DNA of 64,000 nucleotides, taken from NCBI GenBank assembly GCA_035506535.1, contig DATJPE010000093.1, positions 1 through 64,000 on the forward strand, in the 5' to 3' direction. Made by a program: the position numbers and the translations under genes. Below, piece after piece: positions 1-64,000 of the stretch (positions are counted from its first letter, which is position 1; each line of letters opens with the position of its first letter). Below the pieces are notes generated by a model that was not told the origin of the DNA, searched no databases, and saw only the letters and a program-made list of their open reading frames with translations. This stretch comes from Actinomycetes bacterium (GTDB lineage: Bacteria > Actinomycetota > Actinomycetes > DATJPE01).

Positions 1-1
1 G

Positions 2-109
2 GCCACCCGCGCCGCGTGCGCGACCAGCTCCCCCGACCCGCCCCCGAACGGCGACGACGGCAACGGCTGCACTGAAGAATCCCCCGAACCCGGCACCCCT
101 CCACGCTAA
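2..109 (+). CDS. C-terminal end of an unidentified protein (5' partial)
   Basis: An open frame enters from the left edge and stops at TAA 107-109. The visible 35 residues are rich in Ser, Pro, Asp, Asn and Gly and look like a disordered tail, with no recognisable motif. A second frame is open from base 1 to a TGA at 73-75, so even the frame is uncertain. The low-complexity tail gives no functional clue; I make no family call. Confidence 0.25.
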   Translation, partial: ATRAACATSSPDPPPNGDDGNGCTEESPEPGTPPR

Positions 110-276
110 ACCGACCCACCGACAATCCCGTTCCACCACAACAGTTCTCCACAGCCCGGGTGGAAGCCGCGCACGTGCGCAAGAGGGTGGCGCTGGTCCG
201 AGAGTTCGCCGAGGCGATGGAGAACGATGACTACCCGCCAGCCGCCCAGCTATGGACTGACCACCGGATCCAGACG
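110..276. other. Gene-poor stretch with a possible gene remnant
   Basis: No convincing complete gene lies here. A plus-strand frame starting at GTG 160 reads as plausible acidic, helical protein for about 45 residues and then runs antisense into the hydrolase gene that ends at 277, where its composition becomes arginine-rich and shadow-like. It may be the relic of a lost gene, or chance. No hairpin or promoter stands out. Confidence 0.2.
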
Positions 277-1053
277 CTAGGACCCGAGGAACTCGAGGAC
301 GTTGGCGGTGAATTGCCGGTTCGTGACAGACCCGCCGTGGTCTCCGGAGACGACGAGGAGCCGGGCTCCCGGGATCGCCGCCGACAGCACCTCCGGTCGC
401 TGCGCGAACGGGTCGGTGTCGCCTGCGATGACCAGGGTGGGCGCGCTGATCCGGTCGAGCGGGATGTGGCTCATGTGCGCTGATCTCGCGACGAGGGAGA
501 GGGCGACTCGGTCGACATCGCGTCCCTCGAGGCCGTCGAGGAAGGCCTGCGCACGGGGGTCGAGCGGACCTGGGTCCTCGGCGATGAGCGCGTCGGCGAG
601 GACGTCGCGCCTCAGTGACGCGGAGTCGACCCCGCCTCGTTCCACGACGGCCGCCCCGACGCCGACGGTGACCAGTCGGCGGATCCGCTTCTCCTGCGTT
701 GCCGCGATCAGCGAGACGACCGCGCCCATCGAGAAGCCGACGAGGTCGATCTCCGGCACGCCCGTGGCGTCGATGAGCCCGGACAGGTCTCGGGCCATGC
801 GCGGCTCGCCGTACGCGTCCTCCCGATGAGGCTTGCCCGAGTGCCCGTGGCCCCTCGCGTCTGGCGCGACCACCGTGCGACCCGCCCCGTGCAGGATCCC
901 CACGACACCCGTGTCCACCCAGTCGCGCGTGGTGTCGCCGGTGAAGCCGTGGTGCAGCACCAGCGTCGGGAGGTCGTCGTCGCCCTTCCAGTGCTGAAAG
1001 GCGATCTCGACGCCGTCGTCGGTCGTGAAGGCGTCGAAAGCCGATTCGGTCAT
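277..1053 (-). CDS. alpha/beta-fold hydrolase
   Basis: Predicted cytosolic serine hydrolase of 258 residues, the usual size for the fold. The oxyanion-hole motif HHGF is near residues 34-37, the nucleophile elbow GFSMG at 106-110 puts the catalytic Ser at 108, an acidic residue lies in GDTDPF and the catalytic His in GDHGG near the C-terminus. The arrangement is like esterases and lactonases of the 3-oxoadipate enol-lactonase type, but the substrate cannot be read from sequence. Its start overlaps the stop of the upstream OsmC gene (bases 1050-1053), so the two are probably co-translated. That pairing suggests a role in detoxification or stress, which is only inference. Confidence 0.85.
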   Translation of the reverse strand: MTESAFDAFTTDDGVEIAFQHWKGDDDLPTLVLHHGFTGDTTRDWVDTGVVGILHGAGRTVVAPDARGHGHSGKPHREDAYGEPRMARDLSGLIDATGVPEIDLVGFSMGAVVSLIAATQEKRIRRLVTVGVGAAVVERGGVDSASLRRDVLADALIAEDPGPLDPRAQAFLDGLEGRDVDRVALSLVARSAHMSHIPLDRISAPTLVIAGDTDPFAQRPEVLSAAIPGARLLVVSGDHGGSVTNRQFTANVLEFLGS

Positions 1054-1478
1054 GTCGCTGCCTGCCTCGTCTCGATGGGTGTGCCGAGCTCCACGGTCCG
1101 CGAGACCGTGCAGAGTCGCTCGTGCGAGCGCTCGATGGCGATCGGGAGCGCATCACGCGCGGCATCCCCGTCAGGCCCTGCGGGGAAGCGAACGTCGAAG
1201 GTGACCGTGAGGTCGACGAGATGGTTGCCGCCTTCGTCACGCACCTTGCGCCCCGACATGGCAAGCTCGAAGTGCTCCGGCTCTGCCCGGCGGGTGGTGA
1301 TGAAGTCCACGTCGAGGCCGGTGCAGCCGGCGATCGCGACCAGCAGGAGCTCGGTCGGGCTGAAGTCCTGGGTGTCCCCCGTGCCGAACCTCAGGCGCCC
1401 GCCGCGCACGTTGATCGCCTCGTGGTGGGCGTGCTCGAGACGACGTACGACAACCGAGCGCACGTCGTCATCCGACAT
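1050..1478 (-). CDS. OsmC family protein
   Basis: A 142-residue member of the OsmC/Ohr fold, which includes small thiol-dependent peroxidases. The family hallmark is present: SPTELLLVAIAGCTG with the first Cys at the start of the central helix, and a second Cys in the C-terminal strand (ERLCTVSRTVEL). This is the two-cysteine spacing of the superfamily, but the sequence alone does not separate organic-hydroperoxide reductases from other OsmC relatives. I use ATG 1478, preceded by a G-rich tract, rather than the in-frame GTG at 1493. The stop overlaps the start of the hydrolase downstream. Confidence 0.85.
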   Translation of the reverse strand: MSDDDVRSVVVRRLEHAHHEAINVRGGRLRFGTGDTQDFSPTELLLVAIAGCTGLDVDFITTRRAEPEHFELAMSGRKVRDEGGNHLVDLTVTFDVRFPAGPDGDAARDALPIAIERSHERLCTVSRTVELGTPIETRQAAT

Positions 1479-1537
1479 GCCCCCAGCCTGCACTGCGCGC
1501 CCGGTACGCGCCAGGGCAGGGCGATCGTGCGGCGACG

Positions 1538-2755
1538 TCAGCGCCCGTAGACCGCGATGAAGTCCCGGCTGGTGTCAGTGAAGTACCGGTTCACCGGACG
1601 TTTGAAGTCCACCAGCTTGTGCGGCGTGGCCCCGCCGGGTCCCGGGGTGTACCACATTCCCGAGATCCATGCGGGGTTGATGTCGAGCTGCATCGCGCGG
1701 ACGGCGCCGGCATGCTGGAGCAGGTTCGCCAGTGACTGCACCGACAGGGCGTTGCCGGCGACGAAGACGAAGTCGCCGGCCGACGTCACCCCCAAACCGG
1801 AGCGCCAGACGTAGTACGAACCCTTGAGCGTCGCGCCCCAGTTCGATTGAACGTCCTTGGCGACGTTGCCAGCGACCTTGCCGTTGTCGATGAGCAGCCT
1901 CAGGTTCTGGCGGACCGAGACGACCGAGCTGTTCATCGACACCTCGCTCCCCCAGGCACCGATGGCTGCATGACCGTCGCGGTAGATGACCAAGGACGCG
2001 GCGCCGGGCGTGAGCTTCCCCATGGTGTGGCCATCGGCGTAGTAGCCCCCGCGGGCATCCTTGAGCTTGAACCCGCTGTTGAACGTGGCGACAAGGCCCT
2101 TGCGCGCCGAGGGCGGAATGGTGTCCGGCTGCTTCCAGAGGTTGAGGTTCCCGGGGTCGGCATAGCCGGGGTGCTGGACGAAACGGACCTGCGCCCCGTC
2201 CATCCACATCACGCCGGCGAGGTAGGAAGTGTGCTGCGAGTCGGGTCGTAGGTAGGCGACCTGCACGATCGGCTGCCCGTGGGCGTACGCCGCCGCGCGG
2301 TAGACCCCCTCACCCTTCAGCGCCGGCGTCGCGATCGAGGCGAGGGTCGCCTGGATCGACACTGATGCAACGCTCGTCGCTCGAGAGCGACCGGTGGCGC
2401 TCGAGCGGCTCACCGGCGAGCCCGAGGGCGGAGAGGTGATCTCCGATCCCTGGAGAAGGGAGAGGTCAGGCGTTCCGCCCACCTTGGGCGGATGCATCTT
2501 GTACTGCGCCTCTTCGAGGCCGGTGACCGCGAAGCCCAAGGAGTGGTTGCGCGCCCACTCGGCGAGACGAACCGACGCGCTGTCGGTCCCCGGAGCGAGC
2601 AGGGCATGGGCGACCGACCAGCCGATCACGATGACTGCGATCAGCAACAGCGTCCGGACCAGCCGCAGGTTCCGACGCAGCCGGCGCCGAGGTCGACGCT
2701 GTTCCGTGGGGACTTCCTCGTCGAGGAGCGGGGTCTCTCGCTCGGCCGACTGCAT
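1538..2755 (-). CDS. Membrane-anchored phosphodiester glycosidase family protein
   Basis: A 405-residue protein with a basic cytoplasmic N-terminus, one membrane segment (about residues 33-52, LLLIAVIVIGWSVAHALL) and a large outer domain. The C-terminal half matches the NAGPA/DUF2233 phosphodiester glycosidase family: a FNSGFKL block, a conserved YRDG strand, and the LDINPAW motif near the end. Such enzymes cleave sugar-1-phosphodiesters; the substrate here is unknown. The ATG at 2755 is preferred over the GTG at 2782 because a GAGGAG ribosome site lies just upstream of it. It is divergent from the decaprenylphosphoryl-arabinose genes, so it may act on envelope polymers (inference). Confidence 0.75.
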   Translation of the reverse strand: MQSAERETPLLDEEVPTEQRRPRRRLRRNLRLVRTLLLIAVIVIGWSVAHALLAPGTDSASVRLAEWARNHSLGFAVTGLEEAQYKMHPPKVGGTPDLSLLQGSEITSPPSGSPVSRSSATGRSRATSVASVSIQATLASIATPALKGEGVYRAAAYAHGQPIVQVAYLRPDSQHTSYLAGVMWMDGAQVRFVQHPGYADPGNLNLWKQPDTIPPSARKGLVATFNSGFKLKDARGGYYADGHTMGKLTPGAASLVIYRDGHAAIGAWGSEVSMNSSVVSVRQNLRLLIDNGKVAGNVAKDVQSNWGATLKGSYYVWRSGLGVTSAGDFVFVAGNALSVQSLANLLQHAGAVRAMQLDINPAWISGMWYTPGPGGATPHKLVDFKRPVNRYFTDTSRDFIAVYGR

Positions 2756-2855
2756 CGCTCTCCTCTTCGAGACGAACACCACCCACGGAGGGCTCGCGAT
2801 CCTTCGGCGGCGCTTCCGTCCGACATCGATGACCTTGCGCCGTGATCCTTAGCGG

Positions 2856-2883
2856 TTGCTGTGTCGAGGCGGGTCCATAGTGG
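2856..2883 (+). promoter_or_regulatory. Possible promoter of the arabinose-donor operon
   Basis: In the 193-base gap between the divergent glycosidase and phosphoribosyltransferase genes, TTGCTG (2856-2861) and TAGTGG (2878-2883) are separated by 16 bases, giving a weak -35/-10 pair about 65 bases before the ATG at 2949. The match to the actinobacterial consensus is modest. Confidence 0.3.
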
Positions 2884-2948
2884 GTGGAGTCGGCGCCACC
2901 AACCGGCCCGCACGACCAGCACCCCGACGAGGACATGAGGCGCGACCA

Positions 2949-3881
2949 ATGACCGTGGCCGTCACCGGCAGCGAGGCCGCCGCGGGTGAGGTCTCCGAGA
3001 AGAGACGAGGGCCGGTCGTGGCGCTCCTCGTCGCGCTGCGGCCCCGTCAGTGGCTGAAGAACTCGATCGTCGTGGCTGCGCCGCTCGCGGCGGCAACCCT
3101 GCTGCTGCCCAGGACGTTGTGGCTGACCGCCGTCGCGATCGTCGCGATGTGCCTGGCGTCCAGTGCCGGGTACCTCGTCAACGACGTCCGGGATGTCGCC
3201 GCGGACCGACTGCATCCGGTCAAGAGGCTTCGCCCCATCGCAGCGAGAGAGCTCGGTGCCGGCGTCGCCGTCGTCGTCGCCGGGCTCTTGGGGCTCGGCG
3301 CGCTGGCCCTCGCGGCCATGGTCGACCGTCCTGGCCTCGTGCTCGTGATCGCGGTCTACCTCGCCACCACTGTCGCGTACTCGTTGTGGCTGAAGCACGA
3401 GGCCGTCCTCGACATCGCCATCGTCGCGAGCGGGTTCGTGCTACGAGCGCTCGCCGGGGGGATGGCCACCGGTGTGGCGCCGTCGCGATGGTTCCTCATC
3501 GTCGCGGCGTTCGGGTCCTTGTTCCTCGTCGCCGGCAAGAGGGCCTCCGAACTGGTCAGGGACGATCACGACCCGACGTCCGCGCGGCGAGCACTGGGTG
3601 ACTACTCGGCCGACTATCTGCGCTTCGTCTGGCAGCTCGCCGCCGCCATCACGATCACGGCGTACTGCCTCTGGGGCTTCGGGTTGGCCCCGCACGCCGG
3701 TCGCATCGACTGGGAACCGATCTCGGTCGCGCCGTTCGTGCTGGCACTCCTTCGGTACGCACAGCATGTCGAACGGGGTGACGCGGGCGAGCCGGAGACC
3801 CTCGCGCTGCAGGACCGGACCTTGCAGGTGCTGGCCCTCGTGTGGCTCGTCGTCTTCACGCTGGGGGCCTACCACCTATGA
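2949..3881 (+). CDS. ubiA: Decaprenyl-phosphate phosphoribosyltransferase (UbiA family)
   Basis: Integral membrane prenyl-group enzyme of 310 residues that should attach 5-phosphoribose from PRPP to decaprenyl phosphate, the first committed step to decaprenylphosphoryl arabinose. The start RPRQWLKN, the first Asp-rich motif NDVRDVAADRLHP and about eight hydrophobic segments are as in Rv3806c-type UbiA proteins. The second acidic motif is in the ELVRDDHDP region. I chose ATG 2949; an upstream in-frame start at 2856 would add an unlike, proline-rich leader. The stop overlaps the dprE1 start (ATGA, 3878-3881). The dprE1-dprE2 context makes the pathway call strong. Confidence 0.88.
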   Translation: MTVAVTGSEAAAGEVSEKRRGPVVALLVALRPRQWLKNSIVVAAPLAAATLLLPRTLWLTAVAIVAMCLASSAGYLVNDVRDVAADRLHPVKRLRPIAARELGAGVAVVVAGLLGLGALALAAMVDRPGLVLVIAVYLATTVAYSLWLKHEAVLDIAIVASGFVLRALAGGMATGVAPSRWFLIVAAFGSLFLVAGKRASELVRDDHDPTSARRALGDYSADYLRFVWQLAAAITITAYCLWGFGLAPHAGRIDWEPISVAPFVLALLRYAQHVERGDAGEPETLALQDRTLQVLALVWLVVFTLGAYHL

Positions 3882-5209
3882 CCGTGCTCACCGGATGGGG
3901 GCGTACCGCCCCCACCGCGGCGACGGTCGTCCGACCCACGTCGCGTCACGGCGTCGCCGCCGCCCTCTGCGACTCCCCCCGAGGTGTCATCGCTCGAGGG
4001 CTCGGACGCTCGTACGGCGACTCCGCACAGAACGGCGGAGGCGTGGTTCTCGACCTCACCGGGCTCGACACCATCGAGGGGGTTGACCCCGGTGCGGCCA
4101 CCGTGCGCTGCGCGGCGGGTGTCTCGTTCGACTCCCTCATCTCCTTCCTGCTCCCCCAGGGCTGGTTCGTGCCGGTCACTCCGGGCACGAGGCAGGTGAC
4201 CCTCGGCGGTGCGATCGCAGCCGACGTTCACGGCAAGAACCATCACAGGGACGGCGGCATCGGCCACCACGTGGCGAGCCTCGACCTGCTCACCGCGGAC
4301 GGCTTCCTGCGCACTGTGGGTCCGGACCGAGATCCCGACCTGTTCTGGGCCACCGTGGGCGGGATGGGTCTGACGGGTGTCATCGTCGACGTCACGCTGC
4401 GGCTGCTGCGCGTTGAGACGTCGAGGATGTCGGTCACCACCGAGCGCGCGAGGGATCTCGACGAGCTGATGGCCAGGCTCGCCGCAGGTGACCGGTCGTC
4501 TCGCTACTGCGTCGCGTGGATCGACTGTCTGGCCCGAGGAGGGTCGACCGGACGGGGGGTGGTGACCCGCGGAGACCACGCGCCAGTGGAGGCGCTCGGT
4601 CGTCGGGACCGTCGTGACCCCTTGGCGCACCGAAGTCCCCGCACCCTCCCGGCCCCCGCATGGGCACCCTCTCATCTGCTCAACCGGGTGACCGTCGCAG
4701 CGTTCAACGAGGCGTGGTACCGCCGAGCCGGCATGCACGGGGTCGACGAGGTCCAGACGACCGGCGCCTTCTTCCACCCTCTCGACGGGGTGCGGGGCTG
4801 GAACCGGATCTACGGCCGCGAGGGGATGCTGCAGTACCAGTGCGTAGTCCCCGAGTCGGTGCTGCGAGACATCGTCATCGGCCTCAGTGACGCGAACGTC
4901 CCGTCCTTCCTCGCCGTGCTCAAGCGGCTGGGCGCAGCCGATCCAGCCCCGCTGTCGTTCCCCCGACCCGGGTGGACGCTCACCCTGGACATCCCGACCG
5001 GTGTGCCCGGGCTCGGCCCCATGCTCGACCGCTTCGACGAATGGGTGGTCGGCGCGGGCGGGGCGGTCTACCTGGCGAAGGACTCCCGGCTGGACCCGCG
5101 GCACCTGTCCGCCATGTATCCCCGGCTCGATGAGTGGCGCGCGGTCCGAGACCGGGTCGACCCGCTAGGTCGATTCCGTTCCGATCAGGCGAGGAGGCTC
5201 GGTCTGTGA
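3878..5209 (+). CDS. dprE1: Decaprenylphosphoryl-beta-D-ribose 2-oxidase
   Basis: FAD-dependent oxidase (443 residues) that oxidises the 2'-OH of decaprenylphosphoryl ribose, working with DprE2 to give decaprenylphosphoryl arabinose, the arabinose donor for cell-wall arabinans. The FAD-binding part shows GLGRSYGDSAQN and the TPGTRQVTLGGAIAADVHGKNHH block with the covalent-flavin-type His region; the C-terminal half has YQCVVP, PGWTLTLDIP, LAKDSR and MYPRLDEW, all DprE1 landmarks. At the place where mycobacterial DprE1 has the benzothiazinone-reactive Cys387 (PGWNICVDFP), this protein has Thr369. Start and stop overlap the neighbouring genes by four bases, so all three should be co-translated. 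Confidence 0.9.
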   Translation: MTVLTGWGRTAPTAATVVRPTSRHGVAAALCDSPRGVIARGLGRSYGDSAQNGGGVVLDLTGLDTIEGVDPGAATVRCAAGVSFDSLISFLLPQGWFVPVTPGTRQVTLGGAIAADVHGKNHHRDGGIGHHVASLDLLTADGFLRTVGPDRDPDLFWATVGGMGLTGVIVDVTLRLLRVETSRMSVTTERARDLDELMARLAAGDRSSRYCVAWIDCLARGGSTGRGVVTRGDHAPVEALGRRDRRDPLAHRSPRTLPAPAWAPSHLLNRVTVAAFNEAWYRRAGMHGVDEVQTTGAFFHPLDGVRGWNRIYGREGMLQYQCVVPESVLRDIVIGLSDANVPSFLAVLKRLGAADPAPLSFPRPGWTLTLDIPTGVPGLGPMLDRFDEWVVGAGGAVYLAKDSRLDPRHLSAMYPRLDEWRAVRDRVDPLGRFRSDQARRLGL

Positions 5210-5973
5210 TCGACGCTCTGGGACGTCCCCAGTCGGTGCTCGTGCTGGGAGGCACGTCCGACATCGCCGACGCGGTGGTCCGCGCACTGGTCGACCGTGG
5301 CCGGCTGCGCCGTGCGGTGCTCGCCGGGCGGGACGAGCAGGCGCTCGCCTGCGCCGCGGAACGGCTGCGGTCCTCGATCGGCATCACCTCGGACGTCGCA
5401 GTCGCGAGGTTGGACGCCGCCGACCCGACCACGCTGGTCCCGGTCGTCGACCGCGCCTTCGACGCCGGGGACGTCGACGTCGTGCTGCTCGCGGTGGGGG
5501 CTCTCGGCGACCAGGACCTCCTCGAGCGGGAACCCTCGTCGACGTACGCGCTGGCGGTGTCGAACTACGCGGCACCCGTGACCCTCGGACTTGCGGCGGC
5601 TCGCCGGCTTCGTGAGCAGGGCCATGGAGTCCTGGTCGTCCTGTCCTCCGTGGCAGGGATGCGGCCGCGGCGCTCGAACTACGTGTACGGGTCCAGCAAA
5701 GCGGGGCTGGATGCGTTCTCTCGGGGGCTGACCGAGGCCCTGCGCGGCAGCGGGGCACGCGTCCTCGTCGTCCGGCCGGGCTTCGTCCACACCCGGATGA
5801 CGCGCGGACGCGAGCCTGCCCCGTTCGCCACGACCACCGAGGCAGTGGCCGCCGTCGTCCTCGACGGCATGGACAACCACCGCACTGTGGTCTACGCCCC
5901 TCCAGTGCTGCGCGGGGTCATGGCGGTCCTCACTCGGCTCCCGCAGCCGATCTTCCGACACCTACCGGGATGA
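5206..5973 (+). CDS. dprE2: Decaprenylphosphoryl-2-keto-erythro-pentose reductase
   Basis: Short-chain dehydrogenase of 255 residues that should reduce the DprE1 keto product with NADH to decaprenylphosphoryl arabinose. Visible parts are the nucleotide-binding VLGGTSDIA, the NYAAP/SSVAG strand region and the YVYGSSKAG active-site block (Tyr and Lys four apart), followed by VRPGFVHTRMT. It begins at GTG 5206, inside the dprE1 stop region (GTGA). It ends four bases before the convergent universal stress protein gene. The SDR family is broad; the assignment rests on sequence landmarks and the dprE1 partner. Confidence 0.9.
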   Translation: MIDALGRPQSVLVLGGTSDIADAVVRALVDRGRLRRAVLAGRDEQALACAAERLRSSIGITSDVAVARLDAADPTTLVPVVDRAFDAGDVDVVLLAVGALGDQDLLEREPSSTYALAVSNYAAPVTLGLAAARRLREQGHGVLVVLSSVAGMRPRRSNYVYGSSKAGLDAFSRGLTEALRGSGARVLVVRPGFVHTRMTRGREPAPFATTTEAVAAVVLDGMDNHRTVVYAPPVLRGVMAVLTRLPQPIFRHLPG

Positions 5974-5977
5974 CAGG

Positions 5978-6424
5978 TCAGCGGGGTCCTTGGGGCGGGA
6001 CCACGAGGACCGGCTGATCGGCGAACTCGAGCACGTGGCGGGTCTGGCTGCCGACGTACGGCTCGCCCCGCGCGGGTCGTGCGGACTTGCCCATGACGAT
6101 GAGGTCGGCGTTCCAGTCGCGGGCGGCGGCCAGGATCGCCGGGCCCACGTCGCCCGCGAGCATCTCGGTCTCCACGTTGACGCCCGACTCGTGGGCCAGT
6201 GAGGTGACTCGTGCCAGCACGGCACCGGTCGACATGGCCCGGCGAGCACCGGCCGCGTCGGCCTGGCCGCCGGCGCCGGCCAGAGCCGCGTCGAGGGCAT
6301 GGTTCGAGCTGACGCTGACCGCGCGCAGCTGCAGCCGCCAGGAACGAGCCATTCCCACGGCAAGCCGCGCGGCCGCCAGGGACGGTGAGGAGTCATCCAC
6401 GGCGAGCAGGACACGTTCGATCAC
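5978..6424 (-). CDS. Universal stress protein (UspA family)
   Basis: A 148-residue single UspA domain. It starts VIERVLLAVDDSSPS, the usual first strand with its Asp, and carries the ATP-site loop VMGKSARPARGEPYVGSQTR followed by QPVLVVP. The start is GTG 6424, overlapping the stop of the ATPase D gene by four bases, so it is read as the last cistron of the rotary ATPase operon. That position suggests it responds to energy state or modulates the ATPase, but no direct evidence for an interaction is in the sequence. Confidence 0.88.
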   Translation of the reverse strand: MIERVLLAVDDSSPSLAAARLAVGMARSWRLQLRAVSVSSNHALDAALAGAGGQADAAGARRAMSTGAVLARVTSLAHESGVNVETEMLAGDVGPAILAAARDWNADLIVMGKSARPARGEPYVGSQTRHVLEFADQPVLVVPPQGPR

Positions 6425-7044
6425 GGCGACCTCCGCTCCGGACGGGCAGCGACCGCTCGGCGTAGCCGCGTACCGTCGTCTTGTTCCGCCTGTTCCAGCG
6501 CCAGCTCGAGCGCGGCCAGCGATTCCTCCAGCCAGGGCACCCACCGCTTCTCCAAGGCGCGCAGCCGACGTCGGGTGACCGCGATCTCGGCGTCGATGCG
6601 TCGCAGAGCCTCGTCAGCGGCAGCGGTGCGGGCGCCGGCCACGACCGCGTCGTGGTAGGCCGCGGCCGTCGCCAGCACGGCGGAGTTGCCAGGCACCAGC
6701 GAGGCTGGCTCCGGCGCGACGAGCGCCGCGTCAACGGGGTAGCGCAGCCCCATCGCCGTGGTCCAGGTCAGCTCCACCCTCGCCAGGGCCACCGGAACCG
6801 CCGAGGCGACGGCGTCCTCCCCGCCGATCACGACGGCTCGCAGAAGCCAGGTCCTGGCCTGCTGGCAGGCCGCCTGCCACGCCTCGTGCCGCCGCTGCGC
6901 CTGGGTCAGCAGGCGCTGCCGTTCCGGGACCAGGATGCGCAGCTTGCGGTCGAGCTGGTCGCGGCCCGCCGTGGCCGTGGCCAGGCGTCGCCGCAGCCAC
7001 AGCCGCCCGGAACGGCCGGCAGGGATGCGTGCGGGCTTGGGCAT
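6421..7044 (-). CDS. atpD: A/V-type ATPase subunit D (central stalk)
   Basis: Rotor shaft subunit that sits in the A3B3 hexamer. The 207-residue protein starts with the family block PAGRSGRLWLRRRLATA and is almost wholly helical, with two long coiled-coil stretches (about residues 15-65 and 140-195), as expected for subunit D. It lies three bases after subunit B and is coupled to the following usp gene. The sequence is Ala/Arg-rich, as in other high-GC homologs. Not to be confused with F-type AtpD (beta). Confidence 0.88.
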   Translation of the reverse strand: MPKPARIPAGRSGRLWLRRRLATATAGRDQLDRKLRILVPERQRLLTQAQRRHEAWQAACQQARTWLLRAVVIGGEDAVASAVPVALARVELTWTTAMGLRYPVDAALVAPEPASLVPGNSAVLATAAAYHDAVVAGARTAAADEALRRIDAEIAVTRRRLRALEKRWVPWLEESLAALELALEQAEQDDGTRLRRAVAARPERRSP

Positions 7045-7047
7045 CCC

Positions 7048-8442
7048 TCAGCCGTCCCCTCGCGCCGTGACGTAGGTCTGCACGAACCGGGCCGAGACCA
7101 TGGTCAGCTCGCGAGCCGGGAGCACCGCGGCGGCGGCCCAGCCCCGGTCGAGGGTTTCGGACATGGTCCGCGACTCTCCCGGTCGCTGGTCGACCAGGCG
7201 CCGCTCGAACTCCTCGGCGAAGCGCAGGTAGAGCTGATCGGTCGCGTTGAGCGCCGCCTCACCGACGATCTCCGCGAGCTCGCGGACGCCTCGGGCGCGC
7301 GCCAGCGCGGCGAGCAGCTGGTCGGCCAGCTCGAGATGGTCCTCGCGGGTACGTCCGGGTCCGGCGCCGCTGCGCATGAGCCGGGAGAGCGACGACAGCG
7401 GGTCGACCGGCGGGTAGATGCCGCGGGCGTGGACCTCGCGCGAGAGGACGACCTGGCCCTCCGTGATGTAACCCGTCAGGTCCGGCACCGGGTGGGTGAT
7501 GTCGCCGGAGGGCATCGTGACCACAGGCAGCACGGTCACCGACCCGGGCTTGCCGCGGATGCGTCCGCAGCGCTCGTACAGCGAGGCCAGGTCGCTGTAC
7601 AGATAGCCGGGGTACGCCCTCCGGCCGGGCATCTCGCCACGTGCCGAGGAGACCTCGCGCAGCGCTTCGGCATAGCTGGTCATGTCGGCCAGCACCACCA
7701 GCACGTGCCGGTCGAGCTCGAACGCGAGGTGCTCGGCGACGGTGAGCGCCACCCGTGGGGTGAGGATTCGTTCGATGACCGGGTCGTCGGCGGTGTTGAG
7801 GAGCAGCAGCAGCTCACCGGCCGCGGCGCGTTCGTCGAGAGCGGCCCGTACGGCGCTCGCGTCGGCGTGCGTCAGCCCCATGGCGGCGAAGACCACGCTG
7901 AACGGCTCGTCGCCGGCGCTGGCATGCGCGGCCACCTGGGCCGCGAGCTGCAGGTGCGGCAGCCCGGCCGCGGAGAAGATCGGCAGCTTCTGCCCCCGGA
8001 CCAGGGTGGTGAGCGCGTCGATGGCCGAGATCCCGGTGAGGACCGGCTCGGCGGGAGGCTCCCGGCGGACGGGGTTGATCGGGTACCCGGCCACCGGGGC
8101 GCTGACCCGCGAGAGGATCGGCGGGCCTCCGTCGATGGGCTCGCCCCGCCCGTTGCACACCCTGCCGAGCCAGCTCGACCCGACCGGGATCCGCAGCGGC
8201 TCGCCCGCGAAGCGGACCCGGGTGCTCCCGGCGGCCAGCCCCTCGGTGCCCTCGAGCACCTGGACGACGGCGAGGCCGCGGTCCACCTCGAGCACCAGCC
8301 CGTGCCGATCGTTGTCAGAGGACCCGCCCGCGCGGATCGTGGCGAACTCGTCCCAGCCGACGCCGGCGACGCCGCGGATGACCAGCAACGGTCCGCGCAG
8401 CTCGGCAACCCCACCGTACTCGACGTCGAGCCGGGCGCTCAC
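7048..8442 (-). CDS. atpB: A/V-type ATPase subunit B (non-catalytic)
   Basis: Regulatory subunit of the A3B3 head, 464 residues. It shows the V-type B landmarks: a beta-barrel N-terminus, GEPIDGGPPI, ISAIDALTTLVRGQKLPIFSAAGLPH in place of a true P-loop, LADMTSYAEALREVSSARGEMPGRRAYPGYLYSDL, and TMPSGDITHPVPDLTGYITEGQ. The GTG at 8442 overlaps the stop of subunit A by four bases. All key nucleotide-binding-interface residues seem intact. Confidence 0.93.
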   Translation of the reverse strand: MSARLDVEYGGVAELRGPLLVIRGVAGVGWDEFATIRAGGSSDNDRHGLVLEVDRGLAVVQVLEGTEGLAAGSTRVRFAGEPLRIPVGSSWLGRVCNGRGEPIDGGPPILSRVSAPVAGYPINPVRREPPAEPVLTGISAIDALTTLVRGQKLPIFSAAGLPHLQLAAQVAAHASAGDEPFSVVFAAMGLTHADASAVRAALDERAAAGELLLLLNTADDPVIERILTPRVALTVAEHLAFELDRHVLVVLADMTSYAEALREVSSARGEMPGRRAYPGYLYSDLASLYERCGRIRGKPGSVTVLPVVTMPSGDITHPVPDLTGYITEGQVVLSREVHARGIYPPVDPLSSLSRLMRSGAGPGRTREDHLELADQLLAALARARGVRELAEIVGEAALNATDQLYLRFAEEFERRLVDQRPGESRTMSETLDRGWAAAAVLPARELTMVSARFVQTYVTARGDG

Positions 8443-10163
8443 CGCACGCCCGCCAGGGTCGCGAGCATCTCGTCCCGGCGCTCGGCGACGACCGCCGCCC
8501 CGTCCGGCGCCGTGTCCCGGGCGGCGCGCAGGAGCGGGGTGAAGTCCAGCTCCTCGATCTCCGCCGCGGTGATACCCCGGTCGATGAGGGCGTCGCAGGC
8601 GTCGACGGTGGCGAGGACGGCATCGAGCAGCGCGGCGGTCTTCGCGGGCGTGCAGTAGGCGTCGTTGGCCGAGATCGCGCTCTGCTGCAGGACTCCTTCG
8701 CGCAGGAGTCGTCCGGCCAGCAGGACGACGCGTTCGTGACCGGGCAGCGACGCCGCGCCCACCAGCTCGGCGAGATCCGTGAGCCGGTCCGCGTCCGCCA
8801 GCAGCCGCGTGACCCGCGCCCGCCGCGACGACCACTCGGGATCGCCGCTGCGCGCGTACCAGAGGCCAAGCGCCTGCGCGTCCCGGGCGAACGAGCCGGT
8901 CCAGCCCACCGCGGGGTAGTGACGGGCGTACGCCAGGTCACGGTCGAGGCTCCAGAGCTCTCGCACGAAGCTCTCGGTGTGCGCGGTGACCGGCTCGCTG
9001 GTGTCGCCGCCCGGAGGGGAGACCGCGCCGATGATGGTGACGGAGGCGTCCTTGCCCCCCAGGGTGATCACCCGCCCCGCGCGCTCGTAGAAGGCGGCGA
9101 GCGCCGATGCCAGCCCGGCTGGGTAGCCCTCCTCGGCGGGGAGCGCCCCGGAGCGGGAGGCGAACTCGCGCAGTGCCTCCGCCCATCGCGAGGTGGAGTC
9201 GGCGATGACCACAGCGTGGTAGCCCATGTCACGGAAGAACTCGGCGACGGTGACCCCGGTGTAGATGCTCGCCTCTCGTGCCATCAGTGGCATGTTCGAG
9301 GTGTTGGCGATCACCACAGTCCGCTCGGCGAGCGCCCGACCGGTCCTCGGGTCGGTGAGCCCGGCGAGCTCCTCGAGGACCGCCGCCATCTCGTTGCCGC
9401 GCTCGCCGCAGCCGACGTAGACGATGACGTCCGCGTCGCACCACTTCGCGATCTGCTGCAACAGCATCGTCTTGCCGGTCCCGAATCCGCCGGGGACCGC
9501 CGCGGTCCCACCCCTCGCGAGGGGGAACACCGCGTCGATGACGCGCTGGCCGGTGACCAGCGGCTCCGCCCCGTCGACGCGCTCCCGTACCGGGCGGGGC
9601 CGGCGTACCGGCCACTCGGTCCCGATGGTGACAGGGGTCCCGTCGACGACCGCCACCGCGGCGTCCGCGGCGTACGACCCCTCGGCGGCGACCTCCTCGA
9701 CCTGCCCGGACACCCCGACGAGGACGCGGTACTCCAGGCCCGGTACGTCGGGGACGACACCCACGACGTCCCCCGCCGCGACCGACATGCCCACGGAGAC
9801 GGCCGGCCGCCACGACCACGTGTGCGCCGCCGGCTCGTCCGCCGCGGACGCCGTTGGCACCAGCCAGGTCCGCGAGGGCGGCAGGGCGCGCAGCATCCCG
9901 TCGTAGACACCGCCGAGCAGCTCGGGGCCGAGCCGCGCGGACAGGGGGCGGCCCGATGCGCTCACCGGGTCCTCCCCCGCGAGCCCGCCGGTGTACTCGT
10001 AGGCCTGCACCTGCGCCGTGGAGCCACGCACGGCGACCACCTCGCCGGGCAGACCCGCCTCGCCCAGGGCGACCACCTCCGCCATGGCCACGTCGGCGAG
10101 CCCCTCGACCTCCACGAGCGGCCCGCTGACGCGTACGACCCGTCCGGGGCCTAGCCCGCCCAC
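8439..10163 (-). CDS. atpA: A/V-type ATPase subunit A (catalytic)
   Basis: Catalytic subunit, 574 residues. The P-loop GGFGTGKT is at 225-232, followed by the catalytic-Glu block CGERGNEM and the TSRWAEALREFASRSGALPAEEGYP block. The non-homologous bulge domain typical of V/A-type A subunits (about residues 100-190) is present, which separates it from F-type beta. The start GTG 10163 lies 13 bases inside the subunit E gene. Direction of catalysis, ATP synthesis or hydrolysis, cannot be told from the sequence. Confidence 0.94.
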   Translation of the reverse strand: MGGLGPGRVVRVSGPLVEVEGLADVAMAEVVALGEAGLPGEVVAVRGSTAQVQAYEYTGGLAGEDPVSASGRPLSARLGPELLGGVYDGMLRALPPSRTWLVPTASAADEPAAHTWSWRPAVSVGMSVAAGDVVGVVPDVPGLEYRVLVGVSGQVEEVAAEGSYAADAAVAVVDGTPVTIGTEWPVRRPRPVRERVDGAEPLVTGQRVIDAVFPLARGGTAAVPGGFGTGKTMLLQQIAKWCDADVIVYVGCGERGNEMAAVLEELAGLTDPRTGRALAERTVVIANTSNMPLMAREASIYTGVTVAEFFRDMGYHAVVIADSTSRWAEALREFASRSGALPAEEGYPAGLASALAAFYERAGRVITLGGKDASVTIIGAVSPPGGDTSEPVTAHTESFVRELWSLDRDLAYARHYPAVGWTGSFARDAQALGLWYARSGDPEWSSRRARVTRLLADADRLTDLAELVGAASLPGHERVVLLAGRLLREGVLQQSAISANDAYCTPAKTAALLDAVLATVDACDALIDRGITAAEIEELDFTPLLRAARDTAPDGAAVVAERRDEMLATLAGVR

Positions 10164-10656
10164 AACGGCTCCACATCGACGCCGGCCAGCGCGGTGTCGA
10201 CAAGCGCCCGCACGGAGGCGTCGAGGAAGCGGTCGTCCGCTCCCTCCGCCAGTACGCCTCCGTCTGCTCCCGGACGCAGGACGGCCGGCTCCCCCAGCCG
10301 GTCCCGGACGATGGCCTCGAGCCGGGTGCGGGCCGCGGGCTCCGCGAGCAGCCGACCCGCCGCCTCCCGCGCCCGGTCGACGAGCTCGTCGTAGAGCTCC
10401 CGCTGGGCTCGCAGTACGACGGCGCGGGCCGCGTGGCGGGCACGAGCCCGCTCCAGCGTCAGCAACGCCGCCGCGTCCGCCTCGCCCCGTGCGCGCGCCT
10501 CGGCCAGGAGCGCCTCGGCCTCCACCCGCGCCCCAGCGATCTCGGTCGAGGCGTCCTCCTCGGCCGCCGCGCGGACTGCGGCCGCCGCCGCCTGCGCGGC
10601 GGCGATGAGCGATCGGCGCAGCGGGTCCAGGGCCGCGTCCGCGCCTTGGTCGCGCT

Positions 10657-10660
<4 letters not shown>
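10151..10660 (-). CDS. atpE: A/V-type ATPase subunit E (peripheral stalk)
   Basis: A 169-residue, Ala/Glu/Arg-rich protein: a long N-terminal helix (to about residue 110) that would pair with subunit H/G, then a compact C-terminal domain that caps the head. ATG 10660 overlaps the stop of subunit F (ATGA). Sequence conservation in this subunit is low, so the call rests on size, helix pattern and exact operon position between F and A. Confidence 0.82.
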
Positions 10661-12728
<2,068 letters not shown>

Positions 12729-12742
<14 letters not shown>

Positions 12743-13706
12743 CGAAGGCCTCCGCCCCGATCACGTCGTACGCGGCCCCCTCGACCCCGCCACGGGCAGC
12801 GATCTCCAGCGCGGCACGCACCCGCCAGGCGTCGGCCGCCAGCATGCCCACCGCGGCCACGAGCGCCTCCGGTCCGGCGTCGCCGGCACGGCTTCGGAGC
12901 CCGGCCTCGTGGTCCACGTGCGCCCACCAGCGGGTCTCGGCGCGCCAGATCTCCGTGGGCTCGCCGACGCCGGCCAGCGCCCACCGCGTTGCAGACGGAA
13001 GGGCAGCCGTCAGGTCCGCGAGCGTGGTGGTGGCGACGGCCCGGTGCCCGAGCACGCGGGCGGCGGAGACGGCCGCGGCGGCCGGCAGCGCCAGCCCCGC
13101 GAGCAGCACCTCCCGGGCCACGAGCAGCGCGGCGGCACCGGCGGCCCAGCCGGCCGCCGCCGGGACGGCCGCCATCACGCGGTCGGCGAGTGAGAGCCGC
13201 ATGGCGAGGCCGATCTCCCGCGGCGACTCACCCCCCGGATCGCCCCACGGCGAGGCCGCGAGCACCGCCCTGACCTCACCGGGGCTGCTGGTCGTGGCCA
13301 GGCGCGGCCACGCCGTCGCGAGCCCGCCCAGCTGATAGGGCTCCTCACGGGCCGGAGGACCGCCGAGCGGTCGAACCGTCGCGCCCTCGCCCAGGCGAGC
13401 GAGGTGCCGCTCCAGGTTGGCGATCTCGAGCCCGCCGACGAGCAGCCGCAGGATGGCGACTCCATCACGCGGGACCCATCCCGCGAGCACCCGCAGGTTC
13501 CACAGCGTCGTGTCCACGACCCCGCGCTGGGCGGCCGCCAGGGTCTGACCGGGACTCACCCCACGGCCGTACGCCGATCCGGCAAGGGTGAACAGGGCGG
13601 CGTCGAGCGATGGGAGAGCGGCCAGATCCCGAGCTCCCTCCCGGCCGAGGCGGCGACGGGTCATCGCGCGCGAGCGCACGCTCCCGGCGACCCAGCCGAC
13701 GCTCAC
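12729..13706 (-). CDS. atpC: A/V-type ATPase subunit C (V0D/AC39-like)
   Basis: A 325-residue Ala-rich helical protein between the H/G-like and I genes, where the socket subunit C that links the central shaft to the K ring is encoded in A/V-type operons. The segments LEIANLERHLARL and AARGGVEGAAYDVIGAEAF resemble the family, but overall conservation is weak. It starts at GTG 13706, overlapping the stop of the first cistron (GTGA). An internal ATG (residue 15) is possible. The function is supported mainly by position and helical content. Confidence 0.75.
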
Positions 13707-14158
13707 CGCGCGCCCGTCGTCGGTGCGGCCCCCTCGCCCAGGAGGTCGCGGACCCGTTCCATGACCGCGTCGACCACGGCGTCGAGCCGGCCCTCCCCGG
13801 CGGCCCGGACGGCCGCGGCCCGAGCCTCGGCCCCACGTGCCTCGGCCTGTGTCTCGGCCGCGGCCCGGACCCCGACACGCGACGCCGCCGCGGCCCGCTC
13901 GCCGTCCGCCGCACGTCGCGCGGTGGCCAGGATGTCCCCGGCCTCGGTCGCCGCCTCCCGCCGGGTCTCCGCGGCATCGGCGTCCGCCCGCTCTCGGATC
14001 CGGACGCACTCCCCCTCGGTGTCCGTCAGCAGGCCGAAGAGCGGCGCCAGCTCGCTCGCCATGTCGGCTCGTCGGTCGACCGGTACACCCGCCGCGCTGG
14101 CCGCACCAGGAGCCCCGGCCGGGCGGAATCGGTAGAGCAGGTCACGCACTCGCGGCAT
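13703..14158 (-). CDS. A/V-type ATPase subunit H/G (peripheral stalk)
   Basis: First cistron of the ATPase operon, 151 residues. After MPRVRDLLYRFRPAG it is nearly one continuous Ala/Arg/Glu helix (about 40-140), the pattern of the stator coiled-coil partner of subunit E. A GAGGAG ribosome site precedes ATG 14158. The 95 bases upstream, before the end of the flippase-like gene, hold no obvious promoter, so the operon may also be read through from that gene. Confidence 0.72.
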   Translation of the reverse strand: MPRVRDLLYRFRPAGAPGAASAAGVPVDRRADMASELAPLFGLLTDTEGECVRIRERADADAAETRREAATEAGDILATARRAADGERAAAASRVGVRAAAETQAEARGAEARAAAVRAAGEGRLDAVVDAVMERVRDLLGEGAAPTTGAR

Positions 14159-14253
14159 CGGGACTCCTCGCACCCCACTGTCCACCCGACGGCGAACCGG
14201 CCCCAGGGCCCAAAGTCCCCCGGCGGGGGCGCGCGTCCGTGGCGGAGATCGTG

Positions 14254-15300
14254 TCAGATCACGCGGCGGCGGACGAGGACGGCGAGCACCACTGCACCGG
14301 GGATCAGAGGAACCCACACCGTGGCCAGCCGGTAGGCCATGACGGCGCCCACCGCCGGCCCGGCCGGGGCTCCGGCCGCCACGAGAGCCGCGGAGAGCGT
14401 GACGTCGAGCGCGCCGAACCCGCCGGGTGAGGGCAGCAGCCCGCTGACGGTGGTCGCCATGAGGAAGACCACGAGCAGGGTGGCCGACGGCAGCGGGACC
14501 GACAGACCTCGTGCCATGGCCACGAAGATCCCCGCACTCACGAGCGGGAGGAGCAGGGCGCCGACCCACAGCTGCAGAGCCCGGGCCGGGTTGCGAAGCA
14601 CGACGATGAGCTCGGGCAGCTGCTGGCGCACCCGGGCCAGCAGCCCATCCCCCGGCCAGGCCACGCGACCACTCCTGCGCCAGGCCCGCGCGCCGATCGC
14701 GGCCACCCCTGCGATGAGCACGAGAGCGACGGCAACGCCGCCGAGGAGGCGGTGAGCGTCCGGGCGGGCCTGTCGTACGACCGCTGGAGCGGCGACGAGG
14801 GCGACCCCGACCAGCGCGAGGTGGGCGAGCAGCCTGGCCGCGTGGGTGAGCGCCTGGGCTCCCACCGCGGACTCACGGGTGAGGCCCTGGCGGCGAAGGA
14901 AGCGGAGGTTCACCGCCAGCCCGCCGGCGCCCGCGGGCAGGAGGTGGTTGGCGCACGATCCCGCGACCTGCACGGCCAGGAGGGGCCGAAGGGGCGGGCG
15001 GTGGGTCATCGCGCCCAGCATCGTGGCGGCGCTCGCGAACCACAGGAGGACCACGCCGAGGGCGGCGAGCGACATCCAGAAGGGATCACCGCCGCCCAGG
15101 GCGTCCGTGCCGGCCTCGAGATGGGCGTGGTCCACGAGGGCCAGGAGCAGGACTGCCGCCGCGACCAGGAAGCCCACGGCACTGGTGAGCACGGTCGGAC
15201 GGACTCGCCGGCCGATCCTGACCGGCGGAACAGCCGGCAGGTGCGCGGTGGGGAGCACGGCGGATGGTTCGAGGAGGGCGACGGCCGACTCTGAGCTCAC
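14254..15300 (-). CDS. Flippase-like membrane protein (lysylphosphatidylglycerol synthase TM family)
   Basis: A 348-residue protein with about eight membrane segments after a cytoplasmic tail of roughly 30 residues. It matches the LPG_synthase_TM/UPF0104 family: HLLPAGAGGLAVNLRFLRRQG in the middle and GLLPSPGGFGALDVTLSAAL with VMAYRLATVWVPLIPG near the end. These proteins move or modify lipids or lipid-linked sugars; there is no attached synthase domain. It is on the ATPase strand, 95 bases upstream of that operon, and divergent from cydA. Confidence 0.82.
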   Translation of the reverse strand: MSSESAVALLEPSAVLPTAHLPAVPPVRIGRRVRPTVLTSAVGFLVAAAVLLLALVDHAHLEAGTDALGGGDPFWMSLAALGVVLLWFASAATMLGAMTHRPPLRPLLAVQVAGSCANHLLPAGAGGLAVNLRFLRRQGLTRESAVGAQALTHAARLLAHLALVGVALVAAPAVVRQARPDAHRLLGGVAVALVLIAGVAAIGARAWRRSGRVAWPGDGLLARVRQQLPELIVVLRNPARALQLWVGALLLPLVSAGIFVAMARGLSVPLPSATLLVVFLMATTVSGLLPSPGGFGALDVTLSAALVAAGAPAGPAVGAVMAYRLATVWVPLIPGAVVLAVLVRRRVI

Positions 15301-15375
15301 TGCCGTCCTCTCCCGATCGCTTCGCGGTCCCCTCCGGACAGGAGTCGACGCCGGGGGCGCCCGGGTTGAGCGACC

Positions 15376-15497
15376 AGCGGGTGAACGCGACGAGGCTCAC
15401 GGTGCGTCGGGTTCCTGAGCCGTTCCTGAGGACCCCCTGGCCACGGGTGGGTCGGACGGGCGCTAGCGTGCCTCGCGTGAACAGCGGGTGAACCCGA
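15376..15497. repeat. Direct repeats in the cydA upstream region
   Basis: The 267-base gap between the flippase-like gene and cydA holds two copies of a 15-base word (AGCGGGTGAAC, one variable base, then CGA) at 15376-15390 and 15483-15497 with a single mismatch. Between them lies a second pair, GTTCCTGAG at 15411-15419 and 15422-15430, 11 bases apart, about one helical turn. These could be operators for cydA control or chance in GC-rich DNA. No Rex-type palindrome was seen. Confidence 0.45.
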
Positions 15498-15567
15498 GCC
15501 AGCGCTCGATCACCCTCCCCTAGGCTCGGAGCGACCAACCCTCCCGGCGGCGAGACACGGAGCCGGT

Positions 15568-16971
15568 ATGTCAGCACTTGACCTGGCGAGGCTGCAGTTC
15601 GCCTCGACGAGCATCTACCACTTCCTGTTCGTGCCACTCACCATCGGCATGGCCTTCTTGGTCGCCCTGCTGCACACGGCGTGGTACCGGACCGGCAACC
15701 CCGAGTACCGGCGGCTCCTGCGCTTCTTCGGGGCCCTGCTGCTCGTCAACGTCGCGGTCGGGGTGGTCACCGGGCTCGTCCAGGAGTTCGAGTTCGGCAT
15801 GAACTGGTCGGCTTACTCACGCTTCGTGGGGGACGTCTTCGGGGCGCCGCTCGCCATGGAGGGGCTCGCCGCGTTCTTCCTCGAGTCGACCTTCCTGGGG
15901 CTGTGGGTCTTCGGGTGGCGGGTGCTCTCGCCCCGGGTCCACCTGGCGTCAGCCTGGCTCGTCAGCCTCGGCACGGCGCTCTCGGCGGCCTTCATCATGG
16001 CCGCGAACTCCTGGATGCAGCACCCGGTGGGCTACACGACCAACGCGGCGAACGGCCGCCCCGAGCTGTCGTCGATCAGCGCGTTGTTCACCAACCCTGT
16101 GTTCCTCTGGGGCTACACCCACGTGCTCCTCGCATCTCTGGTCACCGGGTCCCTGGTGATGCTGGCCGCGTCGTCGTGGTACCTGCGCCGCCAGGAGCAC
16201 GTCGAGCTGTTCCACCGGACCTCGAAGCTCTCGCTCGCGGTGCTGCTCCCGGCGATCGCGCTGACCCTCGCGGTGGGCAGCCACCTAGGGATCATCGAGG
16301 ACCAGTACCAGCCGATGAAGATCGCGGCCGCCGAGGCGCAGTGGACCACGTGCCAGCCATGCTCCTTCTCGGTGTTCCAGGTCGGCGGCGGCAACAACGA
16401 CCACACCCCGACCAAGATCATCCAGATCCCGCACCTGCTGTCCTTCCTGGCCACCGGGACCTGGGACGGGCAGGTCCAGGGGATGGACGAGCTGAACGCC
16501 CAGTACCAGAAGACGTACGGCCCCGGGAACTACGAGCCGAACGTGTTCATCCAGTACTGGTCGATGCGTCTCATGGCCTACACGGGCACAGCCGTCTTCC
16601 TGCTGGCCGTCTGGGGGGTGTGGCTGCTCTGGCGGCGCAGGATCGCGCGCGCCAGGGTCTTCCTGTGGCTGGCCACGTGGGCGGCGATCACGCCGATCAT
16701 CATGAACACCGCCGGGTGGATGCTCACCGAGAGCGGACGCCAGCCCTGGATCGTGCAAGGCCTCATGAAGACCGCCAACGGCGTCTCCCCGTCGGTGAGC
16801 ACGACCGAGGTGGTGCTGAGCCTGCTGGCCTTCTACGGCGCGTACATCGTGCTCGGGATCGCCAACGTCTACCTCATGCTGCGCTTCGCGCGCCGCGGCC
16901 TGGCCCTCGAGGAGGAGCCGGAGGCGGTCGAGGCGGCGGCATCCGAGCGCGTCCCGGCGCTGACGTACTAG
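15568..16971 (+). CDS. cydA: Cytochrome bd ubiquinol/menaquinol oxidase subunit I
   Basis: Heme-bearing subunit of the bd quinol oxidase, 467 residues with about nine membrane helices. The N-terminus ARLQFASTSIYHFLFVPLTIGMAF carries the conserved His; EFEFGMNW, GYTHVLLAS, DQYQPMKIAAAEAQW and GRQPWIVQGLMKT are family blocks. The Q-loop is of the short type. A GGAG ribosome site lies 5' of ATG 15568; a TAGGCT -10-like hexamer is at 15520-15525. cydB follows by 10 bases. Confidence 0.96.
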   Translation: MSALDLARLQFASTSIYHFLFVPLTIGMAFLVALLHTAWYRTGNPEYRRLLRFFGALLLVNVAVGVVTGLVQEFEFGMNWSAYSRFVGDVFGAPLAMEGLAAFFLESTFLGLWVFGWRVLSPRVHLASAWLVSLGTALSAAFIMAANSWMQHPVGYTTNAANGRPELSSISALFTNPVFLWGYTHVLLASLVTGSLVMLAASSWYLRRQEHVELFHRTSKLSLAVLLPAIALTLAVGSHLGIIEDQYQPMKIAAAEAQWTTCQPCSFSVFQVGGGNNDHTPTKIIQIPHLLSFLATGTWDGQVQGMDELNAQYQKTYGPGNYEPNVFIQYWSMRLMAYTGTAVFLLAVWGVWLLWRRRIARARVFLWLATWAAITPIIMNTAGWMLTESGRQPWIVQGLMKTANGVSPSVSTTEVVLSLLAFYGAYIVLGIANVYLMLRFARRGLALEEEPEAVEAAASERVPALTY

Positions 16972-16981
16972 GAGTCCCGAG

Positions 16982-18019
16982 ATGAGCCTGCCGCTGTTCT
17001 GGTTCGCCGCCATCGCCGTCTTGTGGACGGGCTTCTTCGTCCTCGAGGGCTTCGACTTCGGAGTCGGGATGCTGCACCGCTTCCTCGGTCGGACCGACCT
17101 CGAGCGCCGTGTCTACATCAACAGCATCGGCCCGTTCTGGGACGGCAACGAGGTCTGGTTGATCGTCGGCGGAGCAGCCATCTTCGCCGCGTTCCCAGGC
17201 TGGTACGCCACCTGGTTCTCGGCGGGCTACCTCGCGCTGGTGGTGGTCCTGCTGGCCCTCATGGCCCGCGGTGTGTCCTTCGAGTACCGGGGACGCCGGG
17301 ACACCGCGCGCTGGCGTGAGGGGTGGTCGTGGTCGTTGGTCGCGGGGAGCGCCCTGCTGCCCCTGCTGCTCGGGGTGGCCCTCGGCGACCTGCTCGCGGG
17401 CCTGCCGGTCGACTCCTCTCAGGAGTTCACGGGGAACTTCTGGGACCTGCTGACCCCGTACGGACTGTTCCTGGGCGTGACCCTGCTCGTTCTCTGCATC
17501 GTGCACGGTGCGACGTTCCTGACACTGCGCACCTTCGACGGGCTGCGTGACCGGGCGCACGGCGTGGCCCGCGTCATGTCGTGGCCGGCGCTGGTGCTCG
17601 TGCTCGGGTACGCGGTCTGGACGCTGAGCCTGTCCTCGGCGGGCTTCTGGTGGGGCACGCTCCCGCTGCTCGTCGCCGTCGCGTCCGCTGCTCTGGCCGT
17701 GTGGTTCGCGCAAGGTGGGCGCGAGGGCGCCGCCTTCGCCGCCACAGCCGTGACGATCGGGGTCACGGTCCTGTCCCTGTTCACCAACCTCTACCCCGAC
17801 GTGCTCGTGTCGAGCACCAGCTCGGCCTACGACCTGACCGTCGCCGGCACGGCGTCCAGCCACTACGCGCTGCAGGTCATGACCATCGTCGCGCTGGTCT
17901 TCGTCCCGTTGGTCCTGCTCTACCAGGGATGGACCTTCGTCGTGTTCCGCCGCCGGATCGGGCTGCCGCCCGGCTCGGTTGATGTCCCCCATTCCACCGA
18001 CCAAGGAGCGCCCGTATGA
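16982..18019 (+). CDS. cydB: Cytochrome bd oxidase subunit II
   Basis: Second subunit, 345 residues, about eight membrane helices. The start FWFAAIAVLWTGFFVLEGFDFGVGMLH and the following NSIGPFWDGNEVWLIVGG block are diagnostic. It pairs with CydA to reduce oxygen without proton pumping. The stop overlaps the SDR gene start by four bases. The exporter genes cydDC that often follow are absent; an oxidoreductase set replaces them here. Confidence 0.96.
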   Translation: MSLPLFWFAAIAVLWTGFFVLEGFDFGVGMLHRFLGRTDLERRVYINSIGPFWDGNEVWLIVGGAAIFAAFPGWYATWFSAGYLALVVVLLALMARGVSFEYRGRRDTARWREGWSWSLVAGSALLPLLLGVALGDLLAGLPVDSSQEFTGNFWDLLTPYGLFLGVTLLVLCIVHGATFLTLRTFDGLRDRAHGVARVMSWPALVLVLGYAVWTLSLSSAGFWWGTLPLLVAVASAALAVWFAQGGREGAAFAATAVTIGVTVLSLFTNLYPDVLVSSTSSAYDLTVAGTASSHYALQVMTIVALVFVPLVLLYQGWTFVVFRRRIGLPPGSVDVPHSTDQGAPV

Positions 18020-18783
18020 GCCTGCACGGCAAGGTCGCCATCGTCACCGGCGGCAACAGCGGTATCGGCAAGTCGATCGTCCTCGCCCTCGCCGAGCAGG
18101 GAGCCAGCGTCGCCATCGACTACGTGGCGAACGAGCTCGCGACCGAGGAGCTGGAGAAGCAGGTGTTCGCCCTCGGCGACCGCGCGATCGGCATCGACGC
18201 GGATGTCAGCAAGGTGGCGGACCTGCAGATGCTCATCGCTGCGACCGTGGCCAACTTCGGCCGGGTGGACATCATGGTGAACAACGCGGGGATCGAGACC
18301 CGCACGTCGATCCTCGACACCACCGAGGAGCAGTACGAGCGCGTCATGGAGATCAATCTCAAGAGCGCCTTCTTCGGCACCCAGCTCGCGGCTCAACAGA
18401 TGATCAAGCAGGGGGGCGGCGGCCGCATCATCAACATCTCCTCCGTGCACGAGGACTGGCCCATGCCGGGGAACACCGCGTACTGCCTGTCCAAGGGTGG
18501 GATGCGCATGCTCACGCGCACCGCCGGCGTCGAGCTCGGCGCGCATGGCATCACGGTGGTGGGCCTCGGGCCGGGCGCGGTCGCCACGCCCATCAACACC
18601 TCGACGATGAACGACCCCGAGAAGATGCGCACGCTCGACGCGGCGATCCCGCTGGGACGGATGGCCCAGCCGGAGGAGATCGGCGGCGTGGTGGCCTTCC
18701 TGGCCAGTGATGAAGCCGCCTACCTCACCGCCACGACCGTCTTCGTCGACGGCGGGATCATGCACAGCAGCCCGGGACTTTGA
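18016..18783 (+). CDS. SDR family oxidoreductase (glucose 1-dehydrogenase-like)
   Basis: Classical short-chain dehydrogenase, 255 residues. It shows VTGGNSGIGKSI for NAD(P) binding, NNAG, the active-site Ser region ISSVHEDWP, the YCLSK motif (Tyr and Lys four apart), and a C-terminal VDGGI. The acidic residue after strand 2 (AIDYVANE) is not clear enough to fix cofactor choice. It overlaps cydB by four bases. The family is close to glucose 1-dehydrogenases and 3-ketoacyl reductases; the substrate is unknown. Confidence 0.88.
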   Translation: MSLHGKVAIVTGGNSGIGKSIVLALAEQGASVAIDYVANELATEELEKQVFALGDRAIGIDADVSKVADLQMLIAATVANFGRVDIMVNNAGIETRTSILDTTEEQYERVMEINLKSAFFGTQLAAQQMIKQGGGGRIINISSVHEDWPMPGNTAYCLSKGGMRMLTRTAGVELGAHGITVVGLGPGAVATPINTSTMNDPEKMRTLDAAIPLGRMAQPEEIGGVVAFLASDEAAYLTATTVFVDGGIMHSSPGL

Positions 18784-18803
18784 GCCGGGGACCGAGGAGG
18801 ATC

Positions 18804-20105
18804 ATGGTGACGACCAGCGCGGTGGTCGTGGGCGGTGGCCTCGCCGGGGTGGCTAGCGTCCAGGAGCTCAGCAAGCTTGGGGCCCACGTCACGCTGGTCG
18901 ACCGCAACGACTACCACCAGTTCCAGCCGTTGCTCTATCAGGTGGCGACCGCCCAGCTCCCGGCGGAGGACATCGCGCGCCCGTTGTCGGAGATCGTCGA
19001 CGGTCTCCCCGGCGCCACCTTCCTCCAGGGTGAGGTCACCGCGATCGACCCGGAGACCAGGTCGGTGACGGTCGACGGCGACCGGGTGCTGCCCGCGGAC
19101 GTGCTCGTCCTGGCCGCGGGCGGCGTTCCGGCCTTCCACGGCGTCGCAGGTGCGGACGAGCACACCTTCCCGCTGTACTCCGTCGCCGACGCGGAGCGGC
19201 TGCGGTTGCACCTTCGTGAGGTCCTCGACCGGGCCATGGAGGGCTCGGGTGACGCCGACGTGGTCGTCGTCGGCGCCGGCCCGACGGGGGTCGAGACCAC
19301 GGGCGCGGTGTGCGAGCTGGTCCGCGCTCTCGAGGCCGTGGGCCGGATTCCGGCGGGACGTCTCAGCGTGCATCTCGTCGACGCCGGGCACACCCTGCTC
19401 CCGGCCTTCTCCGACCGGGCGCACCGTTACGCCTTCGACTCCCTCGCGGCCCTCGGAGCCGACATCCGACTGGAGCACGGGGTCGCCGCGGTCCATGCCG
19501 ACCACGTCGTCCTGCAGGACGGCACCAGCCTCGCCGCGACCACGGTGGTGTGGGGCGGCGGCGAGAGCGGCGCGCCGGTCGCCTCGCTGCTCGGAGTGCC
19601 TCTGGGCCGAGGCGGACGGATCGATGTCACACCCGAGCTGACCGTCCCCGGCCTCGACGGGGTGTACGCCGTCGGCGACGTGGCCAACGTGCCGGCGATG
19701 GACAGGCACGGAGAAGCCGACGGTGTCCTCCCCCAGCTGGGCTCGGTGGCCCAGCAGAGCGGTTCGTGGGCCGCCCGCAACGCCATGGCGGTCGTGGTCG
19801 GTCACAAGGCACACCCGTTCCATTACAAGGACAAGGGCATCATGGCGATGATCGGGCGCAACGCCGCCGTCGCCGAGATGGGCCGACGACGGCACGAGAT
19901 CGACGGGCCGGTCGCCTTCGGGGCCTGGCTCGGCGTCCACGCGATGCTGCTCAGTGGCGTGCACAGCCGCACGGACGCGTTCTTGTCGTGGGCCCGGAAC
20001 TACGCCGACCGGGACCACGCCGCTGTCGTCGAGTCCTGGTCCAACCCACGCCGCATCGTCTGGGCCGACGACGACGTGGACCGACCGCACATCCTGCCGA
20101 GCTGA
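18804..20105 (+). CDS. ndh: Type II NADH dehydrogenase-like FAD oxidoreductase
   Basis: A 433-residue two-dinucleotide-fold flavoprotein. The FAD site is VVVGGGLAGVASVQEL, the quinone-side strand DRNDYHQFQPLLYQVATAQL is that of NDH-2, the NADH fold is VVVVGAGPTGVETTGAV, and the second FAD motif is VYAVGDVAN. It lacks a membrane helix, as NDH-2 enzymes do, binding by its C-terminal amphipathic part. ATG 18804 follows a GGAGG site; the in-frame TTG at 18780 is less likely. It would feed electrons to menaquinone and hence to the cytochrome bd oxidase encoded just upstream. Confidence 0.87.
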   Translation: MVTTSAVVVGGGLAGVASVQELSKLGAHVTLVDRNDYHQFQPLLYQVATAQLPAEDIARPLSEIVDGLPGATFLQGEVTAIDPETRSVTVDGDRVLPADVLVLAAGGVPAFHGVAGADEHTFPLYSVADAERLRLHLREVLDRAMEGSGDADVVVVGAGPTGVETTGAVCELVRALEAVGRIPAGRLSVHLVDAGHTLLPAFSDRAHRYAFDSLAALGADIRLEHGVAAVHADHVVLQDGTSLAATTVVWGGGESGAPVASLLGVPLGRGGRIDVTPELTVPGLDGVYAVGDVANVPAMDRHGEADGVLPQLGSVAQQSGSWAARNAMAVVVGHKAHPFHYKDKGIMAMIGRNAAVAEMGRRRHEIDGPVAFGAWLGVHAMLLSGVHSRTDAFLSWARNYADRDHAAVVESWSNPRRIVWADDDVDRPHILPS

Positions 20106-20129
20106 GCTGATCTGTCGAAAGGGACGAGC

Positions 20130-21683
20130 ATGGCCGACCACTACGACGTCATCGTCATCGGGTCCGGGGCCGGCGGAGGGACGCTGGTGCACCGCCTCGC
20201 CCCATCGGGCACGAGGGTCCTGCTGCTCGAACGAGGCGACTGGCTGCCGCGTGAGATCCAGAACTGGGACGCGGATGCGGTCTTCGTCCAGAACCGCTAC
20301 GTCTCGGCGGACACGTGGTACGACGCGGAGGGGCGGTCCTTCCAACCGCAGGTGCATTACTACGTCGGTGGGTCGACCAAGCTCTACGGCGCGGCTCTCT
20401 ACCGGCTCCGGGAGAAGGACTTCGGCGAGCTGGTCCACCACGGGGGCACCTCCCCCGCGTGGCCCGTCGGATACGACGTGTTCGAGCCCTACTACACCCA
20501 GGCCGAGGCGCTCTACCAGGTCCACGGGGACCGCGGGGCCGACCCCACGGAGCCGCCCGCCAGCGGACCGTACCCGTTCCCGCCCGTGTCGCACGAACCG
20601 CGGATCCAGCAGCTCTTCGACGACATGACCAAGGCCGGGCTGCACCCGTTCCACTCGCCTTCGGGCATCATGCTCGACGAGGCGGACATGGCGATGAGCC
20701 CCTGTATCCGCTGTGCCACCTGCGATGGCTTCCCGTGCCTCGTCCACGCCAAGGCGGACTCTGACGTCATCGCGGTGCGCCCGGCGCTTCGCCACCCGAA
20801 TGTGACCCTGCTTCGCAACGCCCATGTCCATCGGCTGATCGCCGACTCCTCGGGGCATACGGTCACCGAGGTCGTCGCGAGCGTCGACGGGGAGGAGCAA
20901 CGGTTCAGCGCTTCCATCGTCGTGCTCTCGGCCGGCGCTGCGAACACGGCGAAGATCCTTCTCGCCAGCGCCGACGACAAGCACCCTCACGGGCTGGCGA
21001 ACGGCTCCGACCAGGTCGGGCGCAACTACGTCTTCCACAACAGCAGGGCGTTCCTCGCCATCTCCAAGGAGAAGAACGACACGCGTTTCCAGAAGACGCT
21101 GGGCGTGAACGACTTCTACTTCGGGGACGACGAGTTCGACTGGCCCATGGGGAACATCCAGATGGTGGGCAAGTCCTCGGCTCCCATGTACCGGGGCGAG
21201 AAGCCGGTTGAGGCGCACCTGGCACCGATGTTCGCCCTGGAAGACGTCGCCGAGCACGCCGTGGACTTCTGGCTCTCCGCGGAGGACCTCCCCCTCCCGG
21301 ACAACCGGGTGACGCTCAACGAGGACGGCGACATCGTCCTCGCGTACACCCCCAACAACAGAGAGCCGCTGGAACAGCTCTACCGCCGCGTGAAGAGCCG
21401 CCTCGACCACCTCGGCATGCATCCTGACCATCTCGTCCCGCGCGACGTCTATATGAAGAACGACATCCCGGTGGCCGGCTGCGCGCATCAGGCGGGGACG
21501 GCCCGGTTCGGCACGGATCCGGCCACCTCGGTCCTGGACGTCAACTGCAAGGCGCACGAGCTCGACAACCTGTATGCGGTCGACACCAGCTTCTTCCCGA
21601 GCATCGGCGCGGTGAACCCGGCCCTCACCGCCATCGCCAACGCGCTTCGCGTCGGAGACCACCTGATCGAGCGCCTGGGATGA
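20130..21683 (+). CDS. GMC family FAD oxidoreductase
   Basis: A 517-residue GMC-fold enzyme. The FAD motif GSGAGGGTLVHRLAP is at the start; GGSTKLYGAALYRLRE binds the flavin; GCAHQAGTARFGTDP and the final VNPALTAIANALRVGDHL hold the active-site and C-terminal signature. Mid-protein it carries a Cys cluster, CIRCATCDGFPC (about residues 193-204), seen in one branch of GMC dehydrogenases. The substrate is probably a sugar or alcohol, unproven. It lies 24 bases after ndh and likely belongs to the cydAB transcript. Confidence 0.87.
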   Translation: MADHYDVIVIGSGAGGGTLVHRLAPSGTRVLLLERGDWLPREIQNWDADAVFVQNRYVSADTWYDAEGRSFQPQVHYYVGGSTKLYGAALYRLREKDFGELVHHGGTSPAWPVGYDVFEPYYTQAEALYQVHGDRGADPTEPPASGPYPFPPVSHEPRIQQLFDDMTKAGLHPFHSPSGIMLDEADMAMSPCIRCATCDGFPCLVHAKADSDVIAVRPALRHPNVTLLRNAHVHRLIADSSGHTVTEVVASVDGEEQRFSASIVVLSAGAANTAKILLASADDKHPHGLANGSDQVGRNYVFHNSRAFLAISKEKNDTRFQKTLGVNDFYFGDDEFDWPMGNIQMVGKSSAPMYRGEKPVEAHLAPMFALEDVAEHAVDFWLSAEDLPLPDNRVTLNEDGDIVLAYTPNNREPLEQLYRRVKSRLDHLGMHPDHLVPRDVYMKNDIPVAGCAHQAGTARFGTDPATSVLDVNCKAHELDNLYAVDTSFFPSIGAVNPALTAIANALRVGDHLIERLG

Positions 21684-21852
21684 GGCCCGGCTCATGACGC
21701 TCCTCCGAGCACACCGACGGGACGCTCGGCGTTAGAAACTCGTCAGGATCACCCCCCGGGTCGTGAAGGGGGCGTGAATTCGAGGGGCGGGGTCCGGCTC
21801 CGGTAGTCGAATGGTCGTGCCGCCAGCCGGCGGCCATCGACGAGGAGCGGTT
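21684..21852. other. Intergenic region before the kdp block
   Basis: A 169-base gap without a gene. A weak hairpin (CCGAGC at 21705-21710 with GCTCGG at 21724-21729) follows the GMC gene and may end its transcript, though no T run follows. A GAGGAG ribosome site serves the next gene. I could not place a convincing promoter or KdpE box. Confidence 0.4.
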
Positions 21853-22254
21853 GTGTCAACCACGAACGAGGCCTCACGGCGCCTGAGCCGACGCGGACCC
21901 ATGCCCGCGGAGATCGAGCTGTCCATCGGGGCCCTGGCCGTGATCGCGGGTGCCCTGGTCGCGTCGACCGTCCCCCACGCCGAGGCGGTCACCCGGACCC
22001 TGGTGCTCGCCCTCGCGGTAGGGGTCTTCGCCTGGTGGGCGAACGACTGGCGACCCATTGCGGCCAGCGCGTGCCTGGCATTCCTCGTGGCCGATGGATT
22101 CCTCGTCGACCGCTATGGGAACCTCCAATGGCACGGTTGCGCTGACGCGCTGCGAGTGGTGGCCTTCTTCGTCGCGGCCGCAACCGGCTGGTGGGCCAGC
22201 GGAGGGCGTTGGGCCGATGAGACAGAACCTCTCGAGGAGGAGTCCGGTGAGTGA
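21853..22254 (+). CDS. Small polytopic membrane protein preceding kdp
   Basis: A 133-residue protein with four hydrophobic segments (about 20-40, 46-66, 71-90, 98-117) and an acidic C-terminal tail rich in Glu. The packing of short helices with little loop resembles the DUF4118 transmembrane domain found in KdpD, but I see no specific motif, so this is only a likeness. GTG 21853 has a GAGGAG site eight bases upstream; an ATG at 21811 lacks one. The stop overlaps the next small gene, tying it to the K+ pump operon. Confidence 0.6.
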   Translation: MSTTNEASRRLSRRGPMPAEIELSIGALAVIAGALVASTVPHAEAVTRTLVLALAVGVFAWWANDWRPIAASACLAFLVADGFLVDRYGNLQWHGCADALRVVAFFVAAATGWWASGGRWADETEPLEEESGE

Positions 22255-22330
22255 CGTCGTGTTCGTGGTCCTGACCGTCGTGCTGTTCGCCGCGATGGCG
22301 CTGCTGATCAAGGCACTGGAGCGGTTGTGA
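22247..22330 (+). CDS. 27-residue single-helix membrane peptide upstream of kdpF
   Basis: A tiny frame, GTG 22247 to TGA 22330, encodes [19 protein letters not shown] and a basic end (IKALERL): one hydrophobic helix with a charged C-terminus. It starts eight bases before the end of the preceding gene, with GAGGAGG upstream, and its stop overlaps the kdpF start (GTGA). It is the same size and shape as KdpF but is a separate, in-line cistron. Coupled translation on both sides supports a real gene; its role is unknown, perhaps a second stabilising peptide of the Kdp complex. Confidence 0.6.
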
Positions 22331-22416
22331 GCGCCGCCAACGTCGTCGGGCTGGTCATCTCGGCCCTCGTCCTCGCCTTCCTCGTCTACGCCCTGCTGTT
22401 CCCCGAGAGGTTCTGA
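22327..22416 (+). CDS. kdpF: K+-transporting ATPase subunit KdpF
   Basis: A 29-residue single-span peptide. The start [20 protein letters not shown] and the end LFPERF match KdpF exactly in pattern. It stabilises the KdpFABC complex in the membrane. It begins in a GTGA overlap with the preceding micro-gene and its TGA overlaps the kdpA ATG by one base. Confidence 0.9.
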
Positions 22417-24077
22417 TGTCCGACACCTGGGCGGGAGTGCTCTTCATCGGCACGCTCGTGCTCGCGCTGGCCCTCGCCTATCGACCGCTGGGCGACTACA
22501 TGTACCGCGTGATCAGTTCGAAACGTCATCTGCGCGTCGAGCGGCTCATCTATCGGCTCGTGGGCGTCGACGCGGACGGCGAGATGGCCTGGGGGACGTA
22601 CGCGCGAAGTGTCGTGGTCTTCTCGGCCCTCTCGGTCCTCTTCCTGTACGGCTTCGAACGCGTCCAGAACCACCTGTGGCTGTCGTTGGGATTCCCCGCG
22701 GTGCCAGGTCCGCTGGCGTGGAACACCGCCATCAGCTTCATCACCAACACGAACTGGCAGAACTACTCCGGCGAGTCGACGATGGGCCACCTGGTCCAGA
22801 TGGCCGGGCTGGCGGTCCAGAACTTCGTCTCGGCCGCCGTCGGGATCGCGGTGGCGGTGGCGCTCGTGCGCGGCTTCGCCCGCAAGCACACCGACCGACT
22901 GGGCAGCTTCTGGGTCGACCTCGTGCGGATCGTCCTGCGCATCCTGCTGCCGATCGCCTTCGTCGGTGCCATCGTCTTCGTCGCCGCTGGCATGGTGCAG
23001 AACCTGTCCTCAGGTACCGACGTGCACACCCTCGCCGGTGCCACGCAGCACATCACGGGCGGCCCGGTCGCCAGCCAGGAGATGATCAAGGAGCTCGGGA
23101 CCAACGGTGGCGGCTTCTACAACGTCAACAGCGCGCACCCGTTCGAGAACCCCACCGCCTGGACGAACTGGCTGGAGGTGTTCTTCCTGCTGGTCATCTC
23201 CTTCTCGCTCCCCCGCACCTTCGGACGGATGGTCGACGACAACCGGCAGGGCTACGCCATCGTCAGCGCGATGGCGATCATGGCGCTCGGCAGCGTGATC
23301 ACGATCAACGTCCTCCAGGGCGCCCACGCCGGAACTGCGCCGCAGTCGATCGGCGCCTCCTACGAGGGTGTGGAGACGCGGTTCGGCGTCCTGCAGTCCG
23401 CGACCTTCGCCAGCGCAACGACGCTGACGTCGACCGGGGCGGTGGACTCCTTCCACGACTCCTACACCGCGCTCGGAGGCGGCGTCCCGATCGCGAACAT
23501 GATGCTTGGCGAGGTCGCACCGGGTGGGACGGGATCGGGTCTGTACGGCATGCTCGTCCTGGCCGTGGTCACGGTCTTCGTCGCCGGCCTCATGGTCGGC
23601 CGGACGCCCGAGTACCTCGGCAAGAAGATCGGCTCGCGGGAGATGAAGTTCGCCTCCCTGTACTTCCTCACCACGCCTGCCGTCGTGTTGATCGGCACCG
23701 GGGTGGCGATGGCCATCCCGAAGGCACGGGCGTCCATGCTCAACCCCGGGGCGCACGGCCTGTCGGAGGTGCTGTACGCCTTCACCTCGGCCGGCAACAA
23801 CAACGGTTCGGCCTTCGCCGGGCTCACCGGGAACACGGACTTCTACAACGTCGCCCTCGGTCTCGCGATGGGGATCGGCCGCTTCTTGCCCATCCTCTTC
23901 GCCCTGGGTCTGGCCGGCTCGCTGGCCAGGCAGCGCAAGGTCCCCGCGTCCGACGGGACGTTGCCGACCCACGGCCCCCTCTTCGTCGGGATGCTCGTCG
24001 GAGTGACGCTGATCCTCATCGCTTTGACGTACCTGCCCGCACTCGCCCTCGGCCCGCTCGCGGAAGGCGTGCACTGA
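22416..24077 (+). CDS. kdpA: K+-transporting ATPase subunit KdpA
   Basis: K+-selective channel-like subunit, 553 residues, about ten membrane segments. The four filter-like repeats are visible, including [28 protein letters not shown], and [13 protein letters not shown]. It begins with a TGATG overlap with kdpF and ends with one to kdpB. Length and motifs are standard. Confidence 0.97.
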
Positions 24078-26236
24078 TGAGCACCTCCAGCCCGACCCTC
24101 CAGCCCGGCTCCGAGACGCGCCGCGTCGGCGGGGGTCTGCTCGACCCCACGATGCTGCTGCGCTCGACACCGGCCGCCGCGAGGAAGCTCAACCCGTTCA
24201 CACTGTGGCGCAACCCGGTCATGCTCATCGTGGAGATCGGCTCGGTGTTCACCACCGTGCTGGCGATCTCGGAACCGACCGTCTTCGCCTGGCTCACCAC
24301 GATCTGGCTCTGGCTCACGGTCATCTTCGCCAACCTCGCCGAAGCCGTCGCCGAGGGGCGGGGCAAGGCACAGGCGGACACCTTGCGGCGCGCCAAGCGG
24401 GACACGATGGCGCGCCGGGTCACCGGCTGGCGCCCGGGGGCTCGACCGGAGGAGCTCGTCGAGACCTCGGTGGCTGCCGGCCAGCTCCAGCTCGGCGACG
24501 TGGTCGTCGTCGAGGCGGGACAGGTCATCCCCGGCGACGGCGACGTCGTCGAGGGCATCGCGAGCGTGGACGAGTCGGCGATCACGGGCGAGTCGGCCCC
24601 GGTCATCCGCGAGTCCGGTGGCGACCGCAGCGCGGTCACGGGTGGCACCAAGGTGCTCTCCGACCGGATCGTCGTGAAGATCACCCAGGAGCCTGGGCAG
24701 AGCTTCATGGACCGGATGATCGCCCTGGTCGAGGGAGCGAACCGGCAGAAGACCCCGAACGAGATCGCACTCAACATCCTGTTGGCCGCATTGACCATCA
24801 TCTTCCTGCTGGCCGTCGTGACCCTCCAGCCGCTCGCGATCTACTCCAAGGGCGTGCAGGCCTTCGCTCCGAACACGCAGGCGCTGAACTCGAACGGCAT
24901 CACCGGGATCGTCATGGTGTCGCTGCTCGTCTGCCTCATCCCGACGACGATCGGAGCGCTCCTCTCGGCCATCGGCATCGCCGGCATGGACCGCCTCGTG
25001 CAGCGCAACGTGCTCGCGATGAGCGGCCGCGCCGTCGAGGCCGCGGGAGACGTCAACACCCTCCTGCTCGACAAGACCGGCACCATCACGCTCGGGAACC
25101 GGCAGGCGTCGGAGTTCATCCCCGTCGGGGAGGTCGACGAGGCGGACCTGGCCGACGCCGCACAGCTGTCGAGCCTCGCGGACGAGACGCCGGAGGGCCG
25201 CTCGATCGTGGTCTACGCCAAGCAGCAGTACGCACTGAGGGAGCGCCACCCCGGGGAGCTGGCTCACGCCACCTGGGTGCCCTTCACGGCGCAGACCCGG
25301 ATGTCCGGGGTCGACCTGGCCGACGACGGAGTGCCGGCCCGGGAGCTGCGCAAGGGAGCCGCTTCCGCGGTCGCCGAGTGGGTGCGCTCGAGCGGTGGCG
25401 ACGTACCCGCTGAGACCGGTCAGGTCGTCGATGGGATCTCGGCCTCCGGCGGCACCCCCCTGGTCGTCGGTGAGCGCACCGCGGACGGGGCCCGCGTCCT
25501 GGGCGTCATCCACCTCAAGGACGTCGTGAAGGCCGGCATGCGGCAGCGCTTCGACGAGATGCGCCGCATGGGCATCCGCACGGTGATGATCACCGGCGAC
25601 AACCCGCTCACCGCGCGCGCGATTGCGGAGGAAGCGGGCGTCGACGACTTCCTCGCCGAGGCGACGCCCGAGGACAAGCTCGCCCTGATCCGTCGGGAGC
25701 AGGAGGGCGGGAAGCTCGTCGCGATGACCGGCGACGGGACGAACGACGCACCCGCGCTGGCACAGGCCGACGTCGGGGTCGCGATGAACACCGGTACGTC
25801 GGCCGCCAAGGAGGCCGGCAACATGGTCGACCTCGACTCGGACCCGACCAAGCTGATCGAGGTCGTGGAGATCGGCAAGCAGCTGCTCATCACGCGCGGC
25901 GCGCTGACGACCTTCTCGATCGCGAACGACATCGCGAAGTACTTCGCGATCATCCCGGCGATGTTCGCCGCCATCTACCCAGGTCTCGACAGGCTCAACA
26001 TCATGCACTTGCACAGTCCGACGTCGGCGATCCTGTCGGCGGTCATCTTCAACGCCCTGGTCATCGTCGCGCTCATCCCGCTGGCGCTGAGGGGGGTCCG
26101 CTACACACCGAGCAGCGCGGCGGCGATGTTGCGACGCAACCTGCTCGTGTACGGCCTCGGCGGGATCATCGTTCCGTTCATCGGGATCAAGGCCATCGAC
26201 CTGATCGTCCAGTACATCCCAGGGATCTCATCATGA
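24077..26236 (+). CDS. kdpB: K+-transporting P-type ATPase subunit KdpB
   Basis: Catalytic P-type ATPase, 719 residues. The phosphorylation site is DKTGTIT with the Asp at residue 332; TGES in the actuator domain, the nucleotide-binding [10 protein letters not shown] and the hinge [18 protein letters not shown] are intact. KdpB carries out ATP-driven K+ transport with KdpA. It overlaps kdpA by one base and kdpC by four. Confidence 0.97.
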
Positions 26237-27120
26237 GCGCCCGCACTGTCGCCACGAGGGTATGGGCGGCCTTCCGGGTACTGCTCGTGCTCACCGTCGT
26301 GTGCGGCTTCATCTACCCGCTGGCGGTCCTCGCGGTCGCCCAGCTGCCGGGACTGCGGCACCACGCGGCCGGATCGCTGGTGACGGTGGACGGCAAGACG
26401 GTGGGCAGCGCGTTGATCGGGCAGGCGTACACCGATGCCAAGGGCAACCCGCTGGTCCAGTACTTCCAGTCCCGTCCTTCTGCCGCGGGAGCCGGCTACG
26501 ACCCCGACGCCACCTCCGCGTCCAACCTGGGGCCGGAGAACATCGTCGACACCCTCGCGAACCCCGCGGACGCGAGCGACACCGGGAAGCAGAGCCTGCT
26601 CACGCAGGTGTGCAGCCGGAGCAAGGCCATCGGTGCCCTGGAGGATGTGGACGGCCGACGGCCGTACTGCACGGACAGCGGAGTCGGCGCGGTCCTCGGC
26701 GTGTTCTTCCGTGACGGCGACACCGGGCCGGTCACGCGTGTCGTAAGCCTCAACCAGGAGTGCCCGGCGGTGCCGTTCCTCGCCACCTACCGGGGGGTCC
26801 GCGTCGAGTGCGCCCGCTACGGCCAGGACTACTCGAAGGCCGTCATCACGCCGATCCGCGGAGACGCTCCGGCGCATCCCGCCGTGCCGGCGGACGCCGT
26901 GACCGCGAGCGGGAGCGGCCTCGACCCGAACATCAGCCTGGCCTACGCGGACCTGCAGATCCCCCGCGTTGCGAAGGCGCGCGGGGTCACGGTCGAGCAG
27001 GTCGCCGCTCTCGTGCGCCAACACGAGAAGGGACGCGCGCTTGGCTTCCTGGGCGAGCCGGTCGTGGACGTGCTCGCGCTCAACATCGCGCTCGACCAGA
27101 CCTACCCCTACCACCACTGA
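26233..27120 (+). CDS. kdpC: K+-transporting ATPase subunit KdpC, with a large Cys-bearing insertion
   Basis: The 295-residue chain has the one N-terminal membrane helix, the [11 protein letters not shown] and [15 protein letters not shown] blocks and the C-terminal [28 protein letters not shown] of KdpC. Between them (about residues 107-210) is an extra outer-side segment of roughly 100 residues compared with the 190-residue E. coli protein. It holds four Cys (127, 146, 177, 193), enough for two disulfides. The rest is standard. It is followed by 33 bases before kdpD. Confidence 0.93.
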
Positions 27121-27153
27121 TCCAGCAAGCACTGACAGACGACGGAGCCGCGC

Positions 27154-29784
27154 ATGTCCAAGGGACGGCTGAGGGTCTACCTCGGCGCGGCGCCCGGCGT
27201 CGGCAAGACGTACAAGATGCTCGAGGAGGGCCATCGTCGCAGGGACCGGGGGACCGACGTCGTCGTCGGTTTCGTGGAGTCGCACGGTCGCAAGCAGACT
27301 TCGGCCCTCGTCGACGGGCTGGAGGTGGTCCCCAGGCGGACGATCAACTACCGAGGCGCGTCGTTCACCGAGATGGACGTCGACGCCGTCATCGCCCGTC
27401 GCCCGGAGGTCGTCCTCGTCGACGAGCTCGCGCACACGAACGTACCGGGGTCGCGCAACGCGAAGCGCTGGCAGGACGTCGAGCAGCTCGTCGAGGCGGG
27501 CCTCACGGTCATCACCACGGTGAACATCCAGCACCTGGAGTCCATCAACGACGTCGTGCTGGACATCACCGGTGTCCCCCAGCGCGAGACCGTGCCAGAC
27601 GAGATCGTCCGCGCTGCCGAGCAGATCGAGCTCGTGGACATGACCCCGGAGGCGCTGCGCCGACGGATGGCGCACGGGAACGTCTACCCACCGGAGAAGG
27701 TCGACGCCGCGCTCTCCAACTACTTCCGCGTCGGGAACCTGACCGCGCTGCGCGAGCTGGCCCTGCTGTGGCTGGCCGACAAGGTCGACGACCAGCTCGA
27801 CCGCTATCGCGCCGAGCACCAGATCTCCCGGCCGTGGGAGACGAGGGAACGGGTCGTCCTCGGGCTGACGGGTGGCCCCGAGGGCGACACCCTGATCCGG
27901 CGTGCGGCACGCATCGCTGCGCGGACCAAGGGCGCCGACCTCCTGGCCGTGCACGTCGCACGTGGCGACGGGCTGTCCGGAGCCAGCCCTGCGCACCTCG
28001 CCAGGCAGCGCACCCTCGTGGAGGACATCGGCGGTACCTATCACCAGGTGGTTGGCGACGACGTTCCCACCGCCCTGCTGGACTTCGCGCGGGGCGTCAA
28101 CGCCACCCAGCTCGTCCTGGGGACCAGTCGACGGTCGGCGTTGCGGCGCCTCTTCTCACCCGGGGTCGGGCTGACCACGACCAGCCTCTCCGGACCCATC
28201 GACGTGCATCTGGTCACCCACGAGGAGGCCGGGCGTGGCGGCTTGCACGGGATCAGCGCGGGAGCCAGCGGCTGGCGTCGACAGGCGGTCGGCTTCCTCG
28301 TCGCCGCCGTGGGACTGCCGCTCCTGACGGTGGTCCTCGCGAACGCCCGCGACCAGCTCTCCCTCGCCAGCGACATCCTGCTCTATCTGGCGATGGTCGT
28401 CGTCGTGGCGCTGGTCGGCGGGCTGTACCCGGCCCTTGCCGCCGCGGTCATCGCCTCCCTGCTCCTCAACTACTACTTCACCCCGCCGCTGTACCAGTTC
28501 ACCATCGCCGAGCATGACAACGTGCTCGCCCTCGGCGTCTTCCTGGCGGTCGGGGCGGTGGTGAGCCTCGCCGTCGACCGGGCCGCTCGGCGCACCAAGG
28601 AGGCGGCGCTCGCGAGCGCCGAGGCGGAGACCCTGTCCACCTTGGCCGGCAGCGTCCTGCGGGGCTCACGTCCGCTGCCGGCGCTGCTGGACCAGCTGCG
28701 CGAGGCGTTCGGGTTCACCGGGGTGACCCTCCTCGAGCGCCGCCCCGGGTCGGTGGCCGGACCGGACCTCATGCACAGCACGGAGGCCTGGAACGTGGCA
28801 GCCGCCGTCGGCAACCGTCCCAGCGCGACGCCGGCCGATGGGGACGCCGACATCCGGGTCGACGACGAGTTCTGCCTCGTCCTGACCGGGCACCAGCCGG
28901 CCGCGCGCGACCGGCGGGTCCTCGAAGCCTCCGCGGCGCAGGCCGCGGTCGCCCGCCGGCAGGAACGTCTCGCCGAGGTGGCAGCCACGGCGGACACGCT
29001 GTCCCAGGTCGACCAGCTGCGCACGGCGCTGCTCAGCGCGGTCAGCCACGACCTCCGGACGCCGCTCGCGTCGGCGAAGATCGCCGTGGGAGGGCTGCGC
29101 AGCAGCGATGTCGAGTTCAGCGACGAGGACCGGGCGGCCCTGCTGGAGACGGTCGAGGACTCCCTCGACCGGCTGAGCCGGCTCGTCGAGAACCTGCTCG
29201 ACATGAGCCGGTTGCAAGCCGGCGTCCTGGGGGTGTCAGCCCAGCCGATGAGCGTGGCGGAAGCGGTGTCCGCGGCCCTGGACGACCTCGGGGCCGCCGC
29301 GCGCAGGGCGGAGGTCGACATCCCCGCCGGCCTCCCCGAGGTCCGTGGCGACCCGGCGCTCGTGGAGCGGATCCTGGTCAACCTGCTGGCGAACGCCCTG
29401 CAGTACAGCCCCTCGGGCCACCCTCCGTTGATCATGGTCAGCAGCCACGCGGGGCACGTCGAGACGCGGATCATCGACCACGGACCGGGGATCCCGGTGG
29501 CCGACTGGGACCGCGTGTTCCTGCCCTTCCAGCGCCTCGGGGACCGCGACAACGACACGGGCGTGGGCCTGGGACTCGCGCTCTCCCGCGGCCTGGCCGA
29601 GGCGATGGGAGGCAGCCTCACCCCGGACCAGACCCCGGGCGGCGGCCTGACCATGACCTTGCGCCTTCGGGCGGCGCAGGTACCGGACGAGCTCGACGAG
29701 GAGGTCCCGGTCGAGGCCCAGGACGCCAGCCCGGTGATCCTCGAACGGCTGGACCACTGGCACGACCACCGGAACCCCCGATGA
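27154..29784 (+). CDS. kdpD: Osmosensitive K+ channel sensor histidine kinase KdpD
   Basis: An 876-residue sensor. N-terminal KdpD domain with Walker A GAAPGVGKT (11-19), then a UspA-like domain (about 230-360), four membrane helices of the DUF4118 type (about 375-480), a GAF-like linker, the dimerisation helix SAVSHDLRTPLASAK with phospho-His 632, and a HATPase domain ending in the GVGLGLALSRGLAEAMGG G2 region. It senses low K+/osmotic state and phosphorylates KdpE. The stop overlaps kdpE by four bases. Confidence 0.96.
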   Translation: MSKGRLRVYLGAAPGVGKTYKMLEEGHRRRDRGTDVVVGFVESHGRKQTSALVDGLEVVPRRTINYRGASFTEMDVDAVIARRPEVVLVDELAHTNVPGSRNAKRWQDVEQLVEAGLTVITTVNIQHLESINDVVLDITGVPQRETVPDEIVRAAEQIELVDMTPEALRRRMAHGNVYPPEKVDAALSNYFRVGNLTALRELALLWLADKVDDQLDRYRAEHQISRPWETRERVVLGLTGGPEGDTLIRRAARIAARTKGADLLAVHVARGDGLSGASPAHLARQRTLVEDIGGTYHQVVGDDVPTALLDFARGVNATQLVLGTSRRSALRRLFSPGVGLTTTSLSGPIDVHLVTHEEAGRGGLHGISAGASGWRRQAVGFLVAAVGLPLLTVVLANARDQLSLASDILLYLAMVVVVALVGGLYPALAAAVIASLLLNYYFTPPLYQFTIAEHDNVLALGVFLAVGAVVSLAVDRAARRTKEAALASAEAETLSTLAGSVLRGSRPLPALLDQLREAFGFTGVTLLERRPGSVAGPDLMHSTEAWNVAAAVGNRPSATPADGDADIRVDDEFCLVLTGHQPAARDRRVLEASAAQAAVARRQERLAEVAATADTLSQVDQLRTALLSAVSHDLRTPLASAKIAVGGLRSSDVEFSDEDRAALLETVEDSLDRLSRLVENLLDMSRLQAGVLGVSAQPMSVAEAVSAALDDLGAAARRAEVDIPAGLPEVRGDPALVERILVNLLANALQYSPSGHPPLIMVSSHAGHVETRIIDHGPGIPVADWDRVFLPFQRLGDRDNDTGVGLGLALSRGLAEAMGGSLTPDQTPGGGLTMTLRLRAAQVPDELDEEVPVEAQDASPVILERLDHWHDHRNPR

Positions 29785-30467
29785 CCAGGGTGCTGCTGGT
29801 CGAGGACGAGCCGCAGATCCTGCGCGCGTTGCGCATCACGCTGCAGGCGCGCCGCTACGACGTGTCGGTCGCCACCGACGGCTCCTCCGCGCTGAGCGCT
29901 GCGTCCCGTTCGCAGCACGACCTGGTCGTCCTCGACCTCGGTCTCCCGGACCTGGACGGTGTCGACCTGATCCGCAGACTCCGGACCCGCAGCGCCGTGC
30001 CGATCGTCGTCCTCTCCGGCCGCGCCACGAGCCACGACAAGGTGGACGCGCTCGACGCCGGAGCCGACGACTACGTGACGAAGCCGTTCAGCGTCGATGA
30101 GCTGCTGGCCCGCATCCGAGCAGTGACGCGGCGGCGACCCCGCCCCGAGGAGGGGCTCGCCCCCGTCGAGATCGGCCACTATCGCGTCGACTTCGCCTCC
30201 CGCACGGTGAGCTGCACGGACGCGACGATGCCGGACGTGAGACTCACACCGACCGAGTGGGAGCTGCTCGGTGCTCTTGCGCGGACCCCGGGCCGGCTCG
30301 TGTCGCAACGCGAGCTCCTGCGCACCGTGTGGGGACCCGGGAACGTGGCGGAGACCCACTACCTGCGCCAGTACATGGCGCGGCTGCGAACCAAGCTCGA
30401 GGAGGACCCGGCCCGCCCTCGACATCTGGTCACCGAGGCCGGCATGGGGTACCGCTTCCTGCCCTGA
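29781..30467 (+). CDS. kdpE: KDP operon response regulator KdpE
   Basis: OmpR-type regulator, 228 residues. The receiver has acidic pocket residues VEDEP, the phospho-acceptor Asp 52 in LDLGLPDLDG and the KPF block; the C-terminal winged helix shows LTPTEWELLGAL and VAETHYLRQYMARLRTKLE. It should bind the kdp promoter when phosphorylated by KdpD. Being downstream of kdpFABC, kdpDE may be read from the same transcript and so be self-reinforcing. Confidence 0.95.
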   Translation: MTRVLLVEDEPQILRALRITLQARRYDVSVATDGSSALSAASRSQHDLVVLDLGLPDLDGVDLIRRLRTRSAVPIVVLSGRATSHDKVDALDAGADDYVTKPFSVDELLARIRAVTRRRPRPEEGLAPVEIGHYRVDFASRTVSCTDATMPDVRLTPTEWELLGALARTPGRLVSQRELLRTVWGPGNVAETHYLRQYMARLRTKLEEDPARPRHLVTEAGMGYRFLP

Positions 30468-30512
30468 CAACCGCCATCATGGGCGGTCGTCGGAACCAGC
30501 GCAGGAGGGTCC

Positions 30513-32225
30513 ATGGCGTACGCCGTCCCGGGCGTGACGCTCCTGCGGACCTATCGCCGCCAGTGGCTGGCCAAGGATGTCGTCGCCGGCCTCGTCCTGA
30601 CCGCGCTCCTGGTTCCGCAGGGGATGGCCTACGCGGAGCTGGCGGGCCTGCCGGCGATCACCGGGCTCTACACGTCCATCCTGTGCCTGCTCGGGTACGC
30701 CGTCTTCGGGCCGTCGAGGATCCTCGTCCTGGGCCCCGACTCCTCGCTCGGACCGATGATCGCCGCGACGGTCCTCCCCCTCGCCGGCGCCGGGGGTGAT
30801 CCCGCCCGTGCCGTCGCCCTCGCCTCGGCGCTGTCGCTCATCGTGGGCACGTTCATGGTCCTCGCCGGCGTGGCCAAGCTCGGCTTCGTCGCGGACCTGC
30901 TGTCCAAGCCCACGATGATCGGCTACATGAACGGCCTGGCGCTGACGATCCTGGTCGGCCAGCTGCCCAAGCTCTTCGGCTTCTCCGTCGACGCCGACAA
31001 GTTCCTCCAGGAGCTCGGCCAGTTCGTCACTGGGGTCGCCGACGGCGACACGGTCCCGGCCGCCCTGGCTGTCGGGCTGCTGGGACTCCTCGTCATCGTG
31101 GTCCTCCAGCGTCTGTGGCCGAGGATCCCGGCCGTCCTGGTGGCCGTCGTCGTGTCGATCCTCCTGGCCAGGGTCCTCGACCTCGCTGAGCACGGCGTCG
31201 CCCTGGTGGGAGAGCTTCCTCGCGGCTTCCCCCCGTTGACCGTCCCCCACGTCGGCGTCAGCGACCTCACCCTGCTCGTCGGCGGCGCACTGGGGATCGC
31301 GCTCGTGTCCCTCGCCGACACGATCTCGACCGCCGGCTCCTTCGCTGCGCGAACCGGCCAGGAGATCGACGGCAGCCGAGAGATGATCGGCATCGGAGCA
31401 GCCAACCTCGGGGCGGGTCTGTTCCAGGGCTTCCCCGTGAGCACCAGCGGGTCACGCACCGCCGTGGCCGAGCAGTCGGGGGCGCGGACCCAGGTCACCG
31501 GCGTCGTGGGCGCGGGGGCGATCACGCTGCTGCTCCTCCTCGCCCCGGGTCTGCTGCGAAACCTGCCCCAGCCCACGCTCGCGGCCGTGGTCATCGCGGC
31601 GTCGGTCACGCTGGCCGACCTCCCGGCCACCGCGCGTCTGTACCGCCAGCGCAGGACCGAGTTCTGGCTGTGCATGGCCGCGTTCGTCGGTGTGACCCTC
31701 GTCGGGGTCCTGGCCGGGATCGCCGTGGCGGTGGCGCTGTCGATCGGCAACGTGTTCCGTCGAGCCTGGTGGCCCTACCAGACCGTGCTGGGACGGACGA
31801 CGGACCGGCACGGCTACCACGACCTGCGCAGCTTCCCCGACGCCGAGCAGCTGCCCGGATGCGTCATCCTGCGCTTCGACGCACCGCTGTTCTTCGCGAA
31901 CACGAGGGCGTTCCGCGAGCACGTCCGTGAGATCGCGAGGACCGAACCGACCCCGCGCTGGATCGTCGTAGCCGCGGAACCGATCACGGACGTGGACACC
32001 ACGGCGGCCGACATGCTCGAGGACCTCGACAACGCCCTCAACGCCGAGGGCATCAGCCTGGTGTTCGCGGAGATGAAGGACCCGGTCCGGGAGAAGGTCG
32101 AGCGGTACGGGCTCACGCGGACCATCGACCCGGCGCACTTCTACCCGACGTTGGACGACGCCGTCAGTGAGTTTCAGAGGCTGACCGGGGCGATGTGGGT
32201 CAAGCCTCGGCCGACCGAGGATTGA
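30513..32225 (+). CDS. SulP family anion permease with STAS domain
   Basis: A 570-residue carrier: about eleven membrane segments and a C-terminal STAS domain (about 445-550). It starts with the SulP block AKDVVAGLVLTALLVPQGMAYAELAGLP and GLYTSI; the STAS part includes RFDAPLFFANTRAF and DVDTTAADML. The family moves sulfate, bicarbonate or other anions; the substrate is open. It follows kdpE by 45 bases, with a small GC hairpin (30470-30487) in the gap but no T run, so read-through is possible. Its 3' end overlaps the convergent MFS gene by 26 bases. Confidence 0.88.
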   Translation: MAYAVPGVTLLRTYRRQWLAKDVVAGLVLTALLVPQGMAYAELAGLPAITGLYTSILCLLGYAVFGPSRILVLGPDSSLGPMIAATVLPLAGAGGDPARAVALASALSLIVGTFMVLAGVAKLGFVADLLSKPTMIGYMNGLALTILVGQLPKLFGFSVDADKFLQELGQFVTGVADGDTVPAALAVGLLGLLVIVVLQRLWPRIPAVLVAVVVSILLARVLDLAEHGVALVGELPRGFPPLTVPHVGVSDLTLLVGGALGIALVSLADTISTAGSFAARTGQEIDGSREMIGIGAANLGAGLFQGFPVSTSGSRTAVAEQSGARTQVTGVVGAGAITLLLLLAPGLLRNLPQPTLAAVVIAASVTLADLPATARLYRQRRTEFWLCMAAFVGVTLVGVLAGIAVAVALSIGNVFRRAWWPYQTVLGRTTDRHGYHDLRSFPDAEQLPGCVILRFDAPLFFANTRAFREHVREIARTEPTPRWIVVAAEPITDVDTTAADMLEDLDNALNAEGISLVFAEMKDPVREKVERYGLTRTIDPAHFYPTLDDAVSEFQRLTGAMWVKPRPTED

Positions 32226-33849
32226 CCGCGGCCGTCGCGACCACGCTCGCCGCACCCGGCGCGACGTCGGGGATGCGTCCGGTCCAGAAGAGCGACGCGA
32301 GGGCGACGATCGCCAGCACGAACAGAGCCGACCGCAGTCCCTTCAGCCGCGCGTCGGCGTTGATCGCCACGACCTCGTCGCTGACCGTGGGACTGACACC
32401 AGCATCGTCGAGAGCAGTGCGCAGGTCCGCGTCGGACAGGAAGGGCACGCCGGCAGCCAGCTGCACGTTGGCCTGCTGCTTGACCGAGTCGGGGATGTTC
32501 GAGTTCGCCTGGACCCCGGTCAAGAAGCTGCTGGTCAGCGCGGCGATGAGGATGGACCCGGCGAGCGCCGTACCGACGGAGGCGCCCAGGTTGGTCGCGG
32601 TGTTCTGCAGGCCGCCGACCTCGGGGCTGCGGTCGTCGGGTACGGCGGAGACCGTGACCGCGCCGAGCTGGGACGCGAGCGCGCCGATCCCGAGCCCGGC
32701 GAGCAGCAGCGGGACGGTCACCACTGAGGCGGTCGCGTCGGAGTCGAGCGCGGCGATGAGCACGACGATCCCCGCGAACATCGCGAGGACTCCCACCCGC
32801 ACGACCCGTCTCGGCGAGGCGGTCGGGAAGAACCTGGGCACCCCGGCCGCCGCGAGCAGCAGCGTGATGGACAGGGGCACGATGCGTGCGCCCGTCTCGA
32901 GCGCCGACAGGCCCAGAGCCACCGACAGGAACAGCGGGATGGTGAAGAACAGGCCCATCTGGACGAGGTACTGGAAGAAGAACATGAGCAGGCCGCCGCT
33001 CAGCTGGCGGTCGGCCAGGGTCGACGGTCGGATGAGCGGCTGGTCACCGCGCCGCTCGAGCCTCGACTCCCACGCCATGAGCAGCCACAGCAGCACCCCG
33101 CCCCCGAGGACGAGCCACACCACCGGGGACAGGTTCAGCAGCGCGGGACCGTCCGGCTTGGGAGTCACCCACCCCCACTCCGAGGAGCGGAGCACCCCGA
33201 AGACCACCGCGCCGATCCCGACGGCCGAGAGCACGACGCCCGGCCAGTCGATGCTCGGCCGCGCCTCGGGCGCGGCGTCGACGATGCGGCGCGCCAGGAA
33301 CAGGATCCCCACGACCAGGACCACCTCGCCGGCGAACACCCAGCGCCAGGAGAAGTACGTCGTCGCGAAGCCGCCCACCAGGGGACCGACCGCGATGGCG
33401 ACCGCCCCGGCCGCCATGACCAGACCGTAGGCACGGGGCCGCCCGGCCGGAGGGACGTTGCCCGCGACCAGCGCGACGATCGCCGGCAGGATCAGCGCGG
33501 CGCCGAGCCCCTCGAGCACCGACCAGCCGAGGATCAGCACCCCGAGGTTCGGGGCGATCGCGGTCGTCAACGAGCCGGCGCCGTACACGACCGAGCCGAT
33601 CGTGAACGCGCGACGGCGCCCGATGATCGAGCCGACCTTGCCGCCCGTCACCATGGCCATCGCCATGACGAGGGTGTAGAGCGTGATGGCGGTCTGGACG
33701 CCCGTGACCGTGGTGCCGAGATCCTTGGCAACGGTCGCGATCGACACGTTCATGACCGAGCTGTCGAGGGCCATGAGGAACTGGGCGGCCCCGAGGGTGA
33801 TGAGGACGGTGCGGACCGACGAGGGATCGCGGCCGGTCGCGGCCGTCAC
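32200..33849 (-). CDS. MFS drug/proton antiporter (DHA2 family)
   Basis: A 549-residue exporter with about 14 membrane segments. The DHA2 motifs are visible: LDSSVMNVSIATVAKDL in helix 1, ITLYTLVMAMAMVTGGKVGSIIGRRR (motif A) and a motif C-like GPLVGGF segment. The C-terminal cytoplasmic tail is short. It starts in an ATGA overlap with the DUF2630 gene upstream. The exported compound is unknown. Confidence 0.9.
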   Translation of the reverse strand: MTAATGRDPSSVRTVLITLGAAQFLMALDSSVMNVSIATVAKDLGTTVTGVQTAITLYTLVMAMAMVTGGKVGSIIGRRRAFTIGSVVYGAGSLTTAIAPNLGVLILGWSVLEGLGAALILPAIVALVAGNVPPAGRPRAYGLVMAAGAVAIAVGPLVGGFATTYFSWRWVFAGEVVLVVGILFLARRIVDAAPEARPSIDWPGVVLSAVGIGAVVFGVLRSSEWGWVTPKPDGPALLNLSPVVWLVLGGGVLLWLLMAWESRLERRGDQPLIRPSTLADRQLSGGLLMFFFQYLVQMGLFFTIPLFLSVALGLSALETGARIVPLSITLLLAAAGVPRFFPTASPRRVVRVGVLAMFAGIVVLIAALDSDATASVVTVPLLLAGLGIGALASQLGAVTVSAVPDDRSPEVGGLQNTATNLGASVGTALAGSILIAALTSSFLTGVQANSNIPDSVKQQANVQLAAGVPFLSDADLRTALDDAGVSPTVSDEVVAINADARLKGLRSALFVLAIVALASLFWTGRIPDVAPGAASVVATAAVNPRSAEA

Positions 33850-34082
33850 TGCAGGTAGGACTCCACCTCGCCCGGCGGGCGGGCGTGCACGGAGTCGGGG
33901 TCGACACCGCGGTCACGGGCGCCATCGCGCTGCCGCAGCAGGTCCCAGGCCTGGTCGAGCGCGATCTCCAGCTCGGCGAGCCGGGTCCTCCCCGCGGCGT
34001 CGAGTCCCTGGCCCTGGCCGCGCAGTCGATGCTCCTCGGCGACGAGATCGGCGATGGTCTGACGGATCTCCTTGTCGTCCAT
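33846..34082 (-). CDS. DUF2630 family protein
   Basis: A 78-residue, charged, mostly helical protein: a helical hairpin from MDDKEIRQTIADLVAEEHRLR to AELEIALDQAWDLLRQRDGARD, then a conserved-looking tail with RPPGEVESYLQ. This pattern is DUF2630, a small actinobacterial family of unknown role. It lies nine bases after the SRPBCC gene and overlaps the MFS gene start. Confidence 0.85.
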   Translation of the reverse strand: MDDKEIRQTIADLVAEEHRLRGQGQGLDAAGRTRLAELEIALDQAWDLLRQRDGARDRGVDPDSVHARPPGEVESYLQ

Positions 34083-34091
34083 GCCTCGACC

Positions 34092-34544
34092 CTACTCGGA
34101 CGACTCGGACGGAGGGGCCGCCAGGACCCGCTCGAGGGCGCGCAGCGCGCCGCACCAGGCGGCGAAGGCGTCGTCGTCCTCGTCGAACTCATCGACCGTG
34201 AGGGTGACGCGCGATCGGGGCGGCTCGTGGTTCTCGACCTCGACCAGCCAGCTGACCCAGCACGTCGGGTCGTGCTCGTCGAGCCCCGAGGCGACCAGGT
34301 CGCAGGAGAGGTCACCGATGGAGTGGGCCAGCAGGCGCCCCGGCTCGTGGGCCAGCACCCGGCCGCCGACGACCGTTCCCGCCGGCCCGTGGAAGCGGAT
34401 CGGCGAGCCGACGTCGAAGGTCGAGTCCACGGCGAGCCCGAGCAGGCAGGACCGCGTCAGCGCGGGGTCGGTGAGAACGGTCCAGACGGCCTGAGGCATG
34501 GCGGGGACGAGCACGCTGCGAGATCTCGACCGCAAGCGAACCAC
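34092..34544 (-). CDS. SRPBCC (START-like) domain protein
   Basis: A 150-residue single-domain protein with the helix-grip beginning VLVPAMPQAVWTVLTDP, the central strands SPIRFHGPAG and VGGRVLAHEPGRLLAHS, and a long C-terminal helix. This resembles the Aha1/CalC-type SRPBCC group, whose members bind hydrophobic ligands or act as co-chaperones. The GTG at 34544 is preceded by GGGAG. Its ligand is unknown. Confidence 0.8.
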   Translation of the reverse strand: MVRLRSRSRSVLVPAMPQAVWTVLTDPALTRSCLLGLAVDSTFDVGSPIRFHGPAGTVVGGRVLAHEPGRLLAHSIGDLSCDLVASGLDEHDPTCWVSWLVEVENHEPPRSRVTLTVDEFDEDDDAFAAWCGALRALERVLAAPPSESSE

Positions 34545-34670
34545 CTCCCGCCCTCGGTGCTCACCCTGGCCGATCGATGGCCCGTGCGACAGCGATTTCG
34601 CACCGAAGCTCGCTCGGGCCCCATGCCAAGAGTGGCGAAACGCCCGTGGACGGGGCGCGCGCCGCGCGGC
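34545..34670. other. Intergenic gap between pgi and SRPBCC genes
   Basis: A 126-base gap on the minus-strand series. It holds GC-alternating DNA just after the pgi stop (around 34656-34670), which can fold, but no clear hairpin plus T run. No promoter motif is evident. Confidence 0.4.
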
Positions 34671-36305
34671 TCAGCGGCCGTGGGCGGCGCGGTAGCGGCG
34701 GATGAGCGCGTTGGTGGAGGAGTCGTGGGCCGGCTCGTGCCCGGGCTCCACGAGCTCGGGAATGATCCGCACGGCGAGCACCTTGCCGAGCTCGACGCCC
34801 CACTGGTCGAAGGAGTTGATCCCCCACACCGTGCCCGCGACGAACACCTGGTGCTCGTAGAGCGCGACCAGCGCACCGAGGGTCGCCGGGGCGAGCCGGT
34901 CGGCGAGCAAAGTCGTGGTCGGACGGTTGCCCGGGAACGTCTTGTGCGCGACGAGCCGCTCCTCGACGCCTTCGGCACGTACCTCCGCCGCGGTCTTGCC
35001 GAACGCCAGGGCCTCGGTCTGGGCGAACAGGTTCGCCGTCAACAGGTCGTGATGGTTGCCCAGCGGGTTCAGGGAGTGCAGGAACCCGATGAAGTCGGCG
35101 GGCACCGGGGTCGTTCCCTGGTGCAGGAGCTGGTAGAAGGCGTGCTGCCCGTTGGTCCCGGGCTCGCCCCAGACCACTGGCCCGGTGTCGTAGGAGACCG
35201 CCTCCCCGGTCCAGGTGACGCGCTTGCCGTTGCTCTCCATGTCGAGCTGCTGCAGGTAGGCGGCGAACCGGTGCAGGTACTGGTCGTACGGCAGCACGGC
35301 ATGGGCCTGCCACCCGTAGAAGCCGCGGTTCAGCACGCCGATGAGGCCGAGGACGACCGGCAGGTTCTGCTCGAAGGGCGCCGTCCGGAAGTGCTCGTCC
35401 ATGGCGTGGAAGCCCGACAGCAGGGAGCGGAAGGCATCCGGCCCCACGCCGATCATCAGGGAGAGCCCGATCGCGGAGTCGAAGGAGTACCGTCCGCCGA
35501 CCCAGTCCCAGAAGCCGAACATGTTGGCCGTGTCGATACCGAACCGCTCCACCTCCGCCGCGTTGGTGGAGACGGCCACGAAGTGCTTGGCGACCGCCGA
35601 CTTCTCGCCGCCGAGCCCGGCGAGCAGCCAGTCGCGGGCCGTCCTCGCGTTGGTCATCGTCTCCTGGGTGGTGAAGGTCTTGGAGGAGATGACGAACAGC
35701 GTCTCCGCCGGGTCGAGGTCTCGCGTCTTCTCGGCGAAGTCCGTGCCGTCGACGTTGGAGACGAACCGCAGCCTGATGTCGCGCCGCGCGTAGTGCGCGA
35801 GTGCCTCCGAGGCCATGACCGGGCCGAGGTCGGACCCGCCGATGCCGACGTTGACGACCGCGGTCACTGGCTTGCCGGTGTGGCCGCGCCAGGATCCGTC
35901 CCGTACGGAGTCGGCGAACACCGACATCCGGTCGAGGACCTCGTGGACGTCGGGGACCACGTCGTGGCCGTCGACGAGGATCGAAGCGTCTCTCGGGGCA
36001 CGCAGCGCGACGTGCAGGACGGCCCGGTTCTCGGTGACGTTTATCCGCTCGCCGGAGAACATCGCGTCGATGCGTCCGCGCAGGTCCACCGCCTCGGCGA
36101 GGTCCACCAGCAGCCGCACGGTCTCGTCGGTGACCCGCTGCTTGCTCCAGTCGGCGAACCAGCCGCCGCCCTCGCCGCAGAACCGGCCACCGCGGCCCTC
36201 GTCGGCGGCGAAGAGTTCACGGAGCGAGGTCTGCGACAGCGTGCGTACGTGCTCCGCCAGCGCCCTCCATTGCGGCAGCTCCTCCCGGGGGAAGGCGCCG
36301 GCCAT
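34671..36305 (-). CDS. pgi: Glucose-6-phosphate isomerase
   Basis: A 544-residue enzyme interconverting glucose 6-phosphate and fructose 6-phosphate. Family blocks are [15 protein letters not shown], the sugar-phosphate site [26 protein letters not shown], and the end region [17 protein letters not shown]. Length is that of the long bacterial/eukaryotic type. It follows gnd by six bases, so glycolysis/pentose-phosphate enzymes are co-expressed. Confidence 0.96.
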
Positions 36306-36311
36306 GCCCGG

Positions 36312-37328
36312 TCAGCCCCTCTTCTCGGAGTGGCCGCCGAACTGCTTGCGCATCGCCGAGGTGATCTTGTCCGCGAAGACCGCCTCCCCACGGCTGCTGA
36401 ACCGCTCGTAGAGCGCGGCGGTCAGGACGTGGGCGGGGACTGCCTCGTCGATCGCGGCCAGGATGGTCCAGCGGCCCTCACCGGAGTCCGACACGCGACC
36501 CGAGAACTGCGCGAGCTCAGGGTCCTCGACGAAGGCCTGCGCGGTGAGGTCCAGTAGCCAGGACTGGACGACGCTGCCCCGTCGCCAGACCTCGGTGATC
36601 TCGCCCAGGTCGAGGGAGTACTGGTACCACTCGGGATTTGACAGCGGCGTGGTCTCGGCGTCGTGGGTCTGCCCGGCCAGTCCGACGTCGGCCTTCTTGA
36701 GGATGTTCAGCCCCTCGGCATAGGCGGCCATGACGCCGTACTCGATGCCGTTGTGCACCATCTTGACGAAGTGCCCCGACCCGCTGGGGCCGCAATGCAG
36801 CCAACCGCGCTGGGCGGTCGCCCCGGGGCGCTCCCCCCGGCCGGGGGTCGGCGGTGCCGCCTGCTCGCCGGGCGCGAGGGACTCGAAGACGGGGGTGAGG
36901 ACCGACACCGCCTCGTCGGGCCCGCCGATCATCAGGCAGTAGCCACGGTCCAAGCCCCACACGCCGCCGCTCGTGCCGACGTCGAGGTAGTGGATCCCTC
37001 GCGGTGCGAGCTCGCCGGCGCGCCGGATGTCGTCGTGGTAGTGGCTGTTGCCACCGTCGATGAGCACGTCGCCCGGATCGAGCAGCGGAGTGATGGCGGC
37101 GATCTCCGCGTCCACGAACGCAGCCGGGACCATCAGCCACACGGCTCGCGGCGTGTCAAGCCGCTTGACGAAGTCGGCGAGACTCTCGGCACCGACCGCG
37201 CCCTCAGCGGCCAGCCCGGACACGGCGTCCGGTGACACGTCGAACACGACGCACTCGTGGCCCGCCCGCATCAGCCGCCGCACCATGTTGGCGCCCATCC
37301 GACCCAGCCCGATCATGCCCAGCTGCAT
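36312..37328 (-). CDS. gnd: 6-phosphogluconate dehydrogenase, decarboxylating (short type)
   Basis: A 338-residue enzyme of the short (often NAD-dependent) class, against about 470 residues for the long class. The Rossmann motif is [16 protein letters not shown], the substrate motif [21 protein letters not shown], and the catalytic Lys lies in [12 protein letters not shown]. It converts 6-phosphogluconate to ribulose 5-phosphate. ATG 37328 is preceded by GGAGG; the upstream in-frame start at 37364 is not needed. Confidence 0.93.
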
Positions 37329-37500
37329 GGCTGCCTCCACTGCGTGCGCCCGCGTACGCCTCATCGAGCCCTTCGGCCGACAGAGGCGACGCTACCGTCC
37401 GGGCACCCGTCGCACGGTCGGTTGCCGCTCGACATGTGCCAGTCGGTGATGCTCGCTAGGCTCGCAAGCCCGGCTCACCCCCTGTCGCCCGAGGAGTCCA

Positions 37501-39669
37501 ATGGACCGGCTCTCGTCGTTCGTGCTCGCCCACCGCCGGTGGGTCTTCGCGTTCTGGCTGGTCATGTTCGTGGCGGGCATCGCCGCGGCGGGTGCGGTCC
37601 CGAGTCGGCTGAGCTACGACTTCTCGCTGCCTGGGCAGCAGGGCTACGAGACCGAGAAGAAGATCATCGAGTCCTACGGTGGCGCCAACGCCCAAGTGGC
37701 CTACATCCCGGTCGTCACCGTTCCGGCAGGACAGACGGTCACCGGCTCGGCCTCGGACGTCCAGGCCGTCTACGACGCGCTGCGCCAGATCCCGACGCTG
37801 CGTGTCGTCGACTACTCGCAGACCAAGGACAAGGGGTTCATCACCAGCGACGGCCGGACCACGTTCGGCCTGATCTACGAGCCCCAGCCGAACGGTTTCG
37901 TCGACCCGAACCAGCAGAAGGTCCAGGAGACCTTCGACGCTGCGCTCAAGCAGCACGGCCTCACCGGCGGCATCACCGGCTACGAGCAGCTGTCTTCCGG
38001 CGGAGGGGACAACAACGGCCCCAGTGTGCTCGAGGAGACCCTGCTCGGCGCGCTCGGTGCCCTTGCCGTGCTCGCCTTCGTGTTCGCCTCGCTCCTCGCC
38101 CTCGTGCCGCTGCTCATCGCTGCCGTCTCCATCCTCACCACGTTCCTCATCGTGCTGCTGCTCACGACCTTCGCCGACGTCAGCTTCGTGGTGCAGTTCC
38201 TCATCGCCCTGGTCGGGCTGGGCGTGGCGATCGACTACTCGTTGCTCGTCGTGTCCCGGTGGCGGGAGGAGATCGCCCACGGCAACGACAACGAGGAAGC
38301 CGTCCGAATCTCGGTACGAACCGCCGGGCACGCCGTGTTCGCGTCAGGGGTCACCGTCGCCATCAGCCTGATCGCGCTCGTCGTGATCCCGGTACCTCTG
38401 CTCAGGAGCATGGGTTTCGGCGGCATGCTCATCCCGCTGTGCAGCGTGGCCGTCGTCCTCACCCTGCTGCCGGCTCTGCTGGCCTCCGTCGGGCCGCGGG
38501 TCGACATCCCCAAGATCCGCAAGGAGGCCGCACCCTCGCGGGGCTGGTCGGCGTGGGCCAGGATGATCGTGAAGCGGCCGTGGCTGTTCGGGGGCGCCGC
38601 CCTCATCGTGCTGGCGATCTTCATCGCGCCGATCCGGCACATCCAGTTCGGGCAGTCCAGCACGGCCTCGCAGGGGACCTCGAGCCCGGCGTACCAGACC
38701 CTGCAGACCCTCATCGACGGTGGGGTGGGCACCGGGGTGACGACGCCCATCGTGCTGCTCGCGGACAACAAGGAGGACGCCGCCGCCATCGCCGCTGCCG
38801 CCGCGAAGGTCGACGGGATCCGGTTGTCGGTGCCCTACGCGCCCGGCTCGGACGGGCGGACGGCCATCGACGTCGTCCCGCACGACGAGACGGTGAACTC
38901 GAACTCGGTCAAGGTCGTCGACGCGGTGGTGGCCGCGACGAAGGACCTGCCGGGCTACATCGGGGCGGCCGGGCTCGGCGCGACGATCGTCGACTACCGG
39001 CACGCGGTCTACGACAACTTCCCGTACGTCATCGCGCTGATCGCGATCATCACCTTCCTGCTGTTGATGAGGACCTTCCGCTCGATCCTGCTGCCGCTCA
39101 AGGCGGTCGTCCTCAACCTGGTCAGCCTGGCCGCCGTCCTGGGCCTCGCGACGTGGTTCTGGCAGGAGGGCAACGGGTCCAAGGCCGTGTTCGGGATCGA
39201 GGCCACCGGTGCGATGACCTTCTGGCTCCCGCCGCTGATCTTCGCGTTCCTGTTCGGCCTATCGATGGACTACGAGGTGTTCATCCTCACTCGCATGCGC
39301 GAGGAGTACGACCGGAGCGGATCCACCCAGGCAGCGGTCGTCCGCGGCATCGGACGGACCGGACGGTTGGTCACCTCGGCCGCACTGATCCTCTTCTTCG
39401 CCTTCGCCGCCCTGGCCTCTGCACCGAGCACAGACATCAAGGTCTTCGCGACCTGCCTGGGTGTCGGCATCTTGCTCGACGCGACGATCGTGCGCGCGGT
39501 GCTCGTACCGTCGTTGGTCGTGCTGTTCGGGCGGTGGAACTGGTGGCTGCCCGGATGGCTGGCCAGGATCATGTTCGTGGAGCCCTCGCCACTGCACGAG
39601 AGCGGCGAGCCCGGGCTGGTCGACGTCGACCTGAGCGAGCCGCAGGTGGTCAGCCGGTCGGTGGAATAG
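37501..39669 (+). CDS. MMPL family transporter
   Basis: A 722-residue RND/MMPL-type exporter: one N-terminal helix, an outer loop (about 30-180), five to six helices, a second outer loop (about 375-490) and another helix bundle. Both halves have the proton-relay type motif (GVAIDYSLLVVSRWREE and GLSMDYEVFILTRMREEY). MMPL proteins in actinobacteria export lipids or small molecules; the substrate is unknown. An AGGAG site precedes ATG 37501; TAGGCT at about 37457 is a possible -10. The 3' end overlaps the convergent methyltransferase gene by 20 bases. Confidence 0.92.
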   Translation: MDRLSSFVLAHRRWVFAFWLVMFVAGIAAAGAVPSRLSYDFSLPGQQGYETEKKIIESYGGANAQVAYIPVVTVPAGQTVTGSASDVQAVYDALRQIPTLRVVDYSQTKDKGFITSDGRTTFGLIYEPQPNGFVDPNQQKVQETFDAALKQHGLTGGITGYEQLSSGGGDNNGPSVLEETLLGALGALAVLAFVFASLLALVPLLIAAVSILTTFLIVLLLTTFADVSFVVQFLIALVGLGVAIDYSLLVVSRWREEIAHGNDNEEAVRISVRTAGHAVFASGVTVAISLIALVVIPVPLLRSMGFGGMLIPLCSVAVVLTLLPALLASVGPRVDIPKIRKEAAPSRGWSAWARMIVKRPWLFGGAALIVLAIFIAPIRHIQFGQSSTASQGTSSPAYQTLQTLIDGGVGTGVTTPIVLLADNKEDAAAIAAAAAKVDGIRLSVPYAPGSDGRTAIDVVPHDETVNSNSVKVVDAVVAATKDLPGYIGAAGLGATIVDYRHAVYDNFPYVIALIAIITFLLLMRTFRSILLPLKAVVLNLVSLAAVLGLATWFWQEGNGSKAVFGIEATGAMTFWLPPLIFAFLFGLSMDYEVFILTRMREEYDRSGSTQAAVVRGIGRTGRLVTSAALILFFAFAALASAPSTDIKVFATCLGVGILLDATIVRAVLVPSLVVLFGRWNWWLPGWLARIMFVEPSPLHESGEPGLVDVDLSEPQVVSRSVE

Positions 39670-40495
39670 CGGCCGGCCGGGTGGCATAGAAGGCGACCGC
39701 CGCAGCTGCAGCCACGTTGAGCGAGTCGACACCGCGCGCCATCGGGATGCGCACCGAGAGGTCCGCCGCCGCCACCGTCGCCGGCCGCAGGCCGTCGCCC
39801 TCGGTGCCGAGCACCAGGGCGAGCCGCTCATCGCGCCGGGCCGCCAGCTCGTCGAGGGTCATCGCGTCCGGGTCGAGGGTCAGGGCGGCGACGACGTACC
39901 CGGCCTCACGCAGCACCTCGGTGTCGGGCCACGACGCCAGCCGGGCCCAGGGCAGGTCGAGCACGGTGCCCATCGAGACGCGGACCGCTCGCCGGTACAG
40001 CGGGTCCGCGCAGCGCGGCGTCACCAGCACCGCGTCCAGGCCGAGCGCGGCCGCGCTGCGAAACGCCGCGCCGACGTTGGTGTGGTCGACGACGTCCTCC
40101 AGGACCGCGACGCGTCGACCGCCCCGGACCACGGCGGCCACCTCGCGCGGCGGCCCACGGTGGAAGGCCGCGAGCACCCCGCGGTGGACGTGGTAGCCGG
40201 TGAGGACGGCGAGGGTCGTCGCATCGGCGACGTAAGCGGGGGCGCCGGCGGCGAGGCCGTCGGCGACGACACGGCGTACGTCCTCGCGGGCCAGCCGGGC
40301 GTCGAGCAGCAGCAGCGAGCGCGGCCGGTAGCCGGCACGCAGCGCGCGTTCGACGACCGAGACGCCCTCGGCGAGGAACAGGCCCTCGGCCGGCTCCCGC
40401 ACCCGCCGCAGCGCCACGTCGGTGAGGTCGCGGTAGTCGGCCAGCCTCGAGTCGTCGGCCGAGGTGACCGCGATGGGCTCCCGCGGCTGCGCCAC
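39650..40495 (-). CDS. TrmH/SpoU family RNA methyltransferase
   Basis: SPOUT-class 2'-O-methyltransferase, 281 residues. The N-terminal L30e-like substrate domain (EGLFLAEGVSVVERAL) is followed by the SPOUT knot: motif 1 DHTNVGAAFRSAAALG, motif 2 LALVLGTEGDGL, motif 3 IPMARGVDSLNVAAAAAVAFY. The target is rRNA or tRNA, not resolvable. I start at GTG 40495; reading further upstream runs into a GGDEF-domain relic in the same frame, which is not part of this family. Confidence 0.88.
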   Translation of the reverse strand: MAQPREPIAVTSADDSRLADYRDLTDVALRRVREPAEGLFLAEGVSVVERALRAGYRPRSLLLLDARLAREDVRRVVADGLAAGAPAYVADATTLAVLTGYHVHRGVLAAFHRGPPREVAAVVRGGRRVAVLEDVVDHTNVGAAFRSAAALGLDAVLVTPRCADPLYRRAVRVSMGTVLDLPWARLASWPDTEVLREAGYVVAALTLDPDAMTLDELAARRDERLALVLGTEGDGLRPATVAAADLSVRIPMARGVDSLNVAAAAAVAFYATRPAAIPPTG

Positions 40496-40660
40496 CCCGT
40501 CACGGTAGACGAGGGCGACGGCGTCCCCCGGTCGGACCGCGTCGGCCAGGCACTGACCGAGCCGGACCAGCAGCTCGTCCCCGTTGGGTGGCCCAGGGAG
40601 TCGTCGACCTTCTTGAACCGGTCCAGGTCGATGACCGCGACCGGGCGGCGAGGTCGCGAA
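40496..40660 (-). pseudogene. Relic of a GGDEF (diguanylate cyclase) domain
   Basis: Directly 5' of the methyltransferase, minus-strand translation gives VAVIDLDRFKKVDDSLGH (40638 down to 40588) in one frame and NGDELLVRLGQCLADAVRPGD (40585 down) in the next. Joined, these match the first half of a GGDEF domain up to just before the RLGGDEF catalytic loop. One base is missing between the halves and the catalytic loop and the rest are absent. It is therefore a broken remnant, left by deletion next to the methyltransferase gene. Confidence 0.65.
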
Positions 40661-40748
40661 GGCGCAGCCGCGGGGGGTCAGTGCGGTCACTCGTCAGCGT
40701 GTCGGTGGGCCGGTCAAGCCGGCGTGCTGGGGCGCCGATGCTCCACGG

Positions 40749-41852
40749 GTGACGTCTCGGTGGCTTCGCGCTGCCCTGGTCGGGTCCCTCACGATGACGC
40801 TCGCCGTCACCGCGTCGCCCGCCCGGGGCGACGACCCGGTCGCCCATGCCCGGGCCCAGGCCCGCGCCGCCGAGCGCGAGGTCCGTGCCCTGCAGGTCAA
40901 GGTCGACGCGGCCGAAGCGGCGTATCAGGTCTCGCTCTCCGGCCTGTCCGACGCCGTGACCACGCAGGTCCAAGCCCAGCAGGTCGCCGACCAGGCGACG
41001 CTGCGCGCCCGGGCGGCGATCCAGGCCCAGCGGTTGCACCTCGAGCAGGTCTACCTGTCGGCCGGGACGAGCCAGCTCGGCCTGACCCTCTCGGCCGGCC
41101 CCGTCGCGGCGGCCGACGGCGCCGACTACGTCTCGCGGCTGGTCGAGTCCGACCGTCGTGCGGTGGTGCTGGCGACCCGGGAGCAGCAGCGGGCGATCAC
41201 GACGGCGGTGGGCCTGAGCCGGCAGGCGGACTCGGTCGTGGCGACCGTCGACGCCGTCCAGCAGCGCTACGATGACGTGCAGGCGCTCCTCGACGAGGCC
41301 GAGTCGAGGCTCACCGAGCTGGACGCGACCGCCCGCCAGCTCGCCGACGTGCAGGCGCTCATCAAGGCGCTCAACGCCCAGAAGGCGGCCGCAGACGCGG
41401 CGCGGATGGCGGCGGCCGGCCGAGCACGCGCGAGCGGGATCCCCGCGACCTACCTCGCCCTGTACCAGGCGGCCGCCCTGACCTGCCCCGGGCTGCCCTG
41501 GGTGGTCCTCGCCGCGATCGGCCAGGTCGAGAGTGGGCACGGCGCGGACACCAACACCTCCTCGGCCGGCGCCGAGGGCCCGATGCAGTTCCTGCCGTCG
41601 ACCTTCGCGGCCTACGCCGTCGACGGCGACCACGACGGCGTCACGGACATCCGTGACCCGGCGGACGCCATCTACACCGCGGCGGCGTACCTGTGCGCCA
41701 ACCACGCGGGCCGAAGCGCCGACGGCCTGCGCGGCGCGATCTTCCGCTACAACCACGCCGACTGGTACGTCGACCTGGTCCTCACGGTCGCCGCGAAGAT
41801 CGCCCAGCGGTACGGCGCCCCGGCTCCGCCGCCCTACGCCCCGGTGGGCTGA
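40749..41852 (+). CDS. Secreted coiled-coil lytic transglycosylase
   Basis: A 367-residue exported protein. Signal peptide to about residue 27 (LRAALVGSLTMTLAVTASPARG), then long coiled-coil helices (about 30-225, broken near 120), then a C-terminal SLT domain (about 230-345) with the catalytic Glu in AAIGQVESGHG and the GPMQFLPSTFAAY block, plus AAAYLCANH. It should cleave murein glycan strands outside the cell, with the coiled coil possibly controlling access as in RipA/FtsX-linked hydrolases (inference). GTG 40749 is the start. It overlaps the convergent SPFH gene by 19 bases. Confidence 0.88.
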   Translation: MTSRWLRAALVGSLTMTLAVTASPARGDDPVAHARAQARAAEREVRALQVKVDAAEAAYQVSLSGLSDAVTTQVQAQQVADQATLRARAAIQAQRLHLEQVYLSAGTSQLGLTLSAGPVAAADGADYVSRLVESDRRAVVLATREQQRAITTAVGLSRQADSVVATVDAVQQRYDDVQALLDEAESRLTELDATARQLADVQALIKALNAQKAAADAARMAAAGRARASGIPATYLALYQAAALTCPGLPWVVLAAIGQVESGHGADTNTSSAGAEGPMQFLPSTFAAYAVDGDHDGVTDIRDPADAIYTAAAYLCANHAGRSADGLRGAIFRYNHADWYVDLVLTVAAKIAQRYGAPAPPPYAPVG

Positions 41853-42781
41853 CCCTCCGGCGGCTCCGCCGCGGCCGGCTCCGGCGACGTCCACGCAGAC
41901 AGCTGGCCGGCGAAGGCGTCGCCGAGCGCGGCGACCGAGCGGGAGAGCTCCGCGGGGATGACCCACACCTTGCTGGCCTGCCCGTTGGCGATCTGCGGCA
42001 GCGCCTGCAGATAGGTGTAGGCGAGCAGCTTGGGGTCGGGGTCGCCGACGTGGATCGCGTCGAACACCGTCGAGATGGCCTTCGCCTCGCCCTCGGCCCG
42101 CAGGATCGCGGACTGCTTGTCTCCCTCGGCCCGCAGGATCGCGGACTGCCGCTCCCCTTCCGCGGTGAGGATCTGGCTCTGCTTGAACCCCTCGGCGGTG
42201 AGGATGGTGGCGCGCTTCTCCCGCTCGGCGCGCATCTGCTTCTCCATGGCCTCCTGCACCGAGGCCGGCGGGTCGATCGCCTTGATCTCCACCCGGTTGA
42301 CGCGCACGCCCCACTTGCCGGTGGCCTCGTCGAGGACGCCCCGTAGGGCACCGTTGATGGCATCGCGCGAGGTGAGCACCCGCTCGAGGTCGAGCCCGCC
42401 GACGACGTTGCGCAGCGTGGTGACGGTCAGCTGCTCGATCGCCTGGATGTAGTTGGCGATCTCGTAGGTGGCCGCCTTGGGATCGGTGACCTGGAAGTAG
42501 ATGACCGAGTCGATGTTGACGACCAGGTTGTCCTCGGTGATCACCGGCTGGGGCGGGAAGCTGACCACCTGCTCGCGCAGGTCGACCAGCGGGCGCAACT
42601 TGTCGACGAAGGGCACCAGGATCGACAGGCCCGCGTTCAGCGTCCGGTGATAGCGGCCCAGCCGCTCCACGACGCCGGCCCGTGCCTGCGGGACGATCCG
42701 CACCGTACGGGCCAGCACGATCAGCACGAACACGAAAAGGATCGCGCCGATGACCAGCGACACGGTCTCGGTCTGGCTCAC
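41834..42781 (-). CDS. SPFH/stomatin-like membrane protein (QmcA type)
   Basis: A 315-residue protein with one N-terminal membrane helix (about 8-27), an SPFH domain (about 28-185) and a long helical tail. The tail has four 11-residue repeats of an ILxAEGxxQ pattern (residues 191-234), as in QmcA-like proteins. SPFH proteins form ring cages that hold membrane proteins and proteases. The NfeD partner lies directly upstream (four bases). Confidence 0.92.
   Translation of the reverse strand: MSQTETVSLVIGAILFVFVLIVLARTVRIVPQARAGVVERLGRYHRTLNAGLSILVPFVDKLRPLVDLREQVVSFPPQPVITEDNLVVNIDSVIYFQVTDPKAATYEIANYIQAIEQLTVTTLRNVVGGLDLERVLTSRDAINGALRGVLDEATGKWGVRVNRVEIKAIDPPASVQEAMEKQMRAEREKRATILTAEGFKQSQILTAEGERQSAILRAEGDKQSAILRAEGEAKAISTVFDAIHVGDPDPKLLAYTYLQALPQIANGQASKVWVIPAELSRSVAALGDAFAGQLSAWTSPEPAAAEPPEGQPTGA
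42080..42211 (-). repeat. Four 33-bp repeats within the SPFH gene
   Basis: Four in-frame units of 33 bases encode the hendecad ILxAEGxxQ series. The last two are nearly the same at DNA level (a shared run of about 26 bases), so the tract may vary in copy number between strains. The protein repeat itself is a family trait. Confidence 0.7.
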
Positions 42782-42785
42782 GGGG

Positions 42786-43244
42786 TCAGCCTCCTGGGCT
42801 AGGTGTCTGGGGCTCGCGCTGCTCGGCCGCCACGACTGCAGTGGCGCCGTCGATCCGCACGACGTGGACGGTGAGCCCAGGCTCGTACACCACGCTCGCG
42901 TCGGCGGTGCGCGCGGACCACACCTCGCCGCCGAGCTTGACGCGCCCGTCGCGCCGGTCCACCCGCTCGAGCACGAAACCGGTCGTGCCCACCAGCGCCT
43001 CGACGCCCGTCCTCGTGTGGCGCGGGACCTGCAGGTGGCGCAAGGCGACCGGCCGTACGAAGCCGAGCAGGACGACCGACACGACGGCGGCCACCACGAC
43101 CTGGATCATGAAGGGCGCGCCGAACGCCGCGGCGAAGGCCGCCGCGACCGCACCCCCGGCGAGCATGAGCAGGATGAGGTCCAGCGACAGCAACTCGAGG
43201 CCGATCAGCACGACCGCCGCGATCACCCACCCGAGGACCGACAC
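42786..43244 (-). CDS. NfeD family membrane protein
   Basis: A 152-residue protein with two or three membrane segments (about 5-30 and 40-65) and a C-terminal OB-fold domain starting near GVEALVGTTGFVLERVD. This is the short NfeD class, the usual partner of SPFH proteins, here read just before one. It lacks the ClpP-like protease part of the long class. Confidence 0.9.
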   Translation of the reverse strand: MSVLGWVIAAVVLIGLELLSLDLILLMLAGGAVAAAFAAAFGAPFMIQVVVAAVVSVVLLGFVRPVALRHLQVPRHTRTGVEALVGTTGFVLERVDRRDGRVKLGGEVWSARTADASVVYEPGLTVHVVRIDGATAVVAAEQREPQTPSPGG

Positions 43245-43309
43245 GTCACGATCCTAGTCGCGACGCACGCCCCCGATCGTCGGCCGAGGGCGCGGGTCCG
43301 GCGGGGCGT

Positions 43310-44095
43310 TCAGGCCGCCCGGGCCGACCAGCGTCCCGCGCGGTGCTCGACGCGCAGCGCCATCCCGAAGGTCGCGGACAGCGGGTCCGCGGCCAGCACC
43401 TCCTCCAAGGGGCCGGCGGCGACCACCCGCCCGCCGCGCAGCAGCAGCCCGTGCGTGAAGCCGCGCGGGACCTCCTCCACATGGTGGGTCACCAGCACGA
43501 GCGCCGGGGCGAGCGGGTCGACCGCGAGCTCGCCGAGACGGCGTACCAGGTCCTCCCGGCCCCCCAGGTCGAGGCCCGCGGCCGGCTCGTCGAGGAGGAG
43601 CAGCTCCGGGTCGGCCATGAGCGAGCGCGCGATCTGCACCCGTTTGCGCTCCCCCTCGGACAGCGTCGCGAACCGGCGGCCGGCCAGGTCCACCACGCCG
43701 AGCTGGGCGAGGAGGGTGTCCGCGCGACCCACGTCGAAGCCCTCGTACTGCTCGCGCCAGCGGCCGGTGATCGCCCACGCCCCAGTGAGCACGACGTCGC
43801 GGACCTTCTCCTCCGGCGGCAGCCGGTCGGCCAGGGCGGCCGAGGCCAGCCCCACCCGGGGACGTACCTCGAAGACGTCGACCTGGCCGAGCCGCTCACC
43901 GAGCACGTGCACGACACCCCGTGTTGGATACAGGTACGTCGAGGCGACCTGCAGCAGCGTGGTCTTGCCGGCACCGTTCGGGCCGAGCACGACCCAGCGG
44001 TCGCCGTCCTCGACCGCCCAGTCGACGTCGGCGAGGATCGGCTTGCCGCCACGCGTGACGGTGACCCCTCGCAGGTCGAGCACCGACGCCGTCAC
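43310..44095 (-). CDS. ABC transporter ATP-binding protein
   Basis: A stand-alone 261-residue ABC ATPase: Walker A GPNGAGKTT, signature LSEGERKRVQIARSL, Walker B LLLLDEPAAGLD and the switch His in VTHHVEE. No permease gene is adjacent. The sequence is close to ModF/molybdenum-type or YlmA-like single-domain ATPases that may not act in transport. It is divergent from the next gene by 40 bases. Confidence 0.88.
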   Translation of the reverse strand: MTASVLDLRGVTVTRGGKPILADVDWAVEDGDRWVVLGPNGAGKTTLLQVASTYLYPTRGVVHVLGERLGQVDVFEVRPRVGLASAALADRLPPEEKVRDVVLTGAWAITGRWREQYEGFDVGRADTLLAQLGVVDLAGRRFATLSEGERKRVQIARSLMADPELLLLDEPAAGLDLGGREDLVRRLGELAVDPLAPALVLVTHHVEEVPRGFTHGLLLRGGRVVAAGPLEEVLAADPLSATFGMALRVEHRAGRWSARAA

Positions 44096-44123
44096 GTGCC
44101 GAAACCTACGGCAGCGCGCTGCC

Positions 44124-44129
44124 TAGGCT
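44124..44129 (+). promoter_or_regulatory. Putative -10 element for a leaderless transcript
   Basis: TAGGCT lies six bases before GTG 44136. With the usual -10 to +1 distance the transcript would begin at or next to this GTG, giving a leaderless message. No good -35 hexamer is seen. Confidence 0.35.
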
Positions 44130-44135
44130 GTGCAG

Positions 44136-44894
44136 GTGGTCGACCTCCCGCCGCGCCGGGCAGCCCTGTTCGTGGCCTGGGGCAACGCCTTCCTGGCTGG
44201 CGACGTCGACCCCGACACCGCCAGCGCGGCCATCCGTGGCCGTGACGAGTCGCACGAGGTCATGGGTCTGTCCCAGGACCGGGTCACGCTGCCCGTGGCC
44301 CTGCAGGTGCTCGCGCGTGAGGGAGCGCGGGGTTTCCGGCTGGTCCTCCCCGTGGCGGGGGACGTGTCGGGGCTGCCCGGACCGCCCGCGTTCAACGCCG
44401 CCGCCCTCGAGGCGGGTGAGGCGGTCCTGGTGACCTCGGCCCGCCCGCTGGGCGCGGTGCCCACGCTCACAGGCACCCCCGATGCGGTCCGCGTGAGCTG
44501 GACAGCCTCGCCCGTGGCGCATCGTTCGGACGGCCCGCCGTCCCTGACCGAGGCCGAGCGCGAGCTGGCGGGGGCGATGCGCGAGGCGACCGACCTGCTG
44601 ACCTCGCTCGACATCGCACGTCTCGGCCCCGAGTCCGCGGACCTCCTCGCCGCTCTGCGCGGAGGGGCCTTCGACGGGCCCCGGCTGCCGCCCGGCCTCC
44701 CCCCACGAGCCGACGAGGTCGCCGTCCGCGGCCGTCGCCTCGCCGCGATCGTGACTCTCGCGCGAGCCGACGACGGCGGCGCGCTCAGCGCAGGTGAGGC
44801 GACCCGGCGTCGCGAGGCGCTGGCGCCCCTCGACCGGGCCGCCCGGCGCGCCATCTGCGCCGCCTTCAGCGCGGGCGCGCATCAGGAGCACTAG
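44136..44894 (+). CDS. Conserved-looking hypothetical protein
   Basis: A 252-residue soluble protein I do not recognise. It opens LPPRRAALFVAWGNAFLAGDVDPDTAS, has a strand-rich middle (about 60-130) and a helical C-terminal half with a long Glu/Arg/Ala helix. There is no signal, membrane segment or metal motif. Codon pattern is normal for the window and supports a real gene. The last eight residues (SAGAHQEH, stop TAG) come from the first unit of a 25-bp tandem repeat, so its C-terminus has been reshaped or preserved by that duplication. An in-frame GTG at 44130 is an alternative start. Confidence 0.7.
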   Translation: MVDLPPRRAALFVAWGNAFLAGDVDPDTASAAIRGRDESHEVMGLSQDRVTLPVALQVLAREGARGFRLVLPVAGDVSGLPGPPAFNAAALEAGEAVLVTSARPLGAVPTLTGTPDAVRVSWTASPVAHRSDGPPSLTEAERELAGAMREATDLLTSLDIARLGPESADLLAALRGGAFDGPRLPPGLPPRADEVAVRGRRLAAIVTLARADDGGALSAGEATRRREALAPLDRAARRAICAAFSAGAHQEH

Positions 44895-44942
44895 CGCGGG
44901 CGCGCATCAGGAGCACTGGCGCGGGCGCGCATCAGGAGCACT
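44868..44942. repeat. Three tandem copies of a 25-bp unit
   Basis: Units at 44868-44892, 44893-44917 and 44918-44942. The first two are the same and the third differs only in its first base. Each holds GCGCGGGCGCGCATCAGGAG. The first unit codes the end of the upstream gene and its stop codon spans the junction with the second (TAG), so copies two and three are untranslated. The array ends 31 bases before the serB ATG. Confidence 0.95.
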
Positions 44943-44973
44943 GAACAGGCCCACGGGTATCGTTCGCCGCGCC

Positions 44974-46197
44974 ATGGCAGACCTCGGGACCGCCCTCGTC
45001 ACGCTGTCCGGACCCGACCGTCCGGGGGTGACCACGCAGCTGTTCGCCGCGCTGGGAGCCGCCGTACCGGCCGACGTGCTCGATGTCGAGCAGGTGGTCA
45101 TCCGTGGCCAGCTCGTTCTCGGCGTCCTGCTGGGACCGGTGTCCGGCGCGGATGACCTGCTGGCCGTACGTCGCGCGGCGCACGAGGTCGCTGACCGGGT
45201 CGGCATGAGCGTCACGGTCGCCGCGGGCGCCGAGGAGGCCGACCCCCGGCGGGTCGGCCGCGTCCACGTCACCGTCCTCGGCAGACCGCTGCGCCCCGGG
45301 GTCGTCGCGGCCCTGGCCGGGCGCATCGCAGACCTCGGCGCCAACATCGACCGGATCCAGCGACTGTCGCGCTATCCCGTGACGAGCATCGAGTTCGAGG
45401 TGTCGGGGGCCGACCCGGAGGACCTGCGCTCCGCCCTCGCCGCCGAAGCGGCCACCCAGGCCGTGGACGTCGCCGTCGAGCCGTCCGGCCTGTACCGCCG
45501 CGCGAAGCGGCTCGTCGTGATGGACGTGGACTCCACCCTCATCCAGGGTGAGGTCATCGAGATGCTCGCCGCCCGGGCGGGCTGCCTGGAGCAGGTCGCC
45601 GCGGTCACCGAGGCGGCCATGCGCGGCGAGCTCGACTTCGCCGCGTCGCTTCGCGCGCGCGTGGCGCTGCTGCGTGGGGTGCCCGAGTCGGCGCTCGACG
45701 ACGTACGGCGGGAGGTGCTGCTCTCGCCCGGTGCGCGGACGCTGGTCCGAACGCTCAAACGCCTCGGCTACGAGGTGGCGGTCGTGAGCGGCGGGTTCAC
45801 CCAGGTGATCGAGCATCTGGTCCGCGAGCTGGGCATCGACCACAGTGCGGCGAACACCCTGGAGGTGGTGGACGGGGTGCTCACCGGCGGGTTGGTCGGG
45901 GCCATCGTCGACCGCCGCGGCAAGGCCAACGCCCTGGAGCGCTTCGCCGCGGCCGCGGGCGTGCCCCTGTCCCAGACAGTCGCGATCGGCGACGGCGCGA
46001 ACGACCTCGACATGCTGGCGCGCTCCGGGATGGGGATCGCCTTCAACGCCAAGCCGGTCGTCCGCGACGCCGCCGACGCCAGCGTCACGGTGCCCTACCT
46101 CGACGCGGTCCTCTACCTGCTCGGCATCAGCCGCGAGGAGGTCGAGGAGGCCGACGCGGCCGAGGGGACCCCGACGCCCGCGCCGCCGCTGGACTGA
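44974..46197 (+). CDS. serB: Phosphoserine phosphatase
   Basis: A 407-residue enzyme for the last step of serine synthesis. Two N-terminal ACT-type domains (about 1-80 and 90-170; GPDRPGVTTQLF and GRPLRPGVVAALAGRIADL) precede the HAD phosphatase. The nucleophile is Asp 184 in MDVDSTLIQGE with Asp 186 as acid/base; AVVSGGFTQVIEHL, the Lys in RRGKANAL and the GDGANDLDML motif complete it. ATG 44974 opens exactly at the first ACT strand. The ACT domains suggest serine feedback. Confidence 0.95.
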   Translation: MADLGTALVTLSGPDRPGVTTQLFAALGAAVPADVLDVEQVVIRGQLVLGVLLGPVSGADDLLAVRRAAHEVADRVGMSVTVAAGAEEADPRRVGRVHVTVLGRPLRPGVVAALAGRIADLGANIDRIQRLSRYPVTSIEFEVSGADPEDLRSALAAEAATQAVDVAVEPSGLYRRAKRLVVMDVDSTLIQGEVIEMLAARAGCLEQVAAVTEAAMRGELDFAASLRARVALLRGVPESALDDVRREVLLSPGARTLVRTLKRLGYEVAVVSGGFTQVIEHLVRELGIDHSAANTLEVVDGVLTGGLVGAIVDRRGKANALERFAAAAGVPLSQTVAIGDGANDLDMLARSGMGIAFNAKPVVRDAADASVTVPYLDAVLYLLGISREEVEEADAAEGTPTPAPPLD

Positions 46198-46213
46198 CGC
46201 GGCTCAGCCGCGT
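46197..46213. terminator. Short GC hairpin between convergent serB and phosphatase genes
   Basis: An almost perfect inverted repeat (ACGCGG...CCGCGT, loop CTCAG) sits in the six-base gap of the tail-to-tail pair and could act on both strands. There is no T run, so its strength as an intrinsic terminator is doubtful. Confidence 0.35.
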
Positions 46214-46746
46214 GGGACCGCGAACTCGAGCAGCGCGGCGCGCCCGGTGGACACATCCGCCCAGGCGCAGCCGATCTCCAGCACGGCGATGCCCGACGTG
46301 GGGAAGGAGGCGCCCGCGAGGGCTCGCGCGGTCTCCTGCTCGTGATCGGCGAGGTCGACGACCAGGTCGTGCATGCCGGGGTTGTGGCCGATGAGCAGGG
46401 CCGTGCGACAGCCCTCGTCGATGCTGCGCACGACGCCGCGAAGGGTGGGCAGGCTCGCGTCGTAGATCGCCTCGTCGAAGCTGGCCTCGGGGACCGAGCC
46501 TGTGCCGGCCAGCCCCTTGGCCACCCGCGACCACGTCTCCCTGGTCCGCGCCGCCGGGGAGCAGAGGACGACGTCGGGGAGAAGGCCCTGCGCGGCGAGC
46601 CACTCTCCCGCCGCGAGGGCGTCGCGTCGGCCGCGGCCGGACAGCGGGCGCTCGTCGTCGGGCACACCGGGCGGCCAGCCTGACTTCGCGTGCCTCAGCA
46701 CGACGAGTCGGTGGCGGCCGCCGGAACTATGAAGCGGATCACTCAC
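46204..46746 (-). CDS. SixA-like histidine phosphatase
   Basis: A 180-residue phosphatase of the histidine (phosphoglycerate mutase-like) superfamily. The RHG-type motif is LVVLRHAKSGWP with the catalytic His; the second His is in LLIGHNPGMHDLV. The PDDERPLSGRGRRDA segment is typical of the SixA branch. It may remove phosphate from His of signalling proteins or act on small molecules; the substrate is open. Confidence 0.88.
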   Translation of the reverse strand: MSDPLHSSGGRHRLVVLRHAKSGWPPGVPDDERPLSGRGRRDALAAGEWLAAQGLLPDVVLCSPAARTRETWSRVAKGLAGTGSVPEASFDEAIYDASLPTLRGVVRSIDEGCRTALLIGHNPGMHDLVVDLADHEQETARALAGASFPTSGIAVLEIGCAWADVSTGRAALLEFAVPRG

Positions 46747-46785
46747 GAGACCATCATGCCCAACCAGGAGCGTGCGCGGGCGTCG

Positions 46786-47553
46786 TCAGGCGCCGATGGC
46801 ATGCACGCCGCCGTCGACGTGGACGATCTCGCCGGTGGTGCGCGGGAACCAGTCGGAGAGCAGGGCCACGCAGGCCCGCGCGGCCGGCTCCGGGTCGGCG
46901 AGGTCCCAGCCGAGGGGGGCCCGCTCAGACCACACCTGCTCGAAGGACTCGAAGCCGGGGATCGACTTCGCCGCCATGGTGCGGATCGGCCCGGCCGCGA
47001 CGAGGTTCACCCGGACCCCGGCTGGTCCGAGATCACGGGCGAGGTAGCGGGCGGTGGACTCGAGAGCAGCCTTCGCGACGCCCATCCAGTCATATGTCGG
47101 CCACGCGACCGTGGCGTCGAAGTCCAGCCCCACGACCGACAGGCCGCCGGATCCGGCGAGGGGCAGCACCGCGGTGGTGAGGGACTTCAGCGAGTACGCC
47201 GACACGTGGACCGCCGTGGCCACGTCGTCCCACGGGGTGTGCAGGAAGTTGCCGCCGAGCGCGGAGGTGGGCGCGAAGGCGATGGCGTGCAGGACCCCGT
47301 CGAGGGAGTCGACGTGCTCCCGGACCCGGTCGGAGAGCGAGGAGAGGTGCTCGTCGTCGGTGACGTCGAGCTCGACGACCGGTGGCGGGCTGGGCAGCCG
47401 TTGGGCGATCCGCTGTACCAGCGAGAGCCGACCGTAGCCGGTGAGCACGACGGTGGCCCCCTCCTCCTGGGCCAGCCGGGCCACGGAGAAGGCGATCGAG
47501 GCGTCGGTGAGCACGCCGGTGACGAGCAGCCGCTTTCCGTCGAGCAGTCCCAT
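46786..47553 (-). CDS. fabI: Enoyl-ACP reductase, InhA-like FabI
   Basis: NADH-dependent last step of fatty-acid elongation, 255 residues. It starts GLLDGKRLLVTGVLTDASIAFSVA and has the catalytic pair Tyr 154 and Lys 161 in PTYDWMGVAKAALES, matching InhA Tyr158/Lys165. At the NADH-site position of InhA Ser94 this protein has Ala 90 (LHAIAF). It is 48 bases after fabG, the same order as mabA-inhA in mycobacteria. The symbol inhA would be equally fair. Confidence 0.93.
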   Translation of the reverse strand: MGLLDGKRLLVTGVLTDASIAFSVARLAQEEGATVVLTGYGRLSLVQRIAQRLPSPPPVVELDVTDDEHLSSLSDRVREHVDSLDGVLHAIAFAPTSALGGNFLHTPWDDVATAVHVSAYSLKSLTTAVLPLAGSGGLSVVGLDFDATVAWPTYDWMGVAKAALESTARYLARDLGPAGVRVNLVAAGPIRTMAAKSIPGFESFEQVWSERAPLGWDLADPEPAARACVALLSDWFPRTTGEIVHVDGGVHAIGA

Positions 47554-47601
47554 CCCTGTCCTCTCCCTCGCTGGCCGGTACGCGCCTGTGCCGTCCGGCG
47601 G

Positions 47602-48306
47602 TCAGTGGCCCATGCCGAGCCCGCCGTCGACCGGGATCACCGCGCCGGTGACGTACGCGGCGCCGTCGCCGGCGAGGAAGGCCACGACGGCCCCGACCTC
47701 CTCGGGCGCCGCGTAACGCCCCAGCGGGACCTGGGCGAGGATCTCCTTGCGCCGCTCCTCGGTGAGCTCGGCGGTCATCGCGGTGTCGACGAAGCCCGGC
47801 GCGACGACGTTCGCCGTGATGCCCCTCGACCCGAGCTCGCGGGCGAGGGTGCGGGCGAAGCCGACCAGCCCGGCCTTGGACGCCGCGTAGTTCGCCTGCC
47901 CGGCGGAGCCGGTGAGGCCGACGACGGAGGAGATGAAGATGAGTCGACCGTAGCGCGCGCGCAGCATGGACCGGGCGGCCCGCTTCGCCACGCGGAACGA
48001 CCCGACGAGGTTGGTCTCCAGGACCGCGTCGAAGTCCTCCTCGGACATGCGCAGCAGCAGGGTGTCCCGCGTGATGCCGGCGTTGGCGACGAGGATCTCG
48101 ACCGGACCGAGGTCGGCCTCGATCGCGTCGAAGGCCGCGTCGACGGAGGCGCCGTCGGTCACGTCGCAGGCGAAGCACCGCAGGTCCGCGGGGCCGTCCC
48201 CCGAGCGCGAGGTGACGGCCACCCGGTGCCCGTCTGCCGCGAGCGCCCGGGCGACTGCCAGCCCGATCCCCCGGTTCCCGCCGGTGACCAGCGCTACCCG
48301 TCCCAC
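47602..48306 (-). CDS. fabG: 3-oxoacyl-ACP reductase
   Basis: SDR of 234 residues. VTGGNRGIGLAVARAL binds NADPH, NAGITRDTLLLRM is the typical FabG block, SSVVGLTGSAGQANYAASKAG holds the Ser-Tyr-Lys triad and VAPGFVDTAMT follows. It reduces 3-oxoacyl-ACP in fatty-acid synthesis and is co-transcribed with the enoyl reductase. It is divergent from tldD with 57 bases between starts. Confidence 0.93.
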   Translation of the reverse strand: MGRVALVTGGNRGIGLAVARALAADGHRVAVTSRSGDGPADLRCFACDVTDGASVDAAFDAIEADLGPVEILVANAGITRDTLLLRMSEEDFDAVLETNLVGSFRVAKRAARSMLRARYGRLIFISSVVGLTGSAGQANYAASKAGLVGFARTLARELGSRGITANVVAPGFVDTAMTAELTEERRKEILAQVPLGRYAAPEEVGAVVAFLAGDGAAYVTGAVIPVDGGLGMGH

Positions 48307-48351
48307 GCCTCCGCCCTCCGCTTCGTCCGGGCCCTGACGCTAGCGCCTCGA

Positions 48352-48357
48352 TAGGGT
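48352..48357 (+). promoter_or_regulatory. Putative -10 element for leaderless tldD
   Basis: TAGGGT ends six bases before GTG 48364, so transcription would start at the start codon. No ribosome site is visible before this GTG, which fits a leaderless message. The -35 is not clear. Confidence 0.35.
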
Positions 48358-48363
48358 CCTCGG

Positions 48364-49881
48364 GTGCCCACCTCACCACGCCGCGTCGACGAGGCATTCC
48401 TGGCCCTGCCGCTGGGCGCCCTCACGGACGCCGCCCTCCAACGAGCCCGTGACCTCGGCGTCGAGCACGCCGACATCCGCGTCGAGCAGTCCCGCGGTCA
48501 GTCGGTGCGGCTGCACGACGGCCGGCTGGAGGGGCTCAACGACGCCGACGACGTCGGCCTCGGCGTGCGCGTCGTGCACGACGGCGCCTGGGGGTTCGCG
48601 GCCACCGGGGAGCTGACCCCTGCGGCGGCCGCGCGAGCCGCCGAGCAAGCCGTGCGGCTCGCGGAGGTGAGCCGCCCCCTGTCCACGGAGCGCGTGCGGC
48701 TGGCCGCCGAGCCGGTGCACGCGGACGGCGTGCACGTCTCCTCCTACGAGGTCGATCCCTTCGACGTCCCGGACGCGGACAAGGTCGCGCTGCTGGCCGA
48801 CTTCAGCGAGCGGGTCCTCGGCAAGGACGGCGTCGCCCACGTCGACGCGAGCGTGTACAGCGTGAAGGAGATCAAGCACTACGCCGACACGGCCGGCACG
48901 GTGACCACCCAGCAGCGGGTCCGGCTCAACCCGGACCTGCTCGCGGTCACCGTGGACAAGGAGTCCGGCGCCTTCGAGACGATGTCGGCGACGGCCCCGC
49001 CGGTCGGTCGTGGGTGGGAGTACATGACCGGGACCGGGTGGGACTGGGACGAGGAGCTCGAGCAGCTCCCGGGGCTGCTGCGGGAGAAGCTCTCGGCGCC
49101 GAGCATCGAGCCGGGGACCTACGACCTCGTCATCGACCCCACCAACCTGTGGCTGACGATCCACGAGTCGGTCGGGCACGCGACCGAGCTGGACCGCGCG
49201 CTCGGCTACGAGGCCAACTACGCCGGGACCTCCTTCGCGACCTGGGACAAGCTGGGGACCCTGCAGTACGGCTCCGAGCTGATGCACGTCACCGGCGATC
49301 GGGTCGTGGAGCACGGCCTCGCGAGCGTCGGATGGGACGACGACGGTGTGGCCGGGCAGCAGTGGGACCTGGTCCGCGACGGTGTCCTGGTGGGCTACCA
49401 GCTGGACCGGTCGATGGCCGCCCTCAAGGGCTTCGAGCGCTCCAACGGCTGCGCCTACGCCGACTCCGCGGGTCACGTGCCCATCCAGCGGATGGCCAAC
49501 GTGTCCCTGCAGCCAGCGGCCGACGGCCCGTCGACCGAGACGCTGATCGCCGGGGTCGAGCACGGGCTGTTCATCGTCGGCAACAAGTCCTGGTCGATCG
49601 ACATGCAGCGCTACAACTTCCAGTTCACCGGGCAGCGCTTCTTCCGCATCGAGTCGGGGCGGCTGACCGGCCAGGTCAAGGACGTCGCCTACCAGGCGAC
49701 CACGACCGACTTCTGGGGGTCGCTGGTGGCCCTGGGCGGGCCGCAGACGTACCTGCTGTGCGGTGCCTTCAACTGCGGCAAGGCGCAACCGGGACAGGTG
49801 GCAGCGGTCAGCCACGGCTCGCCGTCAGCGGTCTTCGCCGGCGTGAAGATCCTCAACACCGTTCAGGAGGCGGGCCGGTGA
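48364..49881 (+). CDS. tldD: Metalloprotease TldD
   Basis: A 505-residue TldD/PmbA family protein. The metal site HESVGH (H267, E268, H272) is intact, as in the active TldD half of the pair. The N-terminal domain has VRLHDGRLEGLNDADDVGLGVRV; the C-terminal part ends with LCGAFNCGKAQPGQVAAVSHG. With TldE it degrades unfolded or peptide substrates and matures some RiPPs. The TGA overlaps the tldE GTG. Confidence 0.93.
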   Translation: MPTSPRRVDEAFLALPLGALTDAALQRARDLGVEHADIRVEQSRGQSVRLHDGRLEGLNDADDVGLGVRVVHDGAWGFAATGELTPAAAARAAEQAVRLAEVSRPLSTERVRLAAEPVHADGVHVSSYEVDPFDVPDADKVALLADFSERVLGKDGVAHVDASVYSVKEIKHYADTAGTVTTQQRVRLNPDLLAVTVDKESGAFETMSATAPPVGRGWEYMTGTGWDWDEELEQLPGLLREKLSAPSIEPGTYDLVIDPTNLWLTIHESVGHATELDRALGYEANYAGTSFATWDKLGTLQYGSELMHVTGDRVVEHGLASVGWDDDGVAGQQWDLVRDGVLVGYQLDRSMAALKGFERSNGCAYADSAGHVPIQRMANVSLQPAADGPSTETLIAGVEHGLFIVGNKSWSIDMQRYNFQFTGQRFFRIESGRLTGQVKDVAYQATTTDFWGSLVALGGPQTYLLCGAFNCGKAQPGQVAAVSHGSPSAVFAGVKILNTVQEAGR

Positions 49882-51269
49882 GCGCACCCACCCCCCAGGA
49901 GGTCGCCGAACGCGCGCTCGAGGCGTGCACCGCCGACGGCTGCGTCGTGCGCGTCGACGAGACCAGCGAGGCCAACCTGCGGTGGGCCGGCAACACGCTG
50001 ACCACCAACGGGCTGATGCGCAGCCGCTCGCTCACCGTGGTCGCGACGGTCGGCTCCGCCGAGGGCACCGCCGCTGGCGTGGTCTCCACCAGCCACGTCG
50101 ACGCCGATCAGGTGGTCGAGGTCGTGCGCCGGGCCGAGCGGGCCGCCCGCGAGTCCGGCCCGATGGAGGACGCCCAGCCGTTGGTCAGCGACGTCCCGGC
50201 GAGCCCGGACTTCGCCGAGCCGGCACCGGAGACGTCGACCGACGTCTTCGCGGCCTTCGCCGAGCAGCTCGGCGAGTCGCTGCGCTCGGCCCGGGCCGAG
50301 GGTCGGGAGCTGTTCGGCTTCGCCGAGCACGACCTCACGACGACCTACCTGGCGAGCTCGGCCGGCCTGCGGCTGCGGCACGTCCAGCCCACGGGCAAGG
50401 TGGAGATCACCGGCAAGTCCCACGAGCGCACCCGCTCGACGTGGGTCGGCGTCGGGACGCGCGACTTCACCGACGTCGACGTCGCGGGCCTGGACGCCGA
50501 GATCCGGCGCCGGCTGGGGTGGTTCGAACGCCGCATCGAGCTCGACGCGGGTCGCTACGACACGATCCTGCCTCCCGGCGCCATGGCGGACCTGATGATC
50601 TATGCCTACTGGTCGGCCGCGGCACGCGACGCCGACGACGGGCGTACGGTCTTCAGCCGGCCCGGCGGGGGAACCCGGGTCGGGGAGCGGCTCGCCTCGC
50701 GCCGGCTGACCATGCTCTCCGACCCGGCCCGCCCGGGCATCCAGTGCCGGCCGTTCGTCGCCGACATGGCGTCCTCGTCGGCTTCCTCGGTGTTCGACGC
50801 CGGGCTGCCGCTGGGACCTACCGAGTGGGTCCGGGACGGAGAGCTGCGCGCGCTGCTGCAGACCCGACACTCCGCGCAGCAGACCGGCCTCCCGGTGACT
50901 CCGGCCGTGGACAACCTCGTGCTCGAGGACGCCGACGGCACCGGCTCGGTGGACGACCTCGTCGCGACGACGGATCGGGGCCTGCTGCTGACCTGCCTGT
51001 GGTACATCCGCGAGGTGGACCCGCAGACCCTGCTGCTGACCGGCCTGACGCGCGACGGGGTCCACCTCGTCGAGCACGGCGAGGTGGTGGGGACGGTGAC
51101 CAACTTCCGCTTCAACGAAAGCCCGATCGACCTGCTGGGCCGCGTCGAGGCGGCGAGCGCCTCCTCGCGCTGCCTGGCGCGGGAGTGGAGCGACTACTTC
51201 ACCCGCACGCAGATGCCGGCCGTTCGGGTGGGCGGGTTCAACATGTCCAGCGTCAGCCAGGCGAGCTGA
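49878..51269 (+). CDS. tldE: TldD/PmbA family protein (TldE)
   Basis: A 463-residue partner of TldD without the HExxxH metal site, so the non-catalytic half of the heterodimer. It shows the N-terminal LRWAGNTLTTNGLMRSRSLTVVA and the C-terminal TGLTRDGVHLVEHGEVVGTVTNFRFNESPIDLL. GTG 49878 overlaps the tldD stop. No RiPP precursor is seen nearby. Confidence 0.9.
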   Translation: MSAPTPQEVAERALEACTADGCVVRVDETSEANLRWAGNTLTTNGLMRSRSLTVVATVGSAEGTAAGVVSTSHVDADQVVEVVRRAERAARESGPMEDAQPLVSDVPASPDFAEPAPETSTDVFAAFAEQLGESLRSARAEGRELFGFAEHDLTTTYLASSAGLRLRHVQPTGKVEITGKSHERTRSTWVGVGTRDFTDVDVAGLDAEIRRRLGWFERRIELDAGRYDTILPPGAMADLMIYAYWSAAARDADDGRTVFSRPGGGTRVGERLASRRLTMLSDPARPGIQCRPFVADMASSSASSVFDAGLPLGPTEWVRDGELRALLQTRHSAQQTGLPVTPAVDNLVLEDADGTGSVDDLVATTDRGLLLTCLWYIREVDPQTLLLTGLTRDGVHLVEHGEVVGTVTNFRFNESPIDLLGRVEAASASSRCLAREWSDYFTRTQMPAVRVGGFNMSSVSQAS

Positions 51270-51334
51270 GCGCGGCGGAACTTCGCACCGAGCTCCGGGG
51301 AGCCGAACCCGGCGAATCGTCGTACCGTGGTGCG

Positions 51335-51700
51335 GTGCCGCCAGAAGCCCTCCCGCCCGGGAGCCGAGGACGGCCCGACCGCCCACCCCGGCCGGGGACC
51401 GAGCCGGTCTACCGGATCACCGGAGTCCGCCGCTCCCATTTCGAGGAGACCCACCAGCGGATGGTCCGCTACCTGATCTCGATGGGGATCCGGACGGCCT
51501 GCTTCGTCCTCGCCGTCTTCGTCGAGGGCCCGATCCGCTGGGTCCTGGTCGCGGCCGCGGTGGTGCTCCCCTATGTGTCGGTGGTGTTCGCGAACGCCGG
51601 TCGCGAGCGCACCGGCACCCCCCTGCCGGAGGTCTTCCTGCGCCCGGACCGACCCCAGATCGAGACCCCGACGACACCCGGCCAGGACTCTGGACGTTGA
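51335..51700 (+). CDS. DUF3099 domain membrane protein
   Basis: A 121-residue protein: a proline-rich N-terminus, the DUF3099 core VYRITGVRRSHFEETHQRMVRYLI, two membrane segments (about 48-65 and 70-88) and a proline-rich tail. DUF3099 is a small actinobacterial membrane family of unknown role. GTG 51335 is the first in-frame start that includes the whole domain. It lies 65 bases after tldE. Confidence 0.82.
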   Translation: MPPEALPPGSRGRPDRPPRPGTEPVYRITGVRRSHFEETHQRMVRYLISMGIRTACFVLAVFVEGPIRWVLVAAAVVLPYVSVVFANAGRERTGTPLPEVFLRPDRPQIETPTTPGQDSGR

Positions 51701-51755
51701 CATCGATCCATGTAATGATGAGCGCGCGCTGCGGTCCCCCGGTTGCGGCGCACTT

Positions 51756-51800
51756 GAGATGCCGGACGGCTTCCCCCGTGGCCGTCCGGCATCTCGCTTT
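51756..51800 (+). terminator. Strong stem-loop after the DUF3099 gene
   Basis: A perfect 14-base stem, GAGATGCCGGACGG (51756-51769) with CCGTCCGGCATCTC (51782-51795), 12-base loop, then GCTTTCT. It is the best terminator-like structure in the window, although the T run is weak. It stands only 28 bases before the SURF1 ATG, so it could also be a control hairpin for that gene. Confidence 0.65.
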
Positions 51801-51827
51801 CTACGGCGGCGTACCGTCGTTGGCGAC

Positions 51828-52730
51828 ATGCGTGCCTTCCTCGGACTCTTCCGGCGCCCTTCGTGGGTGGTGTTCACCCTGTGCGTCGTGCTGGCCAGCG
51901 TCGCCTTCTACGAGCTGGGCGTCTGGCAGCTGCACCGACGGACGCACCAGAACCGGGTGGACGCGCAGCTGCGCGCCTCCCAGGAGCTGCCTCCCGTGCC
52001 GGCCGCCCAGCTGCTCGCGCCGGGTGAGCGCCCCACCGGCAAGGTGCTCTGGCGCCGGGTCAGCGCGACGGGCACCTACGACGCGGCCCACCAGCTCCTC
52101 GTGCGCAACCGGGTCCTGGAGGGCGACAACGGCTACGAGGTGATCGTGCCGCTGCGGACGACGACGGGAGTGGATCTGCTCGTCGACCGGGGCTGGATCC
52201 CCTCCGGGCCGACCGCGCGGGCGCCGTCCTCGATCCCCTCCGTCCCGGCGGGGACGGTGAGCGTGGTCGGCCGGATCAGGCCGCCGGAGCACCCGGCCGA
52301 CGAGGCGGGGGTCCCAGCCGGCCAGATCCAGCGCATCGTGCCGGCGGAGATGGCCCAGCTGACCGGGCGACCGACGTACGGCGGGTTCGTCAACCTCGTG
52401 AGCGAGTCCCCGCCGGCCGCGAACGCGCCGACTCCCCTGCTGACGCCGGACCAGGAGGACCCCGGGGGCTGGTGGAAGCCCCCGCACCTGGCCTACGCGA
52501 TCCAGTGGTTCATGTTCGTGGGGCTCGCCGTCGGGGGCTGGGTGATCCTCGGCCGCCGGGAGGTGGCGATGGCGCGAGCCGCGGCTACGCCGTCAGCGAC
52601 CGGGGCGGGCTCGTCGCCGATGCCGCGTCTCCCTGCGGAGCGAACTGGGTCCGGTACAGGTCGGCGTACGCGCCGTTCGCGCGAAGCAGCTCCTCGTGAC
52701 GACCCCGCTCCGCGACCCGGCCGTCGCTGA
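51828..52730 (+). CDS. SURF1 family cytochrome oxidase assembly protein
   Basis: A 300-residue protein with the classic two-helix layout: N-terminal helix WVVFTLCVVLASVAFYELGVWQLHRR (GxWQ-type motif), an outer domain with RVSATGTYDAAHQLLVRNR and the LVDRGWIP block, and a C-terminal helix AIQWFMFVGLAVGGWVILGRRE. It helps assemble heme-copper (aa3) oxidase. The last 48 residues after the second helix are Arg/Pro/Ser-rich and lie wholly antisense to the ABC exporter gene, so they are probably an extension by stop-codon loss. No ribosome site is seen before ATG 51828. Confidence 0.88.
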   Translation: MRAFLGLFRRPSWVVFTLCVVLASVAFYELGVWQLHRRTHQNRVDAQLRASQELPPVPAAQLLAPGERPTGKVLWRRVSATGTYDAAHQLLVRNRVLEGDNGYEVIVPLRTTTGVDLLVDRGWIPSGPTARAPSSIPSVPAGTVSVVGRIRPPEHPADEAGVPAGQIQRIVPAEMAQLTGRPTYGGFVNLVSESPPAANAPTPLLTPDQEDPGGWWKPPHLAYAIQWFMFVGLAVGGWVILGRREVAMARAAATPSATGAGSSPMPRLPAERTGSGTGRRTRRSREAAPRDDPAPRPGRR

Positions 52731-54492
52731 CGAGCAGGATGACGTCGGCGTCGCGGACGGTGGACAGCCGGTGCGCGATGACCAGTGAGGTGCGGCCCTC
52801 GAGCGCTCGGGACAGGGCCTCCTGGACGGCGACCTCGGACTCGCTGTCGAGGTGGGCGGTGGCCTCGTCGAGGACGACCACCGAGGGGGCCTTGAGCAGC
52901 AGCCGGGCGATCGCCAGGCGCTGCTTCTCCCCGCCCGAGAGCCGATAGCCGCGATCGCCCACCACGGTGTCCAGGCCGTCCGGGAGGGAGCGGACCAGGT
53001 CCCAGATCTGGGCGTCCCGGCAGGCGGCCTCGAGCTGGTGGTCGTCGGCATCCGGGCGGGCGTACAGCAGGTTGGCGCGGATGGTCTCGTGGAACATGTG
53101 CGCGTCCTGGGTGACCACGCCGACGACGTCGCGCAGCGAGGCGAGGGTGACGTCTCGGACGTCGTGCCCGCCGACGCGGACCGAGCCGGCCGTGGCGTCG
53201 TACAGCCGCGCGACGAGGGAGGTGATCGTGGTCTTGCCGGCTCCGGACGGACCCACGAGGGCGACCATCTGCCCCGGTTCGATGCGGAAGCTGACGTCGT
53301 CGAGCACCCGCTGGTTGGGGGCGTGCTCGAGGGCCGTCACCGTCTCCAGCGACGCGAGCGAGACCTCCTCGGCCTGCGGGTAGCGGAAGCCGACGTTCAC
53401 GAACTCCACGGCGGTCGGCCCCGGCCGCAGCACTGCCGCGTCTGGCTTCTCCGTGATCATCGGCGGCAGGTCGAGGACCTCGAAGACCCGGTCGAAGGAC
53501 ACCAGGGCGGTCATGATGTCGACCCGCACGTTGGAGAGAGCCGTGAGCGGCCCGTAGAGTCGGCCGAGCAGCCCGGCGAGCGCCACCAGAGTCCCGGTCG
53601 TGAGGGTCCCGGCGATGACCAGCAGGCCGCCCGCGCCGTAGACCAGCGCCGTCGCGAGCGACGCGACGAGGGTCAGCGCCGTGAAGAAGACCCGGTTGGA
53701 CATCGCGATCCGTACGCCGATGTCGCGCACCCGTCCCGCCTTGGCCGAGAACGCCTGGTCCTCGTCCTCGGGGCGGCCGAAGAGCTTGGCCAGCAGGGCG
53801 CCCGAGACGTTGAACCGCTCGGTCATCATCGTGCTCATCTCGGCGTTGGTCTGCATCGACTGCCGGGTGAGGCCCTGCAGGGTGCGACCGACCCGGCGGG
53901 CCGGGATGAGGAAGACCGGCAGCATCAGCAGCGACGCGAGGGTGATCTGCCAGGACAACGCGAACATCGCGGCAGCCACGAAGACGAGGCTGACGACATT
54001 GGAGACGACGCCGGACAGAGTCGAGGTGAACGCCTGCTGCGCCCCGATGACGTCGTTGTTGAGCCGTGAGATCAGCGCTCCCGTCTGGGTGCGCGTGAAG
54101 AACGCGAGCGGCATGCGCTGCACGTGACCGAAGACCTCGGTCCGCATGTCGTAGATCAGGCCCTCGCCGATGCGCGCGGAGAACCAGCGCATCACCAGGC
54201 CGATGAGGGAGTCGACGACGGCGATGACGGCGACGAGCAGTGACAAGCGGATGACGAGGGACCGGTCGCCGTTCGCCACCCCGTTGTCGATGATCGAGCG
54301 GAACAGCAACGGGGCCGCCACCACCAGCATGGCGTCGACGACGACGAGGACCAGGAAGGTGGCGATCGAGCGCCAGTAGGGCCGCGCGTAGCCGGAGACC
54401 CGGCGAACCGTGCCGGGCGGGAGCTGCTTGTCCGTGACCGAGGGGTCCCGGCGGAAGGAGTGCAGCGTCGCCCACGGGTGGCCGGAACTCAC
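52585..54492 (-). CDS. ABC exporter, fused permease and ATPase
   Basis: A 635-residue half-transporter: six membrane helices (about 40-320), then an ABC domain with Walker A GPSGAGKTT, signature LSGGEKQRLAIARLL, Walker B VVVLDEATAHLD and switch His AHRLSTV. It exports lipids, peptides or drugs as a homodimer. GTG 54492 is preceded by GGAGGAG at a good distance; a longer start at 54537 lacks this. Its 3' end overlaps SURF1 by 146 bases. Confidence 0.92.
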   Translation of the reverse strand: MSSGHPWATLHSFRRDPSVTDKQLPPGTVRRVSGYARPYWRSIATFLVLVVVDAMLVVAAPLLFRSIIDNGVANGDRSLVIRLSLLVAVIAVVDSLIGLVMRWFSARIGEGLIYDMRTEVFGHVQRMPLAFFTRTQTGALISRLNNDVIGAQQAFTSTLSGVVSNVVSLVFVAAAMFALSWQITLASLLMLPVFLIPARRVGRTLQGLTRQSMQTNAEMSTMMTERFNVSGALLAKLFGRPEDEDQAFSAKAGRVRDIGVRIAMSNRVFFTALTLVASLATALVYGAGGLLVIAGTLTTGTLVALAGLLGRLYGPLTALSNVRVDIMTALVSFDRVFEVLDLPPMITEKPDAAVLRPGPTAVEFVNVGFRYPQAEEVSLASLETVTALEHAPNQRVLDDVSFRIEPGQMVALVGPSGAGKTTITSLVARLYDATAGSVRVGGHDVRDVTLASLRDVVGVVTQDAHMFHETIRANLLYARPDADDHQLEAACRDAQIWDLVRSLPDGLDTVVGDRGYRLSGGEKQRLAIARLLLKAPSVVVLDEATAHLDSESEVAVQEALSRALEGRTSLVIAHRLSTVRDADVILLVSDGRVAERGRHEELLRANGAYADLYRTQFAPQGDAASATSPPRSLTA

Positions 54493-54568
54493 CAGTTCAT
54501 CTCCTCCTCGCGGCCCCGGTGGGCCAGTTGCCCACAACGCCGGGGCGCGAGCCGGTGTTCCCGGCGAC

Positions 54569-54611
54569 GTCAGGGACCGCTCAGTCAGGACCGGCCTCGG
54601 TCAGGGACCGG
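54569..54611. repeat. Three near-copies of GTCAGG(G)ACCG
   Basis: In the 142-base gap upstream of the ABC exporter start, GTCAGGGACCG occurs at 54569-54579 and again at 54600-54610, with GTCAGGACCGG at 54584-54594 between them, at steps of about 15 and 16 bases. It could be a binding site array for a regulator such as the small HTH protein encoded next to it, or local slippage. Confidence 0.4.
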
Positions 54612-54634
54612 CTCCCCCGCCGACCGGCTACCGG

Positions 54635-54847
54635 CTACTTCTTCGACCGGCTGCGCGTGGCGCCGCCGCGTCCTCGAAGCGTCGCCCCGGACTCGCTCAG
54701 GATCCGGTGCACGAAGCCGTACGAGCGTCCCGTCTCCGCGGCGAGCTCACGGATGCTGGCGCCGGACTCATAGCGCTTGCGCAGGTCGGCCGCAAGCTTG
54801 GTGCGATCGCCGCCCGTCACCCTGCGGCCCTTGGTCAGGTCGGCCAC
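54635..54847 (-). CDS. Small helix-turn-helix protein
   Basis: A 70-residue protein with a central HTH (about 17-55: LAADLRKRYESGASIRELAA then TGRSYGFVHRILSESG) and a basic tail ending RSRSKK. This is the shape of a widespread short actinobacterial HTH family with no known target. It stands between the ABC-F gene and the ABC exporter gene, and could control either. Confidence 0.82.
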   Translation of the reverse strand: MADLTKGRRVTGGDRTKLAADLRKRYESGASIRELAAETGRSYGFVHRILSESGATLRGRGGATRSRSKK

Positions 54848-54938
54848 GATGCCTCCTCCTCACAGCCTCTCGAGACGCCGACGGCGGCCCTCTCCGTCCA
54901 TGATCACCCTACTCGCCAGGCGTCGCTAGTCACTCCGC

Positions 54939-56537
54939 TCAGGCGAGAGCGACCAGGTCGGTGTAGTCGGCGCTCCAGTGGTCCTCCACTCCGTCCGGAA
55001 GGAGCAGCACGCGCTCCGGCTGGAGCGCCTCGACGGCCCCCTCGTCGTGGGTGACGAGGACCACGGCACCGGAGTACGAGCGCAGCGCGTGCAGGACCTC
55101 CTCGCGGCTGGCGGGATCCAGGTTGTTGGTCGGTTCGTCCAGGAGCAGCACGTTGGCGCTGGAGACCACGAGCATGGCCAGGGCGAGCCGGGTCTTCTCC
55201 CCGCCCGAGAGCACTCCAGCGGGCTTGTCGACGTCGTCGCCGGAGAACAGGAAGGACCCGAGGACCCGTCGTGCCTCCAGCGCGGACAGCTCAGGCGCCG
55301 CGGAGAGCATGTTCTCCAGCACGCTACGGGCGGTATCGAGGGTCTCGTGCTCCTGCGCGTAGTAGCCGAGCCGCAGTCCGTGGCCCGGCTCGACCTCCCC
55401 CGTGTCCGCCGGTTCCAGCCCGGACAGCAGCCGAAGCAGCGTCGTCTTGCCGGCCCCGTTGAGGCCGAGGACGACGACGCGCGACCCCCGGTCGACGGCC
55501 AGGTCCACGTCCGTGAAGATCTCGAGGGAACCGTAGGACTTCGACAGGCCGGTGGCGCGCAGCGGCGTACGCCCGCAGGGGGCGGGCGACGGGAAGCGCA
55601 GCTTCGCCACCCGGTCCGCTCGCCGGACCTCCGCGAGGCCGCCGAGGAGTCGCTCGGCCCGGCGCTCCATGTTCTGCGCCGCCTTGGCCTTGGTCGCCTT
55701 CGCCCGCATGCGGTCGGCCTGCGCCTTGAGCTGGGCGGCCTGCTTCTCGGCGTTGCTCCGCTCCCTGCGGCGGCGTCGCTCGTCGGTCTCGCGCTGCTCG
55801 AGGTAGGCGGTCCAGCCCACGTTGTAGACGTCCAGCTCGGCCCGGTTGGCATCGAGGTGGAACACTCGGTTGACCGTCGCCTCGACGATCGCGACGTCGT
55901 GGGAGATCACCACGATCCCGCCCTTGTGGCCGCGGAGGAACTCGCGCAGCCACGCGATGGAGTCCGCGTCGAGATGGTTGGTCGGCTCGTCGAGCAGCAG
56001 GGTCTCGGCGCCGCTGAAGAGGATCCGCGCGAGCTCGACCCTCCGGCGCTGACCGCCCGACAGCGTGCCCAGGCGCTGCTCCAGCACCCGTTCCGGGAGG
56101 CCGACACTCGCGGCGATGGACGCCGCCTCCGCCTCGGCGGCGTACCCGCCGCGGGTGGTGAACTCCTCCTGCAGGCGGGCGTAGCGGCGCATGGCCTGGT
56201 CGCGGGTCGCCTCGTCGGCACTCGCCATCCGCCCCTCGGCGTCGCGCAGCTGGCGGGTCACCAGGTCGAGGTCGCGAGCGCCGAGGATCCGGTCCCTCGC
56301 GAGCACCTCGAGGTCCCCGGTCCGGGGGTCCTGCGGCAGATAGCCCACCTCCCCGGAGCGGGTCACGGTCCCGGCGGCCGGCTGAGTCTCACCCGCCAGG
56401 GCCCGCATGAGCGTGGTCTTGCCGGCTCCGTTGCGCCCGACCAGGCCGACGCGGTCGCCTGGTGCGACCCGAAAGCTCGCCTGCTCCAGCAGGATGCGGG
56501 CCCCGGCGCGCAGCTCGACCCCGACGGCGGTGATCAC
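54939..56537 (-). CDS. ABC-F family ATPase
   Basis: A 532-residue soluble protein with two ABC domains (about 5-250 and 320-525), no membrane part, joined by a charged linker with QLKAQADRMRAKATKAKAAQ. Both Walker A motifs (GRNGAGKTT, GLNGAGKTT) and both signatures (LSGGQRRRVELARIL and LSGGEKTRLALAMLV) are present, as are the Glu residues of LLLDEPTNHLD and LLLDEPTNNLD. ABC-F proteins act on the ribosome in translation control or antibiotic protection; which is unknown. Confidence 0.93.
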   Translation of the reverse strand: MITAVGVELRAGARILLEQASFRVAPGDRVGLVGRNGAGKTTLMRALAGETQPAAGTVTRSGEVGYLPQDPRTGDLEVLARDRILGARDLDLVTRQLRDAEGRMASADEATRDQAMRRYARLQEEFTTRGGYAAEAEAASIAASVGLPERVLEQRLGTLSGGQRRRVELARILFSGAETLLLDEPTNHLDADSIAWLREFLRGHKGGIVVISHDVAIVEATVNRVFHLDANRAELDVYNVGWTAYLEQRETDERRRRRERSNAEKQAAQLKAQADRMRAKATKAKAAQNMERRAERLLGGLAEVRRADRVAKLRFPSPAPCGRTPLRATGLSKSYGSLEIFTDVDLAVDRGSRVVVLGLNGAGKTTLLRLLSGLEPADTGEVEPGHGLRLGYYAQEHETLDTARSVLENMLSAAPELSALEARRVLGSFLFSGDDVDKPAGVLSGGEKTRLALAMLVVSSANVLLLDEPTNNLDPASREEVLHALRSYSGAVVLVTHDEGAVEALQPERVLLLPDGVEDHWSADYTDLVALA

Positions 56538-56618
56538 GGGGCGACCTTCGCGGGTGAGAGGGGTGAAGGGGGGTGGGCGCGGTTCGGCACGCCCAGTGTA
56601 GGCCGGGCGGTCAGCCGC

Positions 56619-56941
56619 TCAGACGTTGAAGCCGAGGGCGCGCAGCTGTTCGCGGCCCTCGTCGGTGATCTTGTCGGGTCCCCACGGCGGCATCCAGACC
56701 CAGTTGATACGCACCCCGTCCACGAGCCCGTCCAGCGCGGCGCTGGTCTGGTCCTCGATGACGTCGGTGAGCGGGCACGCCGCGGACGTCAGGGTCATGT
56801 CCAGCACGGCGACGTTGTTCTGGTCGATGGTGATCCCATAGACGAGGCCCAGGTCGACGACGTTGATGCCGAGCTCGGGATCGACGACGTCGCGCATCGC
56901 CTCCGTGACGTCCTCGACGGTGCTCGCACCGGTGCCCGCGG

Positions 56942-56945
<4 letters not shown>
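56619..56945 (-). CDS. sufT: SUF-associated metal-sulfur cluster protein (DUF59/MIP18)
   Basis: A 108-residue DUF59 protein and last cistron of the SUF operon. The family blocks are VVDPELGINVVDLGLVYGI, MTLTSAACPLTDVI with its conserved Cys, and VWMPPWGPDKITDEGREQLRALGF. SufT-type proteins help in carrying or maturing Fe-S clusters. ATG 56945 overlaps the sufU stop by four bases. Confidence 0.9.
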
Positions 56946-59429
<2,484 letters not shown>

Positions 59430-59435
59430 GGGTGC

Positions 59436-59753
59436 TCAGCTCCTGACGGTCGGGAGGTCGATGAGGACGTCGCCGCCCTCGACGGTGACGGGATAGACGG
59501 CGACGGGGGCTACCGCAGGTGGCCCGGAGGGACGTCCGGTCGCCAGGTCGAAGCGGGAGCCGTGCAGCCAGCACTCGATCGTCTCGCCGTCGACGTCACC
59601 GTCGGAGAGGCTGACCTCGGCGTGGGTGCACACGTCGTCCACGGCGTGCACGGCAGCCGCGGTCCGGACGAGGCAGAGCGAGGCGTCCCCGAGGTCGACC
59701 CGGATCGCGGTGCCGACCGGCAGGTCGTCGAGCGCGCACGCACGTACTTGCAT
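59436..59753 (-). CDS. Rieske [2Fe-2S] ferredoxin of the SUF operon
   Basis: A 105-residue small Rieske protein: CTHAEVSLSDG and CWLHGSRFD give the two Cys-two His cluster ligands. It resembles the ferredoxin subunit of non-heme oxygenases, yet no oxygenase gene is near. Lying between sufD and sufC, with a TGATG overlap with sufD, it may supply electrons to cluster assembly (inference). This gene order recurs in actinobacterial SUF operons. Confidence 0.92.
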   Translation of the reverse strand: MQVRACALDDLPVGTAIRVDLGDASLCLVRTAAAVHAVDDVCTHAEVSLSDGDVDGETIECWLHGSRFDLATGRPSGPPAVAPVAVYPVTVEGGDVLIDLPTVRS

Positions 59754-60883
59754 CAGGACCTCACCTGCTCCAGCTCGGCGTCGATCGCCCGCATCAGCCG
59801 CTCCTGCACGTCGGGGACGCCGATGTGCTGCAGCAGGTCGGCGAAGAAGCCTCGGACCACCAGCCGCCGGGCCTCGTCCTCGGGGATGCCCCGCGCCTGC
59901 AGGTAGAACAGCTGCTCGTCGTCGAATCGTCCCGTCGCGCTCGCATGTCCGGCGCGCACGATCTCGCCGGTCTCGATCTCGAGGTTCGGGACGGAGTCGG
60001 CCCTGGCTCCGTCGGTGAGCAGCAGGTTGCGGTTCAGCTCGTAGGTGTCGGTCCCGACGGCGTCGGCTCGGATGAGGACGTCGCCGACCCACACCGCGCG
60101 AGCCCCCGCTCCTTGCAGAGCGCCCTTGAACACCACGTTGCTGCGGCAGTGCGGGAGCGCATGGTCGATGAAGGAGCGGTGCTCGAGGTGCTGGCCGGCG
60201 TCGGCGAAGTAGAGCCCGTAGAGGTCGGCGGACCCGCCGGGGCCGGAGTAGCCGACGGTCTCGACGAGCCGGACGGACTCACCGCCGAAGGTGACGGTGA
60301 AGGTGCGCAGCCGCGCGTCCCGGCCGACCAACGCGGCGATGTGGCCGGTGTGCACCGCGTCGTCGTCCCACAGCTGGAGGAACGCGACGTCGAGCACCGC
60401 TCGGTCGCCCAGGCGGACGGATACGAGCTCGGAGTACGTGGCGCTGCCGGTCCGCTCGAACACCACGACCGCACGTGAGCCCGCGCCGGCCTCGACGAGC
60501 AGATGTCCCCGGACGTCGCCGCCGGCCCCGTGGGCGCGCAACACGATCGGTTCGTCGACCTCGACGCCGTCGCCGATGCGCAGCGCCGTCGCCCCTCCGG
60601 ACAGCGCGACGGCCAGGGCGGCCGCGCGGTCGACGGGGGGCTCGACGGTCCGCGCCCGCGCCTGCGCCGGCTCGAGCTCGACGAGCTCGACGCCCGGCGG
60701 CAGCGGGGTCGTCGACCACTCGAGATGGCCGTCGGCCGGGGCGTCGGCGAGGACGGTCCGCAGCCGACGCAGCGGGGTGAACCGCCACTCCTCCTCGCGC
60801 CCGGTCGGCATCGGGTGGTCCTCGAGGGCGAAGGAACGGCTGAGGGAGCCGCGGTCGAGGACGGGCAGGTGCGACACGCCCAT
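59753..60883 (-). CDS. sufD: Fe-S assembly scaffold SufD
   Basis: A 376-residue right-handed beta-helix protein, partner of SufB. [14 protein letters not shown] is the N-terminal helical domain; the C-terminal part holds the block [34 protein letters not shown] shared with SufB (with DD for DE here). The conserved His is in [20 protein letters not shown] 60883 stands two bases after the sufB stop. Confidence 0.94.
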   Translation of the reverse strand: [376 protein letters not shown]

Positions 60884-60885
60884 GG

Positions 60886-63459
60886 TCAGCCCACGGCCCC
60901 TTCCATCTGGAGCTCGATCAGCCGGTTCAGCTCGAGGGCGTACTCCATCGGCAGCTCCCGCGCGATCGGCTCGATGAAGCCGCGCACGATCATCGCCATG
61001 GCCTCCTCCTCGGACAGGCCGCGGCTCATCAGGTAGAACAGCTGCTCCTCGCTGACCCTGGACACCGTCGCCTCGTGCCCCATCGAGACGTCGTCCTCGC
61101 GGACGTCGACGTAGGGATAGGTGTCCGAGCGGCTGACGTCGTCGACCAGCAGCGCGTCGCAGCGCACGGTGGACCGCGAGCGGGTCGCCCCCTTCTGGAC
61201 CTGGACCAGGCCGCGATAGGACGTACGTCCTCCGCCGCGGGCCACCGACTTCGACACGATCGCCGAGGACGTGTCCGGCGCGCAGTGCACCATCTTCGAG
61301 CCGGCGTCCTGGTGCTGCCCCTCCCCCGCGAACGCGATCGACAGCGTCTCGCCCTTGGCGTGCGGGCCCATGAGGAAGACCGCCGGGTACTTCATGGTGA
61401 CCTTGGACCCGAGGTTGCCGTCGATCCACTCCATCGTCGCGCCCTCGGCCGCGGTCGCCCGCTTGGTCACGAGGTTGTAGACGTTGGTGGACCAGTTCTG
61501 GATCGTGGTGTAGCGGACACGGGCGTTGCGCTTGACCACGATCTCGACGACCGCGGAGTGCAGCGAGTCCGACGAGTAGATCGGTGCAGTACACCCCTCA
61601 ACGTAGTGCACGTAGGAGTCCTCGTCGGCGATGATCAGCGTCCGTTCGAACTGGCCCATGTTCTCGGTGTTGATCCGGAAGTAGGCCTGCAGCGGGATCT
61701 CGACGTGGACGCCCTTGGGCACGTAGATGAACGAGCCGCCGGACCACACCGCGGTGTTCAACGCCGAGAACTTGTTGTCCCCGGCGGGGATCACTGACGC
61801 GAAGTACTCGCGGAAGAGGTCGTCGTGCTCCTTCAGCCCGGTGTCGGTATCGAGGAAGATGACGCCCTGCTGCTCGAGGTCCTCGCGGATCTGGTGGTAG
61901 ACGACCTCGCTGTTGTGCACCACCATCCCGTCCGCGACGAAATTGTGCGGTCCGTCCACCTCGATGTCGTAGACCGGAACGATGTCGTAGGGCTCGACTG
62001 AGATGACCTGTTCGAAACCGATCCACTCATCTGTGTGGTTGCGCAGATTCACCCCACCCGAGCTCTGCGAGTGTGGGAAGGACCTGGCGACACCCAGATT
62101 CGCGAGGCGCTTGGGGTTACGTAGTCCCAGCCTCGTGACATCGCCACCGATGCGGATACGGAATGCGCCACCCAAGCGAGAGGGGTCGTGCCTGTACGCC
62201 TGCGCGAACCCCCACGGCCCGCCTGCGCGCAGCCCCGACAGCTCAGCGAGCTCGATGGCCTGTTCGATCAGGGGGGAACTCACACACGTGAGCACCACGC
62301 TGTGCGTTGCTGGATGCACGTAGCCATCGGCATCGATCCATCCGCCCAGAAAGGCAAGTCGCTGCTCCTCAGGCAGTCCGAAGACCCAGTCCGGCACTCG
62401 CTTGGTCTTCGAGGTGCCCGCGAAGCCGAGGTCCCACAGCCAAGAGACAAGTGCTTTCGAGTTGATGACGACACGCACATCGTCTGCCTCGATGGTTCGC
62501 AGGCCGAACTGCTCAGCGACGACTCGCGCGATCTCGGCGCGCACCGCGCCATCGGTAGCCGGGATGGCGAACTGAACCCGATGGGTCTTGCCGGAGTCCT
62601 GCAGGTTGCCATCGCCGAGGAACAGGCCCAGCAACCACATGAGATCGGCGTTCGTGCTCGCCGGGCCGTGAACCGGGCTCTCGAGGTGGTGTGGTCCAGC
62701 GTGCAACGAAGGCAGCGCGTAGGGCTCCCCGAACGTGGGGAGTTTGCAAGGAACGGCAACGAAGTCGCCTGGCTTGAGTTCACCGACAGTGATCCATTGC
62801 CGGACCCAGCGCGCGCGACGACTGGACGGAGCACGCTCGTCGCGCAAGGCGAGCATCGGATGATTGTCCGTCGCCCGGAACTTCATCCGACGTCGAGGAC
62901 TGACTGTCACCTCGTAGGTCTGGCGAGTGCCCGTTTCCGCAGCTGACTTGACCGGCGCAACCACGAACCTGCCCGCAGCCTCGTCGTAGGAGAACACCCG
63001 GTCGCCGGGCTCGATCTCCTTGATCATGATCTGCCCACGATTCGCGGTCCAGACCTTGGTGCGGCCCTCACAACATTCGTATTGAGCGGCCACGCCGGCG
63101 ACGAGGCGCTGCTTCTCGGCCTCGGGGATGCCCAGACGGTCGTAGGTGTTCTTGATGTCCGGGGGCAGCTCCTCCCAGGAGGCGGCCTGCTTCTCGGTCG
63201 AGCGTACGAAGTACTTGATGTTGTCGAAGTCGATGGCGGACAGGTCGGCGCCCCACGTCGGCATCGGCTTCTTCTCGAACAGGCGCAGACCCTTGAGGCG
63301 CATGTCGAGCATCCACTGGGGCTCGCCCTTGAGCGCTGAGATCTCGCGGACGACCTCCTCCGAGAGCCCGCGGCGCGCGAGGGCGCCCGCCACGTCGGGG
63401 TCGGCCCAGCCGTACTCGTAGCGGCCCAGTCCCTCGAGCTGATCGTGGGTGGAGGTCAT
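60886..63459 (-). CDS. sufB: Fe-S assembly scaffold SufB, interrupted by an intein
   Basis: An 857-residue precursor: N-extein residues 1-128 (to VAAQYE), intein 129-516 and C-extein 517-857 (from [11 protein letters not shown]). Spliced SufB would be 469 residues, the normal size. The N-extein has YEYGWADPD; the C-extein has the scaffold strands, [20 protein letters not shown] with the key Cys, and [24 protein letters not shown]. SufB binds the nascent cluster with SufC and SufD. ATG 63459 overlaps the sufR stop by four bases. Without splicing SufB cannot fold, so the whole SUF pathway depends on it. Confidence 0.95.
61912..63075 (-). mobile_element. SufB intein with LAGLIDADG homing endonuclease
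   Basis: A 388-residue intein. Block A begins [10 protein letters not shown] (Cys1, Gly4, Thr6, Val8); block B has TDNH (69-72, TxxH); two dodecapeptide endonuclease motifs are LLGLFLGDG (148-156) and [10 protein letters not shown] (242-251), both with acidic residues; block F/G ends [21 protein letters not shown] with His387-Asn388, and the +1 residue is Ser. All splicing and endonuclease residues appear intact. By hand count two of its 60-base lines are about 62-65% GC, against about 75% for a line in the flanking C-extein, in line with horizontal transfer. Insertion follows the Tyr-Glu of VAAQYE. Confidence 0.95.
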
Positions 63460-64000
63460 CGGGCGGTCCTCTCCGGGGTCCGGGTGACGCGGGGTATCGA
63501 GGTGGTGCAGACGTGGTCGCCGTGGGCGATGGTCGCGAGGCGCTGGACGTGGCTGCCGACGAGCTCGGCGAAGGCCTCGGTCTCGGCCTCGCACAGCTGC
63601 GGGAAGGCCGCGGCGACGTGCGCGACGGGGCAGCGGTGCTGGCAGATCTGGAAGCCGCCGGCGGTGGGGGCAGCGGAGGCGGCGTAGCCCTCGGCGGTCA
63701 GTGCCTGGGCCAGCGCTTCCGCCCGGTGCTCGGGGGCCGCCGCGGCGACGGCCGGCCGTACGCGTTCGGCGAGGGCGGCGACCCGGTGGCGGGCGAAGTC
63801 GAGCACGGCCTCGTCCCCGAGCGCCCGCTGCAGGGTGCGCAGGGCGTCGAGCGCGAGATCGTCGTAGTCCTGCCCGAAGCTGTCCCGCCCGGCCTCCGTC
63901 AGCGTGAAGACCCGCGCGGGCCGTCCGCGCCCGCGACGGCCCACTGGCCCGTACGGCGGCCGTTCGCGGGCCTCCACGAGGCCGTCGGCGCACAGCAGGT
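63456..64000 (-). CDS. sufR: SUF operon regulator SufR (5' partial)
   Basis: The C-terminal 180 residues of a DNA-binding repressor; the N-terminus is beyond the right edge. The visible part opens within the winged-helix wing ([11 protein letters not shown], then [18 protein letters not shown]), then a helical middle and a Cys-rich end: [13 protein letters not shown] and HVCTTSIP, the ligands expected for an Fe-S cluster. Such SufR proteins repress suf genes when clusters are plentiful. Its TGA overlaps the sufB ATG, so regulator and scaffold are translated together. Confidence 0.9.

Follow-up and report, generated by a model that had tools for sequence, protein, structure and literature searches.

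We report a 25-bp tandem triplication at the end of an uncharacterised conserved gene (P1) upstream of serB, in a 64,000-nucleotide stretch of actinobacterial DNA (the window), and consider it very probable that the array is a single-locus, gene-end minisatellite that arose by two tandem duplications and is probably neutral. The array is of an ordinary gene-end repeat type, and the same kind has been described for variable-number tandem repeats (VNTRs) of Yersinia pestis in the consulted parts of a published report (PMC3689786). Its one oddity is an unusual coding property, evident in silico: the loss of one copy could join P1 to serB in frame.

Three units lie head to tail at positions 44868-44942, with 100, 100 and 96% identity to unit 1 (Table 1). 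A preliminary description had proposed that the array is a triplication, that the unit holds the last codons of the upstream gene, that the stop codon is formed where the first two units meet, and that the third unit begins with G in place of A. The sequence bears out each of these points, and TRF and simulations further support the triplication. In the TRF output the array is shifted downstream by one base (44869-44943, 98% match), and with a score of 143 it outranks all others among the 22 rows reported for the window. Best scores in 90 simulated windows, 30 for each of Markov orders 1, 2 and 5, were 78, 88 and 92, respectively; the tandem array is far above the simulated maximum, and thus far above chance. 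It is a minisatellite, with tandem units in at least two copies, and the stop codon of the P1 reading frame falls within it. The unit was found nowhere else in the 3,351,410-base, 102-contig assembly with up to three mismatches allowed, which rules out a dispersed repeat or mobile unit; the scattered genomic copies typical of MIRUs are lacking, the three copies of the array being the sole occurrences.

The true copy number could differ from the assembled one, as the source is a draft (102 contigs, 96.54% complete) in which some other arrays sit at the very start of a contig (L137, L156, L179, L181 and L193). Against such an assembly artefact, which we regard as very improbable, the 75 bp of the array are shorter than common short reads, and unit 3 is marked by a base of its own.

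Table 1. Features of the P1-serB junction, in window positions
Feature	Position	Strand	Remarks
P1, uncharacterised conserved gene	44136-44894	+	252 codons plus TAG; GTG start at 44136 or 44130
Repeat unit 1	44868-44892	+	P1 codons 245-252 and first base (T) of the stop
Stop codon TAG	44892-44894	+	Straddles the boundary between units 1 and 2
Repeat unit 2	44893-44917	+	Identical to unit 1
Repeat unit 3	44918-44942	+	First base G, not A; gives TGG if placed after unit 1
TGA	44942-44944	+	Stop in the one-unit state; now out of frame; probably ancestral
TATCGT (TANNNT box)	44958-44963	+	10 nt before the serB ATG; downstream of the array
serB, phosphoserine phosphatase	44974-46197	+	Two ACT domains and a HAD domain; TIGR00338 at 239.1 bits (cut-off 144.15)

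The coding consequences of a change in copy number depend on which unit is lost. Removing the middle unit in silico creates CAC TGG and leaves the frame open through all of SerB, for 678 codons to the serB stop; the earlier proposal that this loss would extend P1 towards serB thus holds in a stronger form, as the extended reading frame takes in the complete SerB. Two identical units (1 and 2) keep the TAG, a single unit ends in TGA after the same last residue, and a three-unit array carrying G at each junction would be read for 339 codons in a frame other than that of serB. Among the 51 possible 25-bp deletions within the array, 26 leave the protein unchanged, in agreement with the earlier view that the repeat count does not alter it, and the other 25 depart from that view by producing a P1-SerB fusion. 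Copy-number change therefore alters frame and product at this locus, as in a phase-variable locus, in silico only, and the fusion is a coding possibility only. The preliminary description went further and suggested a possible slippage switch. Spelled out, this would mean that some cells lose one of the three units and thereby make a P1-SerB fusion with a distinct role. Such a switch would fit both the yield of open in-frame fusions from about half of the single-unit deletions and the proneness of adjacent perfect repeats of 24-25 bp to slip, and is weakened by the fact that a single allele is known, from one assembly.

Relatives provide further evidence against such a switch. In a non-random sample of 44 P1-serB junctions, chosen by eye among the matches listed and mainly from near neighbours, none was fused, which rules out a natural P1-SerB fusion for this sample, and none carried the 25-bp array. 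The sample began with 45 loci, of which L112 was dropped for lack of a P1 hit and L093 gave no serB start, so that 44 were usable for stops and fusions and 43 for gaps and promoter boxes; two loci (L011 and L014) have almost the same sequence. In the 44 junctions, TRF reported four repeats no more than 60 nt away from the P1 stop, with scores from 40 to 59. The lowest, in L096, touches the P1 stop (12-bp unit, 2.2 copies, a score of 40 being the reporting threshold), and the highest, in L087, ends 8 nt before the last base of the stop (21-bp unit, 1.9 copies).

The gap between the P1 stop and the serB start has a median of 32 nt across 43 junctions and is at least 69 nt in 11 of them (at least 174 nt in L096, L098, L100, L103 and L106), and the 79-nt gap of the window is therefore not unusual by itself. 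Reduced to one unit, the window would read TGA, 29 nt and ATG, with TATCGT 10 nt before the ATG. The genome with the most similar serB among the matches listed (G020, locus L074; 72%) reads TGA, 28 nt and ATG, with TACCGT at the same distance. This resemblance, together with the absence of the array from all 44 junctions, suggests that a single unit is the likely ancestor. Junctions of near relatives nevertheless differ among themselves: the best P1 match among the matches listed (G059, L015) has TAA followed by 12 nt, and G041 has TAG followed by 13 nt.

A TANNNT sequence shortly before a start codon is the form taken by leaderless actinobacterial promoters. When 5-12 nt before the serB start are considered, such a box is present in 39 of the 43 junctions (shuffled sequences: mean 0.98, maximum 5), at distances of 6-11 nt, and serB of the window probably has its own putative leaderless promoter, on the downstream side of the array. 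A scan of 44000-46800 for the E. coli-type sigma-70 consensus called no promoter and left the TATCGT box unflagged, and the proposed serB promoter is to that extent unconfirmed. As serB seems to own a downstream promoter, a fusion would probably add a product; it would neither replace SerB nor switch serB on or off. In 18 of the 43 junctions, drawn from loci L074-L113, L015, L007, L011, L013 and L014, the TAG or TAA stop of the upstream gene forms the first three bases of the TANNNT box; there, a stop codon and the probable leaderless promoter of serB share bases.

The position of the array directly upstream of serB also raises the possibility that its length tunes serB expression. There is a precedent in Mycobacterium tuberculosis, where longer repeats before Mtb-fpg1 go with more fpg1 mRNA, according to excerpts of that report (PMC2734929). 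At our locus, the bases just before the putative -10 box do not depend on copy number, provided that the last unit is retained. Additionally, the RNA fold of 44860-44985 was no better than that of shuffled sequences (z 0.22) and no Rfam family matched the window at gathering score, which rules out an RNA element; a terminator is ruled out as well, since no terminator-like site was found in 44000-46800. Thus, we consider tuning of serB by array length to be very unlikely.

Arrays that touch stop codons are a common class in this genome, which further weakens the proposal of a switch. Among 244 arrays (TRF score of at least 50) in a 1.32-Mb sample of the genome, 26 touch a predicted stop and 6 a predicted start, where random placement would give 11.6 and 12.0, respectively; none of 200 placements reached 26 stops. 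When the comparison is confined to the 85 arrays that are not wholly inside genes, the stop count is close to the random value (26 against 24.6, reached by 23 of 60 placements) and starts are depleted (6 against 25.7, 0 of 60 placements). The plain reading is that duplications are lost when they fall within genes or at starts and persist when they fall at gene ends; common stop-touching arrays are what would be expected if gene ends tolerate duplication. The counts are approximate because genes were called by a codon-usage script instead of taken from an annotation (1178 genes, or 1181 with the looser training cut used for the genome comparison). The sample itself (1,321,998 bases in 81 pieces, the window included, with 13,032 N) is not random, most pieces being the initial 20 kb of a contig (C1-C17 and C18-C77), to which the remainder of C93 was added. 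Samples of 0.40 Mb from each of two further genomes show the same tendency, with small numbers: 5 stops and 1 start among 99 arrays in G012, and 4 stops and no starts among 95 arrays in G058. Stop-touching arrays are denser in our genome, at 19.7 per Mb against 12.5 and 10.0, respectively.

Single-unit deletions were tried in 28 array-gene pairs: in 20 the protein survives all of them unchanged, and in 8 some deletion alters it. This test weighs every deletion start within an array alike, imperfect arrays included, and can detect a fusion where the next gene is called on the same stretch; on these terms, the window array is alone among these pairs, and among the 26 stop-touching arrays sampled, in yielding a fusion upon loss of a unit. 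That singularity is a point against a neutral account, and P1's TAG at the unit junction might be kept by selection. However, protein-changing deletions in 8 of the 28 pairs indicate that chance would sometimes produce such an arrangement. Weighed together with the single allele, the unfused junctions of relatives and the probable promoter of serB itself, this leads us to judge a slippage switch that makes a fusion with a distinct role very improbable. More specifically, a reversible three-to-two contraction in part of the population, which would alternate between P1 and SerB as distinct products and their fusion through a stop built by the repeat junction, appears extremely improbable.

P1 is widespread, and its end seems able to accommodate the array. 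It was matched in 188 of 296 genomes of the class, our genome counted, and is a near upstream neighbour of serB in about 40 of the P1-matched genomes among the matches listed. No Pfam or NCBIfam family matched P1 at E 0.001, a sequence search of the PDB returned nothing credible (best E 0.083), and a fold search of the PDB gave no match at E of 0.001 or below (best 0.049, TM 0.12). Its AlphaFold2 model has a mean pLDDT of 85.3 and a pTM of 0.84. Residues 241-250 are modelled inside the last helix with a mean pLDDT of 82, and thus the tail, as modelled, does not appear plainly disordered, with residues 251-252 at a mean of 42; this counts against the minisatellite reading as a whole. The last invariant column in an alignment of ten P1 proteins (A1) is A243; the array begins at codon 245. 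The core of P1's most conserved stretch in the ten-protein alignment is PAFNAAALEAG, with few exceptions.

We return to the minisatellite of two tandem duplications, for which a simple history can be proposed. In the one-unit ancestor that we infer, P1 would have ended in SAGAHQEH followed by TGA, about 29 nt before serB. Tandem duplication of 25 bp, comprising the last eight codons and one base, would then have been the first step, and its phase would have created the new TAG stop at the junction at once. The third unit could stem, with no point mutation needed, from another duplication whose breakpoints were shifted by one base; alternatively, a same-phase copy may have been followed by one A/G change. 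The order of these events is likewise our inference. Because the array starts past the last invariant residue of P1 and ends upstream of the probable serB promoter, it would have been tolerated and is most likely neutral. The locus illustrates that tandem duplication can replace the stop of a gene by one built at a repeat junction, and the resulting state, in which a single contraction would suffice to fuse two genes, suggests a plausible path to fused genes. It is otherwise ordinary, as gene ends tolerate such duplications.

The closest published parallels, as far as the consulted parts of these sources go, are stop-overlapping VNTRs in Y. pestis, where 10 of 88 VNTRs overlap a stop codon and 6 of 88 a start codon (PMC3689786). 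Those loci resemble ours in that tandem units contain the end of an ORF. According to the same excerpts, copy number at stops need not alter coding, although non-identical motifs may do so, and the stop-overlapping loci show low diversity, for which the authors suggest constraint; this speaks against calling such loci neutral. The Y. pestis loci vary between strains, whereas our array is known from one genome, and their motifs contain the stop, whereas our stop arises where two units adjoin. Mycobacterial MIRUs likewise place repeats at the boundary of neighbouring genes and are described, in the sections consulted, as elements of 40-100 bp that are dispersed along the chromosome, seem to be mobile and sit at start codons as insertions (PMC12548453, PMC2734929); in contrast, our unit is 25 bp long, occupies one locus and lies at a gene end. 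The repeats linked to Mtb-fpg1 expression (ETR-F/VNTR3239) share with our array the character of a lineage-specific array in an intergenic gap; the gap upstream of fpg1 measures 1 to 54 bp in those mycobacteria, not of the tuberculosis complex, that the available excerpts list (PMC2734929). They start 40 bp after the rnc stop, however, and, unlike our array, copy no gene end. A search of the literature on stop-codon repeats, duplications and fusions, mostly without full texts, found no bacterial fusion switch of such a build.

Two further observations concern repeats elsewhere in the genome and the class. Many short arrays start slightly ahead of a stop codon and extend past it in the downstream direction, and in most of them the stop lies within the first unit; examples are L181 10973-11110, L177 12562-12630, L115 9843-9919, L190 2124-2202 and L193 7483-7539. 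In the window itself, TRF reports a degenerate 33-bp tandem repeat of 2.3 copies at 42155-42230, inside a gene that we take to be SPFH/stomatin-like. Loci L007 and L011 have 33-bp repeats of similar sequence, and thus this repeat looks like a coding repeat of its gene family.
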